This document shows positions 1 to 64,000 of a DNA stretch of 64,000 bases, in pieces. The position numbers and the translations under genes were made by a program. The stretch comes from Bdellovibrio sp. (GTDB taxonomy: Bacteria > Myxococcota > SpSt-1050). How positions within the stretch are numbered: position 1 is the first letter of the stretch; every line of letters starts with the position of its first letter. The notes below the pieces were generated by a model. The model did not search any database and was not told the DNA's origin. It saw only the letters and a list, made by a program, of their open reading frames with translations. The stretch is from NCBI GenBank assembly GCA_020725805.1, contig DYEF01000065.1, positions 42,070-106,069 on the forward strand. The letters run 5' to 3'.

Positions 1-700
1 CCTCGATAACAAGAACAGCCTGAGAAATTTCAGCAATATACTGATTTCTTCTCACAAAGGTATATTCATTTGTCTCTTCAAGCGGGCCATATGCAGAAAT
101 TATCAGACCACCAGAATCAACAATTTTTTCAAAAAGCGGAATATTTACCGCAGGATAAGGTTTATCTATGGGCGTCCCCAGAAAGGCAATTGTCTTACCA
201 TGATTTTTCAGGGCAGAAGAGTGAGCAACCGTATCTATACCTGTAGCACCGCCGCTTACGATATTCGCGCTTTTGGCAATTATTTCGACAAATCTTTCGG
301 TCATTTCAATCCCGTAATTAGTAGGACTTCTGGTCCCCACAACCGCAATATTCCTGTTGTCAGCAACAGACAGATCACCCCTGTAGAAGAAGACCGGCAG
401 AATTCTTAGTCCCGCAAAAACCGAAGGATAATTCCTGTCACAGAGAGTTGAAATCTTTATCCCCAGATCACTGCAAACAGACAGAATTCTGTCAATGTCG
501 GTATCCTTAGACGATATATATTCAATCTCGTCATCGGAAAACCTGTATTTTTCCCTCTTTCCGGTAAGAAAATAGCTTAAACTCTCATACCCGCTCTCCC
601 TGAAATCCATAAGCAGGTCGAAAAGTGACTTCTCACCGAAGCCCTTCTTTCTGAGCCTTTTAAGACCGATTATTTCCTTTATGAGGCCGTTTTCCGACAT
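1..700 (-). CDS. dprA: DNA processing protein DprA (3' end cut by window edge)
   Basis: 233 codons are visible and the frame runs off the left edge. DprA binds incoming single-stranded DNA and loads RecA during natural transformation. The N-terminal 1-80 is helical. The Rossmann-like core starts near 117 with VGTRSPTNYG (121-130), followed by SGGATGIDTVAH (149-160), the DKPYPAVN segment (179-186) and FVRRNQYIAEIS (215-226), which match the DprA/Smf family in order and spacing. The start at 700 is preceded by GAGAGG. A ComEA-like gene 1.8 kb away is consistent with a competence system, but the two genes are not in one operon. Confidence 0.93.
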   Translation of the reverse strand, partial: MSENGLIKEIIGLKRLRKKGFGEKSLFDLLMDFRESGYESLSYFLTGKREKYRFSDDEIEYISSKDTDIDRILSVCSDLGIKISTLCDRNYPSVFAGLRILPVFFYRGDLSVADNRNIAVVGTRSPTNYGIEMTERFVEIIAKSANIVSGGATGIDTVAHSSALKNHGKTIAFLGTPIDKPYPAVNIPLFEKIVDSGGLIISAYGPLEETNEYTFVRRNQYIAEISQAVLVIE

Positions 701-1396
701 TAAAACTCTAACCTCTCAAAATTAAAGGTTTTCCCATTTATATCTTAATATCAAATCTGTCAAATAAAATTAGAAAAAAGTTTCTAACCTTTTGATATCA
801 GGCTATATTTTTTATATCGTTTACCTTATATAGTAAAGTATCATTAATCAGAACCAGTTAATCCGGGATTTTGTAATATTCAATAAAGGTGCCGAAACGG
901 AAAATATTGATCCTGTTATAACCACTTTAGGTGCCAGTTACAAATTACTCAATTATTACAATTAGTTAGCGAATAGCCACTCTGATTAATAATAAATATA
1001 GCCGTTGAGAAACCAGACAAATATGAATAGGGATATCAAATCAGAATCGGGCTCCTAAAGGTTTGGTATGCTTCTACCAAAAACATGGCAGTTCCTAATA
1101 CAATAAAAGCCATTTATTTGATAAGTGCCGGTCACCACTAAAAGAAACTAATACCACATCTTACCAAATAAAGAAAACTAACCGAATTAAAATCCCTGTT
1201 CTGCTTCCTTTGCATCCTTAAAGCTAAGCTAAAGTATTAGATTAAAACTTTATGCTAACATATTAATATAATGAGATATTTTACATTTGTATGAATTGAC
1301 TGTATTCGCGGTAACTATATTCTTACAACAGATTGTTTTAATTTGACTAACTTTCGTTTGGGTAATATAATTACTCTTGTGATATGTTATGACGTT
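701..1396. other. AT-rich stretch without a recognisable gene
   Basis: About 700 bases lie between the divergent dprA and lipoprotein starts. Stop codons are frequent in all frames and I see no protein family or tRNA fold. It contains a 7-bp perfect inverted repeat (1062-1068 with 1075-1081, 6-base loop) and three short GTGCC-containing words near 890, 932 and 1126. Both divergent promoters should lie here. The TTG-led upstream extension of the following ORF (1343-1396) has no ribosome binding site and is not counted as coding. Confidence 0.6.
1296..1323 (+). promoter_or_regulatory. Possible sigma-70 promoter for the Cys-rich lipoprotein
   Basis: TTGACT at 1296-1301 and TATTCT at 1318-1323 are separated by 16 bases, about 75 bases before the proposed ATG. 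The match is only partial (5/6 and 4/6), so this is a weak call. Confidence 0.28.
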
Positions 1397-2503
1397 ATGA
1401 AGACCGGTAATGTAATTTATCCCTTTTTAATCCTTTCCCTTTTCAGCTGCTCAGTTGACTATTCAGTCCTTGAGGAAAGATTCTGCAATTCCCAAAATCA
1501 ATGTATAGAGGGCTATAAGTGTGATCTGGCAACCGGCAAATGCATAAAATCACCGGATTCATCGGATATATCTTTCAGGGATATCATATCGGATATTGAC
1601 AGCGGGCTCACTGACCTGTTAACGGAAGATGTTAAGGACGACACCGATGACAGAAGTTATTCTGATACATATCAGGACATAATTTCAGATATCAAAGACA
1701 CAGGATATCCGGATATATCAAATGACAGCGGCCTGTGCGAAACCGGTATATTTACCTGCAGGGATAATGACCTCTACAGATGTGATGAAAACGGCCTAAT
1801 GGTACTCGAAAAGAGCTGTGAAATGGGATGCAAAAATGACCATTGTATTGAATGTCTGCCCAACGAAAAAGTCTGTACAGATGAAGAGAATCTCAGAATA
1901 TGCAATCAGGAAGGTCTCTTCGAATCCCAGAAATGCACTTATAAATGCTATAACAATCAATGTGTAATCTGTCTGCCTACCGACAAATACTGTAACGGCA
2001 AAAAGGCCCTGAAATGTAATCCGATCGGCACAAAATGGGAAGAGAAAGATTGTGAAATCGGGTGTTCGGCCGGAGAATGTATGATATGTGAACCGGAAGT
2101 TACAAAAAAATGTGTCGATAATGATATTTATACCTGTACTGCCTCCGGAATGGATTATTCAAAGACACAAAACTGTTGTCATGAAAACAACTGCACAGAT
2201 GGCAATTGCGTAATTACTGCACCAAGAGTAACAGATTACAACCCGAAAGACTGGAAAGTCGGAGGCACTATTTACTGGGATATATACGGATGCTTCTTTG
2301 TCAGTAATGCATCGAAGGTGATGATAGATTTTGGCGGTTCGTGGAAAGAAATTACCGAATACGACAATTATGAATATTCAATGAGAACAGAAGAACGTAT
2401 TCAGATTAAGGTCAAGGTCCTGACCGGCACAGAATTCAATTTTAAGGTTGTAAATCCCGACGGTCAGAGTACTCAGCAATATCCTATAAAAAAACACTAT
2501 TAA
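1397..2503 (+). CDS. Cys-rich surface lipoprotein with Asp-rich spacer
   Basis: 368 residues from the ATG at 1397. This start gives a short lipoprotein signal peptide ending in the lipobox LFSC (Cys18); the longer TTG-led frame would bury it. Residues about 53-111 are an Asp/Ser/Ile-rich spacer made of SDI and DII words. Residues 114-271 hold four Cys-rich units of roughly 40 residues, each with a C-x-x-C pair and an LxxC core, resembling the repeated Cys modules of myxobacterial-type surface proteins. The last 90 residues look like an IPT/TIG-type beta domain. The likely location is the outer-membrane surface. Function is unknown. There is no clear Shine-Dalgarno before the start, so the start rests on the signal peptide. 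Confidence 0.8.
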   Translation: MKTGNVIYPFLILSLFSCSVDYSVLEERFCNSQNQCIEGYKCDLATGKCIKSPDSSDISFRDIISDIDSGLTDLLTEDVKDDTDDRSYSDTYQDIISDIKDTGYPDISNDSGLCETGIFTCRDNDLYRCDENGLMVLEKSCEMGCKNDHCIECLPNEKVCTDEENLRICNQEGLFESQKCTYKCYNNQCVICLPTDKYCNGKKALKCNPIGTKWEEKDCEIGCSAGECMICEPEVTKKCVDNDIYTCTASGMDYSKTQNCCHENNCTDGNCVITAPRVTDYNPKDWKVGGTIYWDIYGCFFVSNASKVMIDFGGSWKEITEYDNYEYSMRTEERIQIKVKVLTGTEFNFKVVNPDGQSTQQYPIKKHY

Positions 2504-2527
2504 TAACATTGTAAAAAACTCACAGAT

Positions 2528-3043
2528 TTAACAATCGACGCATAAATATTTTTCTATCCTTAAAAGATTCTTTTTGCCTATCCCCCTGATCTTTCCGAGG
2601 TCATCTGTCCTCCCGAATCTTCCGTTCTTTATCCGGTATTCTATAATTCTTTCTGCAACTGACTCTCCTATACCGTCAATACTGATAAGGTCACTTAAAC
2701 TTGCACTGTTTACATCAATCCTTAGCCCAAGCATAAGTCTCTCATAACCGCTCATCCAAAACGAACTTATTCTGCAGTCTTTATCCAAAAAAGCCTTTTT
2801 CCCGTATCCGACGTCAATGTCACTGATAACGCAACCGCATCTCTCGAGCAGTTCCAGACTTGGCAGATCCGTATACCTCCCCTTACAGTATAATGTCTTA
2901 TAAACCCCGCAGCTCAACGGGACCTTATAGTCACAAAGAATATCTTCGGAATAGTACGAGAGTCCTCTCCCCTCCCTTACCATCCCCAGAATACCCGCAG
3001 TTAAAGCAATTAAAGCAAAGAACAAAAACGAAAATCTACTCAT
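2528..3043 (-). CDS. ComEA-like helix-hairpin-helix protein
   Basis: 171 residues from the ATG at 3043, which overlaps the upstream stop by 8 bases. One N-terminal membrane segment (about 2-18) is followed by about 85 residues of unknown, Cys-containing sequence. A C-terminal ComEA-type double HhH domain follows: IDVNSAS (109-115), GIGESVAERI (from 124) and GIGKKNL (from 154). Such domains bind double-stranded DNA without sequence preference. ComEA proteins act in DNA uptake across the envelope, and the single membrane anchor fits. The middle region is longer than in minimal ComEA proteins, so a true uptake role is likely but not certain. It is last in a four-gene minus-strand operon. Confidence 0.82.
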   Translation of the reverse strand: MSRFSFLFFALIALTAGILGMVREGRGLSYYSEDILCDYKVPLSCGVYKTLYCKGRYTDLPSLELLERCGCVISDIDVGYGKKAFLDKDCRISSFWMSGYERLMLGLRIDVNSASLSDLISIDGIGESVAERIIEYRIKNGRFGRTDDLGKIRGIGKKNLLRIEKYLCVDC

Positions 3044-4253
3044 TCTTATCCAGTTCAAACGTCTCGTGCAGAATCCTCAGGGCAAGTTCCAGATAGTCCC
3101 TGCTTATGGCTACAGAAATCTTTATGTCGTTTGCATTGATATAATTGATATTTATCCTGTTTTTGGCAAGCACAGAGAATATCTTGAAGGCAACATCAGG
3201 AGCCTTATAGAGTCCCGAACCTATAACAGAGACAACCGCTATGTTATCATCATACTCAACCGAGGAAGCCCCACACTCCTTTGCAAATTTCTCGGTAATT
3301 ATATATGCCCTCTTTGCATCATCACGCAGTACCGTAAATGAAAGGTCTGATAGTCCGTCTATTGTCACAATATTACTGATATCGAAGATATTTATACCAT
3401 TCTCGACAAGGGGAGAAAAAATGCGCGCCGCAACTCCCGGCCTGTCCTGCAACTGATGTATGGATACCTTGGCTTTGTTAGGGTCACCGATTATGGATTT
3501 GACAATACTCTTTTTCATCTTTCCTCCCGAAATTAATGTATATTTCTCTGGCTCATAAAAACTTCTGAATTCTATTTCGATACCCCATTCTTTTGCAAGC
3601 ATAAGGTCATCGAGGTCGAAACTCGACGTATTGAGAGAAAGGATATTTGCTGCCTCGTCATAATCAAGTTCCCTTATAAGCCGGGCCTTCGACACATACT
3701 CCCTGTTGGAGGTAAAAAACAGCAAATCTTCCCTGTAATAGAGCACCTTACTCTGCCCCAGCAGTTTGGCAAAAAGAATAGGAGTTACCCGGTCTGTTCC
3801 TCCGAGTATTCTGTCTATCTGACCCTTTTCATCAATTACTGAAAGACCGCTTACCAGAAGGACCGTACCTCTCTGAATATTCTTTTCAATAAATTCACGG
3901 TAAAAATCCGGAATCGTCGGCTCTGTAAAGAGCTTGCGCTTCGGAATCTGAATCAGATTCTGGTCGAATTCAATAGTATAAATACCTTTTGAGAGAAGGG
4001 CAAATTTCAGAATTCTGGAGGAAATATTTTCTGTAGGCCTGTAAAGCTGGTTGAATTCCGATTCCTGACTGATATTGTAAAAAGAGGAAATACTCTCCTT
4101 GAGGCTTTCATAGAATTTCCTGATATAGGGGACAATGATTATCAGGCTTTCCTGTGAATCAAAATGGCGCTTGATGATATCTACACTTCTTCTGATATTT
4201 TCCACCGAATCGAACATCTTATGAGACAATCTGAGAATAGAAATCTTCTGCAT
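3036..4253 (-). CDS. Degenerate aspartokinase-like protein with two ACT domains
   Basis: 405 residues from the ATG at 4253, two bases after the previous stop and 8 bases after GGAAGG. The overall plan is that of an aspartokinase (LysC): kinase fold 1-245, then two ACT domains (about 262-325 and 339-405; the first starts with KVSIHQLQDRPGVAARIF). The catalytic signatures are eroded. The N-terminal KFGG(T/S) motif is replaced by LRLSHKM, the GGSDTTA motif reads GGTDRVTP (151-158), and TDVDG reads REDLL. The stretch after the kinase core still aligns with the family (SKARLIRELDYDEAANIL). It may be a regulatory pseudoenzyme that senses an amino acid through its ACT domains. A conventional aspartokinase should exist elsewhere in the genome. 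Confidence 0.72.
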   Translation of the reverse strand: MQKISILRLSHKMFDSVENIRRSVDIIKRHFDSQESLIIIVPYIRKFYESLKESISSFYNISQESEFNQLYRPTENISSRILKFALLSKGIYTIEFDQNLIQIPKRKLFTEPTIPDFYREFIEKNIQRGTVLLVSGLSVIDEKGQIDRILGGTDRVTPILFAKLLGQSKVLYYREDLLFFTSNREYVSKARLIRELDYDEAANILSLNTSSFDLDDLMLAKEWGIEIEFRSFYEPEKYTLISGGKMKKSIVKSIIGDPNKAKVSIHQLQDRPGVAARIFSPLVENGINIFDISNIVTIDGLSDLSFTVLRDDAKRAYIITEKFAKECGASSVEYDDNIAVVSVIGSGLYKAPDVAFKIFSVLAKNRININYINANDIKISVAISRDYLELALRILHETFELDKNE

Positions 4254-4254
4254 T

Positions 4255-5175
4255 TTATTCGCCTTCCTCATTCATTTTGAATATTATCCCCCACCTCACA
4301 CCTCGTGTGGAGACCCGGACTGATTCTCTTCTGAGATAATCCATTATATTCCTTACAATCAGAATTCCGGCGGGCAGAATATCCGCCCTGTCCGGTTCAA
4401 TACCTGTAATCTTTGCCCTCTCCTGACGGCTCATCTGCGATATGGTCTCAAACAACCCCTGAATCTCTCTGAAACTTATCGTTTTATTCTCAATAATCTC
4501 CGGCCTGTACTCTGCCATTCCCTCAAGGATGGCTCCGATATTCGTAATCGTCCCGCCTGAGATATGGACCGCTGTAAAATTTCCTGTCACATCGTAAGGG
4601 ATATTCTTTTCGAGTATCTCATTGATATAACCGGATGCCTGCAAAACGGCGTCTCTCTGATACACCTCTTTTGCGGAAAAATACTTTTCGTAGATTCCTA
4701 CTGCCCCGAGTTTGAGGCTTCTGGTGAACTTTATATCCGAGTCTATGCCTGTAGATATCTCGGTTGAACCGCCTCCGATATCCACTACACATATCTCCTT
4801 TGAAGGATTCAGATATGATACTGAATAAAAACTGTAAAAACCCTCTTTCTCTCCGTCAATTATTTCAATATCGCCAAGACAGGCACCCGAAAGTTTCTTG
4901 AGGACATAATCACTGTTCTTTGCACTGCGAAGAACCTCAGTGGCAACATATTTTACCTTATCAACTCCCTTATTGTGAATCTTGTCCGAAAATTCCCTTA
5001 AGGCATTAAGGGTTATTTCGATATTCTCCTCCCTTATTGTGCCGTCATCTCCAAGGCCCTTGCCAAGCCTTGTAATACGGGATAGTTCGGTTACATTCCT
5101 GATGTCCCTTCCCTCGACATCGGCAATTGTAAGCAAAACTGAATTTGTACCTATATCGACTACAGCAGTCTTCAT
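4255..5175 (-). CDS. Ppx/GppA family phosphatase
   Basis: 306 residues, the short single-lobe-pair form without the C-terminal HD extension of E. coli Ppx. ASKHA-fold phosphate motifs are clear: VVDIGTNSVLLTIADV (5-20) and VVDIGGGSTEIS (130-141), with an acidic GEKEG segment near 108-112 where the catalytic Glu is expected and HISGGT near 208. The family hydrolyses polyphosphate or pppGpp, and sequence alone does not separate these. It lies 15 bases downstream of the aminotransferase gene and two bases upstream of the aspartokinase-like gene, so all are probably co-transcribed. Confidence 0.9.
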   Translation of the reverse strand: MKTAVVDIGTNSVLLTIADVEGRDIRNVTELSRITRLGKGLGDDGTIREENIEITLNALREFSDKIHNKGVDKVKYVATEVLRSAKNSDYVLKKLSGACLGDIEIIDGEKEGFYSFYSVSYLNPSKEICVVDIGGGSTEISTGIDSDIKFTRSLKLGAVGIYEKYFSAKEVYQRDAVLQASGYINEILEKNIPYDVTGNFTAVHISGGTITNIGAILEGMAEYRPEIIENKTISFREIQGLFETISQMSRQERAKITGIEPDRADILPAGILIVRNIMDYLRRESVRVSTRGVRWGIIFKMNEEGE

Positions 5176-5190
5176 CTCTCTCTACCCCTC

Positions 5191-6384
5191 TTACCTCTTA
5201 TTTTCTATAGCATCCTTCATCCTCTTCAATCCCTCGACAATCTGCTCTCTCGATGTTGCATACGAAAGCCTTATGTATTCATCTTTCTCGCCGACGTTCT
5301 TTGAACCAAAGCAGGTCCTCGAAAGCACAGCAACCCCGGCCTTGTAAAGCAGATAATCCTGCAGTTCCCTTGAATCCTTGAATCCCAGATTCCTGCAGGC
5401 CTCTGTAACATTCGGGAAAACATAGAAGGCACCTTTTGCCTTAAGACATTTTACTCCCTTTATATCGTTGAGAAGGCCGACTATAAGGTCTCTTCTTGCC
5501 TTAAACTCCTCTGCCATTTTATATGACTCCGACTGGTCACCTCTCAGGGCCTCGATAGCCGCATACTGGGTAAATGCGGCGGTACAGGAATCCGAATTGA
5601 TAATCATCCTCGTCACAACCTTGGCAAGTTCCTGAGGCATTATTCCCCAGCCGATTCTCCAGCCCGTCATTGCATATGTCTTCGAGCATCCGTCTACAAT
5701 TATGGTCCTTTCCTTCATACCCGGAATAGACGAGATGGTCTCGAATTTTGAATCAAAGCAGAATCTGTGATATACCTCGTCGGACATTACATAAAAATCA
5801 TGTTTCATTGCGAGTCCTGCAATGGCTTCAAGGTCAGATCTGGAAAGTGAACCGCCGGTCGGGTTATGAGGTGAATTTATTATAAGCAGTTTCGTTCGGG
5901 GAGTGATAAGCTTTTTCAGTGTATCTATATCGCAGGAGAACTCCTTCTCCTCAACAAGTGGCAGAGGGACAGGTTTGCCGTTTAGAAAATTAATAACTGA
6001 TTCGTATATCGGAAATCCGGGATTGACATAGATTACCTCATCTCCTTCATTTACAAGCGCATGCATAGTATGAAAGAGAATCGGTTTTGCACCCGGAGTA
6101 ACAACTACCTCGGAAGGGTCAATCTTAACTCCCCTAAGTTCGAACGACTTCTGGGCAATGACCTCCCTCAGTTCGGGTATTCCGTTTGCCGGTTTATAAT
6201 GTGTCTCATTGCGGTCAATAGCATCTTTGCCGGCCTTCTTTATATTTTCAGGTGTATTGAAATCGGGTTCACCGATTGAAAAAGAGATAATACTCTTCCC
6301 CTGTGCCTTCAGTTCGTTGACCTTTGCAAGAACATCAAAGGCAGTCTCTGTCCCGAGTCTTGAAATCCTGTCTGCAAACTTCAT
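5191..6384 (-). CDS. Class I pyridoxal-phosphate aminotransferase (aspartate type)
   Basis: 397 residues from the ATG at 6384, set by a perfect GGAGG seven bases upstream. The reading frame extends 36 codons further, but that part is hydrophobic and unlike the family. Motifs: NSPHNPTGG (170-178), SDEVYHRF (201-208), and SKTYAMTGWRIGW with the PLP-binding Lys at 235 and Arg at 243. The closest known group is the prokaryotic aspartate/prephenate aminotransferase clade (type Ib). It probably makes oxaloacetate/aspartate, but other amino acid substrates are possible. It heads the operon with ppx, the aspartokinase-like gene and the comEA-like gene. Confidence 0.92.
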   Translation of the reverse strand: MKFADRISRLGTETAFDVLAKVNELKAQGKSIISFSIGEPDFNTPENIKKAGKDAIDRNETHYKPANGIPELREVIAQKSFELRGVKIDPSEVVVTPGAKPILFHTMHALVNEGDEVIYVNPGFPIYESVINFLNGKPVPLPLVEEKEFSCDIDTLKKLITPRTKLLIINSPHNPTGGSLSRSDLEAIAGLAMKHDFYVMSDEVYHRFCFDSKFETISSIPGMKERTIIVDGCSKTYAMTGWRIGWGIMPQELAKVVTRMIINSDSCTAAFTQYAAIEALRGDQSESYKMAEEFKARRDLIVGLLNDIKGVKCLKAKGAFYVFPNVTEACRNLGFKDSRELQDYLLYKAGVAVLSRTCFGSKNVGEKDEYIRLSYATSREQIVEGLKRMKDAIENKR

Positions 6385-6430
6385 AAATATACCTCCGTTG
6401 AAGAAAGTGAAGTAATAAAACCAAATAAAT

Positions 6431-6440
6431 ACCAATTGGT
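6431..6440. promoter_or_regulatory. 10-bp perfect palindrome between divergent genes
   Basis: ACCAATTGGT is a perfect palindrome about 47 bases upstream of the aminotransferase start and 120 bases before the acyl-CoA dehydrogenase start. Its size and place fit a dimeric repressor operator (for example TetR type). No regulator gene is adjacent, so this is a suggestion only. Confidence 0.3.
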
Positions 6441-6485
6441 CAACCAAAAATGGATAAAATACGCAATACGGATTTTTTACGCAGT

Positions 6486-6514
6486 GTGTCATAAAAATAC
6501 TTGCAAGCTATGAT
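6486..6514 (+). promoter_or_regulatory. Possible promoter of the acyl-CoA dehydrogenase gene
   Basis: A -10-like TATGAT at 6509-6514 is preceded by GTGTCA at 6486-6491 with a 17-base spacer. The -35 is weak (4/6). It overlaps the ACGCAGTGTGTCA motif that also occurs before the ATP synthase operon. Confidence 0.33.
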
Positions 6515-6561
6515 AAATAATGTTAGTAAATTTATGTTTTAACTTCATTAAAGGAGGCAAA

Positions 6562-8358
6562 ATGTCCGGTATTTATGAAAAATTGTCACCCCAGACGGGT
6601 GCAGGTTTTATATTTGACAGAGCAACAGAGAAAAGGTTTTTCACTCCTGAAGATTTCGACGAAGATACCATTCAGTTCAGAAATACAGCACTGGATTTTA
6701 TAGTAAACGAAGTAATGCCGAACATCGAAAAGATAGACGAACACGACTATGACCTGCTCGTGAAACTTCTTAAGAAGGCCGGTGAACTGGGACTTCTGAT
6801 GTGTGATATCCCCGAAAAATTCGGAGGGGCCGAACTTCCGAAAGCCACATCAATGGGAATCAGCGAGGTCATAGGGATGAGCGGCTCCTTTTCAGTCGCA
6901 CTGATGGCACATACAGGAATCGGGACACTCCCCATTCTCTTCTTTGGCAACGACAAACAGCGCGAAAAGTATCTCCCGAAACTTGCAACAGGTGAACTCA
7001 TCGGTGCCTACGCCCTGACGGAGACCGGTTCCGGCTCTGATGCACTCGCAGCAAAGACAAAGGCTGTACTTACACCGGACGGCAAGTACTATATTCTCAA
7101 CGGCGGCAAACAATTCATTACAAATGCCGGATTTGCCGATGTCTTTACCGTATTCGCAAAAATAGACGGAGATAAGTTTACAGGTTTTATCATTGAGAAA
7201 GGGACACCGGGATTCTCGGTAGGTAAGGAAGAGAACAAGATGGGTATCCGTGGTTCGTCAACCTGTCCGCTCATTCTCGAAGACTGCAAAGTCCCCGCAG
7301 AGAATGTCTTGGGTGAAATCGGCAAAGGACACAAGATCGCATTTAACATCCTCAATGTCGGAAGATTCAAGCTCGGCGTTATATGCATCGGTGCCGCAAA
7401 GGATGTCCTGAAGACTTCAATCAAATATGCAAAAGACCGCAAGCAGTTCGGAAGACCGATAGAATCATTCGGTATGATAAGGGAAAAGTTTGCCAATATG
7501 GCAATTCAGATTTATGCCGGTGAGACCGTATCATACAGGGTAGCAGGTCTTATGGACAAGATACTCCATACAATCGACAAATCTGCTCCCGACGCACAGC
7601 AGAAGACAATCGAGGGAATCGAGGAATTTGCAATCGAAGATTCAATAATGAAGGTATTCGGCTCGGAGATACTCGACTATGTCGTCGACGAAGGAGTTCA
7701 GATACACGGCGGATACGGATATACAAGGGAATATTCAGTCGAACGGGCATACAGGGATTCGAGAATCAACAGACTCTTCGAGGGGACCAACGAGATAAAC
7801 AGACTCGTTATCATCTCGACTATTATGAGAAGGATTGCGGCAGGCAAGATCAATATCGCCGAAATTACAAAGAAAATGACAGAAGAACTAAAGGACACAT
7901 CACTCATTACGAAAGATATCAAAAATTCACCTGTCTCAGATTCGGTCAAACTAACTGAACTTCTCAAAAGGGCTTATCTGTATCTGTTCAGCAAACTGGT
8001 CCAGAAACACGGAGAAGGACTCGCAAAGGAACAGGAATACATTAGAGCTCTTGCAGATGCAACAATAGCAATATGTGCTATGGACTCAGTATGCGGCAGG
8101 GCACTGAATTCAAAGGAAATGCTTGGAGACGAAAGAGCCAGAATACAGATTGATATGGCGAATGCCTTTGTAGCAGAGACATTCGAGAAGACTTTCGCGG
8201 AACTGAGACTTCTAGCCTCCTCAGGTGCATCGGGAGAAGAACTCGCCAGAGATATGAAAGTACTCGGTATGCTGTACAGAACTCCTGAATACAACCTGAT
8301 AGCCCTGAAGCGTTCAATCGCGCAATATTTCGTAGATAAGGAAGAATACAGATTATAA
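6562..8358 (+). CDS. Acyl-CoA dehydrogenase (long, FadE/YusJ-like)
   Basis: 598 residues; the start is set by AAAGGAGG six bases before the ATG. This flavoenzyme performs the first alpha,beta-dehydrogenation of acyl-CoA. The N-terminal helical domain is followed by the beta domain with YALTETGSGSDA (about 149-160) and GIRGSSTCPLILEDCKVP (228-245). The C-terminal helical domain has QIHGGYGYTREY (about 380-391) and LFEGTNEINR, where Glu407 is the expected catalytic base. About 165 extra residues after the core match the long acyl-CoA dehydrogenases of Gram-positives and Deltaproteobacteria. It is transcribed alone, divergent from the aminotransferase operon. Confidence 0.93.
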   Translation: MSGIYEKLSPQTGAGFIFDRATEKRFFTPEDFDEDTIQFRNTALDFIVNEVMPNIEKIDEHDYDLLVKLLKKAGELGLLMCDIPEKFGGAELPKATSMGISEVIGMSGSFSVALMAHTGIGTLPILFFGNDKQREKYLPKLATGELIGAYALTETGSGSDALAAKTKAVLTPDGKYYILNGGKQFITNAGFADVFTVFAKIDGDKFTGFIIEKGTPGFSVGKEENKMGIRGSSTCPLILEDCKVPAENVLGEIGKGHKIAFNILNVGRFKLGVICIGAAKDVLKTSIKYAKDRKQFGRPIESFGMIREKFANMAIQIYAGETVSYRVAGLMDKILHTIDKSAPDAQQKTIEGIEEFAIEDSIMKVFGSEILDYVVDEGVQIHGGYGYTREYSVERAYRDSRINRLFEGTNEINRLVIISTIMRRIAAGKINIAEITKKMTEELKDTSLITKDIKNSPVSDSVKLTELLKRAYLYLFSKLVQKHGEGLAKEQEYIRALADATIAICAMDSVCGRALNSKEMLGDERARIQIDMANAFVAETFEKTFAELRLLASSGASGEELARDMKVLGMLYRTPEYNLIALKRSIAQYFVDKEEYRL

Positions 8359-8491
8359 TTCATATTCCGGAATCACTGACCGGTTCTTTTATCTGCCATA
8401 AGAGTTTTTAGGCGAAATAGAGAGAATCCGTCTTTTAATAAACAGATTCTGAACTGATAATTCTGCTATTTAGATATTCGTCAGGATATAG
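8359..8491. other. Convergent intergenic gap
   Basis: 133 bases lie between two convergent gene ends. They contain two weak imperfect repeats (near 8368-8383, and a 6-bp AGAATC/GATTCT pair near 8422-8450). Neither is a convincing intrinsic terminator. Confidence 0.4.
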
Positions 8492-10762
8492 CTATTTGCA
8501 AAACGGATTGGACCCTATTTCGAGAGGATAGCTTTTGGCCTCCTTTATAAATTCATCTATCTGGGAACAACTATATGGATTCAGAACCAATCCTCCGCTC
8601 TCTTTTCCCGACAGAGAACTTCTCAGAAAAGCAGCAGCCTGATACTGCGCCGATTCCCTGACCCCTTCGGTGAAACTCTTGAGGTAAAATATATGCTCCG
8701 CGGGGTCAAACTGATAATATGCCGCCGTTTGCATCTCCGAATGATAGGAACCCCGGTGCGGCGTCTGAACCTGAGGCACACCTTCAATAACCCTCAGTGC
8801 ATCGACCTGCTCGAGTTTCATAAAGTTTCCGAGCATTTCGGTTCCGTTATGGGGGACCACCTTGTCATTCTTGGCCGCCTGTATTAGGACATTCATATTA
8901 ACTCCGCCTTCGGTGAAGTATCTCTTCGTAAAATTCAGTACCTCAATCTCGTCTACAAGTGTCTGAATTGAGATAATGAACGGGAGATACATATCCTTAA
9001 GTTCCCAGATTTCGCCGTTTTCAGAGAGGTCCAGAGAAAGTAGTTTATAGAAGGCCGCTGCGGGCACATTGAATACCGATGCTCTGAAATCATTTATGAG
9101 ACTGACAATCGAAATACCGAGAAAAGAACCGAGTGATTGTGAAGTGAACAAGGAATTACCGGCATCAAAATCCTGAATACCGTCTCCTGATTCTTCACTG
9201 ATTACAACGCCTTTTTCATCTGCAACGGAGGGAATAATATCTGTTTTGAGACCCTTCATCATTCGGTAAAATGCAATCGTATCAATCGCAGACTGCCTGA
9301 GCCAGTTTACCGTAGTAATCATATCGTTTACCTTTATAAAATCCAGTGACTGGGTATCGCAGTATAATCTCCCGTCTTCACATCTCGGTTTACCCGAGCG
9401 AATACCGTGACCGATAATATCAATACCTCCGATTGCAAAGCCAAAGGACGAGAAAGTCCCGGCAAGTGCCATTGAAGTCTCCTTACACACCTCGAATGCG
9501 TGCTGAAATAGGACAAAAGGTGCCGGAGAGAGAATCCCTTTTTCCGTATCCTTTACCGGCAGTATAAGGATAAACTGAATTCTGTTGTATTTGAGCGGCA
9601 GATATCTTTTTTTGGAAGAATCATAATTGAGCCTGTTCTTTTCATTGAGATAATAAGGCGAATCATAAAATCCGATGATTATTGAATCCACGTTTCTGAA
9701 ATCATAATCATAAAACTCGTCTATACTCTTGATATCCTCTGCACATGGGAGATATTCCTTCATCTTTTCGGTAAGTTTTCCTCCCTTGTCTATAGGTTTG
9801 AAGATGTCTGTAATCTCGACATTAAAATCAGACAGGCCGTCGATCTGCGATTTGATATCACTCATAATACCTACATTCTGATGAGTTCTGAATTTCGAAA
9901 ACATAATAATATCCCTGCGGCTGATACCTGTTTTGTTTTCCAGCGCATCGAAAACAGGCTCAAGCAGTTTTCTGTATGGTTCGAGTTCGGGATAGCGGGA
10001 TTCGACAGATTTTTTTAGCTTCAATGCCTCGAAATTTGCCGCAGTAGTAATACATTCCTCGGATTTTATCAGATTTCCCTCACTGTCTTCTATTCTGGCC
10101 CTGAGTCTGTTCGTAATCAGGAAGATATATTCACTCTCCTCTTTCAGGATTTCCCTTACCTGTGCAAAGAGAGTCCCTTCATTATTTGAATGAATCTCAA
10201 GCGGCACAAGGTCTTTCTCTATCTGTTCAATATCATTATTTGTCATCAGTGAATCGAGTGGCAGTAAGAAAACAGCATCTTCTGAAAACCTCATCTTATT
10301 GAATTTTTCCTTTACAAGAGGTGTAATTTTATATTTTCCCTCCTCACTGTTCAGCATAACAAATCTGGCCACAAGAAAAGGATAAGTCGGGAAACCGGTC
10401 AGCTCCTCCATCCCGTTCAGAAAAATATCCTTCGGATAGTTCAGTCTGATACCGGTGGGGCTTGATGAATCAATCTTTGTATAATAATCGTTCGGGAAGG
10501 GAAACATCTCGGCAGGAAGAGAGATTTCGGTTTTATTATAGGGGCCGTAGACTCCGGCTACACCACTTTCACACCTTACTATATCTTCAGATACATCAGA
10601 TGATACATCCGAAACCGCATCCGAAACGACATCTGAACCGGTATCTGAGATAATATCCGCGGACAAATCAGAAATATCGTCTGTAATATTCCCACCGTTT
10701 TCTGACGAGCAACCAGAGAGAATAACAAAAGGGAAAAGCAGAAAAATAAAAAGGGAACGCAT
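8492..10762 (-). CDS. Lipase-like surface lipoprotein (VolA/Pla-1-like)
   Basis: 756 residues from the ATG at 10762, six bases after GGGAGG. A lipoprotein signal ends at LSGC (Cys18), followed by an Asp/Ser-rich spacer (about 28-61) of SD-V-SD words. Residues 70-250 resemble the beta-rich N-terminal region of bacterial extracellular lipases of the VolA/Pla-1 group. The alpha/beta-hydrolase part contains FSSFGFAIGGIDIIGHG (from about 437), the nucleophile elbow SQSLG with Ser543, an Asp633 in KNDKVVP and a His674 in SYHSE, giving a plausible catalytic triad. The first Gly of the usual GxSxG is replaced by Ser. It is probably an outer-membrane esterase or lipase with unknown substrate. Confidence 0.72.
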   Translation of the reverse strand: MRSLFIFLLFPFVILSGCSSENGGNITDDISDLSADIISDTGSDVVSDAVSDVSSDVSEDIVRCESGVAGVYGPYNKTEISLPAEMFPFPNDYYTKIDSSSPTGIRLNYPKDIFLNGMEELTGFPTYPFLVARFVMLNSEEGKYKITPLVKEKFNKMRFSEDAVFLLPLDSLMTNNDIEQIEKDLVPLEIHSNNEGTLFAQVREILKEESEYIFLITNRLRARIEDSEGNLIKSEECITTAANFEALKLKKSVESRYPELEPYRKLLEPVFDALENKTGISRRDIIMFSKFRTHQNVGIMSDIKSQIDGLSDFNVEITDIFKPIDKGGKLTEKMKEYLPCAEDIKSIDEFYDYDFRNVDSIIIGFYDSPYYLNEKNRLNYDSSKKRYLPLKYNRIQFILILPVKDTEKGILSPAPFVLFQHAFEVCKETSMALAGTFSSFGFAIGGIDIIGHGIRSGKPRCEDGRLYCDTQSLDFIKVNDMITTVNWLRQSAIDTIAFYRMMKGLKTDIIPSVADEKGVVISEESGDGIQDFDAGNSLFTSQSLGSFLGISIVSLINDFRASVFNVPAAAFYKLLSLDLSENGEIWELKDMYLPFIISIQTLVDEIEVLNFTKRYFTEGGVNMNVLIQAAKNDKVVPHNGTEMLGNFMKLEQVDALRVIEGVPQVQTPHRGSYHSEMQTAAYYQFDPAEHIFYLKSFTEGVRESAQYQAAAFLRSSLSGKESGGLVLNPYSCSQIDEFIKEAKSYPLEIGSNPFCK

Positions 10763-10826
10763 ATAATCCTCCCGTAAATCTGACATATTCTATCATTCTA
10801 ATTAATTCAAAAAAAGAAAATTTTAC

Positions 10827-11471
10827 CTAAAAATCATCTTTGGCTTTAGGTCTGTTTTCGATATCTTCTACCTTCTCTTCTACAAGTTTTCTTGTGTTTT
10901 CGAAGTGTTTGAGCATTTCCCTGCTGATAAAGACAACCCCTACCTTATCATCACATACTACAGCCATATTATAGTAGTTCTGATTCGATGATTTCATCTT
11001 TATGGTCATTTTGGAACATCTGTTTTCGATGACCTTTGTATCAAACGGAATATTCTTTTCAAGTTTACCCATAAATCCCTTGAAATACTTCAACATATCA
11101 TTCTGACAGGACTTATCCATAAAAGCAATAAAACCCACATTTATCACAGACTGCTCTTCCTTATTATAGCACAATGCCTTATCTTTAGTCAGGGCGATAC
11201 TCTCAATCTCTACACCTTCGCAGTTTTTATAATCATCCGAATCAGCAGTAGTATTGACTACATCGACTTTGAGTTTGTCAAATACGAGGTCAACCGTGTG
11301 TACATATGTTTTGTTTTCAATTGAACATTTCCGGGAAATATTAAAGGCCTGCGTACCTTTCAGGTCCTCTGTCAGATATTTATACACAAGCCCTACACCC
11401 TCCTCGAACTGATATGCAGGGTCCTTCACCTCGGAAAAAATAAGAAGATATAATATCAGCAGCTTTGTCAT
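10827..11471 (-). CDS. Hypothetical exported Cys-containing protein
   Basis: 214 residues. A short hydrophobic N-terminus (3-13) suggests export, though the cleavage site is unclear. The body is soluble with several Cys (near 49, 84, 101, 122, 152 and 174), as in a disulphide-bonded periplasmic protein. The C-terminus is charged (EEKVEDIENRPKAKDD). I recognise no family. It starts three bases after the PHA-system-like gene stops, so the two are co-transcribed. Confidence 0.65.
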   Translation of the reverse strand: MTKLLILYLLIFSEVKDPAYQFEEGVGLVYKYLTEDLKGTQAFNISRKCSIENKTYVHTVDLVFDKLKVDVVNTTADSDDYKNCEGVEIESIALTKDKALCYNKEEQSVINVGFIAFMDKSCQNDMLKYFKGFMGKLEKNIPFDTKVIENRCSKMTIKMKSSNQNYYNMAVVCDDKVGVVFISREMLKHFENTRKLVEEKVEDIENRPKAKDDF

Positions 11472-11474
11472 ATA

Positions 11475-11747
11475 TTAACCAAGAACCTCGTTCAGTTTTT
11501 CCTGTATTGAGTCAACAATCTGTTTTTCCATAATTCTTAGTAAAAATCCCAGAGTTAATTCCCCTTCAATAGAATTATCCATAATCACAAATTGTCCTTT
11601 TGCTCCGGAACCCTCAAAATTAACGACATAATCACTTTCCCATCTATAATTCAGATTATACCTGTTTGCAAATTCAGGAATAACATTCGCAATCCTTTTT
11701 TTAGCCTCTTCTTTCCCCAAGGAATGATTCTTAACAATTCTTGCCAT
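11475..11747 (-). CDS. Polyhydroxyalkanoate-system family small protein
   Basis: 90 residues from the ATG at 11747, which follows CAGGAGG. The order of features (LGKEEAKKRI near the start, a WESDYVVNFEGSGAKGQF beta hairpin, then a C-terminal helix) fits the small PHA_gran_rgn family, named for genes near PHA granule proteins but also found without them. No PHA synthase is in the window, so the role here is unproven. It may be a small lipid- or particle-binding protein. Confidence 0.62.
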   Translation of the reverse strand: MARIVKNHSLGKEEAKKRIANVIPEFANRYNLNYRWESDYVVNFEGSGAKGQFVIMDNSIEGELTLGFLLRIMEKQIVDSIQEKLNEVLG

Positions 11748-11864
11748 AAAAATCCTCCTGACAGATAGACATCTACCAAAACACACTATAAAAGTAAAGA
11801 ATTTATATCCATCATTATGAACCCGCAGAGCTTACAAATTCAGATAAACACCTAATAATTCAGT

Positions 11865-13433
11865 CTACGACTGCATCCTGTTTTGTGAATCCGTCCTATC
11901 AGTAACTAACTTCCCGGAAATATCTTTTTCATAGAAGAGATTGGAGATACGGTCTGTAATAATCTGCAGCATAATAGAGCTCTCCTGTGAAATCCTTGTT
12001 CTCTCGGAAAACCAGACGAATCTGACATCCATATCTACCGAATTGAGCAGATTCTCCTGAGCATCAACTGTAAGCTCTTCATCAGAATACGGTTTGCTGT
12101 ATTTTATTACCGGGAATCTTGCAATAACGGTAGGACGTTTCTGCGTATCATCGTAATCAGGATTTCTGATAAGCAGAAGGCTTTCTTCCTTATCGCCTGA
12201 TTTTCTGGTGACCTCAAAGGAGAATATCTCTGTCTTTACTATAAAATCCCTCATAACACTTATAAAATCATCTGCATTTTTTACCTCATCAAATCTTTTC
12301 AGAAACTCAGGCAGATAAAACCGGAACAACTCCGCGTGATGTGAATGGAGAGGCTGTGAATATGACAATGCATATCTGATATATGAAAATCCCCCGATAA
12401 ACCTGACGATACCGATGGTAATAACCATAAGGGCCAAAAGCGCTATACCTACCTGCAGAGAATCCCCGAAATATGAAAAAATCGCTGCAAGGGCAAATAC
12501 AATACTGATTGTATAAAGGATTACTACTGTCTTTCTCTGCGAATACCCCTTCTGAAGAAGTCTGTGGTGGATATGACCGCGGTCGGGAGAGAAGATAGGC
12601 CGTTTCAGAATAAATCTCCTGAACATAGCAACTAAAGTATCCATAATCGGAAGCCCGAGACTGATTATCGGAATCAGGAGTGCCACAGTCGTCCCCTTCT
12701 TCATAGATGTCCATAGCGAAGAGGTCGCAAGGATATAACCTATAAACATTGAACCTGTATCACCCATAAATACCGAGGCAGGATTGAAATTATAATATAA
12801 AAAGCCAAGAAGTGCCCCTCCAAGGGCGGCAGATATAAGACAAATTATTATATTATTCGAAGCAAAACCGAAGACAAAGTTCGTCACACAGACAAAGAAT
12901 GCCAGACCGGCTGCAAGACCATCGATACCATCCACCAGATTAATTGCGTTTATTATTCCGACTATCCAGAGGAGTGTAACAACCGGTGCAAATATTCCCA
13001 TCTCCACGACACCGATGAACGGGAGCGATATGCTCTGTATCTTGAAACCCATAGCATAGCTGAATATCGCAACGATGGACTGTAGAAAGAACTTCCTCGA
13101 TGCCTTCAGTCCGTACAGATCATCGATTAATCCTATGGCAGCAACGACAACCCCTCCTGCAATAAGGGAGACCGACATCTTATAATCGGATATAAATACC
13201 CCGCCGACACCGCTCTTTACGAAGAACAGACCAATGAGAGGAGTAATAAACGCAATAAGTATTCCTATACCACCTGTCCTCGGAATCAGTCTCTGATGAA
13301 TAGTCCTTGCAGACCTCTGAGGGTCATCCAGCCACTTGTATTTTATCGATATATTCCTAATAAGCGGAACGAGTATCAGTGAAATCAGAAGGGAGAGAAA
13401 GAAGGCAATGGTATATGTAGTCGGGAACGTCAT
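11865..13433 (-). CDS. Undecaprenyl-phosphate sugar-1-phosphate transferase (WecA/TagO type) with C-terminal extension
   Basis: 522 residues with about ten membrane segments in 1-350. Family motifs: LDDPQRSARTIHQRLIPRTGG (from 35), IDDLYGL (103-109), NLVDGIDGLAAG (165-176), MGDTGS (223-228) and HIHHRL (287-292). It loads GlcNAc-1-P or a related sugar on undecaprenyl phosphate to start O-antigen or other envelope glycans. Residues 355-522 form an extra soluble domain of unknown kind, absent from E. coli WecA, with a mixed alpha/beta, GAF-like appearance. It is the last gene of the lol-rimO gene run, 66 bases after rimO. Confidence 0.9.
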   Translation of the reverse strand: MTFPTTYTIAFFLSLLISLILVPLIRNISIKYKWLDDPQRSARTIHQRLIPRTGGIGILIAFITPLIGLFFVKSGVGGVFISDYKMSVSLIAGGVVVAAIGLIDDLYGLKASRKFFLQSIVAIFSYAMGFKIQSISLPFIGVVEMGIFAPVVTLLWIVGIINAINLVDGIDGLAAGLAFFVCVTNFVFGFASNNIIICLISAALGGALLGFLYYNFNPASVFMGDTGSMFIGYILATSSLWTSMKKGTTVALLIPIISLGLPIMDTLVAMFRRFILKRPIFSPDRGHIHHRLLQKGYSQRKTVVILYTISIVFALAAIFSYFGDSLQVGIALLALMVITIGIVRFIGGFSYIRYALSYSQPLHSHHAELFRFYLPEFLKRFDEVKNADDFISVMRDFIVKTEIFSFEVTRKSGDKEESLLLIRNPDYDDTQKRPTVIARFPVIKYSKPYSDEELTVDAQENLLNSVDMDVRFVWFSERTRISQESSIMLQIITDRISNLFYEKDISGKLVTDRTDSQNRMQS

Positions 13434-13499
13434 ATCTGTATATTATCAAATCCTTTAATCATTTTTTCAATAAAAATAATTTATAAAAACTTCCTGTGC

Positions 13500-14837
13500 T
13501 CAACACGGCACAATACTTCCATACAGGTCATAGCTGTCCGCATCCTCTATCCTGACCTTTACAAATCCGCGGCACCTCTTCTGACTCTTCCTGATAAAGA
13601 CCATACCGTCAATCTCAGGGGCCTGTCCGTAATATCTGCCCAGATAAAATTCCTTTTCCTCAGAATCAATAAGCACATCGTAAACTCTGCCGATATGCTG
13701 CTGATTCAGATTGTAGGATATCAGTTCCTGAGTTTCATATAATTTCTGATATCTCTTCTTTATCGTTCTGATATCAACCTTCTTCGGGAGGTTATACGCC
13801 TGAGTCCCCTCCTCATCCGAATATTCGAAAAATCCGACGTTATTCAGTTTATACTCCGACAGAAACCTCATAAGTTCATTAAAATCCGATACTGACTCAC
13901 CCGGAAAGCCGGTTATAAATGCAGACCTCAGCACAACATCCGGTATTGCACTCCTGATATCCGAAATCAGTTTTCTGATAAATACCGAACCGTGCCCCCG
14001 TCTCATCAGCCTGAGAATTCTGTCACTTATATGCTGAAGAGGCATATCGATATAATGAACTATTCTGTTGCTCCTGCATATCAGTTCGAGCAATTCCTTT
14101 CTGATACGGCGCGGATAGAGATAGTAAAGCCTAATCCAGAAGGAACCAGAAAGAGTATCGATCTCCCTCAAAAGGGTCATCAGGCCATCTCTGTAACCAA
14201 GGTCAAATCCGTATGCCGTCAGGTCCTGCGAAACAAGTCCGATTTCATAATATCCTGCCTTAACGAGATTCTCTGCCTCCTTCAGTATGTCATCCACCCT
14301 TCTGCTCCTGTACCTGCCCTTTATGTGCGGGATGGCGCAGAACGAACATCTGTTAGAACAGCCGTCTGCAATCTTTATATATGTGCTGCTGCCGGATAAG
14401 AATCTGTAATCCCTTTGTGAATACCTGTATAGCATACTCACCGGCTTCTTCTGACCATGATAACGTTTTGAACGTCTGCCGCTTACTATATCAACGACTA
14501 TTCTGTCAATTTTCTGATATTCATCTGAACCGATAAAGCCATCGACCTCGGGCAGAAGGTTCTCTATCTCATGGCTGTATCTCTGGGCAAGACAACCGAG
14601 TAAAATTATCTTCTGACTATCCTTTCTGCTGCGGTGAAATGAAAATACGGTATCAAGGGTCTCCTCTTTCGAGGCCTTTATAAATCCGCAGGAATTTATC
14701 AGAATCACATCAGCCTTTTCAGGTTTATCAGTCCTTATAAATCCTTTTGTCAGAAGTAACGATAAAAGTACATCACTGTCTACCTCATTCTTGGGACAAC
14801 CGAGAGTATGGATATAAAAGAGAAAGCCCTTCTGCAT
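13500..14837 (-). CDS. rimO: Ribosomal protein S12 methylthiotransferase RimO
   Basis: 445 residues. RimO adds a methylthio group to an Asp of ribosomal protein S12 using two iron-sulphur clusters. The N-terminal UPF0004 domain has Cys14 (TLGCPKNEVDS), Cys50 and Cys82. The radical SAM motif is Cys160-Cys164-Cys167 in ADGCSNRCSFC. RLYYLYP, IDMPLQHIS and SAFITGFPGE are RimO-specific and argue against MiaB. A C-terminal TRAM domain occupies about 375-443. It starts eight bases after lolA ends. Confidence 0.95.
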   Translation of the reverse strand: MQKGFLFYIHTLGCPKNEVDSDVLLSLLLTKGFIRTDKPEKADVILINSCGFIKASKEETLDTVFSFHRSRKDSQKIILLGCLAQRYSHEIENLLPEVDGFIGSDEYQKIDRIVVDIVSGRRSKRYHGQKKPVSMLYRYSQRDYRFLSGSSTYIKIADGCSNRCSFCAIPHIKGRYRSRRVDDILKEAENLVKAGYYEIGLVSQDLTAYGFDLGYRDGLMTLLREIDTLSGSFWIRLYYLYPRRIRKELLELICRSNRIVHYIDMPLQHISDRILRLMRRGHGSVFIRKLISDIRSAIPDVVLRSAFITGFPGESVSDFNELMRFLSEYKLNNVGFFEYSDEEGTQAYNLPKKVDIRTIKKRYQKLYETQELISYNLNQQHIGRVYDVLIDSEEKEFYLGRYYGQAPEIDGMVFIRKSQKRCRGFVKVRIEDADSYDLYGSIVPC

Positions 14838-14845
14838 ATCAGAAT

Positions 14846-15481
14846 CTACTTGAACATATCCTTTGGCAACGGAGAGACCTCTGCATCATCCGGTATCTTA
14901 AAACTGAAAAAGGAGTCCTTCAGTCCCGTATCAAATTCCAGATTCCTGAAATGAAAGACATTCCTGTTACCGATTTTGTCAGTAATCTCTATCTTCTCAA
15001 CGTTGTACGTCTTTTTCCTCAGATGAATGACAAGACGGGCAATCTGGGCAGATTCCTCCCGGGGGACAAGAAGTAATCTGAAAAATTCAGCCTCCTCGTC
15101 GGCCTTTTCGACATTGAATTCTCTCTCTATACTGCCTTCACCATAGAGAAAGAGAAGAACAAGTTTTATCTGCGAAGACTTAAAATCATCATCCACATAA
15201 ACTATGCCGTCATCCTTGAGATATACCCAGAGATTATTCCCCTTTATTACGAAATCCTTCTGCTTGGGAGTCTTGTAATTCCATCTGAACATACCACTCT
15301 TTTTATAGTACAGAACACCGGTCGATTCCATCAGGAGGGTACCATTCGAACCATAATACGACTGAATGAATTCCGCCTTGAAATCCTTTATTTTATCATA
15401 ACGGCTCTGAAGCAGACTTACGATATCGGGATTCTTATCGTACAGAAACAACACAGCAAAAGCCAGAAAGATTCTCATCAT
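14846..15481 (-). CDS. lolA: Outer-membrane lipoprotein carrier LolA
   Basis: 211 residues. LolA is the periplasmic chaperone that moves lipoproteins from the inner-membrane ABC transporter to the outer membrane. The sequence has an N-terminal signal and the half-barrel pattern: RYDKIKDFKAEFIQSY, GVLYYKKSGMFRWNYKTPKQKDFVIKG and a later FxLVP-type strand. The ATG overlaps the preceding stop by four bases, so translation is probably coupled. Its place after the ABC permease and ATPase genes supports the assignment. No lolB is seen, as is common outside gamma- and beta-proteobacteria. Confidence 0.9.
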   Translation of the reverse strand: MMRIFLAFAVLFLYDKNPDIVSLLQSRYDKIKDFKAEFIQSYYGSNGTLLMESTGVLYYKKSGMFRWNYKTPKQKDFVIKGNNLWVYLKDDGIVYVDDDFKSSQIKLVLLFLYGEGSIEREFNVEKADEEAEFFRLLLVPREESAQIARLVIHLRKKTYNVEKIEITDKIGNRNVFHFRNLEFDTGLKDSFFSFKIPDDAEVSPLPKDMFK

Positions 15482-16188
15482 TTTTTCTCTCCTGCCTTCT
15501 CGAATTTATATGATACCCCGTCTTTCAGGATTATCCTGAAATAGCTATAATCCAATACTTTCAGATTGCTCTCCTTTTCCTTCATATAAGTGACCGAGTC
15601 AGGTTTACCGAATATTATTATTACCTCATTCTCGCCAAGACCTGTTGCAAAACTCTTGTTGAAAACGGCCTCACGCGCCTCAGCACTCAGACCCTTAAGA
15701 TAACTGTCGGCACTATTCTGTGAAAAAATCTCATAGAAGAGGTTGTAGAATTCATCGGGATTATCCACATCCGGTCTTATAACCGCAATACAATTTTTAT
15801 AACCCGATAGTTTATCAACCTTAAGATAAACCCATGGATAGAACCTTGGCGTCAGAAGAGGCCTGTTTGCAGGGGGAAATTCTACCCTTTCAATCATTAC
15901 TTCCGTATTAAAAGGTATAATACCCTTTTCGGTGCCGGGCAGAATGGGTTTTCCGTCAATACCTTCCAGATACACCGTTTCACTGAATCTTCGGGTCGAG
16001 AGCAGGCAGGTCTCCGAATTGCCGTAAAAATCACCGTAATAGAAGGAATATTTTACAAAAAAACGTTTTTCCCTGAGGCTTTCATTTATATTCTTCTGAT
16101 TCTCCTCGCTCATTCTGATATTTTTCTGGCAGGTTGCACCATAAAACATAAAGACCAGAAGCATTGTTGCAGATAAATAATATTTCAT
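15478..16188 (-). CDS. Putative lipoprotein in the lol operon
   Basis: 236 residues from the ATG at 16188, six bases after GGGAG; an in-frame TTG two codons upstream is less likely. The signal peptide ends in the lipobox GATC (Cys20). The body is beta-rich and ends with a GENEVIIIFGKPDSVTY segment that resembles the (G/N)x(D/E)V-x-x-x-x-GxPD loop of small GWxTD/BamE-like lipoproteins. I do not recognise the rest. Its position between the ABC permease and lolA suggests a role in lipoprotein sorting or envelope assembly. Confidence 0.7.
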   Translation of the reverse strand: MKYYLSATMLLVFMFYGATCQKNIRMSEENQKNINESLREKRFFVKYSFYYGDFYGNSETCLLSTRRFSETVYLEGIDGKPILPGTEKGIIPFNTEVMIERVEFPPANRPLLTPRFYPWVYLKVDKLSGYKNCIAVIRPDVDNPDEFYNLFYEIFSQNSADSYLKGLSAEAREAVFNKSFATGLGENEVIIIFGKPDSVTYMKEKESNLKVLDYSYFRIILKDGVSYKFEKAGEKK

Positions 16189-16200
16189 AAACAACTCCCT

Positions 16201-17475
16201 CTACATCGTTATCGCCTTTGCCGGGTCTATCCTTGATGCCCTTATCGACGGGAGAAGAGCACCGATTGCACAGAAGAGAACAGAAAAGGCTATTGCCACA
16301 AGAAAGATATAAAGATTCGGCTCAAAAAATGTATCCGGTTTATAGGGAAAATCCGGAATTCTGCTCTTTGCAAAGTAATCCGTCAGCCTGATAAAGAGAT
16401 ACCCTGCAAATACCCCCGTAAGGCCGTTTATCAGTCCCGCAACGGATGCCTCGAAGAATATCATATATCTTATGTTCCCCTTTGTAGCCCCTACAGCCCT
16501 CAATATACCTATCTCACGCCTCCTTTCATATACAAGGAGAGCAAATGTATTGGAGATATTGATTGCCGAAAGTGCCACAATAAGAATCGAGAGCATCCCG
16601 AGGAAGAGTGTTGCTATGCTTATAACACCTCCGATTGTCTTCCTCGTCTTGTCTATCTCGAGACCCATTGCAGTTATCTCCGAAGTAATTTCAGGCACCA
16701 TCTGTGAACCCGAGGCAAGTACATACAGTTTCTTGTACTTGTTTATCTCGCCTGTCCCGTCGATATCCTTTTTGAATTTTCTTACATATTCAATGGGTAT
16801 CGTAATCCCGAGCAGAATTGCCTTGTCCGAGAATCCTACCAGCTGGCACTCATACTCCTTTACCTTTGATGAATCCTTTGTACCGGCAAGATAACTCTTA
16901 CCTACCACAAGTTTGAATCTGAAGCCTATAATGGCATCCGGAGTAAGACGCGGAAGTTTCATTGCCTGAGCGATATTGGAATTATAGAGTTCGAGCAGAT
17001 GTTTTGAGACTATAACCGGTATGGGGCCATCCTCATTGTACTCGAACCTGAAATCCTTTCTGATATCATCTTTAACGATTTCGGTGTCTATACCGGTGGC
17101 GGCAAGGTCGGTCACTATTCTTCTCGAATAGAACTCCCCTCTTGCCTGAATTGGAATATCAAGAACAACCTCCTTATACACGCCCTTTACGCCATTGATC
17201 GAGGAGATTGCCTCTGCCGTTGAATCCTCTATATTGGAAGACGATATGCCACCGAACGAAAAGATACCTATAGTTGAACTCTTGGGTGTAACCTCGATTA
17301 TGTTTACAGGCAGCTGGGCCAGTATCTTGCCGAATACAACCGACTTGATTCCGTTTCCAAGTGAGACAAAGAAGACAAAAGATGTAATTCCGAAGATTAT
17401 TCCGACAGATGAGAGAAGAACTGCCTTCCTGTTTCTTATGAGATTTTTTACTGCAAGAGCCGAAATTCCATTCAT
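16201..17475 (-). CDS. ABC transporter permease, LolC/LolE-MacB type
   Basis: 424 residues. The first membrane segment is at 20-42, a periplasmic MacB_PCD-like domain spans about 50-265, and three more membrane segments form the FtsX domain. RRREIGILRAVGATKGNI is the coupling helix typical of this family. The C-terminus reads LPSIRASRIDPAKAI. With lolA and a LolD-like ATPase in the same operon it most likely extracts lipoproteins from the inner membrane. One permease gene instead of a LolC/LolE pair implies a homodimer (as in LolF-type systems), or a partner elsewhere. Confidence 0.87.
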   Translation of the reverse strand: MNGISALAVKNLIRNRKAVLLSSVGIIFGITSFVFFVSLGNGIKSVVFGKILAQLPVNIIEVTPKSSTIGIFSFGGISSSNIEDSTAEAISSINGVKGVYKEVVLDIPIQARGEFYSRRIVTDLAATGIDTEIVKDDIRKDFRFEYNEDGPIPVIVSKHLLELYNSNIAQAMKLPRLTPDAIIGFRFKLVVGKSYLAGTKDSSKVKEYECQLVGFSDKAILLGITIPIEYVRKFKKDIDGTGEINKYKKLYVLASGSQMVPEITSEITAMGLEIDKTRKTIGGVISIATLFLGMLSILIVALSAINISNTFALLVYERRREIGILRAVGATKGNIRYMIFFEASVAGLINGLTGVFAGYLFIRLTDYFAKSRIPDFPYKPDTFFEPNLYIFLVAIAFSVLFCAIGALLPSIRASRIDPAKAITM

Positions 17476-17476
17476 A

Positions 17477-18151
17477 TCATACCCTCACGAGCCTTCGTTC
17501 CCTTATGGCATAAATTTCATCTGCAATTTTCGTAATTCTCTCCTCGTGTGTCACCATCAGAAATGTTACATTCATCTCCTTTTTTATGGACATAAAAAGT
17601 TCAAGTATCGCTCCTGCAGTAATATCGTCCAGATCGCCTGTAGGCTCGTCGCAGAGGAGGACATCAGGTTTCATAAGAAGCGCACGGGCTATCGCCACAC
17701 GTTGTTTCTCCCCGCCTGAGAGAGTAGGAGGATACTGATTCATCCTGTGTGTGAGCTGAACCCGTTCGAAGAGATAATCCACCCTCTTCTCAATATCCTT
17801 AATCTCCTCATGGTAAAAATATGACGGCAGGGATACATTCTCACGACAGTTAAGGTGGTCGAGCAGATTAAAATGCTGAAAAATAAAACCTATCTTCTCA
17901 TTTCTGAATCTGCTGAGTTCCTTATCGGAGAGATTCTTGAGTCTTACACCTCCCACGACAGCCTCGCCTTCATACGAACTGTCGAGTCCACCGATTATAT
18001 TGAGCAATGTCGATTTACCTGAACCTGACGGACCGATTATTGCTACGATACTGCCTCTTTCAATACTGAGACTTACTCCTTCAATAATTGACTTTCTTAC
18101 ACCGTCAAAGAGAAAGGATTTTCCGACATCTTTAAGTTCTATCAGAGGCAT
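17477..18151 (-). CDS. ABC transporter ATPase, LolD-like
   Basis: 224 residues from the ATG at 18151; a GTG two codons earlier overlaps the upstream stop and is the alternative. Walker A GPSGSGKST (40-48), signature LSGGEKQR (144-151) and Walker B VLLCDEPTGDLD (about 164-175) are intact, followed by the H-loop VTHEE. The subfamily is that of LolD/MacB/FtsE ATPases. One base separates it from the permease gene. Confidence 0.93.
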   Translation of the reverse strand: MPLIELKDVGKSFLFDGVRKSIIEGVSLSIERGSIVAIIGPSGSGKSTLLNIIGGLDSSYEGEAVVGGVRLKNLSDKELSRFRNEKIGFIFQHFNLLDHLNCRENVSLPSYFYHEEIKDIEKRVDYLFERVQLTHRMNQYPPTLSGGEKQRVAIARALLMKPDVLLCDEPTGDLDDITAGAILELFMSIKKEMNVTFLMVTHEERITKIADEIYAIRERRLVRV

Positions 18152-18153
18152 AA

Positions 18154-19854
18154 TCACTTATTCTTGACGTTGATTCCTATATCGAGAGAGAGACCGTCGC
18201 TCTCCGGAATAACATAAATAAACATATTATCGAGTCTACCCAGAAGTTCCCTTACAAGCATAAAAGAGAATTTATATATTCCGGTCGAAGCAACAGAATC
18301 CAGACTCTTTTCATCGATACCATCAAGAATCTTCTTTAAGGGAGAAAATGAGACATACAGAATCTGGGAAGACGGGTTATTTACAACAGAAAAGATATCC
18401 TGCGGAATCTTATACGAAGGCTTTTTGTTCTTATCTGCGGGCTTCCGGATGATATTCTCCGGTTTGTCTCCGGTATAAAATGCGTAGAAATTACCTTCAT
18501 CTGTATACCAGTATGAATTATATGCTGCACCAAAACGGGACGATGTAAGACTGATATCCATCACTTTAAGTCCCTCTACCTGCTGTCCCTTCTCTTTCAT
18601 ACTGCCCGAAAACCTCTGGAGCAGTTCCTCCGAAGTCTTTGTATCTGTAAGACTCATAGAATAAAAGACATTGAAAAGCTTATTGAATGCCTCGCCCTTG
18701 AAACCACTTTCAATAGCCCTGTTTATATCAGCCTGACCTCCGGCGGCTACCGCATAAACGAGTGTCCCCTTTATCAGAGGGAGAATATCCTTTTCGACGT
18801 CTACCTCCATATACTTCAGCATAGGACCAAACATCTTTTTGTTTATAATCATCATCTGATACGGGTCTTCTTCCTTCATAAGGCTGTACAGGGCTGAGAG
18901 ATTAAGACTTACCTTTGCAAGCAAAAGCGGGTCTTCAGGTACAATATAGAGCAGTCTTTCAATCTCGTCTCCGGACGACTTTACAAAATATCTGTTAACA
19001 TTCTCCATCGATTTACTCGATAACCCTGTAAAGCTGTACAGACTGATTCCTTTGGCTGATATATCGAATGAAAGAAGCATTCCGTTGAAATTCTCCTTTA
19101 CCGACGCAATCATCTGCTTCATCTCGCGGTTGAGCATAAAGCCCGGAGTCTCGATATTCCTGCCGCTGTTAATGAAGAAATAGGCCTGCCCGCTTTTTAC
19201 CCTCTTTTTCAGACCTGAAAAGAGAGTACTCTTTGAGAGTGAATTTAATTCCTTTGTATCAACAATCTTTCTTATTGCAGCCTCAGCCTTATCGGGGATT
19301 CCGTAAATCACAAATCCCTTATAGAAGGCGTACATCAGAACCGGCTTCTCTCCTTTGGGTCCCTGTCTTATTGCCGTTATTATTCTTGCATCCATATATG
19401 ATTTGGTTTTGAATATCTCTGTCTTCTCCTTCTCCCTCGACAGGCGGTTTAATGTATTCTCTGCCTTTGAACGGTCGGAATATGGCATAATGAGCAGATT
19501 TACATTCTGCTGTCTGCCCTCCACACTGACTGCTACGGAAATGACGGCAACCGAACCGTCAGGGTCAAAACCCGCCTCTGTTATACTCTTTTTGTCGAGA
19601 AGATTTATGCCGAGTTTCTGCGATGCCAGATCAATCTCCTTCTTCAATGCCTCGAAGGCAATCCCGTTTTCAAAAAGCCTGAAAAATTGCATAATACCAC
19701 CCATCATCGAACTGACGGACGGAATCAGAAGTACATTCTGGGTATCCTGAGGTATTACGGCAGTTATCTCGGTCTTCTTCTTCTCGCAGCCGGAACAGGA
19801 GAATAAAAAAACCATTACGAAAATCAAAATCAGTCCCGAATATCTTTTATTCAT
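18154..19854 (-). CDS. Large lipoprotein, DUF3352-like
   Basis: 566 residues from the ATG at 19854 with GGAGTG upstream. The lipobox is LFSC (Cys20). The sequence starts ITAVIPQDTQNVLLIPSV and has a long alpha/beta body with repeated YxFxxKGFxIYGIPDKAE-like segments, as in DUF3352-type proteins that have no assigned function. It heads the lol gene run, and its stop overlaps the possible GTG start of the ATPase. It could be a substrate or a partner of the lipoprotein exporter; nothing in the sequence decides this. Confidence 0.7.
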   Translation of the reverse strand: MNKRYSGLILIFVMVFLFSCSGCEKKKTEITAVIPQDTQNVLLIPSVSSMMGGIMQFFRLFENGIAFEALKKEIDLASQKLGINLLDKKSITEAGFDPDGSVAVISVAVSVEGRQQNVNLLIMPYSDRSKAENTLNRLSREKEKTEIFKTKSYMDARIITAIRQGPKGEKPVLMYAFYKGFVIYGIPDKAEAAIRKIVDTKELNSLSKSTLFSGLKKRVKSGQAYFFINSGRNIETPGFMLNREMKQMIASVKENFNGMLLSFDISAKGISLYSFTGLSSKSMENVNRYFVKSSGDEIERLLYIVPEDPLLLAKVSLNLSALYSLMKEEDPYQMMIINKKMFGPMLKYMEVDVEKDILPLIKGTLVYAVAAGGQADINRAIESGFKGEAFNKLFNVFYSMSLTDTKTSEELLQRFSGSMKEKGQQVEGLKVMDISLTSSRFGAAYNSYWYTDEGNFYAFYTGDKPENIIRKPADKNKKPSYKIPQDIFSVVNNPSSQILYVSFSPLKKILDGIDEKSLDSVASTGIYKFSFMLVRELLGRLDNMFIYVIPESDGLSLDIGINVKNK

Positions 19855-19962
19855 AAACAGCACTCCGGTATAAAAACCTGATATTGCCATTTATACCAAA
19901 ATTTTCCATTAATAAAGGAATTTCTGAATAATAATCGTCAAAGTTTATATAACAGAAAAATC

Positions 19963-20946
19963 TTATCCGGCACTGATTTTTCCTGATGCAATCTTCATTG
20001 CCTGCATTATCCTGATATTGTTTTCATAGTAAAAGCCGCCTTTACGATATGCCCAGTAACAGATATAATCAAACCCTCCGACCTTTTTCCTCCTGATATT
20101 TCCGATATCTATCAGATATTTGGTCTTTCTCAAATCTTCTTTGATTATGTTGCCAATCCTGTATCTTTCATCCTCGATGAATCTCCAGCAGGGATAAATA
20201 TCACCATTTATGTCAACCGAAAATATTCTCTTACCCAGTTCACAGAACGGTTCTTTGTGAAAACTGACTTTTCCTTTTTTAATTCCTGATTCTATTATTC
20301 TGTCGAACAACGGGACAGAAAGAAGACCACCCGATTTTGTAATTTCAATATATCTGATCAAAGCTTCTGTAAGATAATCTGCAATGATTCCAGGACGAAT
20401 CTTTGTCAATCCGGTATCCGAATAATCAAAGGCAATGCTCAGCTTCGAAAAACCATTTTTATAAAAAAAGGTAATCATATCCGGAAGGAGAGAGAGATTC
20501 GACGAATTTACGGTAGTACGGATATCTGTTCTCTCCCTGCAATCAAATAAACGGTTCGAGTAATTCTTTTCCGAAATATTAATATCCGCCGAAAGGATTA
20601 TTCTGAAATCATTCTTTAACAGAAAATCACAGACCTCTCTGTCCAGAAGTTTCCCGTTGGTGTTAACGGAAAGACTGAAGCTGTATTTTCTGGTCTTTAA
20701 ATAACTGACGGCATATTGCATCAGGTCAAAATCCAGAAGCGGCTCCTTGCCGAAAAATCCGAGTTCAGGTATTCTTTTCTGTCTCCTGCTAATTACAGCT
20801 ATCCGGTCAATTATGTCTCTGAGGACATCTCTATTTATACGGCTACCGTCGTTAAGGTTTTTAAGATAACAGTAACCACAATTCAGATTACATCTGTGAT
20901 TTATAAATAATGCCCAGATGATTTTATCTTTTTTTCTCTTTTTCAA
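19963..20946 (-). CDS. Radical SAM protein with SPASM-like C-terminus
   Basis: 327 residues. Radical SAM cluster Cys19-x3-Cys23-x2-Cys26 (CNLNCGYC), then a TIM-barrel core with GFFGKEPLLD (63-72) and SVNTNGKLL. C-terminal Cys235 and Cys253 (the latter in the NGDIYPCWRF segment), with a further Cys296, suggest an auxiliary cluster as in SPASM or Twitch enzymes, which often modify peptides or proteins. The frame begins with TTG at 20946 and overlaps the FAD gene by 23 bases; no ATG or GTG gives a full domain, so a TTG start is likely. The substrate is unknown. Confidence 0.82.
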   Translation of the reverse strand: MKKRKKDKIIWALFINHRCNLNCGYCYLKNLNDGSRINRDVLRDIIDRIAVISRRQKRIPELGFFGKEPLLDFDLMQYAVSYLKTRKYSFSLSVNTNGKLLDREVCDFLLKNDFRIILSADINISEKNYSNRLFDCRERTDIRTTVNSSNLSLLPDMITFFYKNGFSKLSIAFDYSDTGLTKIRPGIIADYLTEALIRYIEITKSGGLLSVPLFDRIIESGIKKGKVSFHKEPFCELGKRIFSVDINGDIYPCWRFIEDERYRIGNIIKEDLRKTKYLIDIGNIRRKKVGGFDYICYWAYRKGGFYYENNIRIMQAMKIASGKISAG

Positions 20947-22249
20947 CTCTTTTTCTTCTCAGGATATCCGCTGCGGTATCCCTGCCATAAATAATCGCAT
21001 CCTGCATAGCAGAATATTCCCACCTTCCATACCTGCCTATACTGTAAACTTTATTCTTTGCCAGATATTCGAATATCAGAGATGTCGACTTTCTGTAATT
21101 TCTGTCGAATATGACATAGGCACAGTTTATAAAAAACGGCTTGATATTTATTATATCTGCATCCTCCCGTATGAAACCAAGTCTTTTCAGAAGATGCGGA
21201 ATTCTCCTCTCCAGATTCCCCGAGTCACATCCCGTACCGCTTCTGTATGAATATTCGAGATAGAAGGTGTTACAGTCATCCTTTGTCAGTGACCTGTCGA
21301 ATGCGGAATATGACCCGATACGGTAAAACGGTATATCCTTCTCGGGGAGATAAACCCAGTGCGGGATATTATCCGAGACCCTTCTGGTGATTATGTTGAA
21401 ATAGCAGACTTCGGTATTGACCAGTTTTTTACCTGCATCAAGGACATTACCGGGTGCATCTTCTATAAGGCTTACAAATCTGTTCAGCGGGATTGTGGAG
21501 ACGAGATATTTATATCTGTAAACAGTATTGTTGGAAAGATATACGAGCTGCTTTTTGATATTTATTCTGACAGGTTCTGTCTTATAAATGACTTCCGATG
21601 GTATCTTTCTCAAGAAACCCCTGATAATCGATTCTATTCCCTCCCTCTGCGGGTAATAAAAGGACGAGTTATATCCCACATCCGTTTTCGGAATACCGAG
21701 AGCCCCGTCGATAACATCCTCAATGTTCGGGACCGGGATATATTTTTCACAAAACCCCGCCGACATCTCTTCCGGGGCAACCGTCCAGATCTTCGAATTG
21801 TACGGAATCAGGAACTCATCCGCAATACCCTCACCGAATTCGCCATAGATAAAATCCCTGAAACTTTTATATTTCTTCCATTTTTTATTCATCCTTGCAC
21901 GGATAAAATCCCTGAGGCAGCGGGCGACTATCTCTCTGGGCAATCCGTAAAGATTTATCTGAAAAGGATATTCGGTAAATGTACTATGTGAGAATATCTT
22001 TGAATTTCTTCTGATTTTCAGAAGAGGCACATTAAGTTCATTTTCGATTACTTTTCTAAGTTCATCTGTCCTCAGATGCATCAGATGACCGGTCTTGTCG
22101 AAATACGAATTATCATAGTAATCTGTCTTCATAAGTCCGCCGGCACGTTCATCCTTCTCAACGATAACAACCCCAGGGGAGCACAGAAAATAGGCCGTTG
22201 AAAGTCCCGACGGTCCCGCTCCGAGAATAATTATATCTGTTTCAAGCAT
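20924..22249 (-). CDS. FAD-dependent oxidoreductase (UDP-galactopyranose mutase/protoporphyrinogen oxidase-like)
   Basis: 441 residues. The Rossmann dinucleotide site ILGAGPSGLSTAYF (7-20) is followed by VIVEKDERAGGLMKTD. The YFDKTGHLMHLR and PYNSKIWTVAPEEMSAGF segments are typical of the COG1232-like flavoproteins found in polysaccharide gene clusters. The fold is certain; the reaction is not. It starts three bases after the TPR/cNMP gene and overlaps the radical SAM gene, so these form one translational unit. Confidence 0.85.
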   Translation of the reverse strand: MLETDIIILGAGPSGLSTAYFLCSPGVVIVEKDERAGGLMKTDYYDNSYFDKTGHLMHLRTDELRKVIENELNVPLLKIRRNSKIFSHSTFTEYPFQINLYGLPREIVARCLRDFIRARMNKKWKKYKSFRDFIYGEFGEGIADEFLIPYNSKIWTVAPEEMSAGFCEKYIPVPNIEDVIDGALGIPKTDVGYNSSFYYPQREGIESIIRGFLRKIPSEVIYKTEPVRINIKKQLVYLSNNTVYRYKYLVSTIPLNRFVSLIEDAPGNVLDAGKKLVNTEVCYFNIITRRVSDNIPHWVYLPEKDIPFYRIGSYSAFDRSLTKDDCNTFYLEYSYRSGTGCDSGNLERRIPHLLKRLGFIREDADIINIKPFFINCAYVIFDRNYRKSTSLIFEYLAKNKVYSIGRYGRWEYSAMQDAIIYGRDTAADILRRKRVEKEKKR

Positions 22250-22252
22250 TTT

Positions 22253-23557
22253 CTATCTCTCGTTAAGCATTTTGTTGGTTCTGGCAAGACGTCTTGACAA
22301 TTCTGATGCAAACATCCTGAAAATCTTGCCTGCAAACTGCATATCGGAATCAAGCATATCCATAAACTTATTACGGTTGATTATATATACCTTTACCTGT
22401 GAATGGGCGATACAGCTGGCAGAGGGCGGTTCATTCAGAATCATACTCATTTCACCGATGTAGTCTCCGTCTTTGAGAGATGCAACCGTATTCTCTCCTA
22501 CCACGACATCCACAATCCCTTCCCTTATAACAAAGAGACCTTCGGGTATAACGCCGCTCTTTATAAGGATTTCTCCGGGCTTAAATACCTTTTCTGTGCA
22601 CATCGAATAGACCATCTTGAGTTCATTCATATTCAGCATATCAAAGATCGGAATTTTACGGATCTTGTCTGCATCCATCATAACAGACGTATAACTCCCC
22701 TCCTCCTCGACAAACTGCGAGAGTTCCGGAAGTTTTATTCCGCCCTCAATAAATGCAAGCCTGTCCTGTACGTCCCTGTAATCAGGAGAAATGCTCTGGA
22801 TAATCTTGAAAAGTTTGATTGCATGGTCCTTATAATTGAGTTCTGTCGCAAGGACTCCGGCTCTGTAAAACATCTCGAGGCTTCTGGGACTGATTCCACC
22901 CATTTTGCAGCCCTCTATCAGAAATTTTAAGGCCATAGCGGAATTACCCTTCTGGACGAGCAGATTTGCAAGTTTTATTCTTGCATCGGGAAACTTCTCA
23001 TCATTTGGCGGCACCTTCCTCAGCATCTCGATAGCATCTGCGCTCATATTGCTGCCAATCGCCTGCTCAGCTGCATCAGTAAATTTGCCCGTTGCCTTCT
23101 CACAGGCTATAACCTTCTCTGTATTTCCTGTCTTCCGGTATAGTTCGATAGCCCTGTCATACTGTTTTGCCCTCTCGTAATTCTGTGCGGCATTATCGAG
23201 CATATTGAGTTTTTCGTACATCTGTGCCGCCTTGTCAAATTCATAATTTTTTTCATAAAGTCTGGCAACCTCTTCGAAATTCTGAGTCAGTGTAAAACAC
23301 TTGATTGCCATATTATAATCCCGGGCCTGCTTGAACATCTCCCCGACAGTGCGAAGCGTTACCTTGCTCGAACTCTTGAACTCATTGAAGACCAGCTCAC
23401 CTATATCCTCCTTACAGGACTGATATGCACTCACCGCCTCTTCGACATTGCCGGAAATTATATAGTTTTTAATGTAATTGATAATCTTCGAGGTGGGGAC
23501 AAAAGAACCCTGAGATTCATCAAACTCAAATTCGATCTCCCTGAACATCTGAGACAT
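22253..23557 (-). CDS. TPR-repeat protein with C-terminal cyclic-nucleotide-binding fold
   Basis: 434 residues; the start has TCGGAGG upstream. Helical TPR-like repeats occupy about 35-260 (for example AAQMYEKLNMLDNAAQNYERAKQ). A cNMP-binding beta-barrel follows (about 298-410): KVFKPGEILIKSGVIPEGLFVI then GDYIGEMSMIL. In the phosphate-binding cassette the usual Arg-(S/T/A)-Ala reads PSAS, so the ligand-contacting Arg is absent and cAMP or cGMP may not be bound. No DNA-binding helix-turn-helix follows. It is probably a cytosolic scaffold or sensor. Confidence 0.88.
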   Translation of the reverse strand: MSQMFREIEFEFDESQGSFVPTSKIINYIKNYIISGNVEEAVSAYQSCKEDIGELVFNEFKSSSKVTLRTVGEMFKQARDYNMAIKCFTLTQNFEEVARLYEKNYEFDKAAQMYEKLNMLDNAAQNYERAKQYDRAIELYRKTGNTEKVIACEKATGKFTDAAEQAIGSNMSADAIEMLRKVPPNDEKFPDARIKLANLLVQKGNSAMALKFLIEGCKMGGISPRSLEMFYRAGVLATELNYKDHAIKLFKIIQSISPDYRDVQDRLAFIEGGIKLPELSQFVEEEGSYTSVMMDADKIRKIPIFDMLNMNELKMVYSMCTEKVFKPGEILIKSGVIPEGLFVIREGIVDVVVGENTVASLKDGDYIGEMSMILNEPPSASCIAHSQVKVYIINRNKFMDMLDSDMQFAGKIFRMFASELSRRLARTNKMLNER

Positions 23558-23572
23558 ATTACCTCCGATTTT

Positions 23573-24331
23573 TTACTTGGGCCTGCCAAAAGGTGCAATA
23601 TAAGCATAGCCGTCCTGATAACTGATCTTTACCGCTCCCGGCTCATATAAGTTCATAAAACTCGGGCCGTATTCAATCACATTCGGGATTATCTGATTGA
23701 TAATAAGTATAAATCTCTGACCGTTTTTCAGCCTTATAAGATGAAGTTCCTTATACTGATTGCTTCCTTTAATCTCAGCTACATCCGAAAGGAATTTCTC
23801 CTTGTCAAACCATCCTGCATCCTGATTTTTAAGCAGTATCTCAGAATCCCTAAGTATATTCATAACGGCACTGTAATTATCGATCTCCTCAGGAAATCTG
23901 AATTCTATCCCTCTCTTCTTCAGGTCAGATGATATCTCAGATTTCTGTTCCTTTGACAGCATAAAAAACTGAGCCGAATCTATAATTCTGTAAACAAATC
24001 TGCGGCTATTCTCCTGTATATAATCCTGAGGGTCAATAGTGTAGACCGCTTCTATGCAGCTGTTTTCCACAAAAGGTATATATCTGACTTCCATCTTCTC
24101 TGGAAATATCAGATACCTGTTGCTGCCATCTTCCCTGAGCTTACCTATACCGTAAGAAGTTCTGCACAGACTTGCCTCCGTAACGGAGACAATTTTGCTC
24201 TGCGCTTTTGGTTCATCGTCTTTCCTGTTTATATCCCTTTCAGGAATGATTCTGTCCGGTTTGACAGTGGCAGGCACAGAGTCTGCGCTTTTTCTTATAA
24301 AAAATGACTTAATCTTTTCTAAAATTTTCAT
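23573..24331 (-). CDS. Hypothetical protein, first gene of the TPR/FAD/radical SAM cluster
   Basis: 252 residues from the ATG at 24331; a GTG at 24343 is an alternative. A basic amphipathic N-terminus (MKILEKIKSFFIRK) is followed by a low-complexity linker (18-45) and a compact alpha/beta domain. The C-terminus is LKNGQRFILIINQIIPNVIEYGPSF and ends in GYAYIAPFGRPK. There is no signal peptide. I recognise no family. It lies 15 bases upstream of the TPR/cNMP gene and is probably co-transcribed with it. Confidence 0.65.
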   Translation of the reverse strand: MKILEKIKSFFIRKSADSVPATVKPDRIIPERDINRKDDEPKAQSKIVSVTEASLCRTSYGIGKLREDGSNRYLIFPEKMEVRYIPFVENSCIEAVYTIDPQDYIQENSRRFVYRIIDSAQFFMLSKEQKSEISSDLKKRGIEFRFPEEIDNYSAVMNILRDSEILLKNQDAGWFDKEKFLSDVAEIKGSNQYKELHLIRLKNGQRFILIINQIIPNVIEYGPSFMNLYEPGAVKISYQDGYAYIAPFGRPK

Positions 24332-24462
24332 AATATCCGGCACATCAAAGTATTGCTGATATTATACCAAAAGAAGATTTTTTCAAGCACGATTTTATTA
24401 AATCATGGATATTTCAGATATTACAATACCGGGGTCAATACAAACGCAGTTCAAATTATTGT

Positions 24463-24491
24463 TTGACATATCCTAATTATGGATTTATCAA
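24463..24491 (+). promoter_or_regulatory. Sigma-70-like promoter for the inositol phosphate synthase gene
   Basis: A perfect TTGACA at 24463-24468, a 17-base spacer and TATCAA (4/6) at 24486-24491 lie 32 bases before the start codon. Confidence 0.5.
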
Positions 24492-24522
24492 TATACCGCT
24501 TTAAGCTGAAAGGAGAGCTGAG

Positions 24523-25866
24523 ATGAATAAAAAAGAAAAGAACAGGATAGAGATTGCGAAACCCGAAGGGAAGCTCGGAGTACTGATTCCCGGACTCGGT
24601 GCAGTTGCAACCACATTCGTGGCAGGTGTCTATCTCGTCAGAAAAGGACTCGGCAAGCCCATTGGTTCACTCACCCAGATGGGGACAATAAGGCTTGGCA
24701 GAAGAGACAAAAAGCAGTTTCCGCTGATAAAGGATGTCGTCCCGCTCGCAGATCTTGACGACATAGTATTCGGAGGGTGGGATATATTTGAAGAGAATGC
24801 GTATGAGGTCGCAAAGAAGGCCGGCGTTCTCTCCTATCAGGATATAGAACCGGTAGAGAAAGAGCTCAAGGAACTAAAGCCGATGAAGGCGGTCTTCGAC
24901 CGTAATTATGTCAAGAAGCTCGACGGACCCAACAAGAAGAGTGCAAAGACCAAATATGACCTCGCACTCATGCTGATAAAGGACATAGAGGATTTCAAAA
25001 AAAAGAATAAGCTTTCAAGAGCCGTTACAATATGGTGTGCATCGACGGAGGTATACAGGAAACCATCGAAGGTACACTCAAGTCTTAAAAATTTCGAAGA
25101 AGGACTTAAAAAGAATTCCGAGGAGATTGCACCATCCCAGATTTACGCATATGCATCACTTATGGCCGGTGTCCCTTTCATAAACGGCTCACCGAATATG
25201 GCCTGTGATATCAATGCAATCACAGAACTCGCAATACAAAAGCATCTTCCCATAGCAGGAAAGGATTTCAAGACAGGGCAGACACTTATGAAGACCATTC
25301 TTGCGCCGGGACTCAAAGCCAGACTTCTGGGACTCGACGGCTGGTTCTCTACCAATATCCTTGGGAACAGGGACGGCGAGGTTCTGGATGACCCCGGGTC
25401 GTTTAAGAGCAAGGAGGTCTCGAAATTATCAGTTCTGGATACAATCCTCCAGCCCGACCTCTATCCGGAACTATACGGCGATTTTACACACAAAGTAAGA
25501 ATCGAATATTACCCTCCCAGAGGGGACAATAAAGAAGGCTGGGACAACATAGATATATTCGGATGGCTCGGCTATCCAATGCAGATAAAGGTAAACTTTT
25601 TGTGCAGGGATTCGATACTCGCTGCTCCGGTTGTTCTCGACCTCGTGCTCTTCACCGACCTTGCACAGAGAGCAAATATGGCAGGGATTCAGGAGTGGTT
25701 GTCGTTCTACTTCAAGTCCCCACAGGTAAAAGAGGGCTTATATCCGGAACATGACCTCTTCATTCAGCAGATGAAACTCAAAAACACCCTCAGATATATG
25801 ATAGGAGAGGACCTTATAACCCATCTGGGCTGGGATTATTACAAGGCGGAATACGAGAGAGACTGA
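24523..25866 (+). CDS. ino1: Inositol-3-phosphate synthase
   Basis: 447 residues with AAAGGAGAG upstream. It converts glucose-6-phosphate to inositol-3-phosphate with NAD. The sequence has the NAD site KLGVLIPGLGAVATTFVAGV, GGWDIFEENAYEVAKKAGVL, FINGSPNMACDI and AGKDFKTGQTLMKTILAPGL, all hallmark segments of the family. Such enzymes supply inositol for phosphatidylinositol-type lipids or compatible solutes. No inositol phospholipid synthase is adjacent; a PAP2-fold membrane enzyme lies at 57215-57880. It is transcribed alone with its own promoter. Confidence 0.95.
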   Translation: MNKKEKNRIEIAKPEGKLGVLIPGLGAVATTFVAGVYLVRKGLGKPIGSLTQMGTIRLGRRDKKQFPLIKDVVPLADLDDIVFGGWDIFEENAYEVAKKAGVLSYQDIEPVEKELKELKPMKAVFDRNYVKKLDGPNKKSAKTKYDLALMLIKDIEDFKKKNKLSRAVTIWCASTEVYRKPSKVHSSLKNFEEGLKKNSEEIAPSQIYAYASLMAGVPFINGSPNMACDINAITELAIQKHLPIAGKDFKTGQTLMKTILAPGLKARLLGLDGWFSTNILGNRDGEVLDDPGSFKSKEVSKLSVLDTILQPDLYPELYGDFTHKVRIEYYPPRGDNKEGWDNIDIFGWLGYPMQIKVNFLCRDSILAAPVVLDLVLFTDLAQRANMAGIQEWLSFYFKSPQVKEGLYPEHDLFIQQMKLKNTLRYMIGEDLITHLGWDYYKAEYERD

Positions 25867-25942
25867 ATCCTTAGGCTATAAAATCAGGTGTTTTATGCAA
25901 ATTTCTTGATTTTGCCCTCAATATCTGTTAGATATAAAACCT

Positions 25943-26338
25943 ATGGGAGATACGAAGACACCATCAACCACGACCAACAGGAGAAGGTACCCGAGAGTAC
26001 CCCTCTCACTTCTGGTTCAGTACAAATTCAATTCACTTGAGGAATTCATATCCGAGTATGCCCTCAACATCTCACTGGGCGGTATGTTTATCAAGACTAC
26101 CGAACCAAGGGAGAAAGGTATACTCGTCTATTTCCAGTTTACGCTCGCCGACGGGAGCAAGCTGATCGAAGGGCTCGGTCGGGTAGTCTGGGTCAATCAG
26201 GTGGACATAAACAATGCCGACAAGGTTCCCGGAATGGGTATTGAATTCATCAATATGGATGACGAGTCAATGCAGCTCATCGAAGAAATCGTAAACAATA
26301 ATCTCAAAAGAGGAAATGTCATTCCGGAAACACCCTGA
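25943..26338 (+). CDS. PilZ domain protein
   Basis: 131 residues. A c-di-GMP-type PilZ fold with RRRYPRVPLSL (14-24), ALNISLGGMFI (about 48-58) and a GRVVWVNQ strand, resembling the TIGR02266 type common in Deltaproteobacteria. The RxxxR and (N)xSxGG signatures are both present, so c-di-GMP binding is plausible. Three bases separate it from the rhomboid gene. The Shine-Dalgarno is weak. Confidence 0.87.
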   Translation: MGDTKTPSTTTNRRRYPRVPLSLLVQYKFNSLEEFISEYALNISLGGMFIKTTEPREKGILVYFQFTLADGSKLIEGLGRVVWVNQVDINNADKVPGMGIEFINMDDESMQLIEEIVNNNLKRGNVIPETP

Positions 26339-26341
26339 TAG

Positions 26342-27058
26342 ATGTACAATTACAGAGAGAATCTTCAGATAATAGGAGGCAGATTCACCGGGGGTGTAAA
26401 ATACCTCATTATCATCACTGCGGCTATCTATGTTGTCCAGTTAATTTCTAAATATTTTGACCTCTCGAGCCTGATTATTCTCATATTTGGTCTGACGCCT
26501 GCTCTTCTCATTCAGAATCTGTATATTCATCAGATTTTTACGTATTTGTTCCTCCACTCACCCGCCGACCCGACGCATCTTCTCTTTAATATGCTCGGAC
26601 TCTGGATGTTCGGCTCACCGCTCGAAGAGAGATGGGGGACAAGGATATTTCTCAGGTTCTATTTTATATGCGGAATCGTCGGAGGTTTATTCGTCCTTCT
26701 GAGCGGGCTTATCTTTTCTTCGGCCTATAATATCCCGACAATCGGACAATCAGGTGCCGTCTTCGGACTGATAGGTGCATTCTGTATTATTTACTCCGAG
26801 AGCAGGATTCTCTTCTATTTTATAATCCCAATCAAGGCAAAACAGATGCTCTGGATAATAATATTCATTTCGGTACTCTATGCCCTCGCAGGTTCTCCCT
26901 ACTCTTTTCCGGCCCACATTGGCGGTCTTCTTTGCGGAATATTAATAATAAAAAAACTTTACATACCGTCTGTTATGATATCTACTCTCAAGGAGTTCAT
27001 CAAAGGCCTGAGACGTAAAAGGCTCAGAGTGATAGAGAAAGACAGGTTTGTTAATTGA
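26342..27058 (+). CDS. Rhomboid-family intramembrane serine protease
   Basis: 238 residues, six membrane segments. The catalytic dyad is visible: Ser137 in GQSGAVFG and His192 in AHIGG. The loop HLLFNMLGLWMFGSPLEERWG is the conserved L1 region. It cleaves transmembrane segments of membrane proteins; the target is unknown. It is flanked by the PilZ gene and, with a four-base overlap, the small membrane protein. Confidence 0.92.
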   Translation: MYNYRENLQIIGGRFTGGVKYLIIITAAIYVVQLISKYFDLSSLIILIFGLTPALLIQNLYIHQIFTYLFLHSPADPTHLLFNMLGLWMFGSPLEERWGTRIFLRFYFICGIVGGLFVLLSGLIFSSAYNIPTIGQSGAVFGLIGAFCIIYSESRILFYFIIPIKAKQMLWIIIFISVLYALAGSPYSFPAHIGGLLCGILIIKKLYIPSVMISTLKEFIKGLRRKRLRVIEKDRFVN

Positions 27059-27555
27059 TAAGATTCAAGCAGTTCGACATAGTTGCAATAGTATTAATAA
27101 GCTGTACACCTCTTTTACTTCTGGAGACATTCGGAGTAACAAAGGGTATGTATAAAATCTGGCCAATCTTCCCCTTTGTCTTCGGACTTGGCTCCGTACT
27201 GGTTGCATTAAGACCGGAAAACCGTTTCCCGCTTATGACAGGGATAGGCTCTTTTCTGATACTGTGCTCCCTCTTCTTCTTCTATCTCAATCTGACCTCG
27301 TGGTCTGAACTTGCCACTCTCTGGCCGGTCTTCGTAATTCTTCTGGGATTATCACTGATCATCAGTTCATATATAAACAAATCCAACATTGTCAGGGTTT
27401 CAGGCATAGGGACATCACTTCTCGGGATATCATTCACATTTATCTTTACAATCTCCTACTCTTTCTGGCCTCTGTCTATTGCCCTTGCCGGAATACTCAT
27501 CCTGATAATAAACCATTACCCCATAAAGAGGGGTAGAAAGGAAGAGAACCAATGA
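27055..27555 (+). CDS. Small polytopic membrane protein
   Basis: 166 residues starting at a TTG that overlaps the rhomboid stop (TTGA). Five membrane segments contain two similar units with (K)IWPIFPFVFGLGS and TLWPVFVILLGLSLI, the Trp-Pro hairpin seen in LiaI/LiaF-type and DUF5668 transmembrane proteins. Function unknown. The stop overlaps the next start by four bases. Confidence 0.7.
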   Translation: MIRFKQFDIVAIVLISCTPLLLLETFGVTKGMYKIWPIFPFVFGLGSVLVALRPENRFPLMTGIGSFLILCSLFFFYLNLTSWSELATLWPVFVILLGLSLIISSYINKSNIVRVSGIGTSLLGISFTFIFTISYSFWPLSIALAGILILIINHYPIKRGRKEENQ

Positions 27556-28904
27556 AAAAAATAATTTTTGTAGAGCCAAGAGGGGCTGAATCGAATGTAT
27601 TTGCGAAATATATGATGCTTCCCCTTCTGGGACCTATCTATCTCGCAACAATCCTCAGACAGAAAGGCTATGATACCGAAGTGCTAAATGAAAATATCCT
27701 TGGAAGGGATATTACCGCAGAAGACCTAGGCTGTGATGTTCTGTGTATATCCATAATAACAAACACAGCCCCGCGCGGATATGAAATTGCTGAGATCTTC
27801 AGAAATACTCATCCGGAGAAGACAATTGTAATAGGCGGAATACACGCCACTTTTCTGCCGGAGGAGAGTCTCAGATATGCCGACTTCGTAACGACCTTTG
27901 AGGGAGAGGAGACTATTCTGTCAATTATCGAGGGAAGAGCCGAAAAGGGGATAGTATCCGGACACAGGATCGAAAATATGGATTCCATCCCTTACCCCGA
28001 TTTTTCGCTAGTAAAAGGTTTTGACAGGAAATTTATTCAGCCTGTAATGTTCTCGAGAGGTTGCCCTTTTAACTGTTCATTCTGCACTGTGGCAAGGATG
28101 TTCGGGAGGAAATACAGGACACACTCAGATGAATATGTCCTCGGATTACTAAGTAATACAAGACATAATGACATCTTTATCTACGACGACAATTTCGCCG
28201 CAGATATCAGAAGAACAGAACGGATTCTCGACGGAATCATAGGTCTTAAGAGAAAATTCGAATTCAGTGCACAGGTCAGAACCGATATCACAAAGAATCA
28301 GAATATCATCAAAAAGATGTCAGAGGCGGGATTCTACAGGGTATATATAGGTATCGAATCCATAAACGAAAAGTCCCTAAAGAGTATTGAGAAGAGACAG
28401 AGCGTCGATGATATCGTCAGGGCTGTAGATGTATTTCACAAATATGGTATCAAGGTTCACGGTATGTTTATTTTCGGAACAGATGAAGATACACCTGAGA
28501 TATTCAATTCTACTGTACAATTCTGCAAAAGGGAAGGGATTGATACCGTCCAGTATCTGGCCCTGACACCTTTCCCCGGGACACCGGTATTCGAGGGACT
28601 CAGAGCCAGCAGAAGGCTCCTTCACGAAGAATGGCAGTATTATGACGGACAGCACGTGGTATTCAGGCCCAAAAATATGAAACCGGAGGAACTTCAGGAA
28701 GGAATCATTAATTCATACAAGGCATTCTATTCATATCTTACGCTTGCAGATGATATATTAAAGACAGGGCTCGATTTTCTGTTCAATCTGCCAAACAGCC
28801 TTCTCCCTCAGTTCGACAGGATAAAACACAGACTGATGGGCAGATATATTGTAAACCGGTGGCTTGAATTCAACAGGGATTATATAGCAAAAATCAGGTC
28901 CTGA
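27552..28904 (+). CDS. B12-binding-type radical SAM protein
   Basis: 450 residues. The N-terminal 1-135 is a cobalamin-binding-like Rossmann fold (VIGGIHATFLPEE). The radical SAM motif is Cys171-x3-Cys175-x2-Cys178 in RGCPFNCSFC, followed by FIYDDNF, RVYIGIES and TPFPGTP, as in the COG1032 group. These enzymes often methylate unreactive carbons or modify lipids and cofactors. The N-terminal domain lacks the classic DxHxxG, so cobalamin may bind base-off or not at all. It is the last gene of the PilZ-rhomboid operon. Confidence 0.88.
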   Translation: MKKIIFVEPRGAESNVFAKYMMLPLLGPIYLATILRQKGYDTEVLNENILGRDITAEDLGCDVLCISIITNTAPRGYEIAEIFRNTHPEKTIVIGGIHATFLPEESLRYADFVTTFEGEETILSIIEGRAEKGIVSGHRIENMDSIPYPDFSLVKGFDRKFIQPVMFSRGCPFNCSFCTVARMFGRKYRTHSDEYVLGLLSNTRHNDIFIYDDNFAADIRRTERILDGIIGLKRKFEFSAQVRTDITKNQNIIKKMSEAGFYRVYIGIESINEKSLKSIEKRQSVDDIVRAVDVFHKYGIKVHGMFIFGTDEDTPEIFNSTVQFCKREGIDTVQYLALTPFPGTPVFEGLRASRRLLHEEWQYYDGQHVVFRPKNMKPEELQEGIINSYKAFYSYLTLADDILKTGLDFLFNLPNSLLPQFDRIKHRLMGRYIVNRWLEFNRDYIAKIRS

Positions 28905-28909
28905 ATATT

Positions 28910-29470
28910 TTATTTAAGACCCATCTTTTTAAGAATGGACATTGCACTCGTTGTAGGTGATACGTCTTCGGGGAGATAAATCATTACTCCGCCCTTGGCG
29001 GGTCTGACAGTGACTTTCCCCTCTTCTGTAAGCTGCTTGGTAACTTTTATCGGGTCCTCGCCGAAATACTCCTTGAAGGCCTGATTGAAGCCGGAATAGA
29101 CGGAATGAATACCTTTGTATTTGGGAGGTCTGAGCTTTTCTATTGCAAGTCTGGTAAATTCCTCGTAACTCATCTTTTTGCTGTCATTCCTATCTATTCC
29201 CATCTTTTCGAATATCTGGGAGGTATTTACGGAAGGAGATACGTCCTCGGGAAGGTAAATCATTACTCCGCCCTTGGCAGGCCTGATAGCGATTTTACCC
29301 TCATCCGCAAGCTGTTTTGTGACCTTTATCGGGTCCTCACCGAAGTATTCCTTGAAAGCCTGATTGAAACCGGAAAATACAGAGTGAATCCCTTTATACT
29401 TGGGCGACCTGAGAGTTTCAATGGACTTCTTAACAAATTCTTCATAGCTAAGTTTCTTTTCTTCTGACAT
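28910..29470 (-). CDS. Tandem-duplicated KGIH-motif protein
   Basis: 186 residues from the ATG at 29470, with CTGGAGG upstream. The protein is two copies of one 93-residue unit (8-91 and 101-184), each with a SYEEF start, PKYKGIHSV, SGFNQAFKEYFGEDP, an IKVTKQL helix, RPAKGGVMIYLPED and a KMG end. The helix-helix-wing order, with a lysine-rich beta wing, suggests a winged-helix or similar small nucleic-acid-binding fold. That is inference from pattern only. The units are close to 85 percent identical at protein level by eye but differ at many third codon positions, so the duplication is not very recent. Confidence 0.8.
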   Translation of the reverse strand: MSEEKKLSYEEFVKKSIETLRSPKYKGIHSVFSGFNQAFKEYFGEDPIKVTKQLADEGKIAIRPAKGGVMIYLPEDVSPSVNTSQIFEKMGIDRNDSKKMSYEEFTRLAIEKLRPPKYKGIHSVYSGFNQAFKEYFGEDPIKVTKQLTEEGKVTVRPAKGGVMIYLPEDVSPTTSAMSILKKMGLK

Positions 29471-29673
29471 CAGTAATCCTCCAGAAAAATTTACAATAAT
29501 AATATCACAATAAAGTACAATGTCAAATATATAGTCCTTTTCTGTCAAGGCCACCCTGAAATTTATAAATAAATTCCTGAGCAAATCCACATTTTGGGCA
29601 AATTTTATAAACCGCTTCCTGTCTTATTGATATCTGTCTCAACATAAAGCCAAAAGATATCCCTTTATTGGCT

Positions 29674-29710
29674 ATGGTCTGCGGACCGTCGACTGTCGAC
29701 CGTGGACCAT
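29674..29710. repeat. Palindromic GGTC/GTCGAC tract
   Basis: A 37-base tract with ATGGTC at one end and GACCAT at the other. It has two GTCGAC words inside and overlapping CGGACC/CCGTGGACC words. The same GTGGTCTGCGGAC word recurs at 29952-29964. It looks like a low-complexity dispersed repeat. Confidence 0.55.
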
Positions 29711-29771
29711 TATTGAACTTCAGCTCTTCCGCCTTCAGTTCTTCAGCACTTTTTCTCTGTAGATTATTAAC

Positions 29772-29813
29772 TGTCGCTTCAATACACTCTATTACTCAGC
29801 GACCTTAATATTA
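29772..29813 (-). repeat. REP-like hairpin A
   Basis: Read on the minus strand, the conserved head TATTAAGG leads into a hairpin with stem GTCGCT/AGCGAC (29773-29778 with 29798-29803) and a 19-base loop containing GAGTGTA. Nearly the same head, stem position and loop occur in element B, with a compensating C-G to G-C swap in the stem. Confidence 0.65.
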
Positions 29814-29860
29814 GAATGATATTAAGTAGGCGAAACCATATCGAATTTTCCGATTTAAGT

Positions 29861-29902
29861 GGTGGCTTCGGTACACTTCGTTACTCAGCCACCTTAATAG
29901 CA
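29861..29902 (-). repeat. REP-like hairpin B
   Basis: Stem GGTGGCT/AGCCACC (29861-29867 with 29887-29893), with the same TATTAAGG head on the minus strand and a loop containing AAGTGTA. The two elements share orientation and are about 88 bases apart, as in paired REP arrays. Confidence 0.68.
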
Positions 29903-29981
29903 CTAACGCTTTCAGCTCTAAAAACTGTGACTATGGACTTCTTCCGTGGTCTGCGGACTGATATTACGTGCCTGAGAGCAA

Positions 29982-30920
29982 CTAACCTAATCTCTCTCCC
30001 GGCAGGACAGGATTCCCGGTGAGAAACTCCTTTACATTGAGAGGATTCTTCCCCTCTTTCTGGAGTCTTTTAATAATAAAAACTCCCTCTTTTGTGCTGA
30101 CAAATATACCTCTTTCAGAGGATTCGATTACTGTACCCGGCACCGACGGATTGTGTTCCTGATAGTAATCAGCAGCCAGAACCTTTATAAGCGCACCTTT
30201 GTAATATGTAAAAGTCGAGGGCCAGGGATTGAGACCCCTGACAAGATTAAATAACTCCTTGGCCGGCTTTGAAAAATCAAGCCTTCCGTCCTCCTTTTTG
30301 AGCAACGGCGCATAAGTGGCAAGGGATTCATCCTGTTTTTCGTATTTTAAGGTGCCTTGAGTAAATCCTTCGATGAATTCCGGCAGCATACTACAGGCAA
30401 GCTCAACGAGCCTGTCGTGCAGAGATTCTGCATTATCCTCTTTTAGTATTGGTATTTCGCGTCTGAGCACAATATCGCCGGCATCCAGCCTGTAAACCAC
30501 CTTCTGAAATGTTATACCTGTCAGCTCATCTCCGTTTATGATAGCCCAGTTTATAGGTGCCGGGCCCCTGTATCTCGGCAGAAGGGATGCGTGGATATTG
30601 AAAACGGAATCCTTCTTCATATCGAGAAATCTCTGAGAGAGAATCTTCCCGTATGCAGCAACGAGGATGAGGTCGAACTCCTTTTTTGATATATATTCGA
30701 GTGATTCGTCCGAATTGATATTGTCCGGAGAAAATACCTCTATATTATTCTGAAGGGCAAGCGATTTTGCCTCGGATACCTTTATCTTCTTCCCCCTTCC
30801 GGCCGGTTTATCCGGCTGGGTTATTACCAGAACCGGTTTTGAAATATCAATGAGGGTTTTCAGTACCCCTGCGGCAAAATCAGGCGTCCCCATAAAGATT
30901 ATCTTACATTTTGAGTTCAT
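29982..30920 (-). CDS. fmt: Methionyl-tRNA formyltransferase
   Basis: 312 residues. It formylates initiator Met-tRNA. The N-terminal GTPDFA (11-16) and the catalytic Asn108, His110 and Asp146 (in FNIHASLLPRYRGPAP and YRLDAGD) are in place, and the C-terminal OB-like domain is present at normal length. It overlaps def by 17 bases; the def-fmt pair is the classical formyl-cycle operon. Confidence 0.97.
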   Translation of the reverse strand: MNSKCKIIFMGTPDFAAGVLKTLIDISKPVLVITQPDKPAGRGKKIKVSEAKSLALQNNIEVFSPDNINSDESLEYISKKEFDLILVAAYGKILSQRFLDMKKDSVFNIHASLLPRYRGPAPINWAIINGDELTGITFQKVVYRLDAGDIVLRREIPILKEDNAESLHDRLVELACSMLPEFIEGFTQGTLKYEKQDESLATYAPLLKKEDGRLDFSKPAKELFNLVRGLNPWPSTFTYYKGALIKVLAADYYQEHNPSVPGTVIESSERGIFVSTKEGVFIIKRLQKEGKNPLNVKEFLTGNPVLPGERLG

Positions 30921-31428
30921 TCTTTCTCTTCTTTGCCTCCTTTTTCAGTCTTCTGTAATAGAGTGCCTTTTTTAATGGTGACAGACGGTCCAGAAAGACA
31001 ATCCCGTCGAGATGGTCGATCTCGTGCTGAATTACCCGCGCAATCAGTCCGTCATCCTCGGCAATATGTTCTTTACCTTCAGGGTCGAGATACCTGAATT
31101 TCACCTTTTTATATCTCTTCACCTCGTCCCGAATTTCCGGAACGGAAAGACACCCCTCCTCCATAACAAGTTCGCCTTCCCCGCCTATTACTTCAGGATT
31201 AATCATCTTCAGCAACTCCGATTTTTTCTCCTCTGTGGAGACATCGATTGTAACGAGCCGCATATCTATCCCCACCTGACTTGCTGCAAGGCCTATACCG
31301 TTCGAGTAATACATTGTCTCTGCCATATCATCCAGAATTTTCAGAACCTCAGGTGTAATATCCTGAACTTTCTTGACCTTTTTCCTGAGGAAGGGATCCG
31401 GGACTTTCAATACTGTCAGAACTGCCAT
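30904..31428 (-). CDS. def: Peptide deformylase
   Basis: 174 residues. It removes the formyl group from nascent proteins. The three family motifs are intact: GIGLAASQ (44-51), EGCLSVP (91-97, metal ligand Cys93) and QHEIDH (134-139, metal ligands His135 and His139, catalytic Glu136). The Lys-rich C-terminal tail may help ribosome binding. It starts nine bases after priA. Confidence 0.97.
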   Translation of the reverse strand: MAVLTVLKVPDPFLRKKVKKVQDITPEVLKILDDMAETMYYSNGIGLAASQVGIDMRLVTIDVSTEEKKSELLKMINPEVIGGEGELVMEEGCLSVPEIRDEVKRYKKVKFRYLDPEGKEHIAEDDGLIARVIQHEIDHLDGIVFLDRLSPLKKALYYRRLKKEAKKRKNELKM

Positions 31429-31437
31429 CTGAACTCC

Positions 31438-33813
31438 TTATAACATGTTTACAGGGTCAACATCAATACTGACCCTTACATTATGATGCTTTTTATATAC
31501 AACAGGAATCAGATTTTTTAAAATTTTTCTTGCATTTACCATCTCTGTCGTCTTTATCATAAGCTGATATCTGTACTCGTTTTTTACCTTTTTCACAGGA
31601 GAGGGGACGGGACCTAAGACTTCGGACCTTTTGAGATTCAGAAGAGAATTTCTGAAAAAATCAAGTACCTCCTTACATCCGGACTCGTTATGTGAACGTG
31701 CCCTTATCAGAATAATCTTCGAGAAGGGCGGATAGAAGAGATTCTTTCTCCTCATAAGTTCGATTTCCAGATACTGATCCGGATTGCCGTCTTTTACCGC
31801 AATTATAGCCGGCTCGAACGGATTGAAGGTCTGAATAATGACTTCGCCCTTCTCTTCTCCGCGGCCGGACCTCCCCGAGACCTGCATCAGAAGCTGCATA
31901 AGCCTTTCCTGAACCCTGAAATCAGGTATTGTAAATGCCGTATCGGCAAGAATGACACCTACAAGTGTTACATCGGGGAAGTGATGTCCCTTTGCAACCA
32001 TCTGGGTTCCTATAAGGATATTGGCATCGCCTCTTACGAATCTCGATATGGTACTTTCGAGATCATAGAGATTGGCAACCGAGTCCCTGTCGAGCCTGAC
32101 AGTAACTGCACCGGGGATAATCTTTTTAACAATCTCTTCAATCTGCTCGGTTCCGAACCCAAGATTTTTTACTGATACAGAACCACAGCCCGGGCAGATA
32201 TTTCTGACCTTTTCCGAATATCCGCAATAGTGACAGAGCAGAACCTCCTGTCTTTTATGATATACCAGATTGACATCACAATCCGGACACCTGAAGATAT
32301 AACCGCACCTTGAACAGATAAGGACTGTATTGAAACCTCTCCTGTTCAGCATCAGAATTGCCTTACGGTTACTACGGACGGTATTCAGTAATGCCTCATA
32401 TAGTCTCTCGCTGATAAAGAACGGAAGTCCCTCGACATCCTCCTCTTTCTTCTCACGGCTGGCAAGACTCACAATCTCGACATCCGGCATAGGTTTTTTA
32501 TTTGCCCTGACCGTAAGTCTGGAGTGCCCGAATCTTCCGGTCTTTATGTTATAGATACTCTGCACAGACGGTGTTGCACTTCCGAGTATTACAATGCATC
32601 CTTCTGTCTGACCCCGTTTTATGGCTAAATCCCTGCCGTTGTAACGCGGGGATTCCTCCTGTTTGTATGCACTGTCGTGCTCCTCATCAACCACTATCAA
32701 TCCTATATCTGACAAAGGCGCAAAGACCGCTGACCTCGCACCCACAACCACCTTTACCTCATTATTCCTGATTCTCAGATACTCCCTTATTCTCTCCTTC
32801 TCCTGAAGGCCAGAATGCAAAACAGCCACATCACAACCAAGCGTTGCACGGATTCTGAAAATAGATTGTGGTGTAAGGCCTATCTCAGGCACGAGGAAGA
32901 GAACGGTTTTCCTCTCTTTCAGCACCTTTTCTGCAATTCTCAGATATACCTCGGTCTTCCCGCTTCCGGTTACACCGTAAATATAATGAACACCGAATCC
33001 TTCGTCTCTCATTTTATCTATATTTTCGATCGTTCTCTTCTGTTCGTCCGTCAGTTCTGTTACAGAAGAATCCCTTATTGTATATGCTTCCGGTGACGAC
33101 TCAGAGCTCTGAATTCTTACAAGCCCCGTTTTGTAGAGATACCTGAGAATCCTTCTGTCCCTCAGAATGGTCAGAACATCATAAAGCGGCATTCTTCCTC
33201 TTATGCTCAGTTCGTGAAGGACTGTCCCGACAGACGGGTATTTCTCTTCAATCCTCTTCAGTTCGTCCTTAGGCAATGAATCTCCGGTCTCTGAGAGAAC
33301 GACAAGATTCTTACCGGATTCACCGGCTCCCGGGACATCGAGAAACGCCTCTTTTGAGTTCAGATAACCGAAGATATCCGAAAGACTGATATTATGTTTT
33401 TTTCTGAGTGATTCGTAAGATGACAACCTTATGCTTTGGCTCCCTGAAATATTTTTTTCTGAATTGAAGACAAGTCTGTAATTCGACAGGTTAAGTAACC
33501 CCGATGGGATTGCAGAGAAGAGCATATTTCCCGGTGGCTCGATATAATAATCTGAAGCCCAGAGGAGAAGTTCGAACATATTCCTGCTAAAAACAGGATT
33601 GATGGGAAAAATGTCAATAATGGATTTCAGTTTTTCGTTCGGCAGACCTGATGTGTTGTTATTGCCGAGTCTCTTTATTATACCGGTCTGAACGCTGTTC
33701 TTGAGAGGGACGATTACGGCAAAACCCTCTTTCACAACAGAGGATAAACTCTCAGGTACCCTGTATGTAAATGTCTCGAACAACGAATTCTTTAATATTA
33801 TCTCGGCAAACAT
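31438..33813 (-). CDS. priA: Primosomal protein N' (replication restart helicase PriA)
   Basis: 791 residues. An N-terminal fork-binding domain (FETFTYRVPESL, 12-23) is followed by the DExH helicase with GVTGSGKTE (280-288), DEEHD (376-380) and GSATPS. A Cys cluster near 498-545 in CxxC pairs binds zinc. The C-terminal helicase half has QMVAKGHHFPDVTLVGV and QVSGRSGRG. It is complete, and lies between sppA and def in one minus-strand run. Confidence 0.96.
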   Translation of the reverse strand: MFAEIILKNSLFETFTYRVPESLSSVVKEGFAVIVPLKNSVQTGIIKRLGNNNTSGLPNEKLKSIIDIFPINPVFSRNMFELLLWASDYYIEPPGNMLFSAIPSGLLNLSNYRLVFNSEKNISGSQSIRLSSYESLRKKHNISLSDIFGYLNSKEAFLDVPGAGESGKNLVVLSETGDSLPKDELKRIEEKYPSVGTVLHELSIRGRMPLYDVLTILRDRRILRYLYKTGLVRIQSSESSPEAYTIRDSSVTELTDEQKRTIENIDKMRDEGFGVHYIYGVTGSGKTEVYLRIAEKVLKERKTVLFLVPEIGLTPQSIFRIRATLGCDVAVLHSGLQEKERIREYLRIRNNEVKVVVGARSAVFAPLSDIGLIVVDEEHDSAYKQEESPRYNGRDLAIKRGQTEGCIVILGSATPSVQSIYNIKTGRFGHSRLTVRANKKPMPDVEIVSLASREKKEEDVEGLPFFISERLYEALLNTVRSNRKAILMLNRRGFNTVLICSRCGYIFRCPDCDVNLVYHKRQEVLLCHYCGYSEKVRNICPGCGSVSVKNLGFGTEQIEEIVKKIIPGAVTVRLDRDSVANLYDLESTISRFVRGDANILIGTQMVAKGHHFPDVTLVGVILADTAFTIPDFRVQERLMQLLMQVSGRSGRGEEKGEVIIQTFNPFEPAIIAVKDGNPDQYLEIELMRRKNLFYPPFSKIILIRARSHNESGCKEVLDFFRNSLLNLKRSEVLGPVPSPVKKVKNEYRYQLMIKTTEMVNARKILKNLIPVVYKKHHNVRVSIDVDPVNML

Positions 33814-33862
33814 CTCTCAAAATAAAATAAAACGGTCATTTAGGACAGGACTAAAAGAGTAG

Positions 33863-36235
33863 CTATTCTCCGGTGTATCTGTACAGGACAAAGTCGTAAA
33901 TTTTGCGTTCCTTCAGGATAAAATTCAGAACCCTTTCAGAAAAGGATTCACCACCCATAACCATACTGCTCAGGTCATTCTTCCTGCCGTATTCCACGTA
34001 TTCTATCCCTGTATCGGAAGGAATATTTGCAAGCATCCTGATTCTGTTTACGGCAGCAGCATAACCGCCTATCTCGTCCACAAGCCCCAGAGCCTTTGCC
34101 TCATATCCGGTAAAGACCTTTCCCTCCGCCAGTTCGGATACCTTGCTGATATCAATCTTCCGTGAGAGCGATACCTTCTCCTTGAAATGACGGTAAAACC
34201 CGTCGATATACTCCCTGATACTCTTCAACTCTGCTTCACTCAGACCCCTGAATATACTGTCAGAATCCCCCGATGATTTTGCAGTCTGTGCCTCATAGGT
34301 AATGCCTGCCTTTTTCAGCAGTCCCGAGATATCGGGTTTGAGAAAGAATACACCGATAGAACCCACAACCGATATCTCATCGGCAATGATATAGTCGGAG
34401 GCTATAGCCGAAAAATAACCACCTGATGCGGCCATTGAACCCACTGAGACGACAAGAGGTTTGACCTCCGAAATTTTTCTCAGCTCTTCAAATATCAGCT
34501 GGCTTGCCATAGTCGAACCGCCGGGAGAGTTTATTCTCAGAATTACACCGGCAATCGATTCGTCCCTCAGAATTTCACCGACAATCTCTGTTATATCGGT
34601 GTTGCCGATTGATTCAAAACCAACCGAATCACCAAACCCCTTTCCGTAGACAATATCACCGTTGAGGTAAATCACAGCAATCTTCCTCTTTATTTGCCAG
34701 TTGCCCTTATAGGACGAGGTACTCAGATAATTCTGGTTGATACCATATTCACCTCCGAAATAAAATCTAATGTCTTTTTTCAGCTGTTCGAATGTCGAAA
34801 CGGCGTCAATCAGCCTCTCTTCCTTTGCCTTGAGAGGCGAAAAGAGTGCCGTAGAATATATCTTTTCCAGCTGCTTTGCCTCGATACCCCTTGAGGAGAT
34901 AATCGCCTTATCCAGAATACTTTGTACCGAACCGAGAATCTGCTTTATCTGTTCCTTACGTTTCTCACTCCCCTTATCCGAGACAAGTGGTTCGAATGCC
35001 GTCTTATATTCACCCGCGGCAACCACATCGAATCTCAGACCAATCTTTTCGAAGAAATTCCTGAAATACAGGCCGCCCGAGGCACTTCCCTTCAGAATGA
35101 GTGAACCGCCCTCATTGATAACGATTTTATCCGCCTCCGATGCAAGATAATACGTAATATCATCACCCGATTCCATAAATGCAACAACCCTCTTCCCTTT
35201 TCCCCTGAATGAAGAGACCGCCCTTTTTATCTCTCCCGCAACGCCTGCCGGAATATCTATATCAGCAATGTACAGAATCATACCCGCAACCGAATTATCA
35301 TTTGCAGCAGAATTTATATCATTTAATACATCAACAAGAGAGCGTCCCTTCTTCCTCAACCCAAGAAAATCTTCCTTCAATCCGTCAGAAACCGTGCTGT
35401 CAAGTCTGACAACTATGACCTGTTTCGAGACTGTAAAAAGTTCCTCGTAGTTGTTCTTCGAATATCTGAAGGAAAAACCCTTGCCGTCGAAACCGCCCTC
35501 CGAATCGGAGTAACTGCCCGAAAAGGCAAATCCGAATTTCGTAAGGTCGAGATTCATCCCCCCGTACATATCCTTCTCCTCATTTATTCCGAAAAAGAGC
35601 CTTAGCCCCCTAACAGGGTTCAGTGCCACAAAATACCTGTTCGGGATATCCCTGTTATGCTCGATGAATGAAAAATCTCCGTAGAGTTCGAGGGCCTCCG
35701 AAAACGGCTTGATTCCTATACCCAGATTCACCCTCCTCGGAACAGGGATATTACCGACCGAAGGCTGACCGAGATTCTGACCCACAACAGAGATATTCAG
35801 AAATCTTGCAGGCATAAAATATGCACCTGCATACCAGTCCCAAGCCAGACCGAAACGCGGCTCAACGGGGTCGTATAGTGCAAGTCCCACACCCATAAGC
35901 ATATAATCCCCGGCCCTGAAACCTACCGGGAGTGAATATCTCAGATAATCAACCAGATTATTGTCGTTGTAATTAATCCCCAGCCCGGCATTCTCAACTT
36001 CAATTACTGAGCCATAGAATCTCGAATCGAGCGAAAAAGATTCCTGATAGAAAAGGGTGAACTGATTATCTCTCAGAAAACCGAAAATTGCGGGGTTGTC
36101 AAGGGCACTCAGTGAATTATAGACTGATGCATAGGGATTGAATTTATTGTAATACGAAAATTCATCCTTCTCTGCATATAGATTTTTAAGCAGGAAGAGA
36201 GATAACAAAATCATAAAAAATATCTTTTTCATCAC
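33863..36235 (-). CDS. sppA: Signal peptide peptidase SppA with N-terminal outer-membrane-like domain
   Basis: 790 residues. The start is the GTG at 36235 (GGAGG seven bases before it) or the next codon ATG. A cleavable signal (1-21) is followed by a 240-residue beta-rich region (22-262) with alternating aromatic strands and VVGQNLGQPS and RRVNLGIGIKP segments, similar to PorV/PorQ or UPF0164-like outer-membrane beta proteins. Residues 270-790 are a two-repeat 67-kDa-type SppA: Lys411 in AGEYKTAFEPL and Ser604 in GSMAASGGYF form the expected Ser/Lys dyad. The fusion would tether a protease to a barrel. In E. coli SppA is anchored only by an N-terminal helix. Confidence 0.87.
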   Translation of the reverse strand: MMKKIFFMILLSLFLLKNLYAEKDEFSYYNKFNPYASVYNSLSALDNPAIFGFLRDNQFTLFYQESFSLDSRFYGSVIEVENAGLGINYNDNNLVDYLRYSLPVGFRAGDYMLMGVGLALYDPVEPRFGLAWDWYAGAYFMPARFLNISVVGQNLGQPSVGNIPVPRRVNLGIGIKPFSEALELYGDFSFIEHNRDIPNRYFVALNPVRGLRLFFGINEEKDMYGGMNLDLTKFGFAFSGSYSDSEGGFDGKGFSFRYSKNNYEELFTVSKQVIVVRLDSTVSDGLKEDFLGLRKKGRSLVDVLNDINSAANDNSVAGMILYIADIDIPAGVAGEIKRAVSSFRGKGKRVVAFMESGDDITYYLASEADKIVINEGGSLILKGSASGGLYFRNFFEKIGLRFDVVAAGEYKTAFEPLVSDKGSEKRKEQIKQILGSVQSILDKAIISSRGIEAKQLEKIYSTALFSPLKAKEERLIDAVSTFEQLKKDIRFYFGGEYGINQNYLSTSSYKGNWQIKRKIAVIYLNGDIVYGKGFGDSVGFESIGNTDITEIVGEILRDESIAGVILRINSPGGSTMASQLIFEELRKISEVKPLVVSVGSMAASGGYFSAIASDYIIADEISVVGSIGVFFLKPDISGLLKKAGITYEAQTAKSSGDSDSIFRGLSEAELKSIREYIDGFYRHFKEKVSLSRKIDISKVSELAEGKVFTGYEAKALGLVDEIGGYAAAVNRIRMLANIPSDTGIEYVEYGRKNDLSSMVMGGESFSERVLNFILKERKIYDFVLYRYTGE

Positions 36236-36333
36236 TGCTATTCCTCCGTAAGAACGATAAATTAGCCTACCATTTGGATAAAATCAAAAGAAAACTATCT
36301 GATTTATCATTGCAAAGGAATCAGGATATTCTT

Positions 36334-37719
36334 CTAAACCGTTTTGAATATCTTTCCCGGATTCAGGAGATTGTAGGGGTCCATAATATTCTTTATCTCT
36401 TTCATAATTCTAACCGCATCCCTGTCGAGTTCTGACTCTGAAAAGTCTTTTTTAAGAAAACCGATTCCGTGCTCTCCCGAAATCGAACCGCCGTATCTGA
36501 GAACAATCTCTGTTACCTGCCTCATCACCTTATCAAAATTCTTCTCCATATCTTCCCTTGTACCGAACATAAAATTCACATGCAGATTCGAGTCACCAGC
36601 GTGACCGAATATTGCAATTCTGAATGAATTTTCTTCTGCAAATCTTCGCAGTTCAGAGACGGCATTTCTGAGGCTCCCGAGAGGTACTGATACATCATCG
36701 GCAATCCTGTATTCACCAAGCGCATTTAAAGACGGAGAGACATCCCTTCTTATATCCCATATATTCTCTATCTCATCGCTCTTGTTGGAGAATATCACAT
36801 CCGTAATATTATGTTCTGCAAGTATATCCTTTACTTTTTCAGACTCTGCAAGGACTGATTCGGCCGTGCCGTCGAGTTCAACAAAGAGCAACGAATGGAT
36901 GCTACTCTCTTTCAGAACATAGAATCCGGTAATCCGTTTATTGACCAGAATGCATTCCCTGTCCATAAATTCCAGTGAGCAGGGAAGAACTCCGCTTTTA
37001 TATATTTCGAGTAAAAGATTCAGCCAGCCATATTCATCCCGAAACGGGATTACGAACAGGGCCCTCGAAAGCGGTCTGGGAATAAGTCTTACGGTTGCCT
37101 CTGTTATAATTGCCAAAGTCCCCTCGGAACCTGCAATGAGTCTCATCAGGTCATATCCTACAACGGATTTTACCACCTTGCCTCCGAGCCTCAGGACCCT
37201 GCCGTCAATGGTAACAACCCTCATTCCGAGCAGGTAATTCTTTGTAACCCCGTACTTTACAGCGTGAATTCCTCCGGCATTATGGGAGATATTACCGCCA
37301 ATCGTCGAGACCTTCACAGACGAAGGGTCAGGCGGATAATATAGTCCGTATTTTGCCGCTTCACTGTTAAGCTCCTGAGTAATAACCCCGGGCTCGGCCA
37401 CTGCAATCATATTAATGCGGTCAATCTCTTTTATTCTGTTCATCTTCGTAAAACTGACCACAAATCCGCCCTTTACAGGGACCGGCCCACCCGAACGGGA
37501 GGTCCCGGAGCCCCGGGCTACAACAGGAATCCTGAATTCAGTAGCTATCTTTGCAATCTCAGTTACATCATTCTCGCTATATGGGAATATTACTGCATCC
37601 GGCCTGAAAAAGATATTTGTGGAGTCATAGGAATAAAGGGAGAGATAATGCTCTTCCGTAAAAACCTTCTCCCTGCCAATCCGTGATATGAGCTTTTCTA
37701 TAGCCTTATTTATCTCCAT
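36334..37719 (-). CDS. FAD-linked oxidase, GlcD/D-lactate dehydrogenase family
   Basis: 461 residues. FAD-binding PCMH domain with VARGSGTSRSGGPVP, YYPPDPSS and GGNISHNAGG, then SVVGYDLMRLIAGSEGTLAIITEATVRL. The C-terminal oxidase domain carries GHAGDSNLHVNF and SGEHGIGFLK, with His residues that bind metal and substrate. It oxidises a 2-hydroxy acid such as glycolate or D-lactate. No GlcE or GlcF partner is adjacent. It overlaps the M23 gene by 14 bases. Confidence 0.9.
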   Translation of the reverse strand: MEINKAIEKLISRIGREKVFTEEHYLSLYSYDSTNIFFRPDAVIFPYSENDVTEIAKIATEFRIPVVARGSGTSRSGGPVPVKGGFVVSFTKMNRIKEIDRINMIAVAEPGVITQELNSEAAKYGLYYPPDPSSVKVSTIGGNISHNAGGIHAVKYGVTKNYLLGMRVVTIDGRVLRLGGKVVKSVVGYDLMRLIAGSEGTLAIITEATVRLIPRPLSRALFVIPFRDEYGWLNLLLEIYKSGVLPCSLEFMDRECILVNKRITGFYVLKESSIHSLLFVELDGTAESVLAESEKVKDILAEHNITDVIFSNKSDEIENIWDIRRDVSPSLNALGEYRIADDVSVPLGSLRNAVSELRRFAEENSFRIAIFGHAGDSNLHVNFMFGTREDMEKNFDKVMRQVTEIVLRYGGSISGEHGIGFLKKDFSESELDRDAVRIMKEIKNIMDPYNLLNPGKIFKTV

Positions 37720-39001
37720 CCTTCTCTTCCTGTACCCCGGCAGATATTACCTTATTTTCAGTAAGAGTAAAATACTTTCTGTATTCCTCCACATACTTCT
37801 GAAACTCTGCCATATATTTGCGGTCGAGAGGTTCAGAAGGCGGTGCGACCTTCTTCAGCGGATTTACGATATTACCGTTTTGCCTCATCTCAAAATGAAG
37901 ATGGGGTCCGGTCGAGACACCTGTCGAACCCACGTATCCGATGAGTCTCCCCTGCTCAACCGATATTCCCTGTCTGATACCGGCACCGAATCTTGAAAGA
38001 TGCCCGTATCTCGTCTCGAGACCGCCTTTATGCTTCAATATTATGAGATTGCCGTATCCACCCATAACTCCTGCAAAAGAGACAACCCCGTCTGCCACTG
38101 CCCACACCTGTGTGCCTGACGGAGCCGCATAATCGACACCGTGATGCATCTTAATTTTTTTATATACAGGGTGAAATCTCTTGCCAAAACCTGACGAGAT
38201 TTTTCCATATTTCAGAGGGGATTTCAGAAATGCCCTTCTGTTTGCAAGGCCTTTAGAATTGTAATACCCGCCCTTTTTGTCTGCATAAAAATAGAATGCC
38301 TCTTTATTACCCGTGGTCTTCCCATTATACATTGCAGCCAGAATTTTCCCGTATTGCACAAAATAATTCCCGCTGTAATACTTCTCGACCACTATCTTGA
38401 ATTCATCATCTGGCATAACCTCAGTATAAAAATCGATATCCCAGGCAAATACCTCATTGGCAAGAATGACGGATAGCTGCGGGTCCTCCCCTATCCTCTC
38501 CATTGTCTCATAGAGTGAACCCTGAACTTTACCCGTTACAAACTCGACTCTCTTTTCGACCTCATACTCTTCTTTGTAGGAGACGAATTTCCCGCTCTCG
38601 TCCCGTTCCACAATATAACTCTCGATTGGTGAAGATGAGTATGAAAAAGATTCCAGTTCACCGGAGTCCTTGCTCAGCGAGATGACAAATGTATCCTGAG
38701 GTTTGCATTTTCTGAAGTCCAGTACTCCCTTCAGATTCATAATTATCTGTTCGGCCACCTTATACTCTATGCCTGTCTTCAGAAGGGCAACAGATAACGT
38801 CTCTCCCTCCTCCAGTGTGCCGTAATATTTCAGGGTATTGCTCTCCGGGCCTATGGGTTCTGTATAAACTTCCTTCCTTATTGTATCACATTCTGCAAGT
38901 GTCCGCGGTCTGTTATATTCCGCCTTAATCGGACCGGGTTTGTTACCACACCCCGTATAAAAGACCAAAATTATTATCAGGATTGCATAGAAATACCGCA
39001 T
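37706..39001 (-). CDS. M23 (LytM) metallopeptidase lipoprotein
   Basis: 431 residues. The lipobox is YTGC (Cys18). An OapA/LysM-like N-terminal region (about 55-260) is followed by a LytM domain: SSGFGKRFHPVY, MHHGVDYAAPSGT (His287 and Asp290 as zinc ligands), RYGHLSR, and HLHFE (His367, His369). Zinc residues are intact, so it should be an active peptidoglycan endopeptidase. It starts five bases after atpC, so it is transcribed with the ATP synthase genes. Confidence 0.92.
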   Translation of the reverse strand: MRYFYAILIIILVFYTGCGNKPGPIKAEYNRPRTLAECDTIRKEVYTEPIGPESNTLKYYGTLEEGETLSVALLKTGIEYKVAEQIIMNLKGVLDFRKCKPQDTFVISLSKDSGELESFSYSSSPIESYIVERDESGKFVSYKEEYEVEKRVEFVTGKVQGSLYETMERIGEDPQLSVILANEVFAWDIDFYTEVMPDDEFKIVVEKYYSGNYFVQYGKILAAMYNGKTTGNKEAFYFYADKKGGYYNSKGLANRRAFLKSPLKYGKISSGFGKRFHPVYKKIKMHHGVDYAAPSGTQVWAVADGVVSFAGVMGGYGNLIILKHKGGLETRYGHLSRFGAGIRQGISVEQGRLIGYVGSTGVSTGPHLHFEMRQNGNIVNPLKKVAPPSEPLDRKYMAEFQKYVEEYRKYFTLTENKVISAGVQEEKDGDK

Positions 39002-39006
39002 CAGGG

Positions 39007-39437
39007 TCAGGATGCACTGCCTTTTTTTCTGGACAGAAGCTCGAGCCTTGCTTCAGCCTTTCTGAGTCTGTTCTCCCACTTTCTATATTCTGTATCGAAC
39101 TGTCCGAGTTCCGATAGTTTTTTGAGAGATTCGTCCCTTAGCCTCTGAGCCCTTTCAGAATCTATTTCATCAGCCCATTCTGTCGAATCCACTATGACAT
39201 CGACCTTATTATCGTGAATACTTGCATATCCGTCGGAGACACAGAGTTCCTTCTCACCGTCTTCATATTTGATGACGGCAATCCCGGGGACAATCTGGGT
39301 CAGAAACGGCGTATGCCCGCTCAGGACCTCGAAATACCCGTTCCTGCCGGGCAGAATGACACTCACAACCTCGCTGTGGACAACGGATTCCTCGGGTGTA
39401 ACAAGAGTCAGACTGATAAGATTCTTACTCTCTCCCA

Positions 39438-39438
<1 letters not shown>
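39007..39438 (-). CDS. atpC: ATP synthase epsilon subunit
   Basis: 143 residues. The N-terminal beta-sandwich has LTLVTPEESVVHSEV and the typical LPGRNGYFEVLSGHTPFL turn. The C-terminal helical hairpin follows (ERAQRLRDES through AEARLELLSR). Its start codon shares one base with the stop of atpD. Confidence 0.95.
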
Positions 39439-41745
<2,307 letters not shown>

Positions 41746-41758
41746 AACTTATACCTGC

Positions 41759-43285
41759 CTATGGTCTGAAGATATCCCTGAATTCCTTTAGTGCCTTAAC
41801 AATCTCTTTTCTAAGTTCATCGTCGAGCGCCTTCTTCTCGGCAATCTTTTTTAAGACCTCCGGATGCTTTGTATCCATAAAACTGACCAGTTCCTGCACA
41901 TATCTTCTTATTGACTCAACGGGATAATCCCTTATGTAACTCTTGCCGTTCTCGTCCTTTTCGGTTGCGGCATAGATTATTACCACCTGTTTTTCCATCG
42001 AATACGGCTTGTAGATATCCTGTTTTAAGAGTTCGACGATTCTCTTTCCGTTTTCGAGCTGCTCCTGTGTGATCTTATCGAGGTCAGAACCAAACTGTGC
42101 AAATGCCGCAAGTGCCCTGTACTGCATAAGGTCGAGCCTGAGTTTACCTGCCACCTGTTTCATAGCCTTCGTCTGGGCATTGCCACCGACACGGGATACG
42201 GAGATACCGGGGTTGATTGCCGGTCTCACACCAGCATAGAAAAGGTCTGTTTCGAGATAGATCTGACCGTCAGTAATTGAGATGACATTTGTCGGAATAT
42301 ATGCCGAAACGTCGCCTGCCTGTGTCTCAATAATCGGCAGCGCAGTCAGAGAACCACCTCCGTACTTGTCAGACATCTTGGCCGCTCTTTCAAGGAGTCT
42401 CGAATGGAGGTAGAAGACATCACCGGGATATGCCTCTCTGCCGGGCGGTCTTCTCAAAAGAAGTGAAAGCTGTCTGTATGCAACAGCGTGTTTTGACAAA
42501 TCATCGTATATCAGGAGGGCGTGCTTACCGTTGTCTCTGAAATACTCACCCATAGTACAGCCCGAATACGGGGCAATGAACTGAAGCGGTGCAGGGTCTG
42601 ATGCATTGGCACAAATAACCGTTGTGTATTCCATTGCACCGAACTGCGAAAGCTTATCGACCACCTGCGCAACGGTTGACTGCTTCTGACCTATCGCTAC
42701 ATAAAAGCAGTAAACATTCTGCCCTTTCTGGTTTATGATTGTGTCAATGGCTATTGCCGTCTTGCCCGTCTGTCTGTCTCCGATTATCAGCTCTCTCTGT
42801 CCCCTTCCGATGGGAATCATTGAATCGACAGCGAGTATTCCGGTCTGAAGCGGTTCCTTGACCGGCTGTCTGTAAACAATACCGGGGGCCTTTATCTCGA
42901 TGTTTCTTCTCTCCTTTGCAGCAACAGGTCCCTTCCCGTCGAGCGGTCTCCCGAGGGCATCCAGAACTCTGCCGATAACGCCTTCCCCGACAGGGACATC
43001 GGCAATTCTGCCCGTCCTCTTGACCTTGTGGCCTTCCCTGATCTCCTTGTCATCGCCCATAATGGAGATACCAACTGTATCCTCTTCAAGGTTGAGGACC
43101 ATTCCCATTACATTTCCCTCAAATTCAACAAGTTCGCCTGCCATAGCATTCTCAAGGCCATATACTCTCGCAATACCGTCACCTGCCGAGATAACAGTAC
43201 CTGTCTCCTTGAGGTCAATGTTCTTGTCTGCCTCAGAGATATAACTTTTTATTATCTCACTAATCTCCTGGGAAGAAATCTTCAT
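41759..43285 (-). CDS. atpA: ATP synthase alpha subunit
   Basis: 508 residues. Non-catalytic nucleotide-binding F1 subunit with [48 protein letters not shown] and [10 protein letters not shown]. Length and motifs are normal. Confidence 0.98.
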
Positions 43286-43300
43286 AACACCTACCTCTTC

Positions 43301-43840
43301 TTAAATAATATTGATATTTTCTATTGTATTTATCCTTCGCAATACCGAACCATCTATCTCAAGTGAACCGATTCTTATTATGGCACCGCCTATTATTTCC
43401 TTCCTGATTTTCGGACTCAGGACTACCTTCTTGCCCAGAACTCCTGAAAGTTCGCTCTCGGCCTTTTTGACAAGTGATGCATCAACCGGGCTTGCGGTAA
43501 TGAACTCCCCTCTTAAAACCCCCTCCTTGCGGTCTATATCCTCATCGATAATATCTATAACCTGTCTGAGGTGATTCAGTCTGTAATTCGAAAGCATCGC
43601 GGCAAGCAGATTACTGACGATACTGTGACAATTCATTTTGGAAATTATGCTCTCAAGCAGCTTTTTTCTCTTTTCTACCGGCAGAACAGGTTTTGAAAGC
43701 AATTCCTCGAGTTCTGCAGAAGATGAAATTGCTTCTGATACCATATTGAGCTGATTCCTGAACTCCTTCAGCTGACTGTCATTTGAGGCACTCTTGATTA
43801 AAGCCCTTGCATATGTCCTTGCAATACTCTTTTTAATCAT
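43301..43840 (-). CDS. atpH: ATP synthase delta subunit
   Basis: 179 residues. The helical N-terminal domain starts IARTYARALIKSA. The C-terminal beta domain contains ASPVDASLVKKAESELSG and IGGAIIRIGSLEIDGS, as in the OSCP/delta family. It overlaps atpF by four bases. Confidence 0.95.
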   Translation of the reverse strand: MIKKSIARTYARALIKSASNDSQLKEFRNQLNMVSEAISSSAELEELLSKPVLPVEKRKKLLESIISKMNCHSIVSNLLAAMLSNYRLNHLRQVIDIIDEDIDRKEGVLRGEFITASPVDASLVKKAESELSGVLGKKVVLSPKIRKEIIGGAIIRIGSLEIDGSVLRRINTIENINII

Positions 43841-44451
43841 ACCAGATACCCGAAATTCTTCCTGTCTACTGTTTTCAGTGAGTTTACAAATTCCTCAATT
43901 ATCTGTCTGTCACGCTCCGGGGAATACTGCGCCAGAATGGTTTTAAGGGATTTTTCGGTAGCACTCCTGATTATCTGTTTTACTATTTCCTTTCTCAGTT
44001 CGAGCGTTTCGAAAAGTATCGTCTGCTCTGCTGAACTTCTGAGTGACTGGGCAGTCCTCTTTGCGTGACTGATAATCTCCTCTTTTTCTTTTTTTGCCAT
44101 ATCGATATATTCTTCCCTGATCGCAGATTTGTAATAATCGATTCTGGCAAGTTTCTCCTCGATATCTTTAAGCTTCGCCAGAGCCTCGTCTCTGATTCTG
44201 ACAGATTCGTCCATCTGCTTCTTCATATTTTCGTAGCGGCTGCTGAAAAACTGACCGACCTTTTTCCTTAAAAGATAACCGAGCAGACCGAAGAGCACAA
44301 CAAAATTCAGGATAAACCAGGCAACCGGAGGACTCTCCGTATCCCATGCAAACCAGTTAATATGTGCATCCTGATGACCGCCTCCGCCGTGACCGGCCAT
44401 TATATCCGGTGCAACCAGAACGAGAAAAAGAATCAAAAATATTCTTAACAT
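43837..44451 (-). CDS. atpF: ATP synthase b subunit with signal-like, His-rich N-terminus
   Basis: 204 residues. Residues 1-18 look like a cleavable signal peptide, followed by a short Gly/His-rich stretch (GHGGGGHQDAH) and then the true membrane anchor (about 44-62). The long coiled coil follows. The peripheral stalk would thus have an extra periplasmic segment. b subunits with a predicted signal occur in Deltaproteobacteria. It overlaps atpH by four bases. Confidence 0.93.
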   Translation of the reverse strand: MLRIFLILFLVLVAPDIMAGHGGGGHQDAHINWFAWDTESPPVAWFILNFVVLFGLLGYLLRKKVGQFFSSRYENMKKQMDESVRIRDEALAKLKDIEEKLARIDYYKSAIREEYIDMAKKEKEEIISHAKRTAQSLRSSAEQTILFETLELRKEIVKQIIRSATEKSLKTILAQYSPERDRQIIEEFVNSLKTVDRKNFGYLV

Positions 44452-44456
44452 AATAA

Positions 44457-44888
44457 TCAGTTGCTCCCTGAACCTTTTAATATCTTTTCGGTAATCTGAT
44501 TACTTATAGAATCTATATGCTTTGCCGCATCGGCCATAATACTGTCCTTATCCTTCCTGAGATTTTCCCGTCCCTTTTCAATTATCTCGGCTACTTCCTG
44601 TCTTGCCGTCTGAAGAATCTTATCTCTTTCTGTATTTGCCTCTTCCTTAATCTTTTCATATTCCTGTCTGGCATCCTCCCTTGCAATCCTGACGGATTCA
44701 TCGAATTTTTTGGAGAGCTCCTCTACCTTCTGTTTCAGTTCCTCCGCCTCTTTTCTGTACCCCACAAGTATCTCATCCCTCTTTCTGAGATTTTTGAGAT
44801 ACGGGTCAAAGAAAATGAATTTGAGTGAAATTGCCAGAACAATGAAGAGTGCAAGCTGGATAAAAAAGGTATAATCTAAATCTATCAT
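44457..44888 (-). CDS. atpF': ATP synthase b' subunit
   Basis: 143 residues. A short N-terminal anchor (8-26) is followed by FDPYLKNLRKRDEIL and a charged coiled coil, as in b'-type subunits that pair with b. It is the first gene of the operon. Genes for subunits a and c are not next to it and must lie elsewhere. Confidence 0.93.
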   Translation of the reverse strand: MIDLDYTFFIQLALFIVLAISLKFIFFDPYLKNLRKRDEILVGYRKEAEELKQKVEELSKKFDESVRIAREDARQEYEKIKEEANTERDKILQTARQEVAEIIEKGRENLRKDKDSIMADAAKHIDSISNQITEKILKGSGSN

Positions 44889-44948
44889 AAACCTTATAAC
44901 CTTACAAAATCCTATGAGTAATTTTCATAAATCCCACAACAACTGATT

Positions 44949-44978
44949 TCAGTTAACACATTATGACGCAGTATGTCA
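44949..44978 (-). promoter_or_regulatory. Probable promoter of the ATP synthase operon
   Basis: On the minus strand TTGACA (44975-44980) is followed 17 bases later by TTAACT near 44952-44957, a modest -10. The -35 lies in the near-palindrome TGACGCAGTATGTCA (44964-44978), and the ACGCAGTATGTCA part (44966-44978) is shared with the gap at 6479-6491. Confidence 0.4.
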
Positions 44979-45002
44979 ATAAAAAATCAAAGAAATTTTA
45001 AT

Positions 45003-45030
45003 TTGATTTCTTCTGATAATTGATTAATAT
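45003..45030 (+). promoter_or_regulatory. Possible promoter of the hybrid histidine kinase gene
   Basis: TTGATT at 45003-45008 and TAATAT at 45025-45030 are 16 bases apart and 36 bases before the start codon. Both boxes are partial matches in a very AT-rich stretch, so the call is weak. Confidence 0.28.
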
Positions 45031-45065
45031 TTAAAGGGTAAAAACTTTTTTAGAGGAAGAGAGAT

Positions 45066-47450
45066 ATGATTAAACTTTTGGAAGAGATTCGTTCATCGGA
45101 AAACATTAAAGAGTTATTTGACTATATTACAGAAGGAATACAGATTCTGGATAGTGATCTGAGATATTTGTATTTGAACAGAGCCTGTATTCTTCAGGCG
45201 AGAGAGAGCCCTGAGAATCTGATAGGGAAGAAAATCACTGATATATATAAAGGCATCGAAAATACAGAACTCTACAGGAGAATTAATGAGAGTATTAAGT
45301 ATCAAAAGAAGGGAGAGATGATAAATGAATTTACATATCCCGACGGAAAAACGGGATGGTTCTTATTAAGATTTGAACCATTTAGAAATGGTTTAATCAT
45401 TCTTTCAATGGATATATCCGAGCTTTACAAAAAGGATAGAGAAATAATCTTATTAAATAAATTACTTAGAAGTATAAGAGACATCAATCAGCTTATTGTG
45501 AGAGAAAAAGACCGAAGAAGACTCATTGATTCTGCCTGCCGGATACTGACACAATCAGGGTTATTCAAAGCTACTCTGATTTTATTATTTAAAAATGAAA
45601 ATATAGAACATTATTCAATTAGCTCTGATGACAAGACGATATTAGAATATACTGACCTTATAAGGGATAATAAATTACCAGAATGTATAAAAAAATCGAG
45701 GTCCGCCAATATTACTATGGTTATAAAAGAGCATACAGACCTGTGTGCCAGATGCCCACTATTTGAAAAACACCGAAAAGGTATCAGAACAATTGTGCTG
45801 ACTATATCCTATGGACTAAGGCATTTTGGCACACTATATTGTGTCTCCGAAAATGATAATGTAACCGGAGATGAAGAGGTCTCCCTTCTAAAAGAAATAA
45901 GTGGAGATATTGGTTATTCATTCTATAACTTAGATGTAGAATATAACCTTGGCAAGTCTCTCAAGTTATTTGAAAATTTTATGGAAAATATAAATGATAT
46001 TATGGTAGTACTGAATCAGGATTATGTAATAACTTATATTAATCCATACATAAATAATTTCGGTTTTGATTCTGCAGAACTTACCGGCAAACCACTTACT
46101 GATTTAGCAATAAAAGAAGAGAGAGAATTAATTATCAATTCACTAAATAAGTTGAGAAAAGGCGGGCATATAGAATTTGAAATTCACCTAATAAATCAAT
46201 CAAAGAAGGCACATACTTTCAGAACCAAAGGGGTACTTATAGATAATTCAGAAGACAATTCTCCGATTGTTTTGATTATGGAAGATATAACAGAACAACA
46301 GATAATGAAACAGCAGATGCTCAGTTCTCAGAAACTTGAATCAATCGGCAGACTTGCAGGTGGAATTGCCCACGACTTTAATAATATACTCTCTGTGATT
46401 TTAAATCATGCTGACTTTGCAATTTCCAATATTAAAAATAATAGAGATGCAACTGAAAACCTGCAAAACATTAAAAGTGCAGGGCTACGAGCAGCGGACC
46501 TTACACGACAGTTACTCTCTTTTAGTCGAAGAAATATTGCAGAATCAAAAATAATAAATATCAACAAATCAATTCAGGACATAGTCAAACTTATAAGAAA
46601 AGTTATTGGGGAGAATATATCTATTGACACATATCTGGATGAAAAATTAAAACCCATATTGATTGACCCTGGACATCTGGACCAGATTCTGATGAATTTA
46701 ATTGTTAATGCAAGAGATGCTATGCCCCGAGGAGGAAAGATAACTATATCAACTGAAAACATATTCTTACCAGAAGACTACAAAAACAGGAAATTTAATT
46801 TAAAATCAGGTGAATACTCTATAATTATTATTTCTGACACAGGGATAGGGATAGATGAATCAATACTCTCAAAAATATTTGAACCGTTTTTTACGACAAA
46901 AGAACAGGGGAAAGGGACAGGACTTGGACTGGCGACAGTTTATGGACTTGTCAGACAATATGGAGGAGACATTTTTGTTTATAGTGAGGTTGAACACGGC
47001 TCTACATTTAAGGTCTATCTGCCAGTTGCTACCAGTGTGAGCAGCGAAGAAATAAAAGAAAAAATTATATCAAGTCCGACAGGTAATGAGACCATTCTCC
47101 TTGTAGAAGATGACTCTATGGTGCGGGATATTACCCTTAGAATACTCAAAGATGCAGGATATAAAGTCTTATCTGCCTCCTCGCCAGATGAGGCAATTAA
47201 AATTGCCGAAACGGAGAAAGAGAATATAAAATTATTATTAAGCGATGTAATAATGCCTCAGATGAATGGAATCGAATTGGCCCAAATAATTAGAAACAAG
47301 ATAAAAGACCTCAAAATCCTATTTATGTCCGGATATACTGAGGAGGTGCTTTCAAGTACAAATATCGCGAAGAGTTCAATAAACATTATTCAAAAGCCAT
47401 TCGATGCATACAATCTCAGAAAGAAAATCAGAGAGATTCTGGACAAATAA
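45066..47450 (+). CDS. Soluble hybrid histidine kinase (PAS-GAF-PAS-HisKA-HATPase-REC)
   Basis: 794 residues with no membrane segment. PAS 15-120, GAF-like domain about 135-290 containing a CxxC (227, 230), and a second PAS 300-410. HisKA follows with His436 in [13 protein letters not shown], then HATPase with [16 protein letters not shown] and [11 protein letters not shown], and a C-terminal receiver with Asp727 as phospho-acceptor (acidic pair 682-683, switch Lys in IIQKPF). The CxxC could bind a metal or sense redox. By eye the codons (ATA, AGA, TTA, AAT) are more AT-rich than in neighbouring genes, which may mean acquisition. No dedicated response regulator is adjacent. Confidence 0.93.
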
Positions 47451-47512
47451 AATTTTGTCTTGCAAAAACTTATTTTTGCTTTAATCTTAAAGCATTGTTT
47501 ACGGAGGTAATG

Positions 47513-49447
47513 ATGTATAAGTATTCTATCCTGTTTGTTTCATTATGTCTTTTTCTTTACTTTGCTGCCTGTTCTGACGAAAGTTCTGAGGATTACATAC
47601 CAGACACAATTCACAAGGATGTTTCATCAGACATTTCAAAACCCGAAGACATAACGGATATTGCCGATATTACAGAGACCAGAGATATTGCTGACACAGG
47701 TTCCGATATAAAAGAAATACAGGATATTTCCGAGACGGATATTTCTGATTCGGGAGCTGATGCAGAAACAGATTCGTCGGTTATAACCGATATATCAGAG
47801 AAAGATGCCGGAGAAGATACAGAGACCGCAGACACAACAGATATTCAGATTGCGGACATATCAACAGATAACATTATTTATGATGCAGGCGCTGACACAT
47901 TCGCCGATGCAGCAAATGACGCTACAGGTGAAGATACCGGAGATACAGGGAGTACGGATATAACTCTTTTGCAGCCTGTAATAAACGAGCTGATGATTAC
48001 TCCCAATTTCTCGGATACCGAACTCGGACAATATATCGAAATATACAACCCGAACAGTTTCGGAATCGACATCAACGGATACAGACTGAAGACAGATTCA
48101 AAGGAGTTTACGATTTCAAATACAGAATGTGAGACCGTTATCAACGCATATTCCTATCTCGTTGCCGGTGCAACAAAGGACCCCACTAAAAATTCATATG
48201 CCAAGGTAAAATGTGAATGGAAAGACATGTTCACTCTAACAAATGCAAATTACCTCGAACTTCTCAGAACCGACAATGTATCGGTCGAGAAGATAGACCT
48301 TACATCGCTTGCCAGAAAGAAAGGCTCTTCGATAGAGAGAAAAGGTGATAAGTTTGAAGTATCTCCCTCACTTATTACTTTTCTTGAAGAGACAGGCTAT
48401 TACAGCGGAGACAGAGGTTCACCCGGTAAGACCAATTACGACCTGAAACAAAAAGGGAAGCTCTCCGAATCATCGACCCAGAAAGACAGGATAGAGAAGG
48501 AGAACTCCGTTCACAGATACCCTGCTGACCTTGCAGAAGGTGATATTATAGCCTTTTATGCAGATGTGGACAGAATCAACGGAGACCTGAAACTATTTGC
48601 GGCTCTTCTCGACTCAGACTTAAACTTTCTGACCCCTGACAAATATATTTCGGATATAACATACGACTACTTCATCTATCATCTTATAAGGGAGACAAAA
48701 AGATATTACTTCCAGATTCAGCCAGATTACTTTTTCAAATTCAACCCCGCAAATATTGAAGCCACTTATTTCAGGGCAGACGGGATAAAGGTCAGTAAAG
48801 ACCTTATTGAATTAAAAGTAGGAGAACAATATCAGATTACAACATACGCAACATTCAGCCAGAATAAGGACCTCAAGGATTTTCTGATAGAAAAGACACT
48901 CCCTGACTATTCATCGAATGACCCGAATATCGCCGATGTCTCCAAAGACGGAATAATTACAGCAAAGAATATCGGGGCCGTTACCATTTACATTGGCTAC
49001 CATTATATAGATAATACAAGTCTTGACACCTCGATGGTAGTAAATGTCTATAATCAGCCTTCAAACGAGACCTGCAATACTGCAATCGATGCAACAAACG
49101 GTCTCTCTACATACGCATCTACAATAGGAGCAACCGATGATTACAATCCTGAAAAATGTGTGTTTTCGATGTTCTCGGGCGGAGATATCGTATATTACGT
49201 AGATGCAGACCCCAGTGCCACATACGAAGTCCTTGTTGAACCTTACGGTAGCTTCGACCCGATGATATATGTCTATGATGACTGCAGTAAGACTGAATGT
49301 CTTTACGGAACGGTTTTGAACGGTGCAGGTGACCCGGAAAAACTGACATTTAAGAATGAGACTTTCTCAAAGAAGAGATTCTACATCATAATTGACGGTG
49401 AGGCCGGCGATGACGGTTCATTCCAGCTCACTATAACCAGAAAGTAG
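47513..49447 (+). CDS. Surface lipoprotein with Asp-rich spacer and lamin-tail-like domain
   Basis: 645 residues from the second ATG at 47513, which sits five bases after GGAGG; the ATG at 47510 is too close. The lipobox is FAAC (Cys20). Residues about 25-150 are an Asp/Thr/Ile-rich spacer. A lamin-tail-like (LTD) domain (about 155-300) begins PVINELMITPNFSDTELGQYIEIYNPN. A Big2-like domain follows (SKDLIELKVGEQYQI), then a C-terminal PPC-like beta domain with VYYVDADPSATYEV and FYIIIDGEAGDDGSFQLTI. It is probably exposed on the cell surface; function unknown. Confidence 0.82.
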   Translation: MYKYSILFVSLCLFLYFAACSDESSEDYIPDTIHKDVSSDISKPEDITDIADITETRDIADTGSDIKEIQDISETDISDSGADAETDSSVITDISEKDAGEDTETADTTDIQIADISTDNIIYDAGADTFADAANDATGEDTGDTGSTDITLLQPVINELMITPNFSDTELGQYIEIYNPNSFGIDINGYRLKTDSKEFTISNTECETVINAYSYLVAGATKDPTKNSYAKVKCEWKDMFTLTNANYLELLRTDNVSVEKIDLTSLARKKGSSIERKGDKFEVSPSLITFLEETGYYSGDRGSPGKTNYDLKQKGKLSESSTQKDRIEKENSVHRYPADLAEGDIIAFYADVDRINGDLKLFAALLDSDLNFLTPDKYISDITYDYFIYHLIRETKRYYFQIQPDYFFKFNPANIEATYFRADGIKVSKDLIELKVGEQYQITTYATFSQNKDLKDFLIEKTLPDYSSNDPNIADVSKDGIITAKNIGAVTIYIGYHYIDNTSLDTSMVVNVYNQPSNETCNTAIDATNGLSTYASTIGATDDYNPEKCVFSMFSGGDIVYYVDADPSATYEVLVEPYGSFDPMIYVYDDCSKTECLYGTVLNGAGDPEKLTFKNETFSKKRFYIIIDGEAGDDGSFQLTITRK

Positions 49448-49450
49448 TTA

Positions 49451-49870
49451 TTATACTCCGTAAATATGAACTACCACAGTCCTTTCCCTCGGTCTGTGGT
49501 CAAACTCTGCAAGGACTATCTGCTGCCATGTACCCAGCACAGCCCTGCCATCTTCTATAGGGAATGTAAATGACTGCCCCAGAAGAGTAGCTCTCAGGTG
49601 TGAATGTCCGTTATCATCATTCCAGGTTGCATTATGGGCATACTCTCTATCCTGCGGGGCAATCTCTTCTAAAAGTTCCCTCAAATCCTTTGCAAGTCCG
49701 GGCTCATACTCCATGGTCAGAACCGATGCGGTCGAACCGATAACAAAAACTATTGCAAAACCCTCTTTTACTCCGCTCTTCTTGACCAGAGTCAGAACTT
49801 CTTCAGTAATGTCAAGGAGGTCGTTCTCTCCGGCTGTCTTCCTGAATATTCTGTACTTAAATAGCTTCAT
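49451..49870 (-). CDS. YjbQ/UPF0047 family protein
   Basis: 139 residues. It has the family pattern: TASVLTMEYEPGL, GHSHLRATLLGQSFTFPIEDGRAVLGTWQQIVLAEFDHRPRERTVVVHIYG. Members are small trimeric enzymes reported as secondary thiamine-phosphate synthases. The convergent neighbour ends only three bases away. It lies six bases downstream of the phosphoesterase gene and may be co-transcribed. Confidence 0.92.
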   Translation of the reverse strand: MKLFKYRIFRKTAGENDLLDITEEVLTLVKKSGVKEGFAIVFVIGSTASVLTMEYEPGLAKDLRELLEEIAPQDREYAHNATWNDDNGHSHLRATLLGQSFTFPIEDGRAVLGTWQQIVLAEFDHRPRERTVVVHIYGV

Positions 49871-49876
49871 ATTTGT

Positions 49877-52399
49877 TTATTTTTCACCGAACAATTCGGG
49901 ATATTCAATCTTCAGATAATCCGTCAGAACCTCATACATCTCGGAATTTTTTGGTGAATCCGGCTCCGAGAAATCCATAAGAAGCGACTTTTCTGCAAGA
50001 CGTTTCATTCTTATATCCAGATTGTGTATGGGTGGAATGACCTTATCCTCTATCTGTCTCGGCTCTGCCTTGTATGGAGTAAAATCGGGAGTGTTCGTAA
50101 AGACATCCAGCATAGGAGCAGCTCTCAGATCCGTCTGATACAACGAATTGAGTCCCAGAATCAGTTCGAATGTCTTGTAAAAGGACGGAAAGCTATACTG
50201 AACCGAAGATACAAACCCTCTTTTAATGTAAGGGCCTATTGCAAGGCATACATTCCTGTGCGAATCGATATGGTCAGCCCCGCTCTGCGGGTCGTCCTCA
50301 ACAACAAAGACAACCGAATCCTTCCAGAAGACAGAATTACTCAGATACTCAATCACAAGACCAAGACCATAATCATTATCGGAGACCATTGAATCAGGAG
50401 CCGGTTTACCCGGACTCACTCCGTAGGTATGGTCATTGGGGAGAAGCATAAAGATGAATGCCGGCATCTTTGCGGGGTCTCTCTCCCACTCCGAAAGCCT
50501 CTCCCTGAAGTAATTTGCCCTTTCCTCATCTTTGGGCGACATATTCCAGATTACTCCGCCCGGCCACTTCCGGTCCACATATTTGTCAAATCTCGGTTTT
50601 CTCCCGTAAAGCCCCTCGAGGTCTGCCATAACGCCAACCGCTTCCCCATACACCATAAAGTTGATTTTATTCCTCAACAGGTGATGAAAGAAGAAATCTG
50701 AGGCAGGATAACTTGCAGGTTCAACGCCCGGCAGAAAGAGCCGCGTTTCATCTCCCACAAGCCAGTTTCTCTCTATATAATCATTTGTAACAGACGAGGT
50801 CAGCCACATATGACCCTGAACAGAGACCTCCGATTCGGCAAAGCAATTGTCAAATACGGCAAATTCACGGGCTAGTTTATGGGTATTCGGCGTAAATTTC
50901 TCCCCGAATCTTACCAGTGAGGGTTCAGCCTCTACCCCTTCCAGATCACCGAGAATCTGATCGAAAGTCTTATTCTCCTTAACGATAAAAATAATATGTT
51001 TTATGGGGGAGAGATACTCTTTATCTATCGGGACAGGGGAATTGATATTTTCACAGGGGAATTCATAATATCTCGATGGTCTTGAGTTATTATTGTAAAC
51101 CATTTCTGAATATGTTTTCAGATTAATAATGGCATCAGAGATATCAATCACGGAGAGACTTCCAAACAGAATCTCATCCGCATCCTCTCCATTAATATTC
51201 GGAGAAGAGCCATTACCTTTTGCGTTTAACACATAAATATTTTTATTGTCCTCCGAGACAATCACCCTCACAGGATAGAAACCAACGGGTATTCTGCCAA
51301 GGACCTTATTTGCAGAGGTATCAATTACTGAGACCGAATTCAACAGTGCCTCTGCGACAAAAATATATTTGCCGTCCTTCGAGATATCCATTGTGGTCGG
51401 TGAAGTGCCATAGGGGATATTATCCTCATTGAGTTTAATCTCAGCGGTAACCTGATTGGTTGCAACATCTATAACCGAAATATTATCTGTATCACTATTG
51501 GCAACATAAATGCGTTTGCCGTCATTTGAAATGACTATACCTTCGGGATTCTTCCCCACATTTATGTCTCCAATCACACTCTCCGAACCGATATCTATGA
51601 CAGATACAGTATTGTCTCCCCAGTTTGAGACATACAGTCTCTTCTCATCACTGCTAAGCTGCAGCCAGAACGGATATGCATAAGGATGCTCATCTGTATG
51701 AACCCCCACTTTGACAGAATTCTTCCATTTCGGCGTCTCGCCGTTCTCGATAATTGCAATTTTATCTGCAATATGCTGTGCTGCATATATTCTCTTTTCA
51801 TCTCCGCTCAAAACCAGATGTCCGATAAAACCGGAGAGAGATACTGAACCAATTTTCCCGATTGATGCATCTTCATTGAGTTTCAATATGAGAATATTAT
51901 TGTTGGCACCACCCGATGCATAAATAGTCCTCTTGTCTTTTGCAAGAAAAAGTCCCAGAAAATTTCCGTAATTACCTTCGAGCGGAAACTTATATACAAC
52001 TTCTCCCTTTTCAACATCAACCACCTGAAGATACTGTTTCCCGTCAAGAGTTCTGCCACCGTTTGAGACAACAAGCCATTTTTTATCCGGAATTTCAACG
52101 GCATTCATAGGAAAAGTATTGATAGTAATATTCTTACCTGCCGGTGTTATCATCCTTCCATCGATGAGGAGTATCCCGTCCGAGGTCTTGCCGGGTCTCT
52201 GATATGCAATCTGATTGATCTGAAAATCGCACTTCTTTACATCGGTATCATTACTGCCGGTATCTTCCGTAATAGTAATATCTTCTGTGCTGATGTCAGT
52301 CCCGGTATCACTAACTGTTGTCCCCTCATTGTCAGAACAGCCGTAAACCAGCACAAAGAAGAAAACAGACATTACAATTAACATTAAAATATACTTCAT
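49877..52399 (-). CDS. YVTN beta-propeller and phosphoesterase lipoprotein
   Basis: 840 residues from the ATG at 52399 with GGAGG upstream. A signal ends in VYGC, followed by an Asp/Thr-rich spacer (about 25-55). Residues about 60-400 form a seven-bladed YVTN-type propeller with repeats such as RLYVSNWGDNTVSVIDIGS and RIYVANSDTDNISVIDVAT. Residues 430-800 are a phosphoesterase-family (PF04185) domain: HIIFIVKENKTFDQILGDLEG, an EVSVQGHMWLT segment and VFVVEDDPQSGADHIDSHR with metal-binding Asp/His. It may be a secreted phospholipase or phosphatase; the substrate is unknown. Confidence 0.88.
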   Translation of the reverse strand: MKYILMLIVMSVFFFVLVYGCSDNEGTTVSDTGTDISTEDITITEDTGSNDTDVKKCDFQINQIAYQRPGKTSDGILLIDGRMITPAGKNITINTFPMNAVEIPDKKWLVVSNGGRTLDGKQYLQVVDVEKGEVVYKFPLEGNYGNFLGLFLAKDKRTIYASGGANNNILILKLNEDASIGKIGSVSLSGFIGHLVLSGDEKRIYAAQHIADKIAIIENGETPKWKNSVKVGVHTDEHPYAYPFWLQLSSDEKRLYVSNWGDNTVSVIDIGSESVIGDINVGKNPEGIVISNDGKRIYVANSDTDNISVIDVATNQVTAEIKLNEDNIPYGTSPTTMDISKDGKYIFVAEALLNSVSVIDTSANKVLGRIPVGFYPVRVIVSEDNKNIYVLNAKGNGSSPNINGEDADEILFGSLSVIDISDAIINLKTYSEMVYNNNSRPSRYYEFPCENINSPVPIDKEYLSPIKHIIFIVKENKTFDQILGDLEGVEAEPSLVRFGEKFTPNTHKLAREFAVFDNCFAESEVSVQGHMWLTSSVTNDYIERNWLVGDETRLFLPGVEPASYPASDFFFHHLLRNKINFMVYGEAVGVMADLEGLYGRKPRFDKYVDRKWPGGVIWNMSPKDEERANYFRERLSEWERDPAKMPAFIFMLLPNDHTYGVSPGKPAPDSMVSDNDYGLGLVIEYLSNSVFWKDSVVFVVEDDPQSGADHIDSHRNVCLAIGPYIKRGFVSSVQYSFPSFYKTFELILGLNSLYQTDLRAAPMLDVFTNTPDFTPYKAEPRQIEDKVIPPIHNLDIRMKRLAEKSLLMDFSEPDSPKNSEMYEVLTDYLKIEYPELFGEK

Positions 52400-52504
52400 A
52401 ATCTTCCTCCTGTACAGGTGTATATAATACACCGCTAATCTTACTAATACAATACTGTTTGTTTCAGGTTAATTTTATAAAAAGAAATTATTAAGCGTTC
52501 TGCA

Positions 52505-52915
52505 TCAGAAGACTCTGAAATGCCTTAGAAGATTTACCGCCCATGAGAGAAGAATAAGCGGAATCACAATCAGTAGAACAAATTTCTGATACCTCTCGAA
52601 AACTATCTGAATAATCAATCTGTCAAGAATTATCTCGGCAATCAGCAAAACAATTCCGGTAAGAAGTGCCAGATATAAAAGCGGACCCAGTATATTGAAA
52701 TAAAATCCATCTAATATTTTCAGGTGTCCTATCGAGACAAAAGAGTGAGTCATCCCGCAGGAAGGACAGGGAAATCCGGTAAAAGTCCTAAAAAGACATA
52801 TTCCGTAAGGGAAATCGGGGTTGTCTATTATTACCGAACCTGCAAAAACCGAGAGAAGAATCAGAAGTGCAATAAATGACCTTTTACGGTTGGGGGTAAT
52901 AAAATTTCTAAACAT
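52505..52915 (-). CDS. DUF2752 membrane protein
   Basis: 136 residues, three membrane segments. The CLFRTFTGFPCPSCGMTHSF segment carries the conserved FPCPxCGxT motif of DUF2752. Function unknown; the Cys pair could bind metal. Confidence 0.88.
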   Translation of the reverse strand: MFRNFITPNRKRSFIALLILLSVFAGSVIIDNPDFPYGICLFRTFTGFPCPSCGMTHSFVSIGHLKILDGFYFNILGPLLYLALLTGIVLLIAEIILDRLIIQIVFERYQKFVLLIVIPLILLSWAVNLLRHFRVF

Positions 52916-53015
52916 ACAGTTAAGGTATTAAAGCAAATAATTCAACAAGTCAATTTTAAGAAAAAATGGATTATCCGGACCGGCACAGCAATTATTGGAC
53001 AATATTCAATTACCT

Positions 53016-53040
53016 GTATCTGTTTCAGTATACCAGATAC
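53016..53040. other. 7-bp hairpin downstream of the TM2 gene
   Basis: GTATCTG (53016-53022) and CAGATAC (53034-53040) form a perfect stem with an 11-base loop, 11 bases past the TM2 gene stop on the minus strand. No T-run follows on that strand, so it is not a convincing terminator. Confidence 0.4.
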
Positions 53041-53050
53041 TAAAAGCTTT

Positions 53051-53476
53051 TTATATTAAAAGTGAATTGCCTTCACTGTCCTTCATCAGACCCATTCCGA
53101 TGAGCAGATAATCTATCAAGGCCCAGATACCTGCCCCGCCGCAGGTGATGAGCTTTACTATACCAAGCCCGGTATACCCCAGATAAAACCTGTCCAGACC
53201 AAAATACCCAAGAAACATAGAGAGCAAAAATGCTGTTCCCTGTGATTTTTTGGGAGTGCCTACAGGGGTCTCTCTGAGAAGTGCGTTGCCGTTTGCATCT
53301 TCCATTGTACCCATTCCGAGAATAATAACATCTATAAGAGCCCAGATACCTGCCCCGCCGCAGGTGATGAGCTTTACTATACCAAGCCCGGTATACCCCA
53401 GATAAAATCTGTCAACTCCGAGAAATCCAAGAAAGACTGATAGTATAAATGCAGTTTGCTGACTCTTTTGATTCAT
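53051..53476 (-). CDS. Tandem TM2-domain membrane protein
   Basis: 141 residues made of two TM2 units joined by a short linker. Each has the LGxxGxDRFYLGYTGLGIVKLITCGGAGIWALID core of this four-helix-unit family. The units share a 68-base stretch with no difference (53121-53188 and 53340-53407), far more similar than the flanking parts, so recent duplication or gene conversion is likely. Function unknown. Confidence 0.92.
   Translation of the reverse strand: MNQKSQQTAFILSVFLGFLGVDRFYLGYTGLGIVKLITCGGAGIWALIDVIILGMGTMEDANGNALLRETPVGTPKKSQGTAFLLSMFLGYFGLDRFYLGYTGLGIVKLITCGGAGIWALIDYLLIGMGLMKDSEGNSLLI
53121..53188 (-). repeat. 68-bp direct repeat, copy 1 (inside TM2 gene)
   Basis: Identical base for base to 53340-53407. 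The offset is 219 bases (73 codons), in frame. Confidence 0.9.
53340..53407 (-). repeat. 68-bp direct repeat, copy 2 (inside TM2 gene)
   Basis: Second copy of the repeat at 53121-53188, encoding the same LGYTGLGIVKL-ITCGGAGIWA block. Confidence 0.9.
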
Positions 53477-53500
53477 TAAAACCCTCCTTGAGATTTTCGC

Positions 53501-54514
53501 TTACTTATTCAGGGTAAGCAGTTTAATCGAACTTTTTATAATCGGAAAAATTCTTTCGTTCTTCTTGTCTTTGAGCATCTTCTCGAGCTGAGGAATTGCT
53601 CTCTTATCCCCTACTGTTGCAAGTGCCTGTGCAGATCTACCCCTTATAAAGACATCCTCATCTTTTAACAAATCCATAAGCAGACCGATACATCTTTCAT
53701 CTGCAATCACAGAGAGTACCTGTATTGCAATATCGCGCTCGTCCTTTGAGTTACCGAATCTTGCTGTCCTGAGATATTCATCGACATTAATCTTATCCTT
53801 CATCTTTTTCAGGGTATTTTTCGCTGTCTTTATCTCTTCCTGCGAGGATGAATCCTTAAGTATCACCAAAATAGGCTGAACGAGTCTGGGGTCTCTTATG
53901 GTGCCGGCAAGCTCCATTGCATTGATTCTTGTATTCTCGTCCTTGGAGGTGAGTGCCGCAGACAAAACCTTGAATTTGTTTTCACTGGACATACCCATTA
54001 TAATCTGGGAGGTGGTATCGCTTACTTTACCTTTATCCGAGAGACCTTCGGCAAGTGCCTTCAGTGCATTGTCGTCCTTGAGTTCGCCGAATATTGCTAT
54101 AATACCCATCTTGAGCATCGAATCATCTGTATTTTTGAATGTGTTTACAAGGTCATCCATTGTCTGCTTGTTGGAAGAGAGCTTTACAAGTGCCTTAACT
54201 GCCTCTTTTCTGACAAGGGCCTCTGAATCCCTGAGCAATTCAATCAGAGGTCTCGTTGCCTTCGGGTCACCGATATTCCCGAGCGCAATGGCACAGGCAC
54301 CCTTAATCGCATAATCCTCGTCCTTCAGATTGGCAATAAGGACATCGACAGCCCTTTTATCCTGCATCTTGCCAAGGAATATGGCTGCCTGAAGCCTTGA
54401 CTTGAACGAAGACGAAGAATTGAGTTCGCTTATCATATTGTCAACCATATCAGCGTAGAGGTTTACCGGTAAAACCATCACTATAAAAAACATACAAACG
54501 TATTTTTTCAGCAT
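53501..54514 (-). CDS. Exported HEAT-repeat protein
   Basis: 337 residues. A signal peptide (1-21) is followed by at least six HEAT-like helical repeats, including DEDYAIKGACAIALGNIGDPKA and LVRKEAVKALVKLSSNKQ and, near the C-terminus, DEDVFIRGRSAQALATVGDKRA. It is a periplasmic or outer-membrane-associated scaffold, with no catalytic motif. It lies 24 bases upstream of the TM2 gene. Confidence 0.87.
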   Translation of the reverse strand: MLKKYVCMFFIVMVLPVNLYADMVDNMISELNSSSSFKSRLQAAIFLGKMQDKRAVDVLIANLKDEDYAIKGACAIALGNIGDPKATRPLIELLRDSEALVRKEAVKALVKLSSNKQTMDDLVNTFKNTDDSMLKMGIIAIFGELKDDNALKALAEGLSDKGKVSDTTSQIIMGMSSENKFKVLSAALTSKDENTRINAMELAGTIRDPRLVQPILVILKDSSSQEEIKTAKNTLKKMKDKINVDEYLRTARFGNSKDERDIAIQVLSVIADERCIGLLMDLLKDEDVFIRGRSAQALATVGDKRAIPQLEKMLKDKKNERIFPIIKSSIKLLTLNK

Positions 54515-54601
54515 AACTACCCTCTCATCATTGGTAGACCAATATCACAACAGAATAAGAACTGCAAATTATTTTTTTCCGAAATTGTGCAATCTGCAAT
54601 A

Positions 54602-57082
54602 CTATTCTATGAATGAACAGGAGCAGCCTGACTCGTCCTTGCTTTCATCAGTCTTGCTTCCGTCAATAACAACCACATCAGGTTTGGCACCAGCATCTGC
54701 GCCCGAAACATCACCGGAATTCCCTGTGTCATCCGGGACAGATACATCTGTAATAACATCCGGCTGAACACCTGTGTCGTTCTCTGCATCACTGACTATA
54801 ACAACATCCGAAACCACATCCTCTGACACATCAGTTCCGGCATCAGGTTCGACCTGTTTGGTTTCATATGAAGGAGTAATAAGCTGAAGGATACCCTGTG
54901 CCCCTCCGTAATTTACGAAGGCTATATAATATCTGTGACCACCTTCAATTTTTGAAGAATCAACTTCAAAATGGCTGTTGTCGGCTGTCTCGAGCTCGAA
55001 ATCGGCATTCGAGGAAACATCTCCGTTTAAGGAAATATCAAATTCAACCGGATTATCCTTCTTCATAAGCACTCTTATCTCCGCATCAGAACCGCCAAAC
55101 ATCGAATTGCTGTAGATATCCATATCGAGCATAAACTTTGAGGTATTTGCCGGAATATCAAAATAGAACTGCAGATACCCGGGGACATACGGAGATAATC
55201 CGACCGTGTCCAGCCCTTCAACCAGCATTATATATTTCCCGTTTTCGAGATTAACGAGTCTCTCGCAGTCAAGGATATTATTCTCCTTGAAAATATTCTC
55301 TGCCTTCTCGGCAAAGGCCTGACCGATAGCTGTATCCTTCTTCAGCATACTCACAAGCCCGTTTGAGAACTCACCGAATGTGGCAATCTGACTGAGAGAG
55401 ACAAGCACATCATACACCTTCTGGTCAAAGAGGTCTTCCTTGCCGAAATCCTTTACAAACTCGGTTCTTATCTTCCAGAGGGCGTTTGAGAGCAACAGCC
55501 CGTCGTTATGACTCTCACCCCAGAGGTCATCGGGGCATCTTGTATTTACACTCAGGTCCCTCAGTGCCCCCTGGTCCTCCGTTGCATTGCTGACATATTC
55601 ACCCAGCTTCGGGTCACCGGAGACGGTCGACGAGAAATAATCTGCAAATCCTTCATTCATGGCACCCGGGTCGATATACATCCCGTACTGGTCGAAATAG
55701 GCATACGCAAGATTGCTTGTCGAACCTATCATTGCGTGTGTAAATTCGTGATATGTAACCTCCGCATCATAGGCAAAATCGACCTTCTCTCCCTGCCCGA
55801 AGACAATCGCATCATCGTGGATACCGAAATCATCGAAACTGCCGTCATAGGGCATAAAGGCTGCATTATCAAAAGGCATAAACTTATCTGTTGTACAGAT
55901 ATTCCATCCGGGATTATTCGGGTCTTCCTCACAGTTGAATCTCAGTTCATAGAAGTTGGGGAGTTTGAAATTCACCAATGTCATCAGTGACGGAAGCCCT
56001 GAATTTGTATTTACTTTCTCAAATCCCTTCCCCTTGAAATAGGTATACATCTTGTCTGCGTGATAATACATCATCACTTCTGCAAAATCGTCTTCCATAA
56101 TTGATTCAAAGCAGGCCTGCGAATCCTCTGCCTCGAAACATTTTGTCGGGTCATCCGGAGTAAAATAGAAATCTCCGTTCTCGTCCGAAACCGCTTTGGG
56201 ACCGATATTGCAGAGGGTAAACCGCATAGTGGACTGATACTGCGGAATAGTCCATTCCTTCTGCTCACCTTTACCGTAACAGTTTGTACTTCTGATCAGC
56301 GTGCCGGTAAGGGTCTTATCCGTTACATTGGGGTCGAGATTTACAATATCAACCTCAACGGTAGGGCTTTTGCCGTCTGCGCCGGGATTCGGATTATAGA
56401 CATTTGCCTTGTTCAGATTTACAACATTATTCTTCCTGAAGATGAGTTTGCCTGTCTTCGCGTCGATAAAATAGCTCACATTCGTAAGTGAAGCAAATGA
56501 GGCAACTCTGACTTCGTACACAAAGAAGGCTTTATTACCTATAAGCAGTACCAGTTCCCTTACAGAATTATTGCTGTATTTTGAGCCTATAAGACTGTTG
56601 AACGGAACATATTTGTTGGTGACAATGTAATAGGCATCCTCCCTGTTGAAAGAGACCCTTGTATCAATATTTTTTAGTGAGAGATTGAAGAACGATGCTT
56701 TCAGAATCTTACCTGAATTATCTGCGGTTACGGCAATACCGGCAGGATATACAGGATACCCTCTGTATGTATAACTGAAACGGACTGTTTGACTGCCCTT
56801 CCCGCCAACTATCTTCTCAAAAGTCAGGCTGACGTCACCGCCAACAGAAAAGAGATTCTGATACTTGCCGATAAAGGCCTTTGCTGCATCGAAGGCCGAA
56901 CTTACGGGGAATCTTTCACCAAGGTCCGTAATCAGAACAGGGGAATTGTTCATAAATCTACCCTTGATTTTCATATCAGGGTTACTCTGTTTCATAATTC
57001 CGATCAATTCATCGAACTGTGATGCAGTCAGATTTGACGCTGCAAACAACAGAACCGATACAAGAAAAAGGATTTTTTTCAT
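54602..57082 (-). CDS. M36-like secreted metallopeptidase with Asp-rich tail and Cys-Ser-Cys end
   Basis: 826 residues. Signal 1-20, then an FTP-type propeptide (about 50-225) including AFDAAKAFIGKYQNLFSV. The catalytic zinc site is HEFTH (445-449) with third-ligand Glu477 in MNEGFADYF, as in fungalysin/thermolysin-type enzymes. A beta domain precedes an Asp/Val/Ser-rich tail (about 745-815). The last residues are ESGCSCSFIE. A C-terminal Gly-Cys-Ser-Cys resembles the Cys-containing part of MYXO-CTERM sorting signals, but no membrane helix or Arg cluster follows, so it may be a short variant. Confidence 0.87.
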   Translation of the reverse strand: MKKILFLVSVLLFAASNLTASQFDELIGIMKQSNPDMKIKGRFMNNSPVLITDLGERFPVSSAFDAAKAFIGKYQNLFSVGGDVSLTFEKIVGGKGSQTVRFSYTYRGYPVYPAGIAVTADNSGKILKASFFNLSLKNIDTRVSFNREDAYYIVTNKYVPFNSLIGSKYSNNSVRELVLLIGNKAFFVYEVRVASFASLTNVSYFIDAKTGKLIFRKNNVVNLNKANVYNPNPGADGKSPTVEVDIVNLDPNVTDKTLTGTLIRSTNCYGKGEQKEWTIPQYQSTMRFTLCNIGPKAVSDENGDFYFTPDDPTKCFEAEDSQACFESIMEDDFAEVMMYYHADKMYTYFKGKGFEKVNTNSGLPSLMTLVNFKLPNFYELRFNCEEDPNNPGWNICTTDKFMPFDNAAFMPYDGSFDDFGIHDDAIVFGQGEKVDFAYDAEVTYHEFTHAMIGSTSNLAYAYFDQYGMYIDPGAMNEGFADYFSSTVSGDPKLGEYVSNATEDQGALRDLSVNTRCPDDLWGESHNDGLLLSNALWKIRTEFVKDFGKEDLFDQKVYDVLVSLSQIATFGEFSNGLVSMLKKDTAIGQAFAEKAENIFKENNILDCERLVNLENGKYIMLVEGLDTVGLSPYVPGYLQFYFDIPANTSKFMLDMDIYSNSMFGGSDAEIRVLMKKDNPVEFDISLNGDVSSNADFELETADNSHFEVDSSKIEGGHRYYIAFVNYGGAQGILQLITPSYETKQVEPDAGTDVSEDVVSDVVIVSDAENDTGVQPDVITDVSVPDDTGNSGDVSGADAGAKPDVVVIDGSKTDESKDESGCSCSFIE

Positions 57083-57105
57083 AAAAACCTCCGGTAAAAT
57101 GAAGT

Positions 57106-57134
57106 TATAAACGGATAATCAATCCGAATGTCAA
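57106..57134 (-). promoter_or_regulatory. Promoter-like sequence upstream of the M36 peptidase gene
   Basis: On the minus strand TTGACA (57129-57134) is followed 17 bases later by TTTATA; an overlapping TATAAC is 19 bases away. The -35 is perfect and the -10 is uncertain. It lies about 25 bases before the start codon. Confidence 0.38.
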
Positions 57135-57214
57135 TCTTTACTAAAATAAAAAAGCATTGTCCATGTAAATAGTAACCGGGTTAACGTTATGAAAAATCTG
57201 TCATAGTAAATCAC

Positions 57215-57880
57215 CTATGCCCTGCTTTTCTGCTCGGAAAACCATCTGAATAATCTCTCCTGATATGCCTCCACGTAAAAGGCGTAGTAACAGAATGTTG
57301 CCAGCATCAGTCCGGATACGACATCGAGGAAATAGTGCTGTTTTGTGAAGAGAGTCGACAGAGATATCAGAATTCCCAGAGTTATAGCCCAGATACCGTT
57401 TAGTTTTGTCTTGTGATAGATGGCAAATGCCGAGACCATCGATACCGCAACGTGCAGCGAAGGAAAACAGTTCGTCGGAAGGTCGATATAATAAATAAAA
57501 TTGAGAAGGATTTCGCTTGCTGTATTCATCGGGACTTCCTGTCTTACCGACATCACCGGGAAGAGCAGAAAAACCGGATAGGCAACGAGGTCGCACATAA
57601 CAATGGAAAAACCGACCCTCTTGACCTCTTCAACCGTATCGAGTATCAGAACAAGAAATATAGGGAATATAAACAGCATTTCATATATCCACGACCATTC
57701 AGGTATCAGGGGTATTACTCTGTCAATCGGTAGAGAGACATCGTAGAGTTTGGCAGTGTTTACCTTTGAATTTACATACATATAGCCAAACCCGTGAAAT
57801 GCATAGACAAAAGCAAAAATCAGGTATTTTTTGAGATAATATTCCCTTGGATATGAGTTTACAGGTTTGATGAAACTCAT
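57215..57880 (-). CDS. PAP2-fold membrane phosphatase (PAP2_3/inositol transferase-like)
   Basis: 221 residues, about six membrane segments. NCFPSLHVAVS (137-147) and STLFTKQHYFLDVVSG (175-190) are the second and third phosphatase motifs, with the catalytic His143 and His182. The lack of a clear KxxxxxxRP first motif and the FPSLHVA form are typical of the PAP2_3/Aur1-like branch, which includes inositol phosphotransferases. It overlaps the MgtE-N/CBS gene by four bases. The substrate is unknown. Confidence 0.82.
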   Translation of the reverse strand: MSFIKPVNSYPREYYLKKYLIFAFVYAFHGFGYMYVNSKVNTAKLYDVSLPIDRVIPLIPEWSWIYEMLFIFPIFLVLILDTVEEVKRVGFSIVMCDLVAYPVFLLFPVMSVRQEVPMNTASEILLNFIYYIDLPTNCFPSLHVAVSMVSAFAIYHKTKLNGIWAITLGILISLSTLFTKQHYFLDVVSGLMLATFCYYAFYVEAYQERLFRWFSEQKSRA

Positions 57881-59175
57881 TTGCGTTCACCAAGCTTTCT
57901 CTTCCATCCGTCTTCAATTACTGCCTCGAAGAGGTCATCGAGCGTAATTACACCTTTCAGCTTCCTGTCCCTGTCGACCACGGGAATTGCCAGCAGATTG
58001 TATTTTGATACGATATGTGCAATCTTCTCCATCTCATCATTCACAAAAACATAGACAGGATTTCGTGTCATTATCTCCGATATAAGTGTGGTCTTTTCTG
58101 ATATTATCAGTTTTTTCAGAGAGACTGTCCCTTTCAGTCTGTTGTTCTTGTCAATTACATAGATATAATATATCGTCTCGGCCTCTTTCGCATTTTTTCT
58201 GAGGTAATCAATGGCCTGCTCCGCCGTCAGGTCCTCCGGAATTGTCAGAAACTCCGTCGTCATAAGTCCGCCTGCGGTATCCTCTTCGTGCTTTATAAGT
58301 TCCTGTACAATCTGGGCGTCGTCATTCTCCATTTTATTGATAATATCCTTTGCATCTTCCTCGTCTATCTCCTGAAGGATATCAGCCGCTTCATCGGGAG
58401 GCATCTCCTCCAGCAGGTCTGCTGCCTTGTCACTCCCTACAGATTCAAGGAGATTCTTCTGGACATCAGCATCCTCCAGTTCAGAGAGGGTCTCTGCCGC
58501 CTTATTATGGTCAAGTGACTTAAAGAGTGCCTCCTGTTCATATCTGTCCAGTTCCTCGATGATATCTGCAATCTCTGCCGGATGCATCTCCATAATATCA
58601 TTGCTTCTGAATGCAAAATTCAGATGGGAATTCCCGTTCTTTACGGGAATTGCGTTCAGATACCTCCATGAGACTAGTTCCTCCCTCAGAAGAGCCGGGA
58701 TTAATCCGCCAAGGGATATAAATTTCAGAAACCTGCTGCCAAAATACATCCTGAGATTTGCCGCAAGACTGATATCGATATGCGCAACTTTCAGTACATT
58801 ACCGGCATTCAAAAGATGCAGGTCATATATTCTGACGACCTTCTTGTTGCGGGTATCAATTATCTTCTGGCCGATCAGGTCAATATTTGCCTTAATCTTC
58901 TGATTCATATCGTAATTTCTGAGTGGCAGAGGTTCGCAACCCTTACATATAATATCGAAATTTTCACCAACCTCCACAGAAGAAGATTCAAGGACATATA
59001 AAATCCTGTCCTTTCTTCTTTTGATTACAAATCCCACCACCTCAGGATAATTATCGGGAACCTTGATTATTACATCATATAAAACCGCTACCTTTTCACC
59101 ACTGGTATTTTTTACCGGTCTTCTGAGCAATTCAGAGAGAAAAATAAAGACATTTGGCGGAGTTATTCCTGACAT
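57877..59175 (-). CDS. PRC-barrel, MgtE-N and CBS protein without a membrane domain
   Basis: 432 residues. A PRC-barrel-like region (about 1-150: FLSELLRRPVKNTSGEKVAVLYD then IDLIGQKIIDTRNKKVVRIYD) is followed by the MgtE N-terminal helical domain (about 200-300: ADLLEEMPPDEAADILQEIDEEDA) and a CBS pair (about 310-425). MgtE itself continues with five membrane helices after the CBS pair, but this protein ends at KLGERK. It could be a soluble Mg2+ sensor or a regulator of a separate transporter, as known for similar PRC-MgtE-CBS proteins encoded beside metal transporters. Confidence 0.85.
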   Translation of the reverse strand: MSGITPPNVFIFLSELLRRPVKNTSGEKVAVLYDVIIKVPDNYPEVVGFVIKRRKDRILYVLESSSVEVGENFDIICKGCEPLPLRNYDMNQKIKANIDLIGQKIIDTRNKKVVRIYDLHLLNAGNVLKVAHIDISLAANLRMYFGSRFLKFISLGGLIPALLREELVSWRYLNAIPVKNGNSHLNFAFRSNDIMEMHPAEIADIIEELDRYEQEALFKSLDHNKAAETLSELEDADVQKNLLESVGSDKAADLLEEMPPDEAADILQEIDEEDAKDIINKMENDDAQIVQELIKHEEDTAGGLMTTEFLTIPEDLTAEQAIDYLRKNAKEAETIYYIYVIDKNNRLKGTVSLKKLIISEKTTLISEIMTRNPVYVFVNDEMEKIAHIVSKYNLLAIPVVDRDRKLKGVITLDDLFEAVIEDGWKRKLGERK

Positions 59176-59247
59176 ACTGAAATCTGATTAAAATCCGAAT
59201 ATTTGCCGAAATCAAGCAGAAAAAGAAGAATCATCCGTTACCCGGTT

Positions 59248-62200
59248 CTATTTTCTTTCAAGCACAATGACCGAGTTCGAATAACCCTTCTCCCCGTCTC
59301 CGTCGAAATCAAAAGGAATTGCCTCGCAGTTGTAGATATCTCCCTTCTTCACGAGTCTGCCCGGAACAGATGCAGAGGTAGTGGCAAAATTCATCATCTG
59401 CCCGTTTTTATACCACAGGAACTTATATTTTATTTCGTCCTTTTCTATATCCTCGGACGGTTTGACAATCCTGCACACGAGTTCATCTCCCTCGAACGGA
59501 TACTGCGGTTCGAGTTTTACGGACGGGGCAAGAGGCCGCTTATTCTTGACATTGACATAAACCTCGGAAAATTCGCTCTTCAGTTCGCCGTCACTCGCAA
59601 ACACATTGCAGGTATACTTATTCCCTCTCAGTACTTCATCGCCCGCAATCTTGCTGACATTCTCCTTAAACGGCTTTTCATTCTTCTTCCAGCTGAAGGT
59701 GTAAGTAATCTTATCCTTATCGACATCAGTACTGTCGGTTGCAATGATACAGGTGAGTTCATCCTTTGTATGCGGTTCTTCCGGCAGAATCTTTACCTGA
59801 GGTTTCTCCGGCCGGGAGTTCAGAATGACTACTTCGGGGCTCTTTGCACTTACAACATACTCACCGTCAGTCCCCGTAATCTCACAGTAGACCTTGTCAC
59901 CCTTCTTGAAATATCCTTTTTGCAATACATTCTCTTCGGTAGTGACAAACTGAACGGAATTTCTGTACCATACATACTTTGTCTTTATGTTATCACCGTC
60001 AGCATCTGTAACCTGTTTTACAATCTTACAGGTAATATCACTGAGAAATGTCGGATTCTTCGGCTCAATCTCAACCGCAGGCGAAGTCGGCGGGGCATTC
60101 TTGATATAGGTAGAGACCTCAGCAGAATCTCCTTCTGACTCACCGTCAAACGGTATAACCCGGACAAGTACATTCTGGTATTTTGCAAAACTGACAGGCA
60201 ACAGCTCGGTCTTCTCTCTGTTTGCCTCAATCTCTTTCCCGTCCACAAACCATCTTATTCTGTATTCAACCTTATCTCCGTCGATATCAGCCGAAGGCTT
60301 TACAATTTTGACCCTGAGGCTGCTGTTTTTATCGACCGGGGCTGTTTCAAATGCTATCTCGGGCTTCGAGGGAACTGAATTTCTGACCTCGAAGGCAATC
60401 CCGTTTGCCGGAGATTTATCAGTGCCGTCAAAGGCATAAACCCTGATATTCCACTTTTCATGCTTCTTCAGGGGGTATCCCTTTGAGTCGAGTTTATCAT
60501 CGAGATTCTGTACCCTCTTTGTCCCCTGATACCACTCCGTCTTATAGACCAGAGTATCGCCGTCCGGGTCCTTTGATTCCTTTTCGATGATTATTTTTGC
60601 CTCATCCTGAGTCGTGAGCACGCTCTTTAATATATGGACCACAGGGGCCGAAGGTACGGCATTGAGTATACGGGTCTCGGTTGATGCCGCCTTCCCTTCC
60701 GAAATTCCATCACCGGGGAAGACCTCAACCTTTATACTATCTCCTTTTTTGAAGAACTTCGGTAAAAGGATACTACCGGATGCATCACTGATAAGACTCC
60801 CGTTCTTATACCATACATACCTGTAAGTTACTGCGTCTCCGTCATAATCCAGAGAAGGCTTACTCACAAATGCCTTAAGTTCCGACTCGACTGTCGGATT
60901 CTTTGGCAGTAACGAAACCTCCGGCGCAAGAGGCGTTGAATTTACAATCTTTACTGTCTTATACATCTCCTGTGAATACAGTTCTCCGTCATACGCCCTG
61001 ACACCTATCTTTACCTCCTGATTTTTCTTGAAGAAGCCCTTCGGATATTTGCCGCTCAGGAAATCATAGGGTATAAATATTCCGTCGAGCCATAAATTAT
61101 AAACATATTTGAGATTATCCTTATCTATATCGGATGAAGGCTTTGTTATTTTGACTTCGATATCGCTAATTACAGAGGGATTTTGCGGGAGAATGTCGAA
61201 TTCACAGGGTGTCGGGGCAGTATTTCTGACCACAAACTCGATATTGGCCGATTTCCCGGTCTCCTCTCCGTCGAAAGGTGTCACTATTACCGATATCCTG
61301 TCATTCTTGAATACATCAGCGGGATCTATATAATTCTGGCTTTCGGGATACTCGAGTTTACGGTTATTTCTGAAGAAAGAATACCTGTAGCTTACCTTAT
61401 CATTGTCATAATCGGTCGAATCCTTCGTAATCTTCACCTCTACCTTATTGGCCGTGAAGACCTCTTTAGGAAGAATCTCGACCTGCGGCGAGTCAGGAAT
61501 GACATTCTGTATTTCGATCTCTCTGGTTTTAACTATTTTGGCGCCGGCCCCGCTTCCGTACTCTTTGAAGTTCTCTTCATCCTGAATCTCTGCATACAAC
61601 TTGTCGTGTTTTTTGAAATATTTCGGTTCAATAACCCTCTTGCCGTCCAGTTCCTCCATACGTTTGCCGTTCTTATACCAGAATATTTTGGTATTCTGCT
61701 CTGCCCTGCCGTCCAGATGAAAGTAACTGTATTTCAACCTGAGGCTCTCATTGGAAAAAACCTTTTCGGACTCGAATCCCGCATCGTATATTCTCGCCGC
61801 ATTGGGGAAAAATCTTCCGGTCTTCTGCGAATCCCTGCCCGCCATCTGCCATATCAATTTTGATTTCTTCTCACACTTGTTTACTGCTACCAGAGAGTGC
61901 AGTTCGGACTTCGGGGATAAAAAGAGCATCTCTATCCTGCTGTCATTGTCGATATCATCGATAATAGGTGAAGATTTGAGTTCACCACCAAGGATATAAG
62001 GGAAATCCTCGATTGTCTTACCTTTGCCGTTTAAGGCATAGATTCTGCCGTCAGTCGCCGGAAAGACTATCTCCATAAGACCATCGCAGTTGATATCACC
62101 CACTACCGGTGATGCAAATATCTTGCTCCCGGTATCATAAGGGAAGCCGTTTTTGACTTTCCCTTTATAGTCAGTCACATATAATTTCCCGTCTGTCGAG

Positions 62201-63075
62201 CCAACCACAATGTCCAGAAAACCGTCGAGGTCTATATCCGCTATTGCCGGTGAACCGTGAATCCTGTAACCAGTTTCAAACGGAAAACCCTCGAGCAGTT
62301 TTCCCTTTACATCAAGTGCATAAACAGAATAGTCCTGAGAGGCAATAATCAGTTCGTTCTTCCCGTCATCATTAATATCGGCAAATACAGGCATACCCGA
62401 AATCTGATAGTGAGTCTTAAACGGGAAGTTTTTAAGAACCCTTCCGGATGTATTTACAGCATATACAGAACCGTTCTCACAGCCGAACGCAATAGTAAGC
62501 TCGTTGTTCTCACCGAAGTATGCAAAACTGCCGCTCGTCGTAACAGGCGAATCCACCTTTACCGGGAATCCCTTCAGGACCGAGCCATCGGGCTTTATAC
62601 AATAAAACTTCTTGTCCTGTGTCCCGAAACATATTTCCGGTTTTCCGTCCTTGTCCAGATCAAATGCAGAGGGGGTCGAGATATAACCACCGGCAAATTT
62701 TTTCGGATAATTCGGCAACAACTTTCCGTCACCGCCCATAATATACAGATTTCCATCCAGAGAGCCGAATATAATCTCTGATTTACCATCACCGTTTATA
62801 TCGGCAAGGGACGGAGAATATACCATCTCTGTATTCTCCTTTATCTCGAAAGGTGCCCAGGCACATATACTGCCGTCGGACTTCCAGCACTCGAGTCTTC
62901 CGCTGGCGTAAAAAAGAATCTCCTTCTCCTCGTCCGAATCAATATTGCCTATAACCGGAAACTGAAATACCGGAACTCCTATTATCTTTGCCGGGAATCC
63001 CTGTGTCGACCTGACGGCATACAGATTCGTGCCAGCCAGAAAAACTATTAAAAACAATATGAATCCTCTTTTCAC
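59248..63075 (-). CDS. Giant secreted FG-GAP propeller plus Ig-like repeat protein
   Basis: 1275 residues. The start is the GTG at 63075, six bases after GGGAGG; the upstream TTG would place that site inside the gene. Signal peptide 1-19 (ends NLYA). Residues about 25-430 hold FG-GAP/VCBS-type blades, each with a D-x-D-x-D-G calcium loop (for example ADINGDGKSEIIFGS). From about 520 to the end are eight Ig-like repeats of about 95 residues, each with a P-x-V-x-x-x-P start, SxDxDGDxxxYxxxW and a VxPFDGExxG end. It is probably a cell-surface or secreted adhesin-like protein. It has no anchor or sorting motif. Confidence 0.9.
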   Translation of the reverse strand: MKRGFILFLIVFLAGTNLYAVRSTQGFPAKIIGVPVFQFPVIGNIDSDEEKEILFYASGRLECWKSDGSICAWAPFEIKENTEMVYSPSLADINGDGKSEIIFGSLDGNLYIMGGDGKLLPNYPKKFAGGYISTPSAFDLDKDGKPEICFGTQDKKFYCIKPDGSVLKGFPVKVDSPVTTSGSFAYFGENNELTIAFGCENGSVYAVNTSGRVLKNFPFKTHYQISGMPVFADINDDGKNELIIASQDYSVYALDVKGKLLEGFPFETGYRIHGSPAIADIDLDGFLDIVVGSTDGKLYVTDYKGKVKNGFPYDTGSKIFASPVVGDINCDGLMEIVFPATDGRIYALNGKGKTIEDFPYILGGELKSSPIIDDIDNDSRIEMLFLSPKSELHSLVAVNKCEKKSKLIWQMAGRDSQKTGRFFPNAARIYDAGFESEKVFSNESLRLKYSYFHLDGRAEQNTKIFWYKNGKRMEELDGKRVIEPKYFKKHDKLYAEIQDEENFKEYGSGAGAKIVKTREIEIQNVIPDSPQVEILPKEVFTANKVEVKITKDSTDYDNDKVSYRYSFFRNNRKLEYPESQNYIDPADVFKNDRISVIVTPFDGEETGKSANIEFVVRNTAPTPCEFDILPQNPSVISDIEVKITKPSSDIDKDNLKYVYNLWLDGIFIPYDFLSGKYPKGFFKKNQEVKIGVRAYDGELYSQEMYKTVKIVNSTPLAPEVSLLPKNPTVESELKAFVSKPSLDYDGDAVTYRYVWYKNGSLISDASGSILLPKFFKKGDSIKVEVFPGDGISEGKAASTETRILNAVPSAPVVHILKSVLTTQDEAKIIIEKESKDPDGDTLVYKTEWYQGTKRVQNLDDKLDSKGYPLKKHEKWNIRVYAFDGTDKSPANGIAFEVRNSVPSKPEIAFETAPVDKNSSLRVKIVKPSADIDGDKVEYRIRWFVDGKEIEANREKTELLPVSFAKYQNVLVRVIPFDGESEGDSAEVSTYIKNAPPTSPAVEIEPKNPTFLSDITCKIVKQVTDADGDNIKTKYVWYRNSVQFVTTEENVLQKGYFKKGDKVYCEITGTDGEYVVSAKSPEVVILNSRPEKPQVKILPEEPHTKDELTCIIATDSTDVDKDKITYTFSWKKNEKPFKENVSKIAGDEVLRGNKYTCNVFASDGELKSEFSEVYVNVKNKRPLAPSVKLEPQYPFEGDELVCRIVKPSEDIEKDEIKYKFLWYKNGQMMNFATTSASVPGRLVKKGDIYNCEAIPFDFDGDGEKGYSNSVIVLERK

Positions 63076-63165
63076 ACAATACCTCCCTGACAACCGTAAA
63101 ATATATTAAATTGAAAAACATTTCAATCAGATTTATACCTTAATCTAAAGACACCCCAAAATTGC

Positions 63166-63544
63166 TTGCAAAACCAGCTTCAGAATGACTCTTTAATGTT
63201 GTGTCTAAGATATGCAGGTAAGAAACTTGTTATGATAAATATTTTAATTACACTAATTAATAAGTTGAAGGCTTCTATGGGGGGGGTAATAGAAGCCTTC
63301 GGCGAAAACTTTAACTCTTTTAACAGGCGGTCTTTTATAAAGATGCTATATACGAAGCTGCTAAACAAATAAACAACCTACCTATCCCTGACGATATGTT
63401 CGCTATATACACCAATGCCTATCACGGAACTTATCTGATATATAATATATAACAGGTTAAAGAATGGAAGGTGGAGTAAAGTAGTGCCGATAATAAAGAG
63501 TATGGAATACGAATTAAGACAATTATTCAACCTCAGATTTTCAA
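63166..63544. other. Non-coding or decayed region with a long hairpin
   Basis: A 68-codon frame (63166-63372) and a second frame (about 63318-63448) both read like protein fragments but match no family I know, and each lacks a convincing start. A 12-bp perfect inverted repeat at 63267-63278 and 63289-63300 encloses a 10-base loop with eight consecutive G. The region may hold decayed genes or the flank of a mobile element. Confidence 0.45.
63267..63300. repeat. 12-bp hairpin with an oligo-G loop
   Basis: Arms GAAGGCTTCTAT (63267-63278) and ATAGAAGCCTTC (63289-63300) pair perfectly; the loop is eight G plus TA. Three more pairs outside (G64-C303 and two G-U) extend the stem to about 15 bp. Eight G in a row is unusual in this AT-rich DNA. 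Confidence 0.75.
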
Positions 63545-64000
63545 ATGCTCAGACACAAAATTCTTGACAAGCCTCACAAACAAAAGTTCAAATTCAAATT
63601 ATTCGCCTACTGCTTTATGAACTCCCATATCCACCTTATCATACAAACTCCAAAAGACCCCAATATCTCCATATCCAAAATTATGCACGCTATCCTTTGG
63701 AGATACGCCTTATCCTACAACAAGGCTCACAACAGAAAAGGTCATTTCTTCTCAGACAGATTCAAATCTCCTATAGTTCAATCTGACAAATACGGACTAA
63801 CGCTATTAAAGTATATTACCCAGAATCCTGTTAGGGCAGGTATGGTTAAGAGGTGTGGAGAGTATATGTGGAGTTCATATAAGGTATATGCGGAGGGAAA
63901 GAATGACCCGTTGATAGACCTGTTACCATCGTATTTAGGGTTATCAGCCAGTAGGAGAATAGCGAGTAAGATGTTCAGGGATATGGTAGAGGGTGTGGTA
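63545..64000 (+). CDS. REP-associated tyrosine transposase (Y1/HUH), truncated
   Basis: 152 codons from the ATG at 63545, still open at the right edge. The HUH motif is HIHLII (28-33) and the catalytic Tyr is expected in the helix WRYALSYNKAHNRKG. GHFFSDRFKS, YITQNPVRAG and YMWSSYKVY are hallmark segments of RAYT/IS200-type Y1 proteins. The first strand and the RGN motif that normally precede the HUH motif by about 35 residues are missing, and an in-frame stop lies just upstream at 63515, so the 5' end is truncated or frameshifted. No terminal inverted repeats of a classical transposon are seen. Confidence 0.85.
   Translation, partial: MLRHKILDKPHKQKFKFKLFAYCFMNSHIHLIIQTPKDPNISISKIMHAILWRYALSYNKAHNRKGHFFSDRFKSPIVQSDKYGLTLLKYITQNPVRAGMVKRCGEYMWSSYKVYAEGKNDPLIDLLPSYLGLSASRRIASKMFRDMVEGVV

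Follow-up and report, generated by a model that had tools for sequence, protein, structure and literature searches.

Introduction

RAYT transposases are the usual explanation for REP and BIME repeats. BIMEs are defined as regularly spaced REPs in alternating orientation (PMC2817692), and those of Enterobacteria, Stenotrophomonas and others are built of few related hairpin types, regularly spaced and alternating, which lie between genes, several to a cluster, and are dispersed (PMC2817692). The GTAG REPs, among them the bulged REPs of E. coli and those of Coxiella, carry a two-base mismatch where the outer stem meets the inner one, and their 5′ head is asymmetric (PMC2817692, PMC8266576). The CGTC-tagged REPs (Di Nocera et al., 2013, PMC3733652) are dispersed palindromes without a dedicated transposase.

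Here we describe a family of hairpin repeats that shares each of these features and, with the Coxiella REP, the same TGAG/CGAA step (PMC2817692). The locus lies in a window of 64,000 nucleotides, the whole stretch of DNA that was analysed (positions 42070-106069 of contig C60, the window end coinciding with the contig end), in a genome assembly of 3.29 Mb in 115 contigs that is 97.9% complete. In form and distribution the family is as in REP/BIME elements: REP-like hairpins are regularly spaced and alternate, and many copies are dispersed between genes. It differs from BIMEs in that its hairpin types, A to E, share an internal loop and not a stem, in that the end types are fixed (A and C at opposite ends), and in that the family is bordered by two families of short repeats; the units are not bona fide REPs of a REP/RAYT system, having neither a GTAG tag nor an adjacent or otherwise linked RAYT. 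Whereas GTAG REPs occur with RAYT/TnpA_REP, the head here is NAAGG, there is no functional RAYT, and Y1 genes elsewhere are unflanked by these hairpins. The tag also differs from that of the CGTC-tagged REPs (PMC3733652), and the units that were read lack CGTC at their foot. The family is not classed as GTAG-REP/RAYT because tests for the tag and for the transposase found neither. It is a lineage-specific, BIME-like hairpin-mosaic family, and a member of a cross-phylum class with a conserved internal loop. A well-organised BIME-like family has expanded in one lineage without a linked RAYT.

Results and discussion

Three hairpins lie between fmt and a LiaF-like gene

A sequence-only reading of the window had claimed two REP-like hairpins with a compensatory change in their stems. 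Both are present on the minus strand at 29772-29901, as the units TATTAAGGTCGCTGAGTAATAGAGTGTATTGAAGCGACA (29772-29810) and TATTAAGGTGGCTGAGTAACGAAGTGTACCGAAGCCACC (29861-29899), which are 89 nt apart from start to start and 82% identical across 38 nt. Within the window, a 26-nt consensus of the pair matched only these two units, against a chance expectation of 0.00 (100 shuffles), and DNA folding gave z-scores of –3.8 for the first hairpin and –1.8 to –2.4 for the second. The compensatory exchange from GTCGC/GCGAC to GTGGC/GCCAC is real; as evidence of covariation it is weak from two stems alone, and becomes strong because of the genome-wide and cross-phylum copies described below. Between the two lies a third, degenerate hairpin in the opposite orientation (plus strand, 29817-29851), which had been missed, so that the order of the locus is C(–) b(+) A(–). 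The same position holds intact B units in clusters on contigs C50, C57, C62, C79, C82 and C91. The features of the locus are:

28910-29590, minus strand: LiaF-like two-repeat gene, one neighbour of the hairpin locus
29675-29709: GTCCACA-type short repeats of the left border, TGGTCTGCGGACCGTCGACTGTCGACCGTGGACCA
29716-29750: GCTGAAG/CTTCAGC-type short repeats of the left border
29772-29804, minus strand: C-type hairpin, outer stem GGTCGC/GCGACa, core TGAGTAATAGAGTGTATTGAA
29805-29812, minus strand: asymmetric 5′ head of the C unit, AATATTAA, running into GG
29817-29851, plus strand: degenerate B-type hairpin, core TAAGTAGGCGAAACCATATCGAA, outer stem decayed
29861-29893, minus strand: A-type hairpin, outer stem GGTGGC/GCCACC, core TGAGTAACGAAGTGTACCGAA
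29894-29901, minus strand: asymmetric 5′ head of the A unit, GCTATTAA, running into GG
29900-29960: right border, CTTTCAGCTCT, then GTCCACA-type repeats (TGGTCTGCGGACTG)
29982-30920, minus strand: fmt, the other neighbour

The protein of the LiaF-like gene consists of two near-identical repeats of ~70 residues each (SYEEFVKKSIETLRSPKYKGIHSVFSGFNQAFKEYFGEDP..., then SYEEFTRLAIEKLRPPKYKGIHSVYSGFNQAFKEYFGEDP...); its LiaF_C match is weak, and the copy in the congener, the only other species of the genus, is 86% identical.

The hairpins form ordered mosaics throughout the genome

The genome-wide copy search that the sequence-only reading had called for returned many copies, not just two. In pattern searches, 18 places matched the full unit at 3 mismatches or fewer (reversed control, 0), and exact TGAGTA-N3-18-TAYCGAA cores were found 65 times (reversed-pattern control, 1). 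The copies fall into at least 28 clusters, all of them between ORFs, in tandem, convergent and divergent gaps and in both orientations relative to transcription. Five types were distinguished by differing complementary stems around one common loop motif: type A (outer stem GGTGGC/GCCACC), type B (GGACAT/ATGTCC), type C (GGTCGC/GCGAC), type D (TTGGC/GCCA) and type E (GGGCGT/ACGCC, with a longer inner stem). They are arranged as an ordered mosaic, A(+)-[B/E](–)-(D(+)-[B/E](–))n-C(+), in which neighbouring hairpins are 41-53 nt apart and, in the multi-unit clusters read, alternate in orientation. The heads read were TTAAGG, CTAAGG, TAAAGG, AAAAGG and CAAGG. Since several contigs begin or end within clusters, copies are probably missing from the assembly, and a gene borne by the element could be hidden in the gaps at clusters. 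The clusters at or near contig ends are those on C20, C35, C54, C57, C62, C66, C82, C95, C99 and C110.

Clusters are usually bordered by both families of short heptamer-like repeats seen at the window locus. Genome-wide, repeats of the GCTGAAG/CTTCAGC type are 22.6-fold denser beside hairpin clusters than further off and are present in 22 of the 29 cluster regions; the corresponding figures for the GTCCACA type are 17.8-fold and 20/29. Short heptamer-like tandem repeats also occur in the intergenic DNA of cyanobacteria, where they are known as heptanucleotide STRRs, and these may resemble the cluster borders here, not the hairpin mosaics.

Clusters are absent from matched intergenic sites of the congener

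Across 57 other genomes of the phylum, the core is no more frequent than background, and in the congener there were 3 core matches against 2 in the control. None of the 7 sequence-matched intergenic flanks in the congener carries a cluster; where both flanks matched, the interval is 353 bp in this genome and 82 bp in the congener (C77), or 384 bp and 181 bp (C12). Gain of the clusters in this lineage is a simpler reading than their loss in the congener, and this difference in presence between the two species is also what suggests that the family may have been mobile. The intergenic flanks of the congener are too diverged for a target-site duplication to be read, and no clean empty site is available for the locus in the window, since fmt and the LiaF-like gene are not neighbours in that species.

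One internal loop is constant across phyla while both stems vary

In a collection holding one genome per species, exact matches to the 21-nt core TGAGTAGCGAAGCGTATCGAA were found in at least 114 stretches, from Treponema, Anaerolineales, Prolixibacteraceae, Herbaspirillum, Gulosibacter, Ignavibacteria, Dependentiae and others, against a chance expectation, by our own estimate, of ~0.1 in 257 Gb. This recurrence bears on whether the family could have spread solely via homologous recombination, gene conversion or slippage between repeats that already existed. Several contigs start or stop at clusters and the flanking short repeats could recombine, as such a process would have it; however, it accounts neither for clusters at many unrelated positions between genes, which are empty in the congener, nor for the one core common to several phyla, and we consider it improbable.

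The flanks of the core were not part of the query, and the pairing between them is the unbiased figure: over 75 unique cross-phylum stem contexts, 3.97 of 6 positions were paired, compared to 2.10 ± 0.14 with partners shuffled. In an alignment of 16 units from this genome with 10 foreign units, the latter picked for long stems, 93.3% of cells were paired and double changes were seen in 8 of the 12 pairs; no shuffle of 500 reached the observed outer-stem pairing, and slid registers also fell far below it. The inner stem varies in the same manner. The 46 different cores of Gulosibacter have 21 distinct inner stems, with 3.46 pairs against 1.19 when shuffled; their loops are exactly GNA in 23/46, and a bulged G is present in 40/46. 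As the outer and inner stems both vary with compensation, the constant part is the step between them, which runs T.A, two bases facing two (GA/GA), G.C and finally TA/TA with bulges. Sheared pairs would be expected at the GA/GA step, as is established in nucleic-acid chemistry. The exact recurrence of the loop core in several phyla while both stems vary means that the recognition signal, the internal loop, is separable from the stem, and the conserved core provides a sequence rule for finding such repeats. Neither the core nor related TGAGC..GTCGAA strings were found in the running text of the papers searched.

Base-pair covariation fits a DNA hairpin and an RNA hairpin alike. The clusters are intergenic and near genes, and their hairpins could form in RNA, as would be expected of 3′ UTR stabilisers, attenuators or terminators kept for gene expression and not as mobile DNA. 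At the window locus, however, no intrinsic terminator (a GC-rich stem-loop with a T run) was found, and a covariance-model search of Rfam 15 gave no family at gathering score, only a chance match of 15.5 bits against a threshold of 34. Furthermore, clusters take both orientations relative to transcription, and tandem, convergent and divergent gaps are all occupied. DNA loops of the GNA/GNNA kind with at least two closing G-C pairs have extraordinary stability, the melting temperature of GCGAAGC being 78 °C (PMC4686876), and half of the loops in one genome, Gulosibacter, fit this class. Because the GNA and GNNA loops belong to an ultra-stable class of DNA, a single-stranded DNA form is favoured, short of proof, and we judge a role confined to RNA to be quite unlikely.

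Nested arrangements were also seen among the foreign copies. In six loci, from Anaerolineales and similar (L021, L025, L045, L049, L065 and L105), the 21-nt core forms the loop of a far larger palindrome with arms that are themselves CCTGAGCTTGTCGAAGG hairpins, nested and of the same general TGAG..TCGAA kind. In one locus from Bacteroidetes (L038), a hairpin copy is apparently inserted in the loop of another (TTTCCTGAGTAGCG-[TGTTTCC core GGAAA]-GCGTATCGAAGGAA).

The hairpins are not associated with Y1 transposases

The sequence-only reading had further proposed a link between the hairpins and a RAYT-type transposase frame in the same window:

63545-64000, plus strand: fragment of a REP-associated tyrosine transposase-like gene (Y1_Tnp), judged not to be the partner of the hairpins

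The fragment is incomplete, as that reading had said, its N-terminal part missing and its frame open at the contig end. Its Pfam Y1_Tnp match (E 7.6e-12) covers positions 36-121 of 121, the first 35 profile positions being missing, and its NCBIfam REP_Tyr_transpos match scores 58.4 bits, below the cut-off of 80. The assembly holds no other Y1 gene. The fragment lies ~34 kb from the hairpin cluster of the window, and has its right flank beyond the contig end; an intact RAYT/TnpA_REP gene flanked by the same hairpins was not found.

If a Y1 transposase (RAYT/TnpA_REP) had spread the hairpins as in E. coli, and had since decayed to the fragment in the window, the presence of one Y1 gene in the same genome, with RAYT as its nearest NCBIfam family, would be accounted for. 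The architecture of known REPs is in keeping with this: those of E. coli share the plan, their two conserved within-stem mismatches being required for TnpA_REP activity (PMC8266576), and the RAYT-tied REP of Coxiella burnetii, GTAGGTTGGGCTGAGCTTGCGAAGCCCAAC, contains a TGAG..CGAA hairpin (PMC2817692, Table 1). The distribution of Y1 genes, sought in this genome, 57 relatives from the phylum and 20 core-bearing genomes, argues against it. The sole Y1 gene is shared with the hairpin-free congener, whose orthologue retains the N-terminal region and matches it at 80% identity across the part they have in common. No Y1 gene (E ≤ 0.001) was found in 6 of the 20 core-bearing genomes, including the hairpin-rich Treponema bryantii (224 cores) and Gulosibacter chungangensis (74 cores), and the flanks of 70 Y1 loci elsewhere, read out to ~600 bp, contain no TGAG-CGAA hairpin. 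In addition, no unpaired GTAG (GTRG) stands directly 5′ of the hairpin in the units read; the hairpin foot is without a GTAG/GTGG tag and the head is NAAGG. Spread by a since-decayed RAYT is thus an unlikely history, and it is very unlikely that the fragment in the window spread the hairpins. Of the earlier reading, the REP-like character of the hairpins stands, with many intergenic copies, compensatory stems, an AAGG 5′ head and BIME-like alternation; the link to RAYT does not. A distant kinship with the REPs of Coxiella and E. coli in the mode of recognition is possible, going by this likeness of plan.

Upstream of the truncated frame, by ~245 bp, is a perfect 10-bp inverted repeat with a loop of eight G (63267-63300, GAAGGCTTCT-atggggggggtaat-AGAAGCCTTC), which could mark the end of a former element, or the breakpoint at which the transposase lost its N-terminus.

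A probable non-autonomous family amplified between genes

We consider it probable that the locus is part of a dispersed, non-autonomous family of hairpin repeats, seeded and amplified between genes in BIME-like mosaics. This account starts from the observed copy number, order, orientation and covariation of the hairpins, their absence from the congener, their recurrence across phyla and their lack of association with RAYT. As single-stranded DNA, each unit would form an outer stem, a T.A pair, a tandem G.A mismatch (TGAG/CGAA), a G.C pair, T.A/A.T, an inner stem and a short loop, often GNA or GNNA; the stems would be free to change with compensation, with the TGAGTA/TATCGAA internal loop conserved. 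The element would have been seeded, and then amplified, in the intergenic DNA of this lineage, where an enzyme acting in trans probably recognises the exposed hairpin on single-stranded (lagging-strand) DNA, and alternating pairs would give rise to the mosaics. In this genome, we infer, the mobilising enzyme has been lost or is unassembled.

Some small GIY-YIG nuclease genes lie beside such hairpins in other genomes

All ORFs of the 114 core loci were compared, and a small GIY-YIG nuclease recurred in five loci from different genomes. In one reading, which we hold tentatively, this small single-domain nuclease is the partner of the hairpins, so that a hairpin-bounded gene would be the autonomous element and the dispersed hairpins its non-autonomous derivatives. 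This would supply the enzyme left unnamed in the account above, and the two are not exclusive. Compared in the same genomes, hairpins lie within 600 bp of 10 of 50 small GIY-YIG loci (30 hairpins), 0 of 50 Y1 loci and 0 of 20 UvrC loci. Among relatives from the window's phylum, a sample not selected for hairpins, 1 of 30 GIY-YIG loci is flanked (L377), its hairpins forming an inverted pair on either side of the gene; of 24 unique loci from plasmids and viral contigs, which were collected by protein similarity alone, 3 are flanked, all with hairpins no more than 260 bp from the gene, and on a Planktothrix plasmid three hairpins surround a small GIY-YIG gene. When pooled, 14/104 small GIY-YIG loci are flanked compared to 0/70 for Y1 (Fisher p = 0.0009). 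The flanked proteins belong to at least two well-separated groups in which phyla are mixed.

Against this, the link was spotted post hoc in five loci, most GIY-YIG loci are unflanked, and the 3/24 replicate, taken by itself, does not differ significantly from its own Y1 control of 0/8, for which viral contigs yielded no Y1 relatives. The small nuclease was not found in this assembly, which has UvrC only, and tblastn detected no GIY-YIG remnant beside the clusters of this genome; the high-copy genomes Gulosibacter and L095 have just UvrC or weak, longer GIY-YIG matches. Because only UvrC is present here and two hairpin-rich genomes are without a typical small GIY-YIG nuclease, the link is suggestive rather than shown. 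Our literature search found no paper linking GIY-YIG nucleases to such repeats. The small GIY-YIG nuclease is nevertheless the best lead, on this suggestive evidence, for the mobilising enzyme, and it offers a testable enzyme for a widespread class of orphan palindromic repeats. A broader proposal, speculative and open to doubt, is that TGAG/CGAA hairpins constitute a cross-phylum superfamily of single-stranded DNA elements, read via the internal loop between free stems and mobilised by small GIY-YIG nucleases and not by RAYT, of which the mosaics here would be orphaned, non-autonomous members.

In two of the flanked loci (L272 and L377), the GIY-YIG proteins have C-terminal tails (NPSTGSG and VLRQAQHERV) that are apparently translated from the downstream hairpin, so that the repeat would now be part of the coding sequence.
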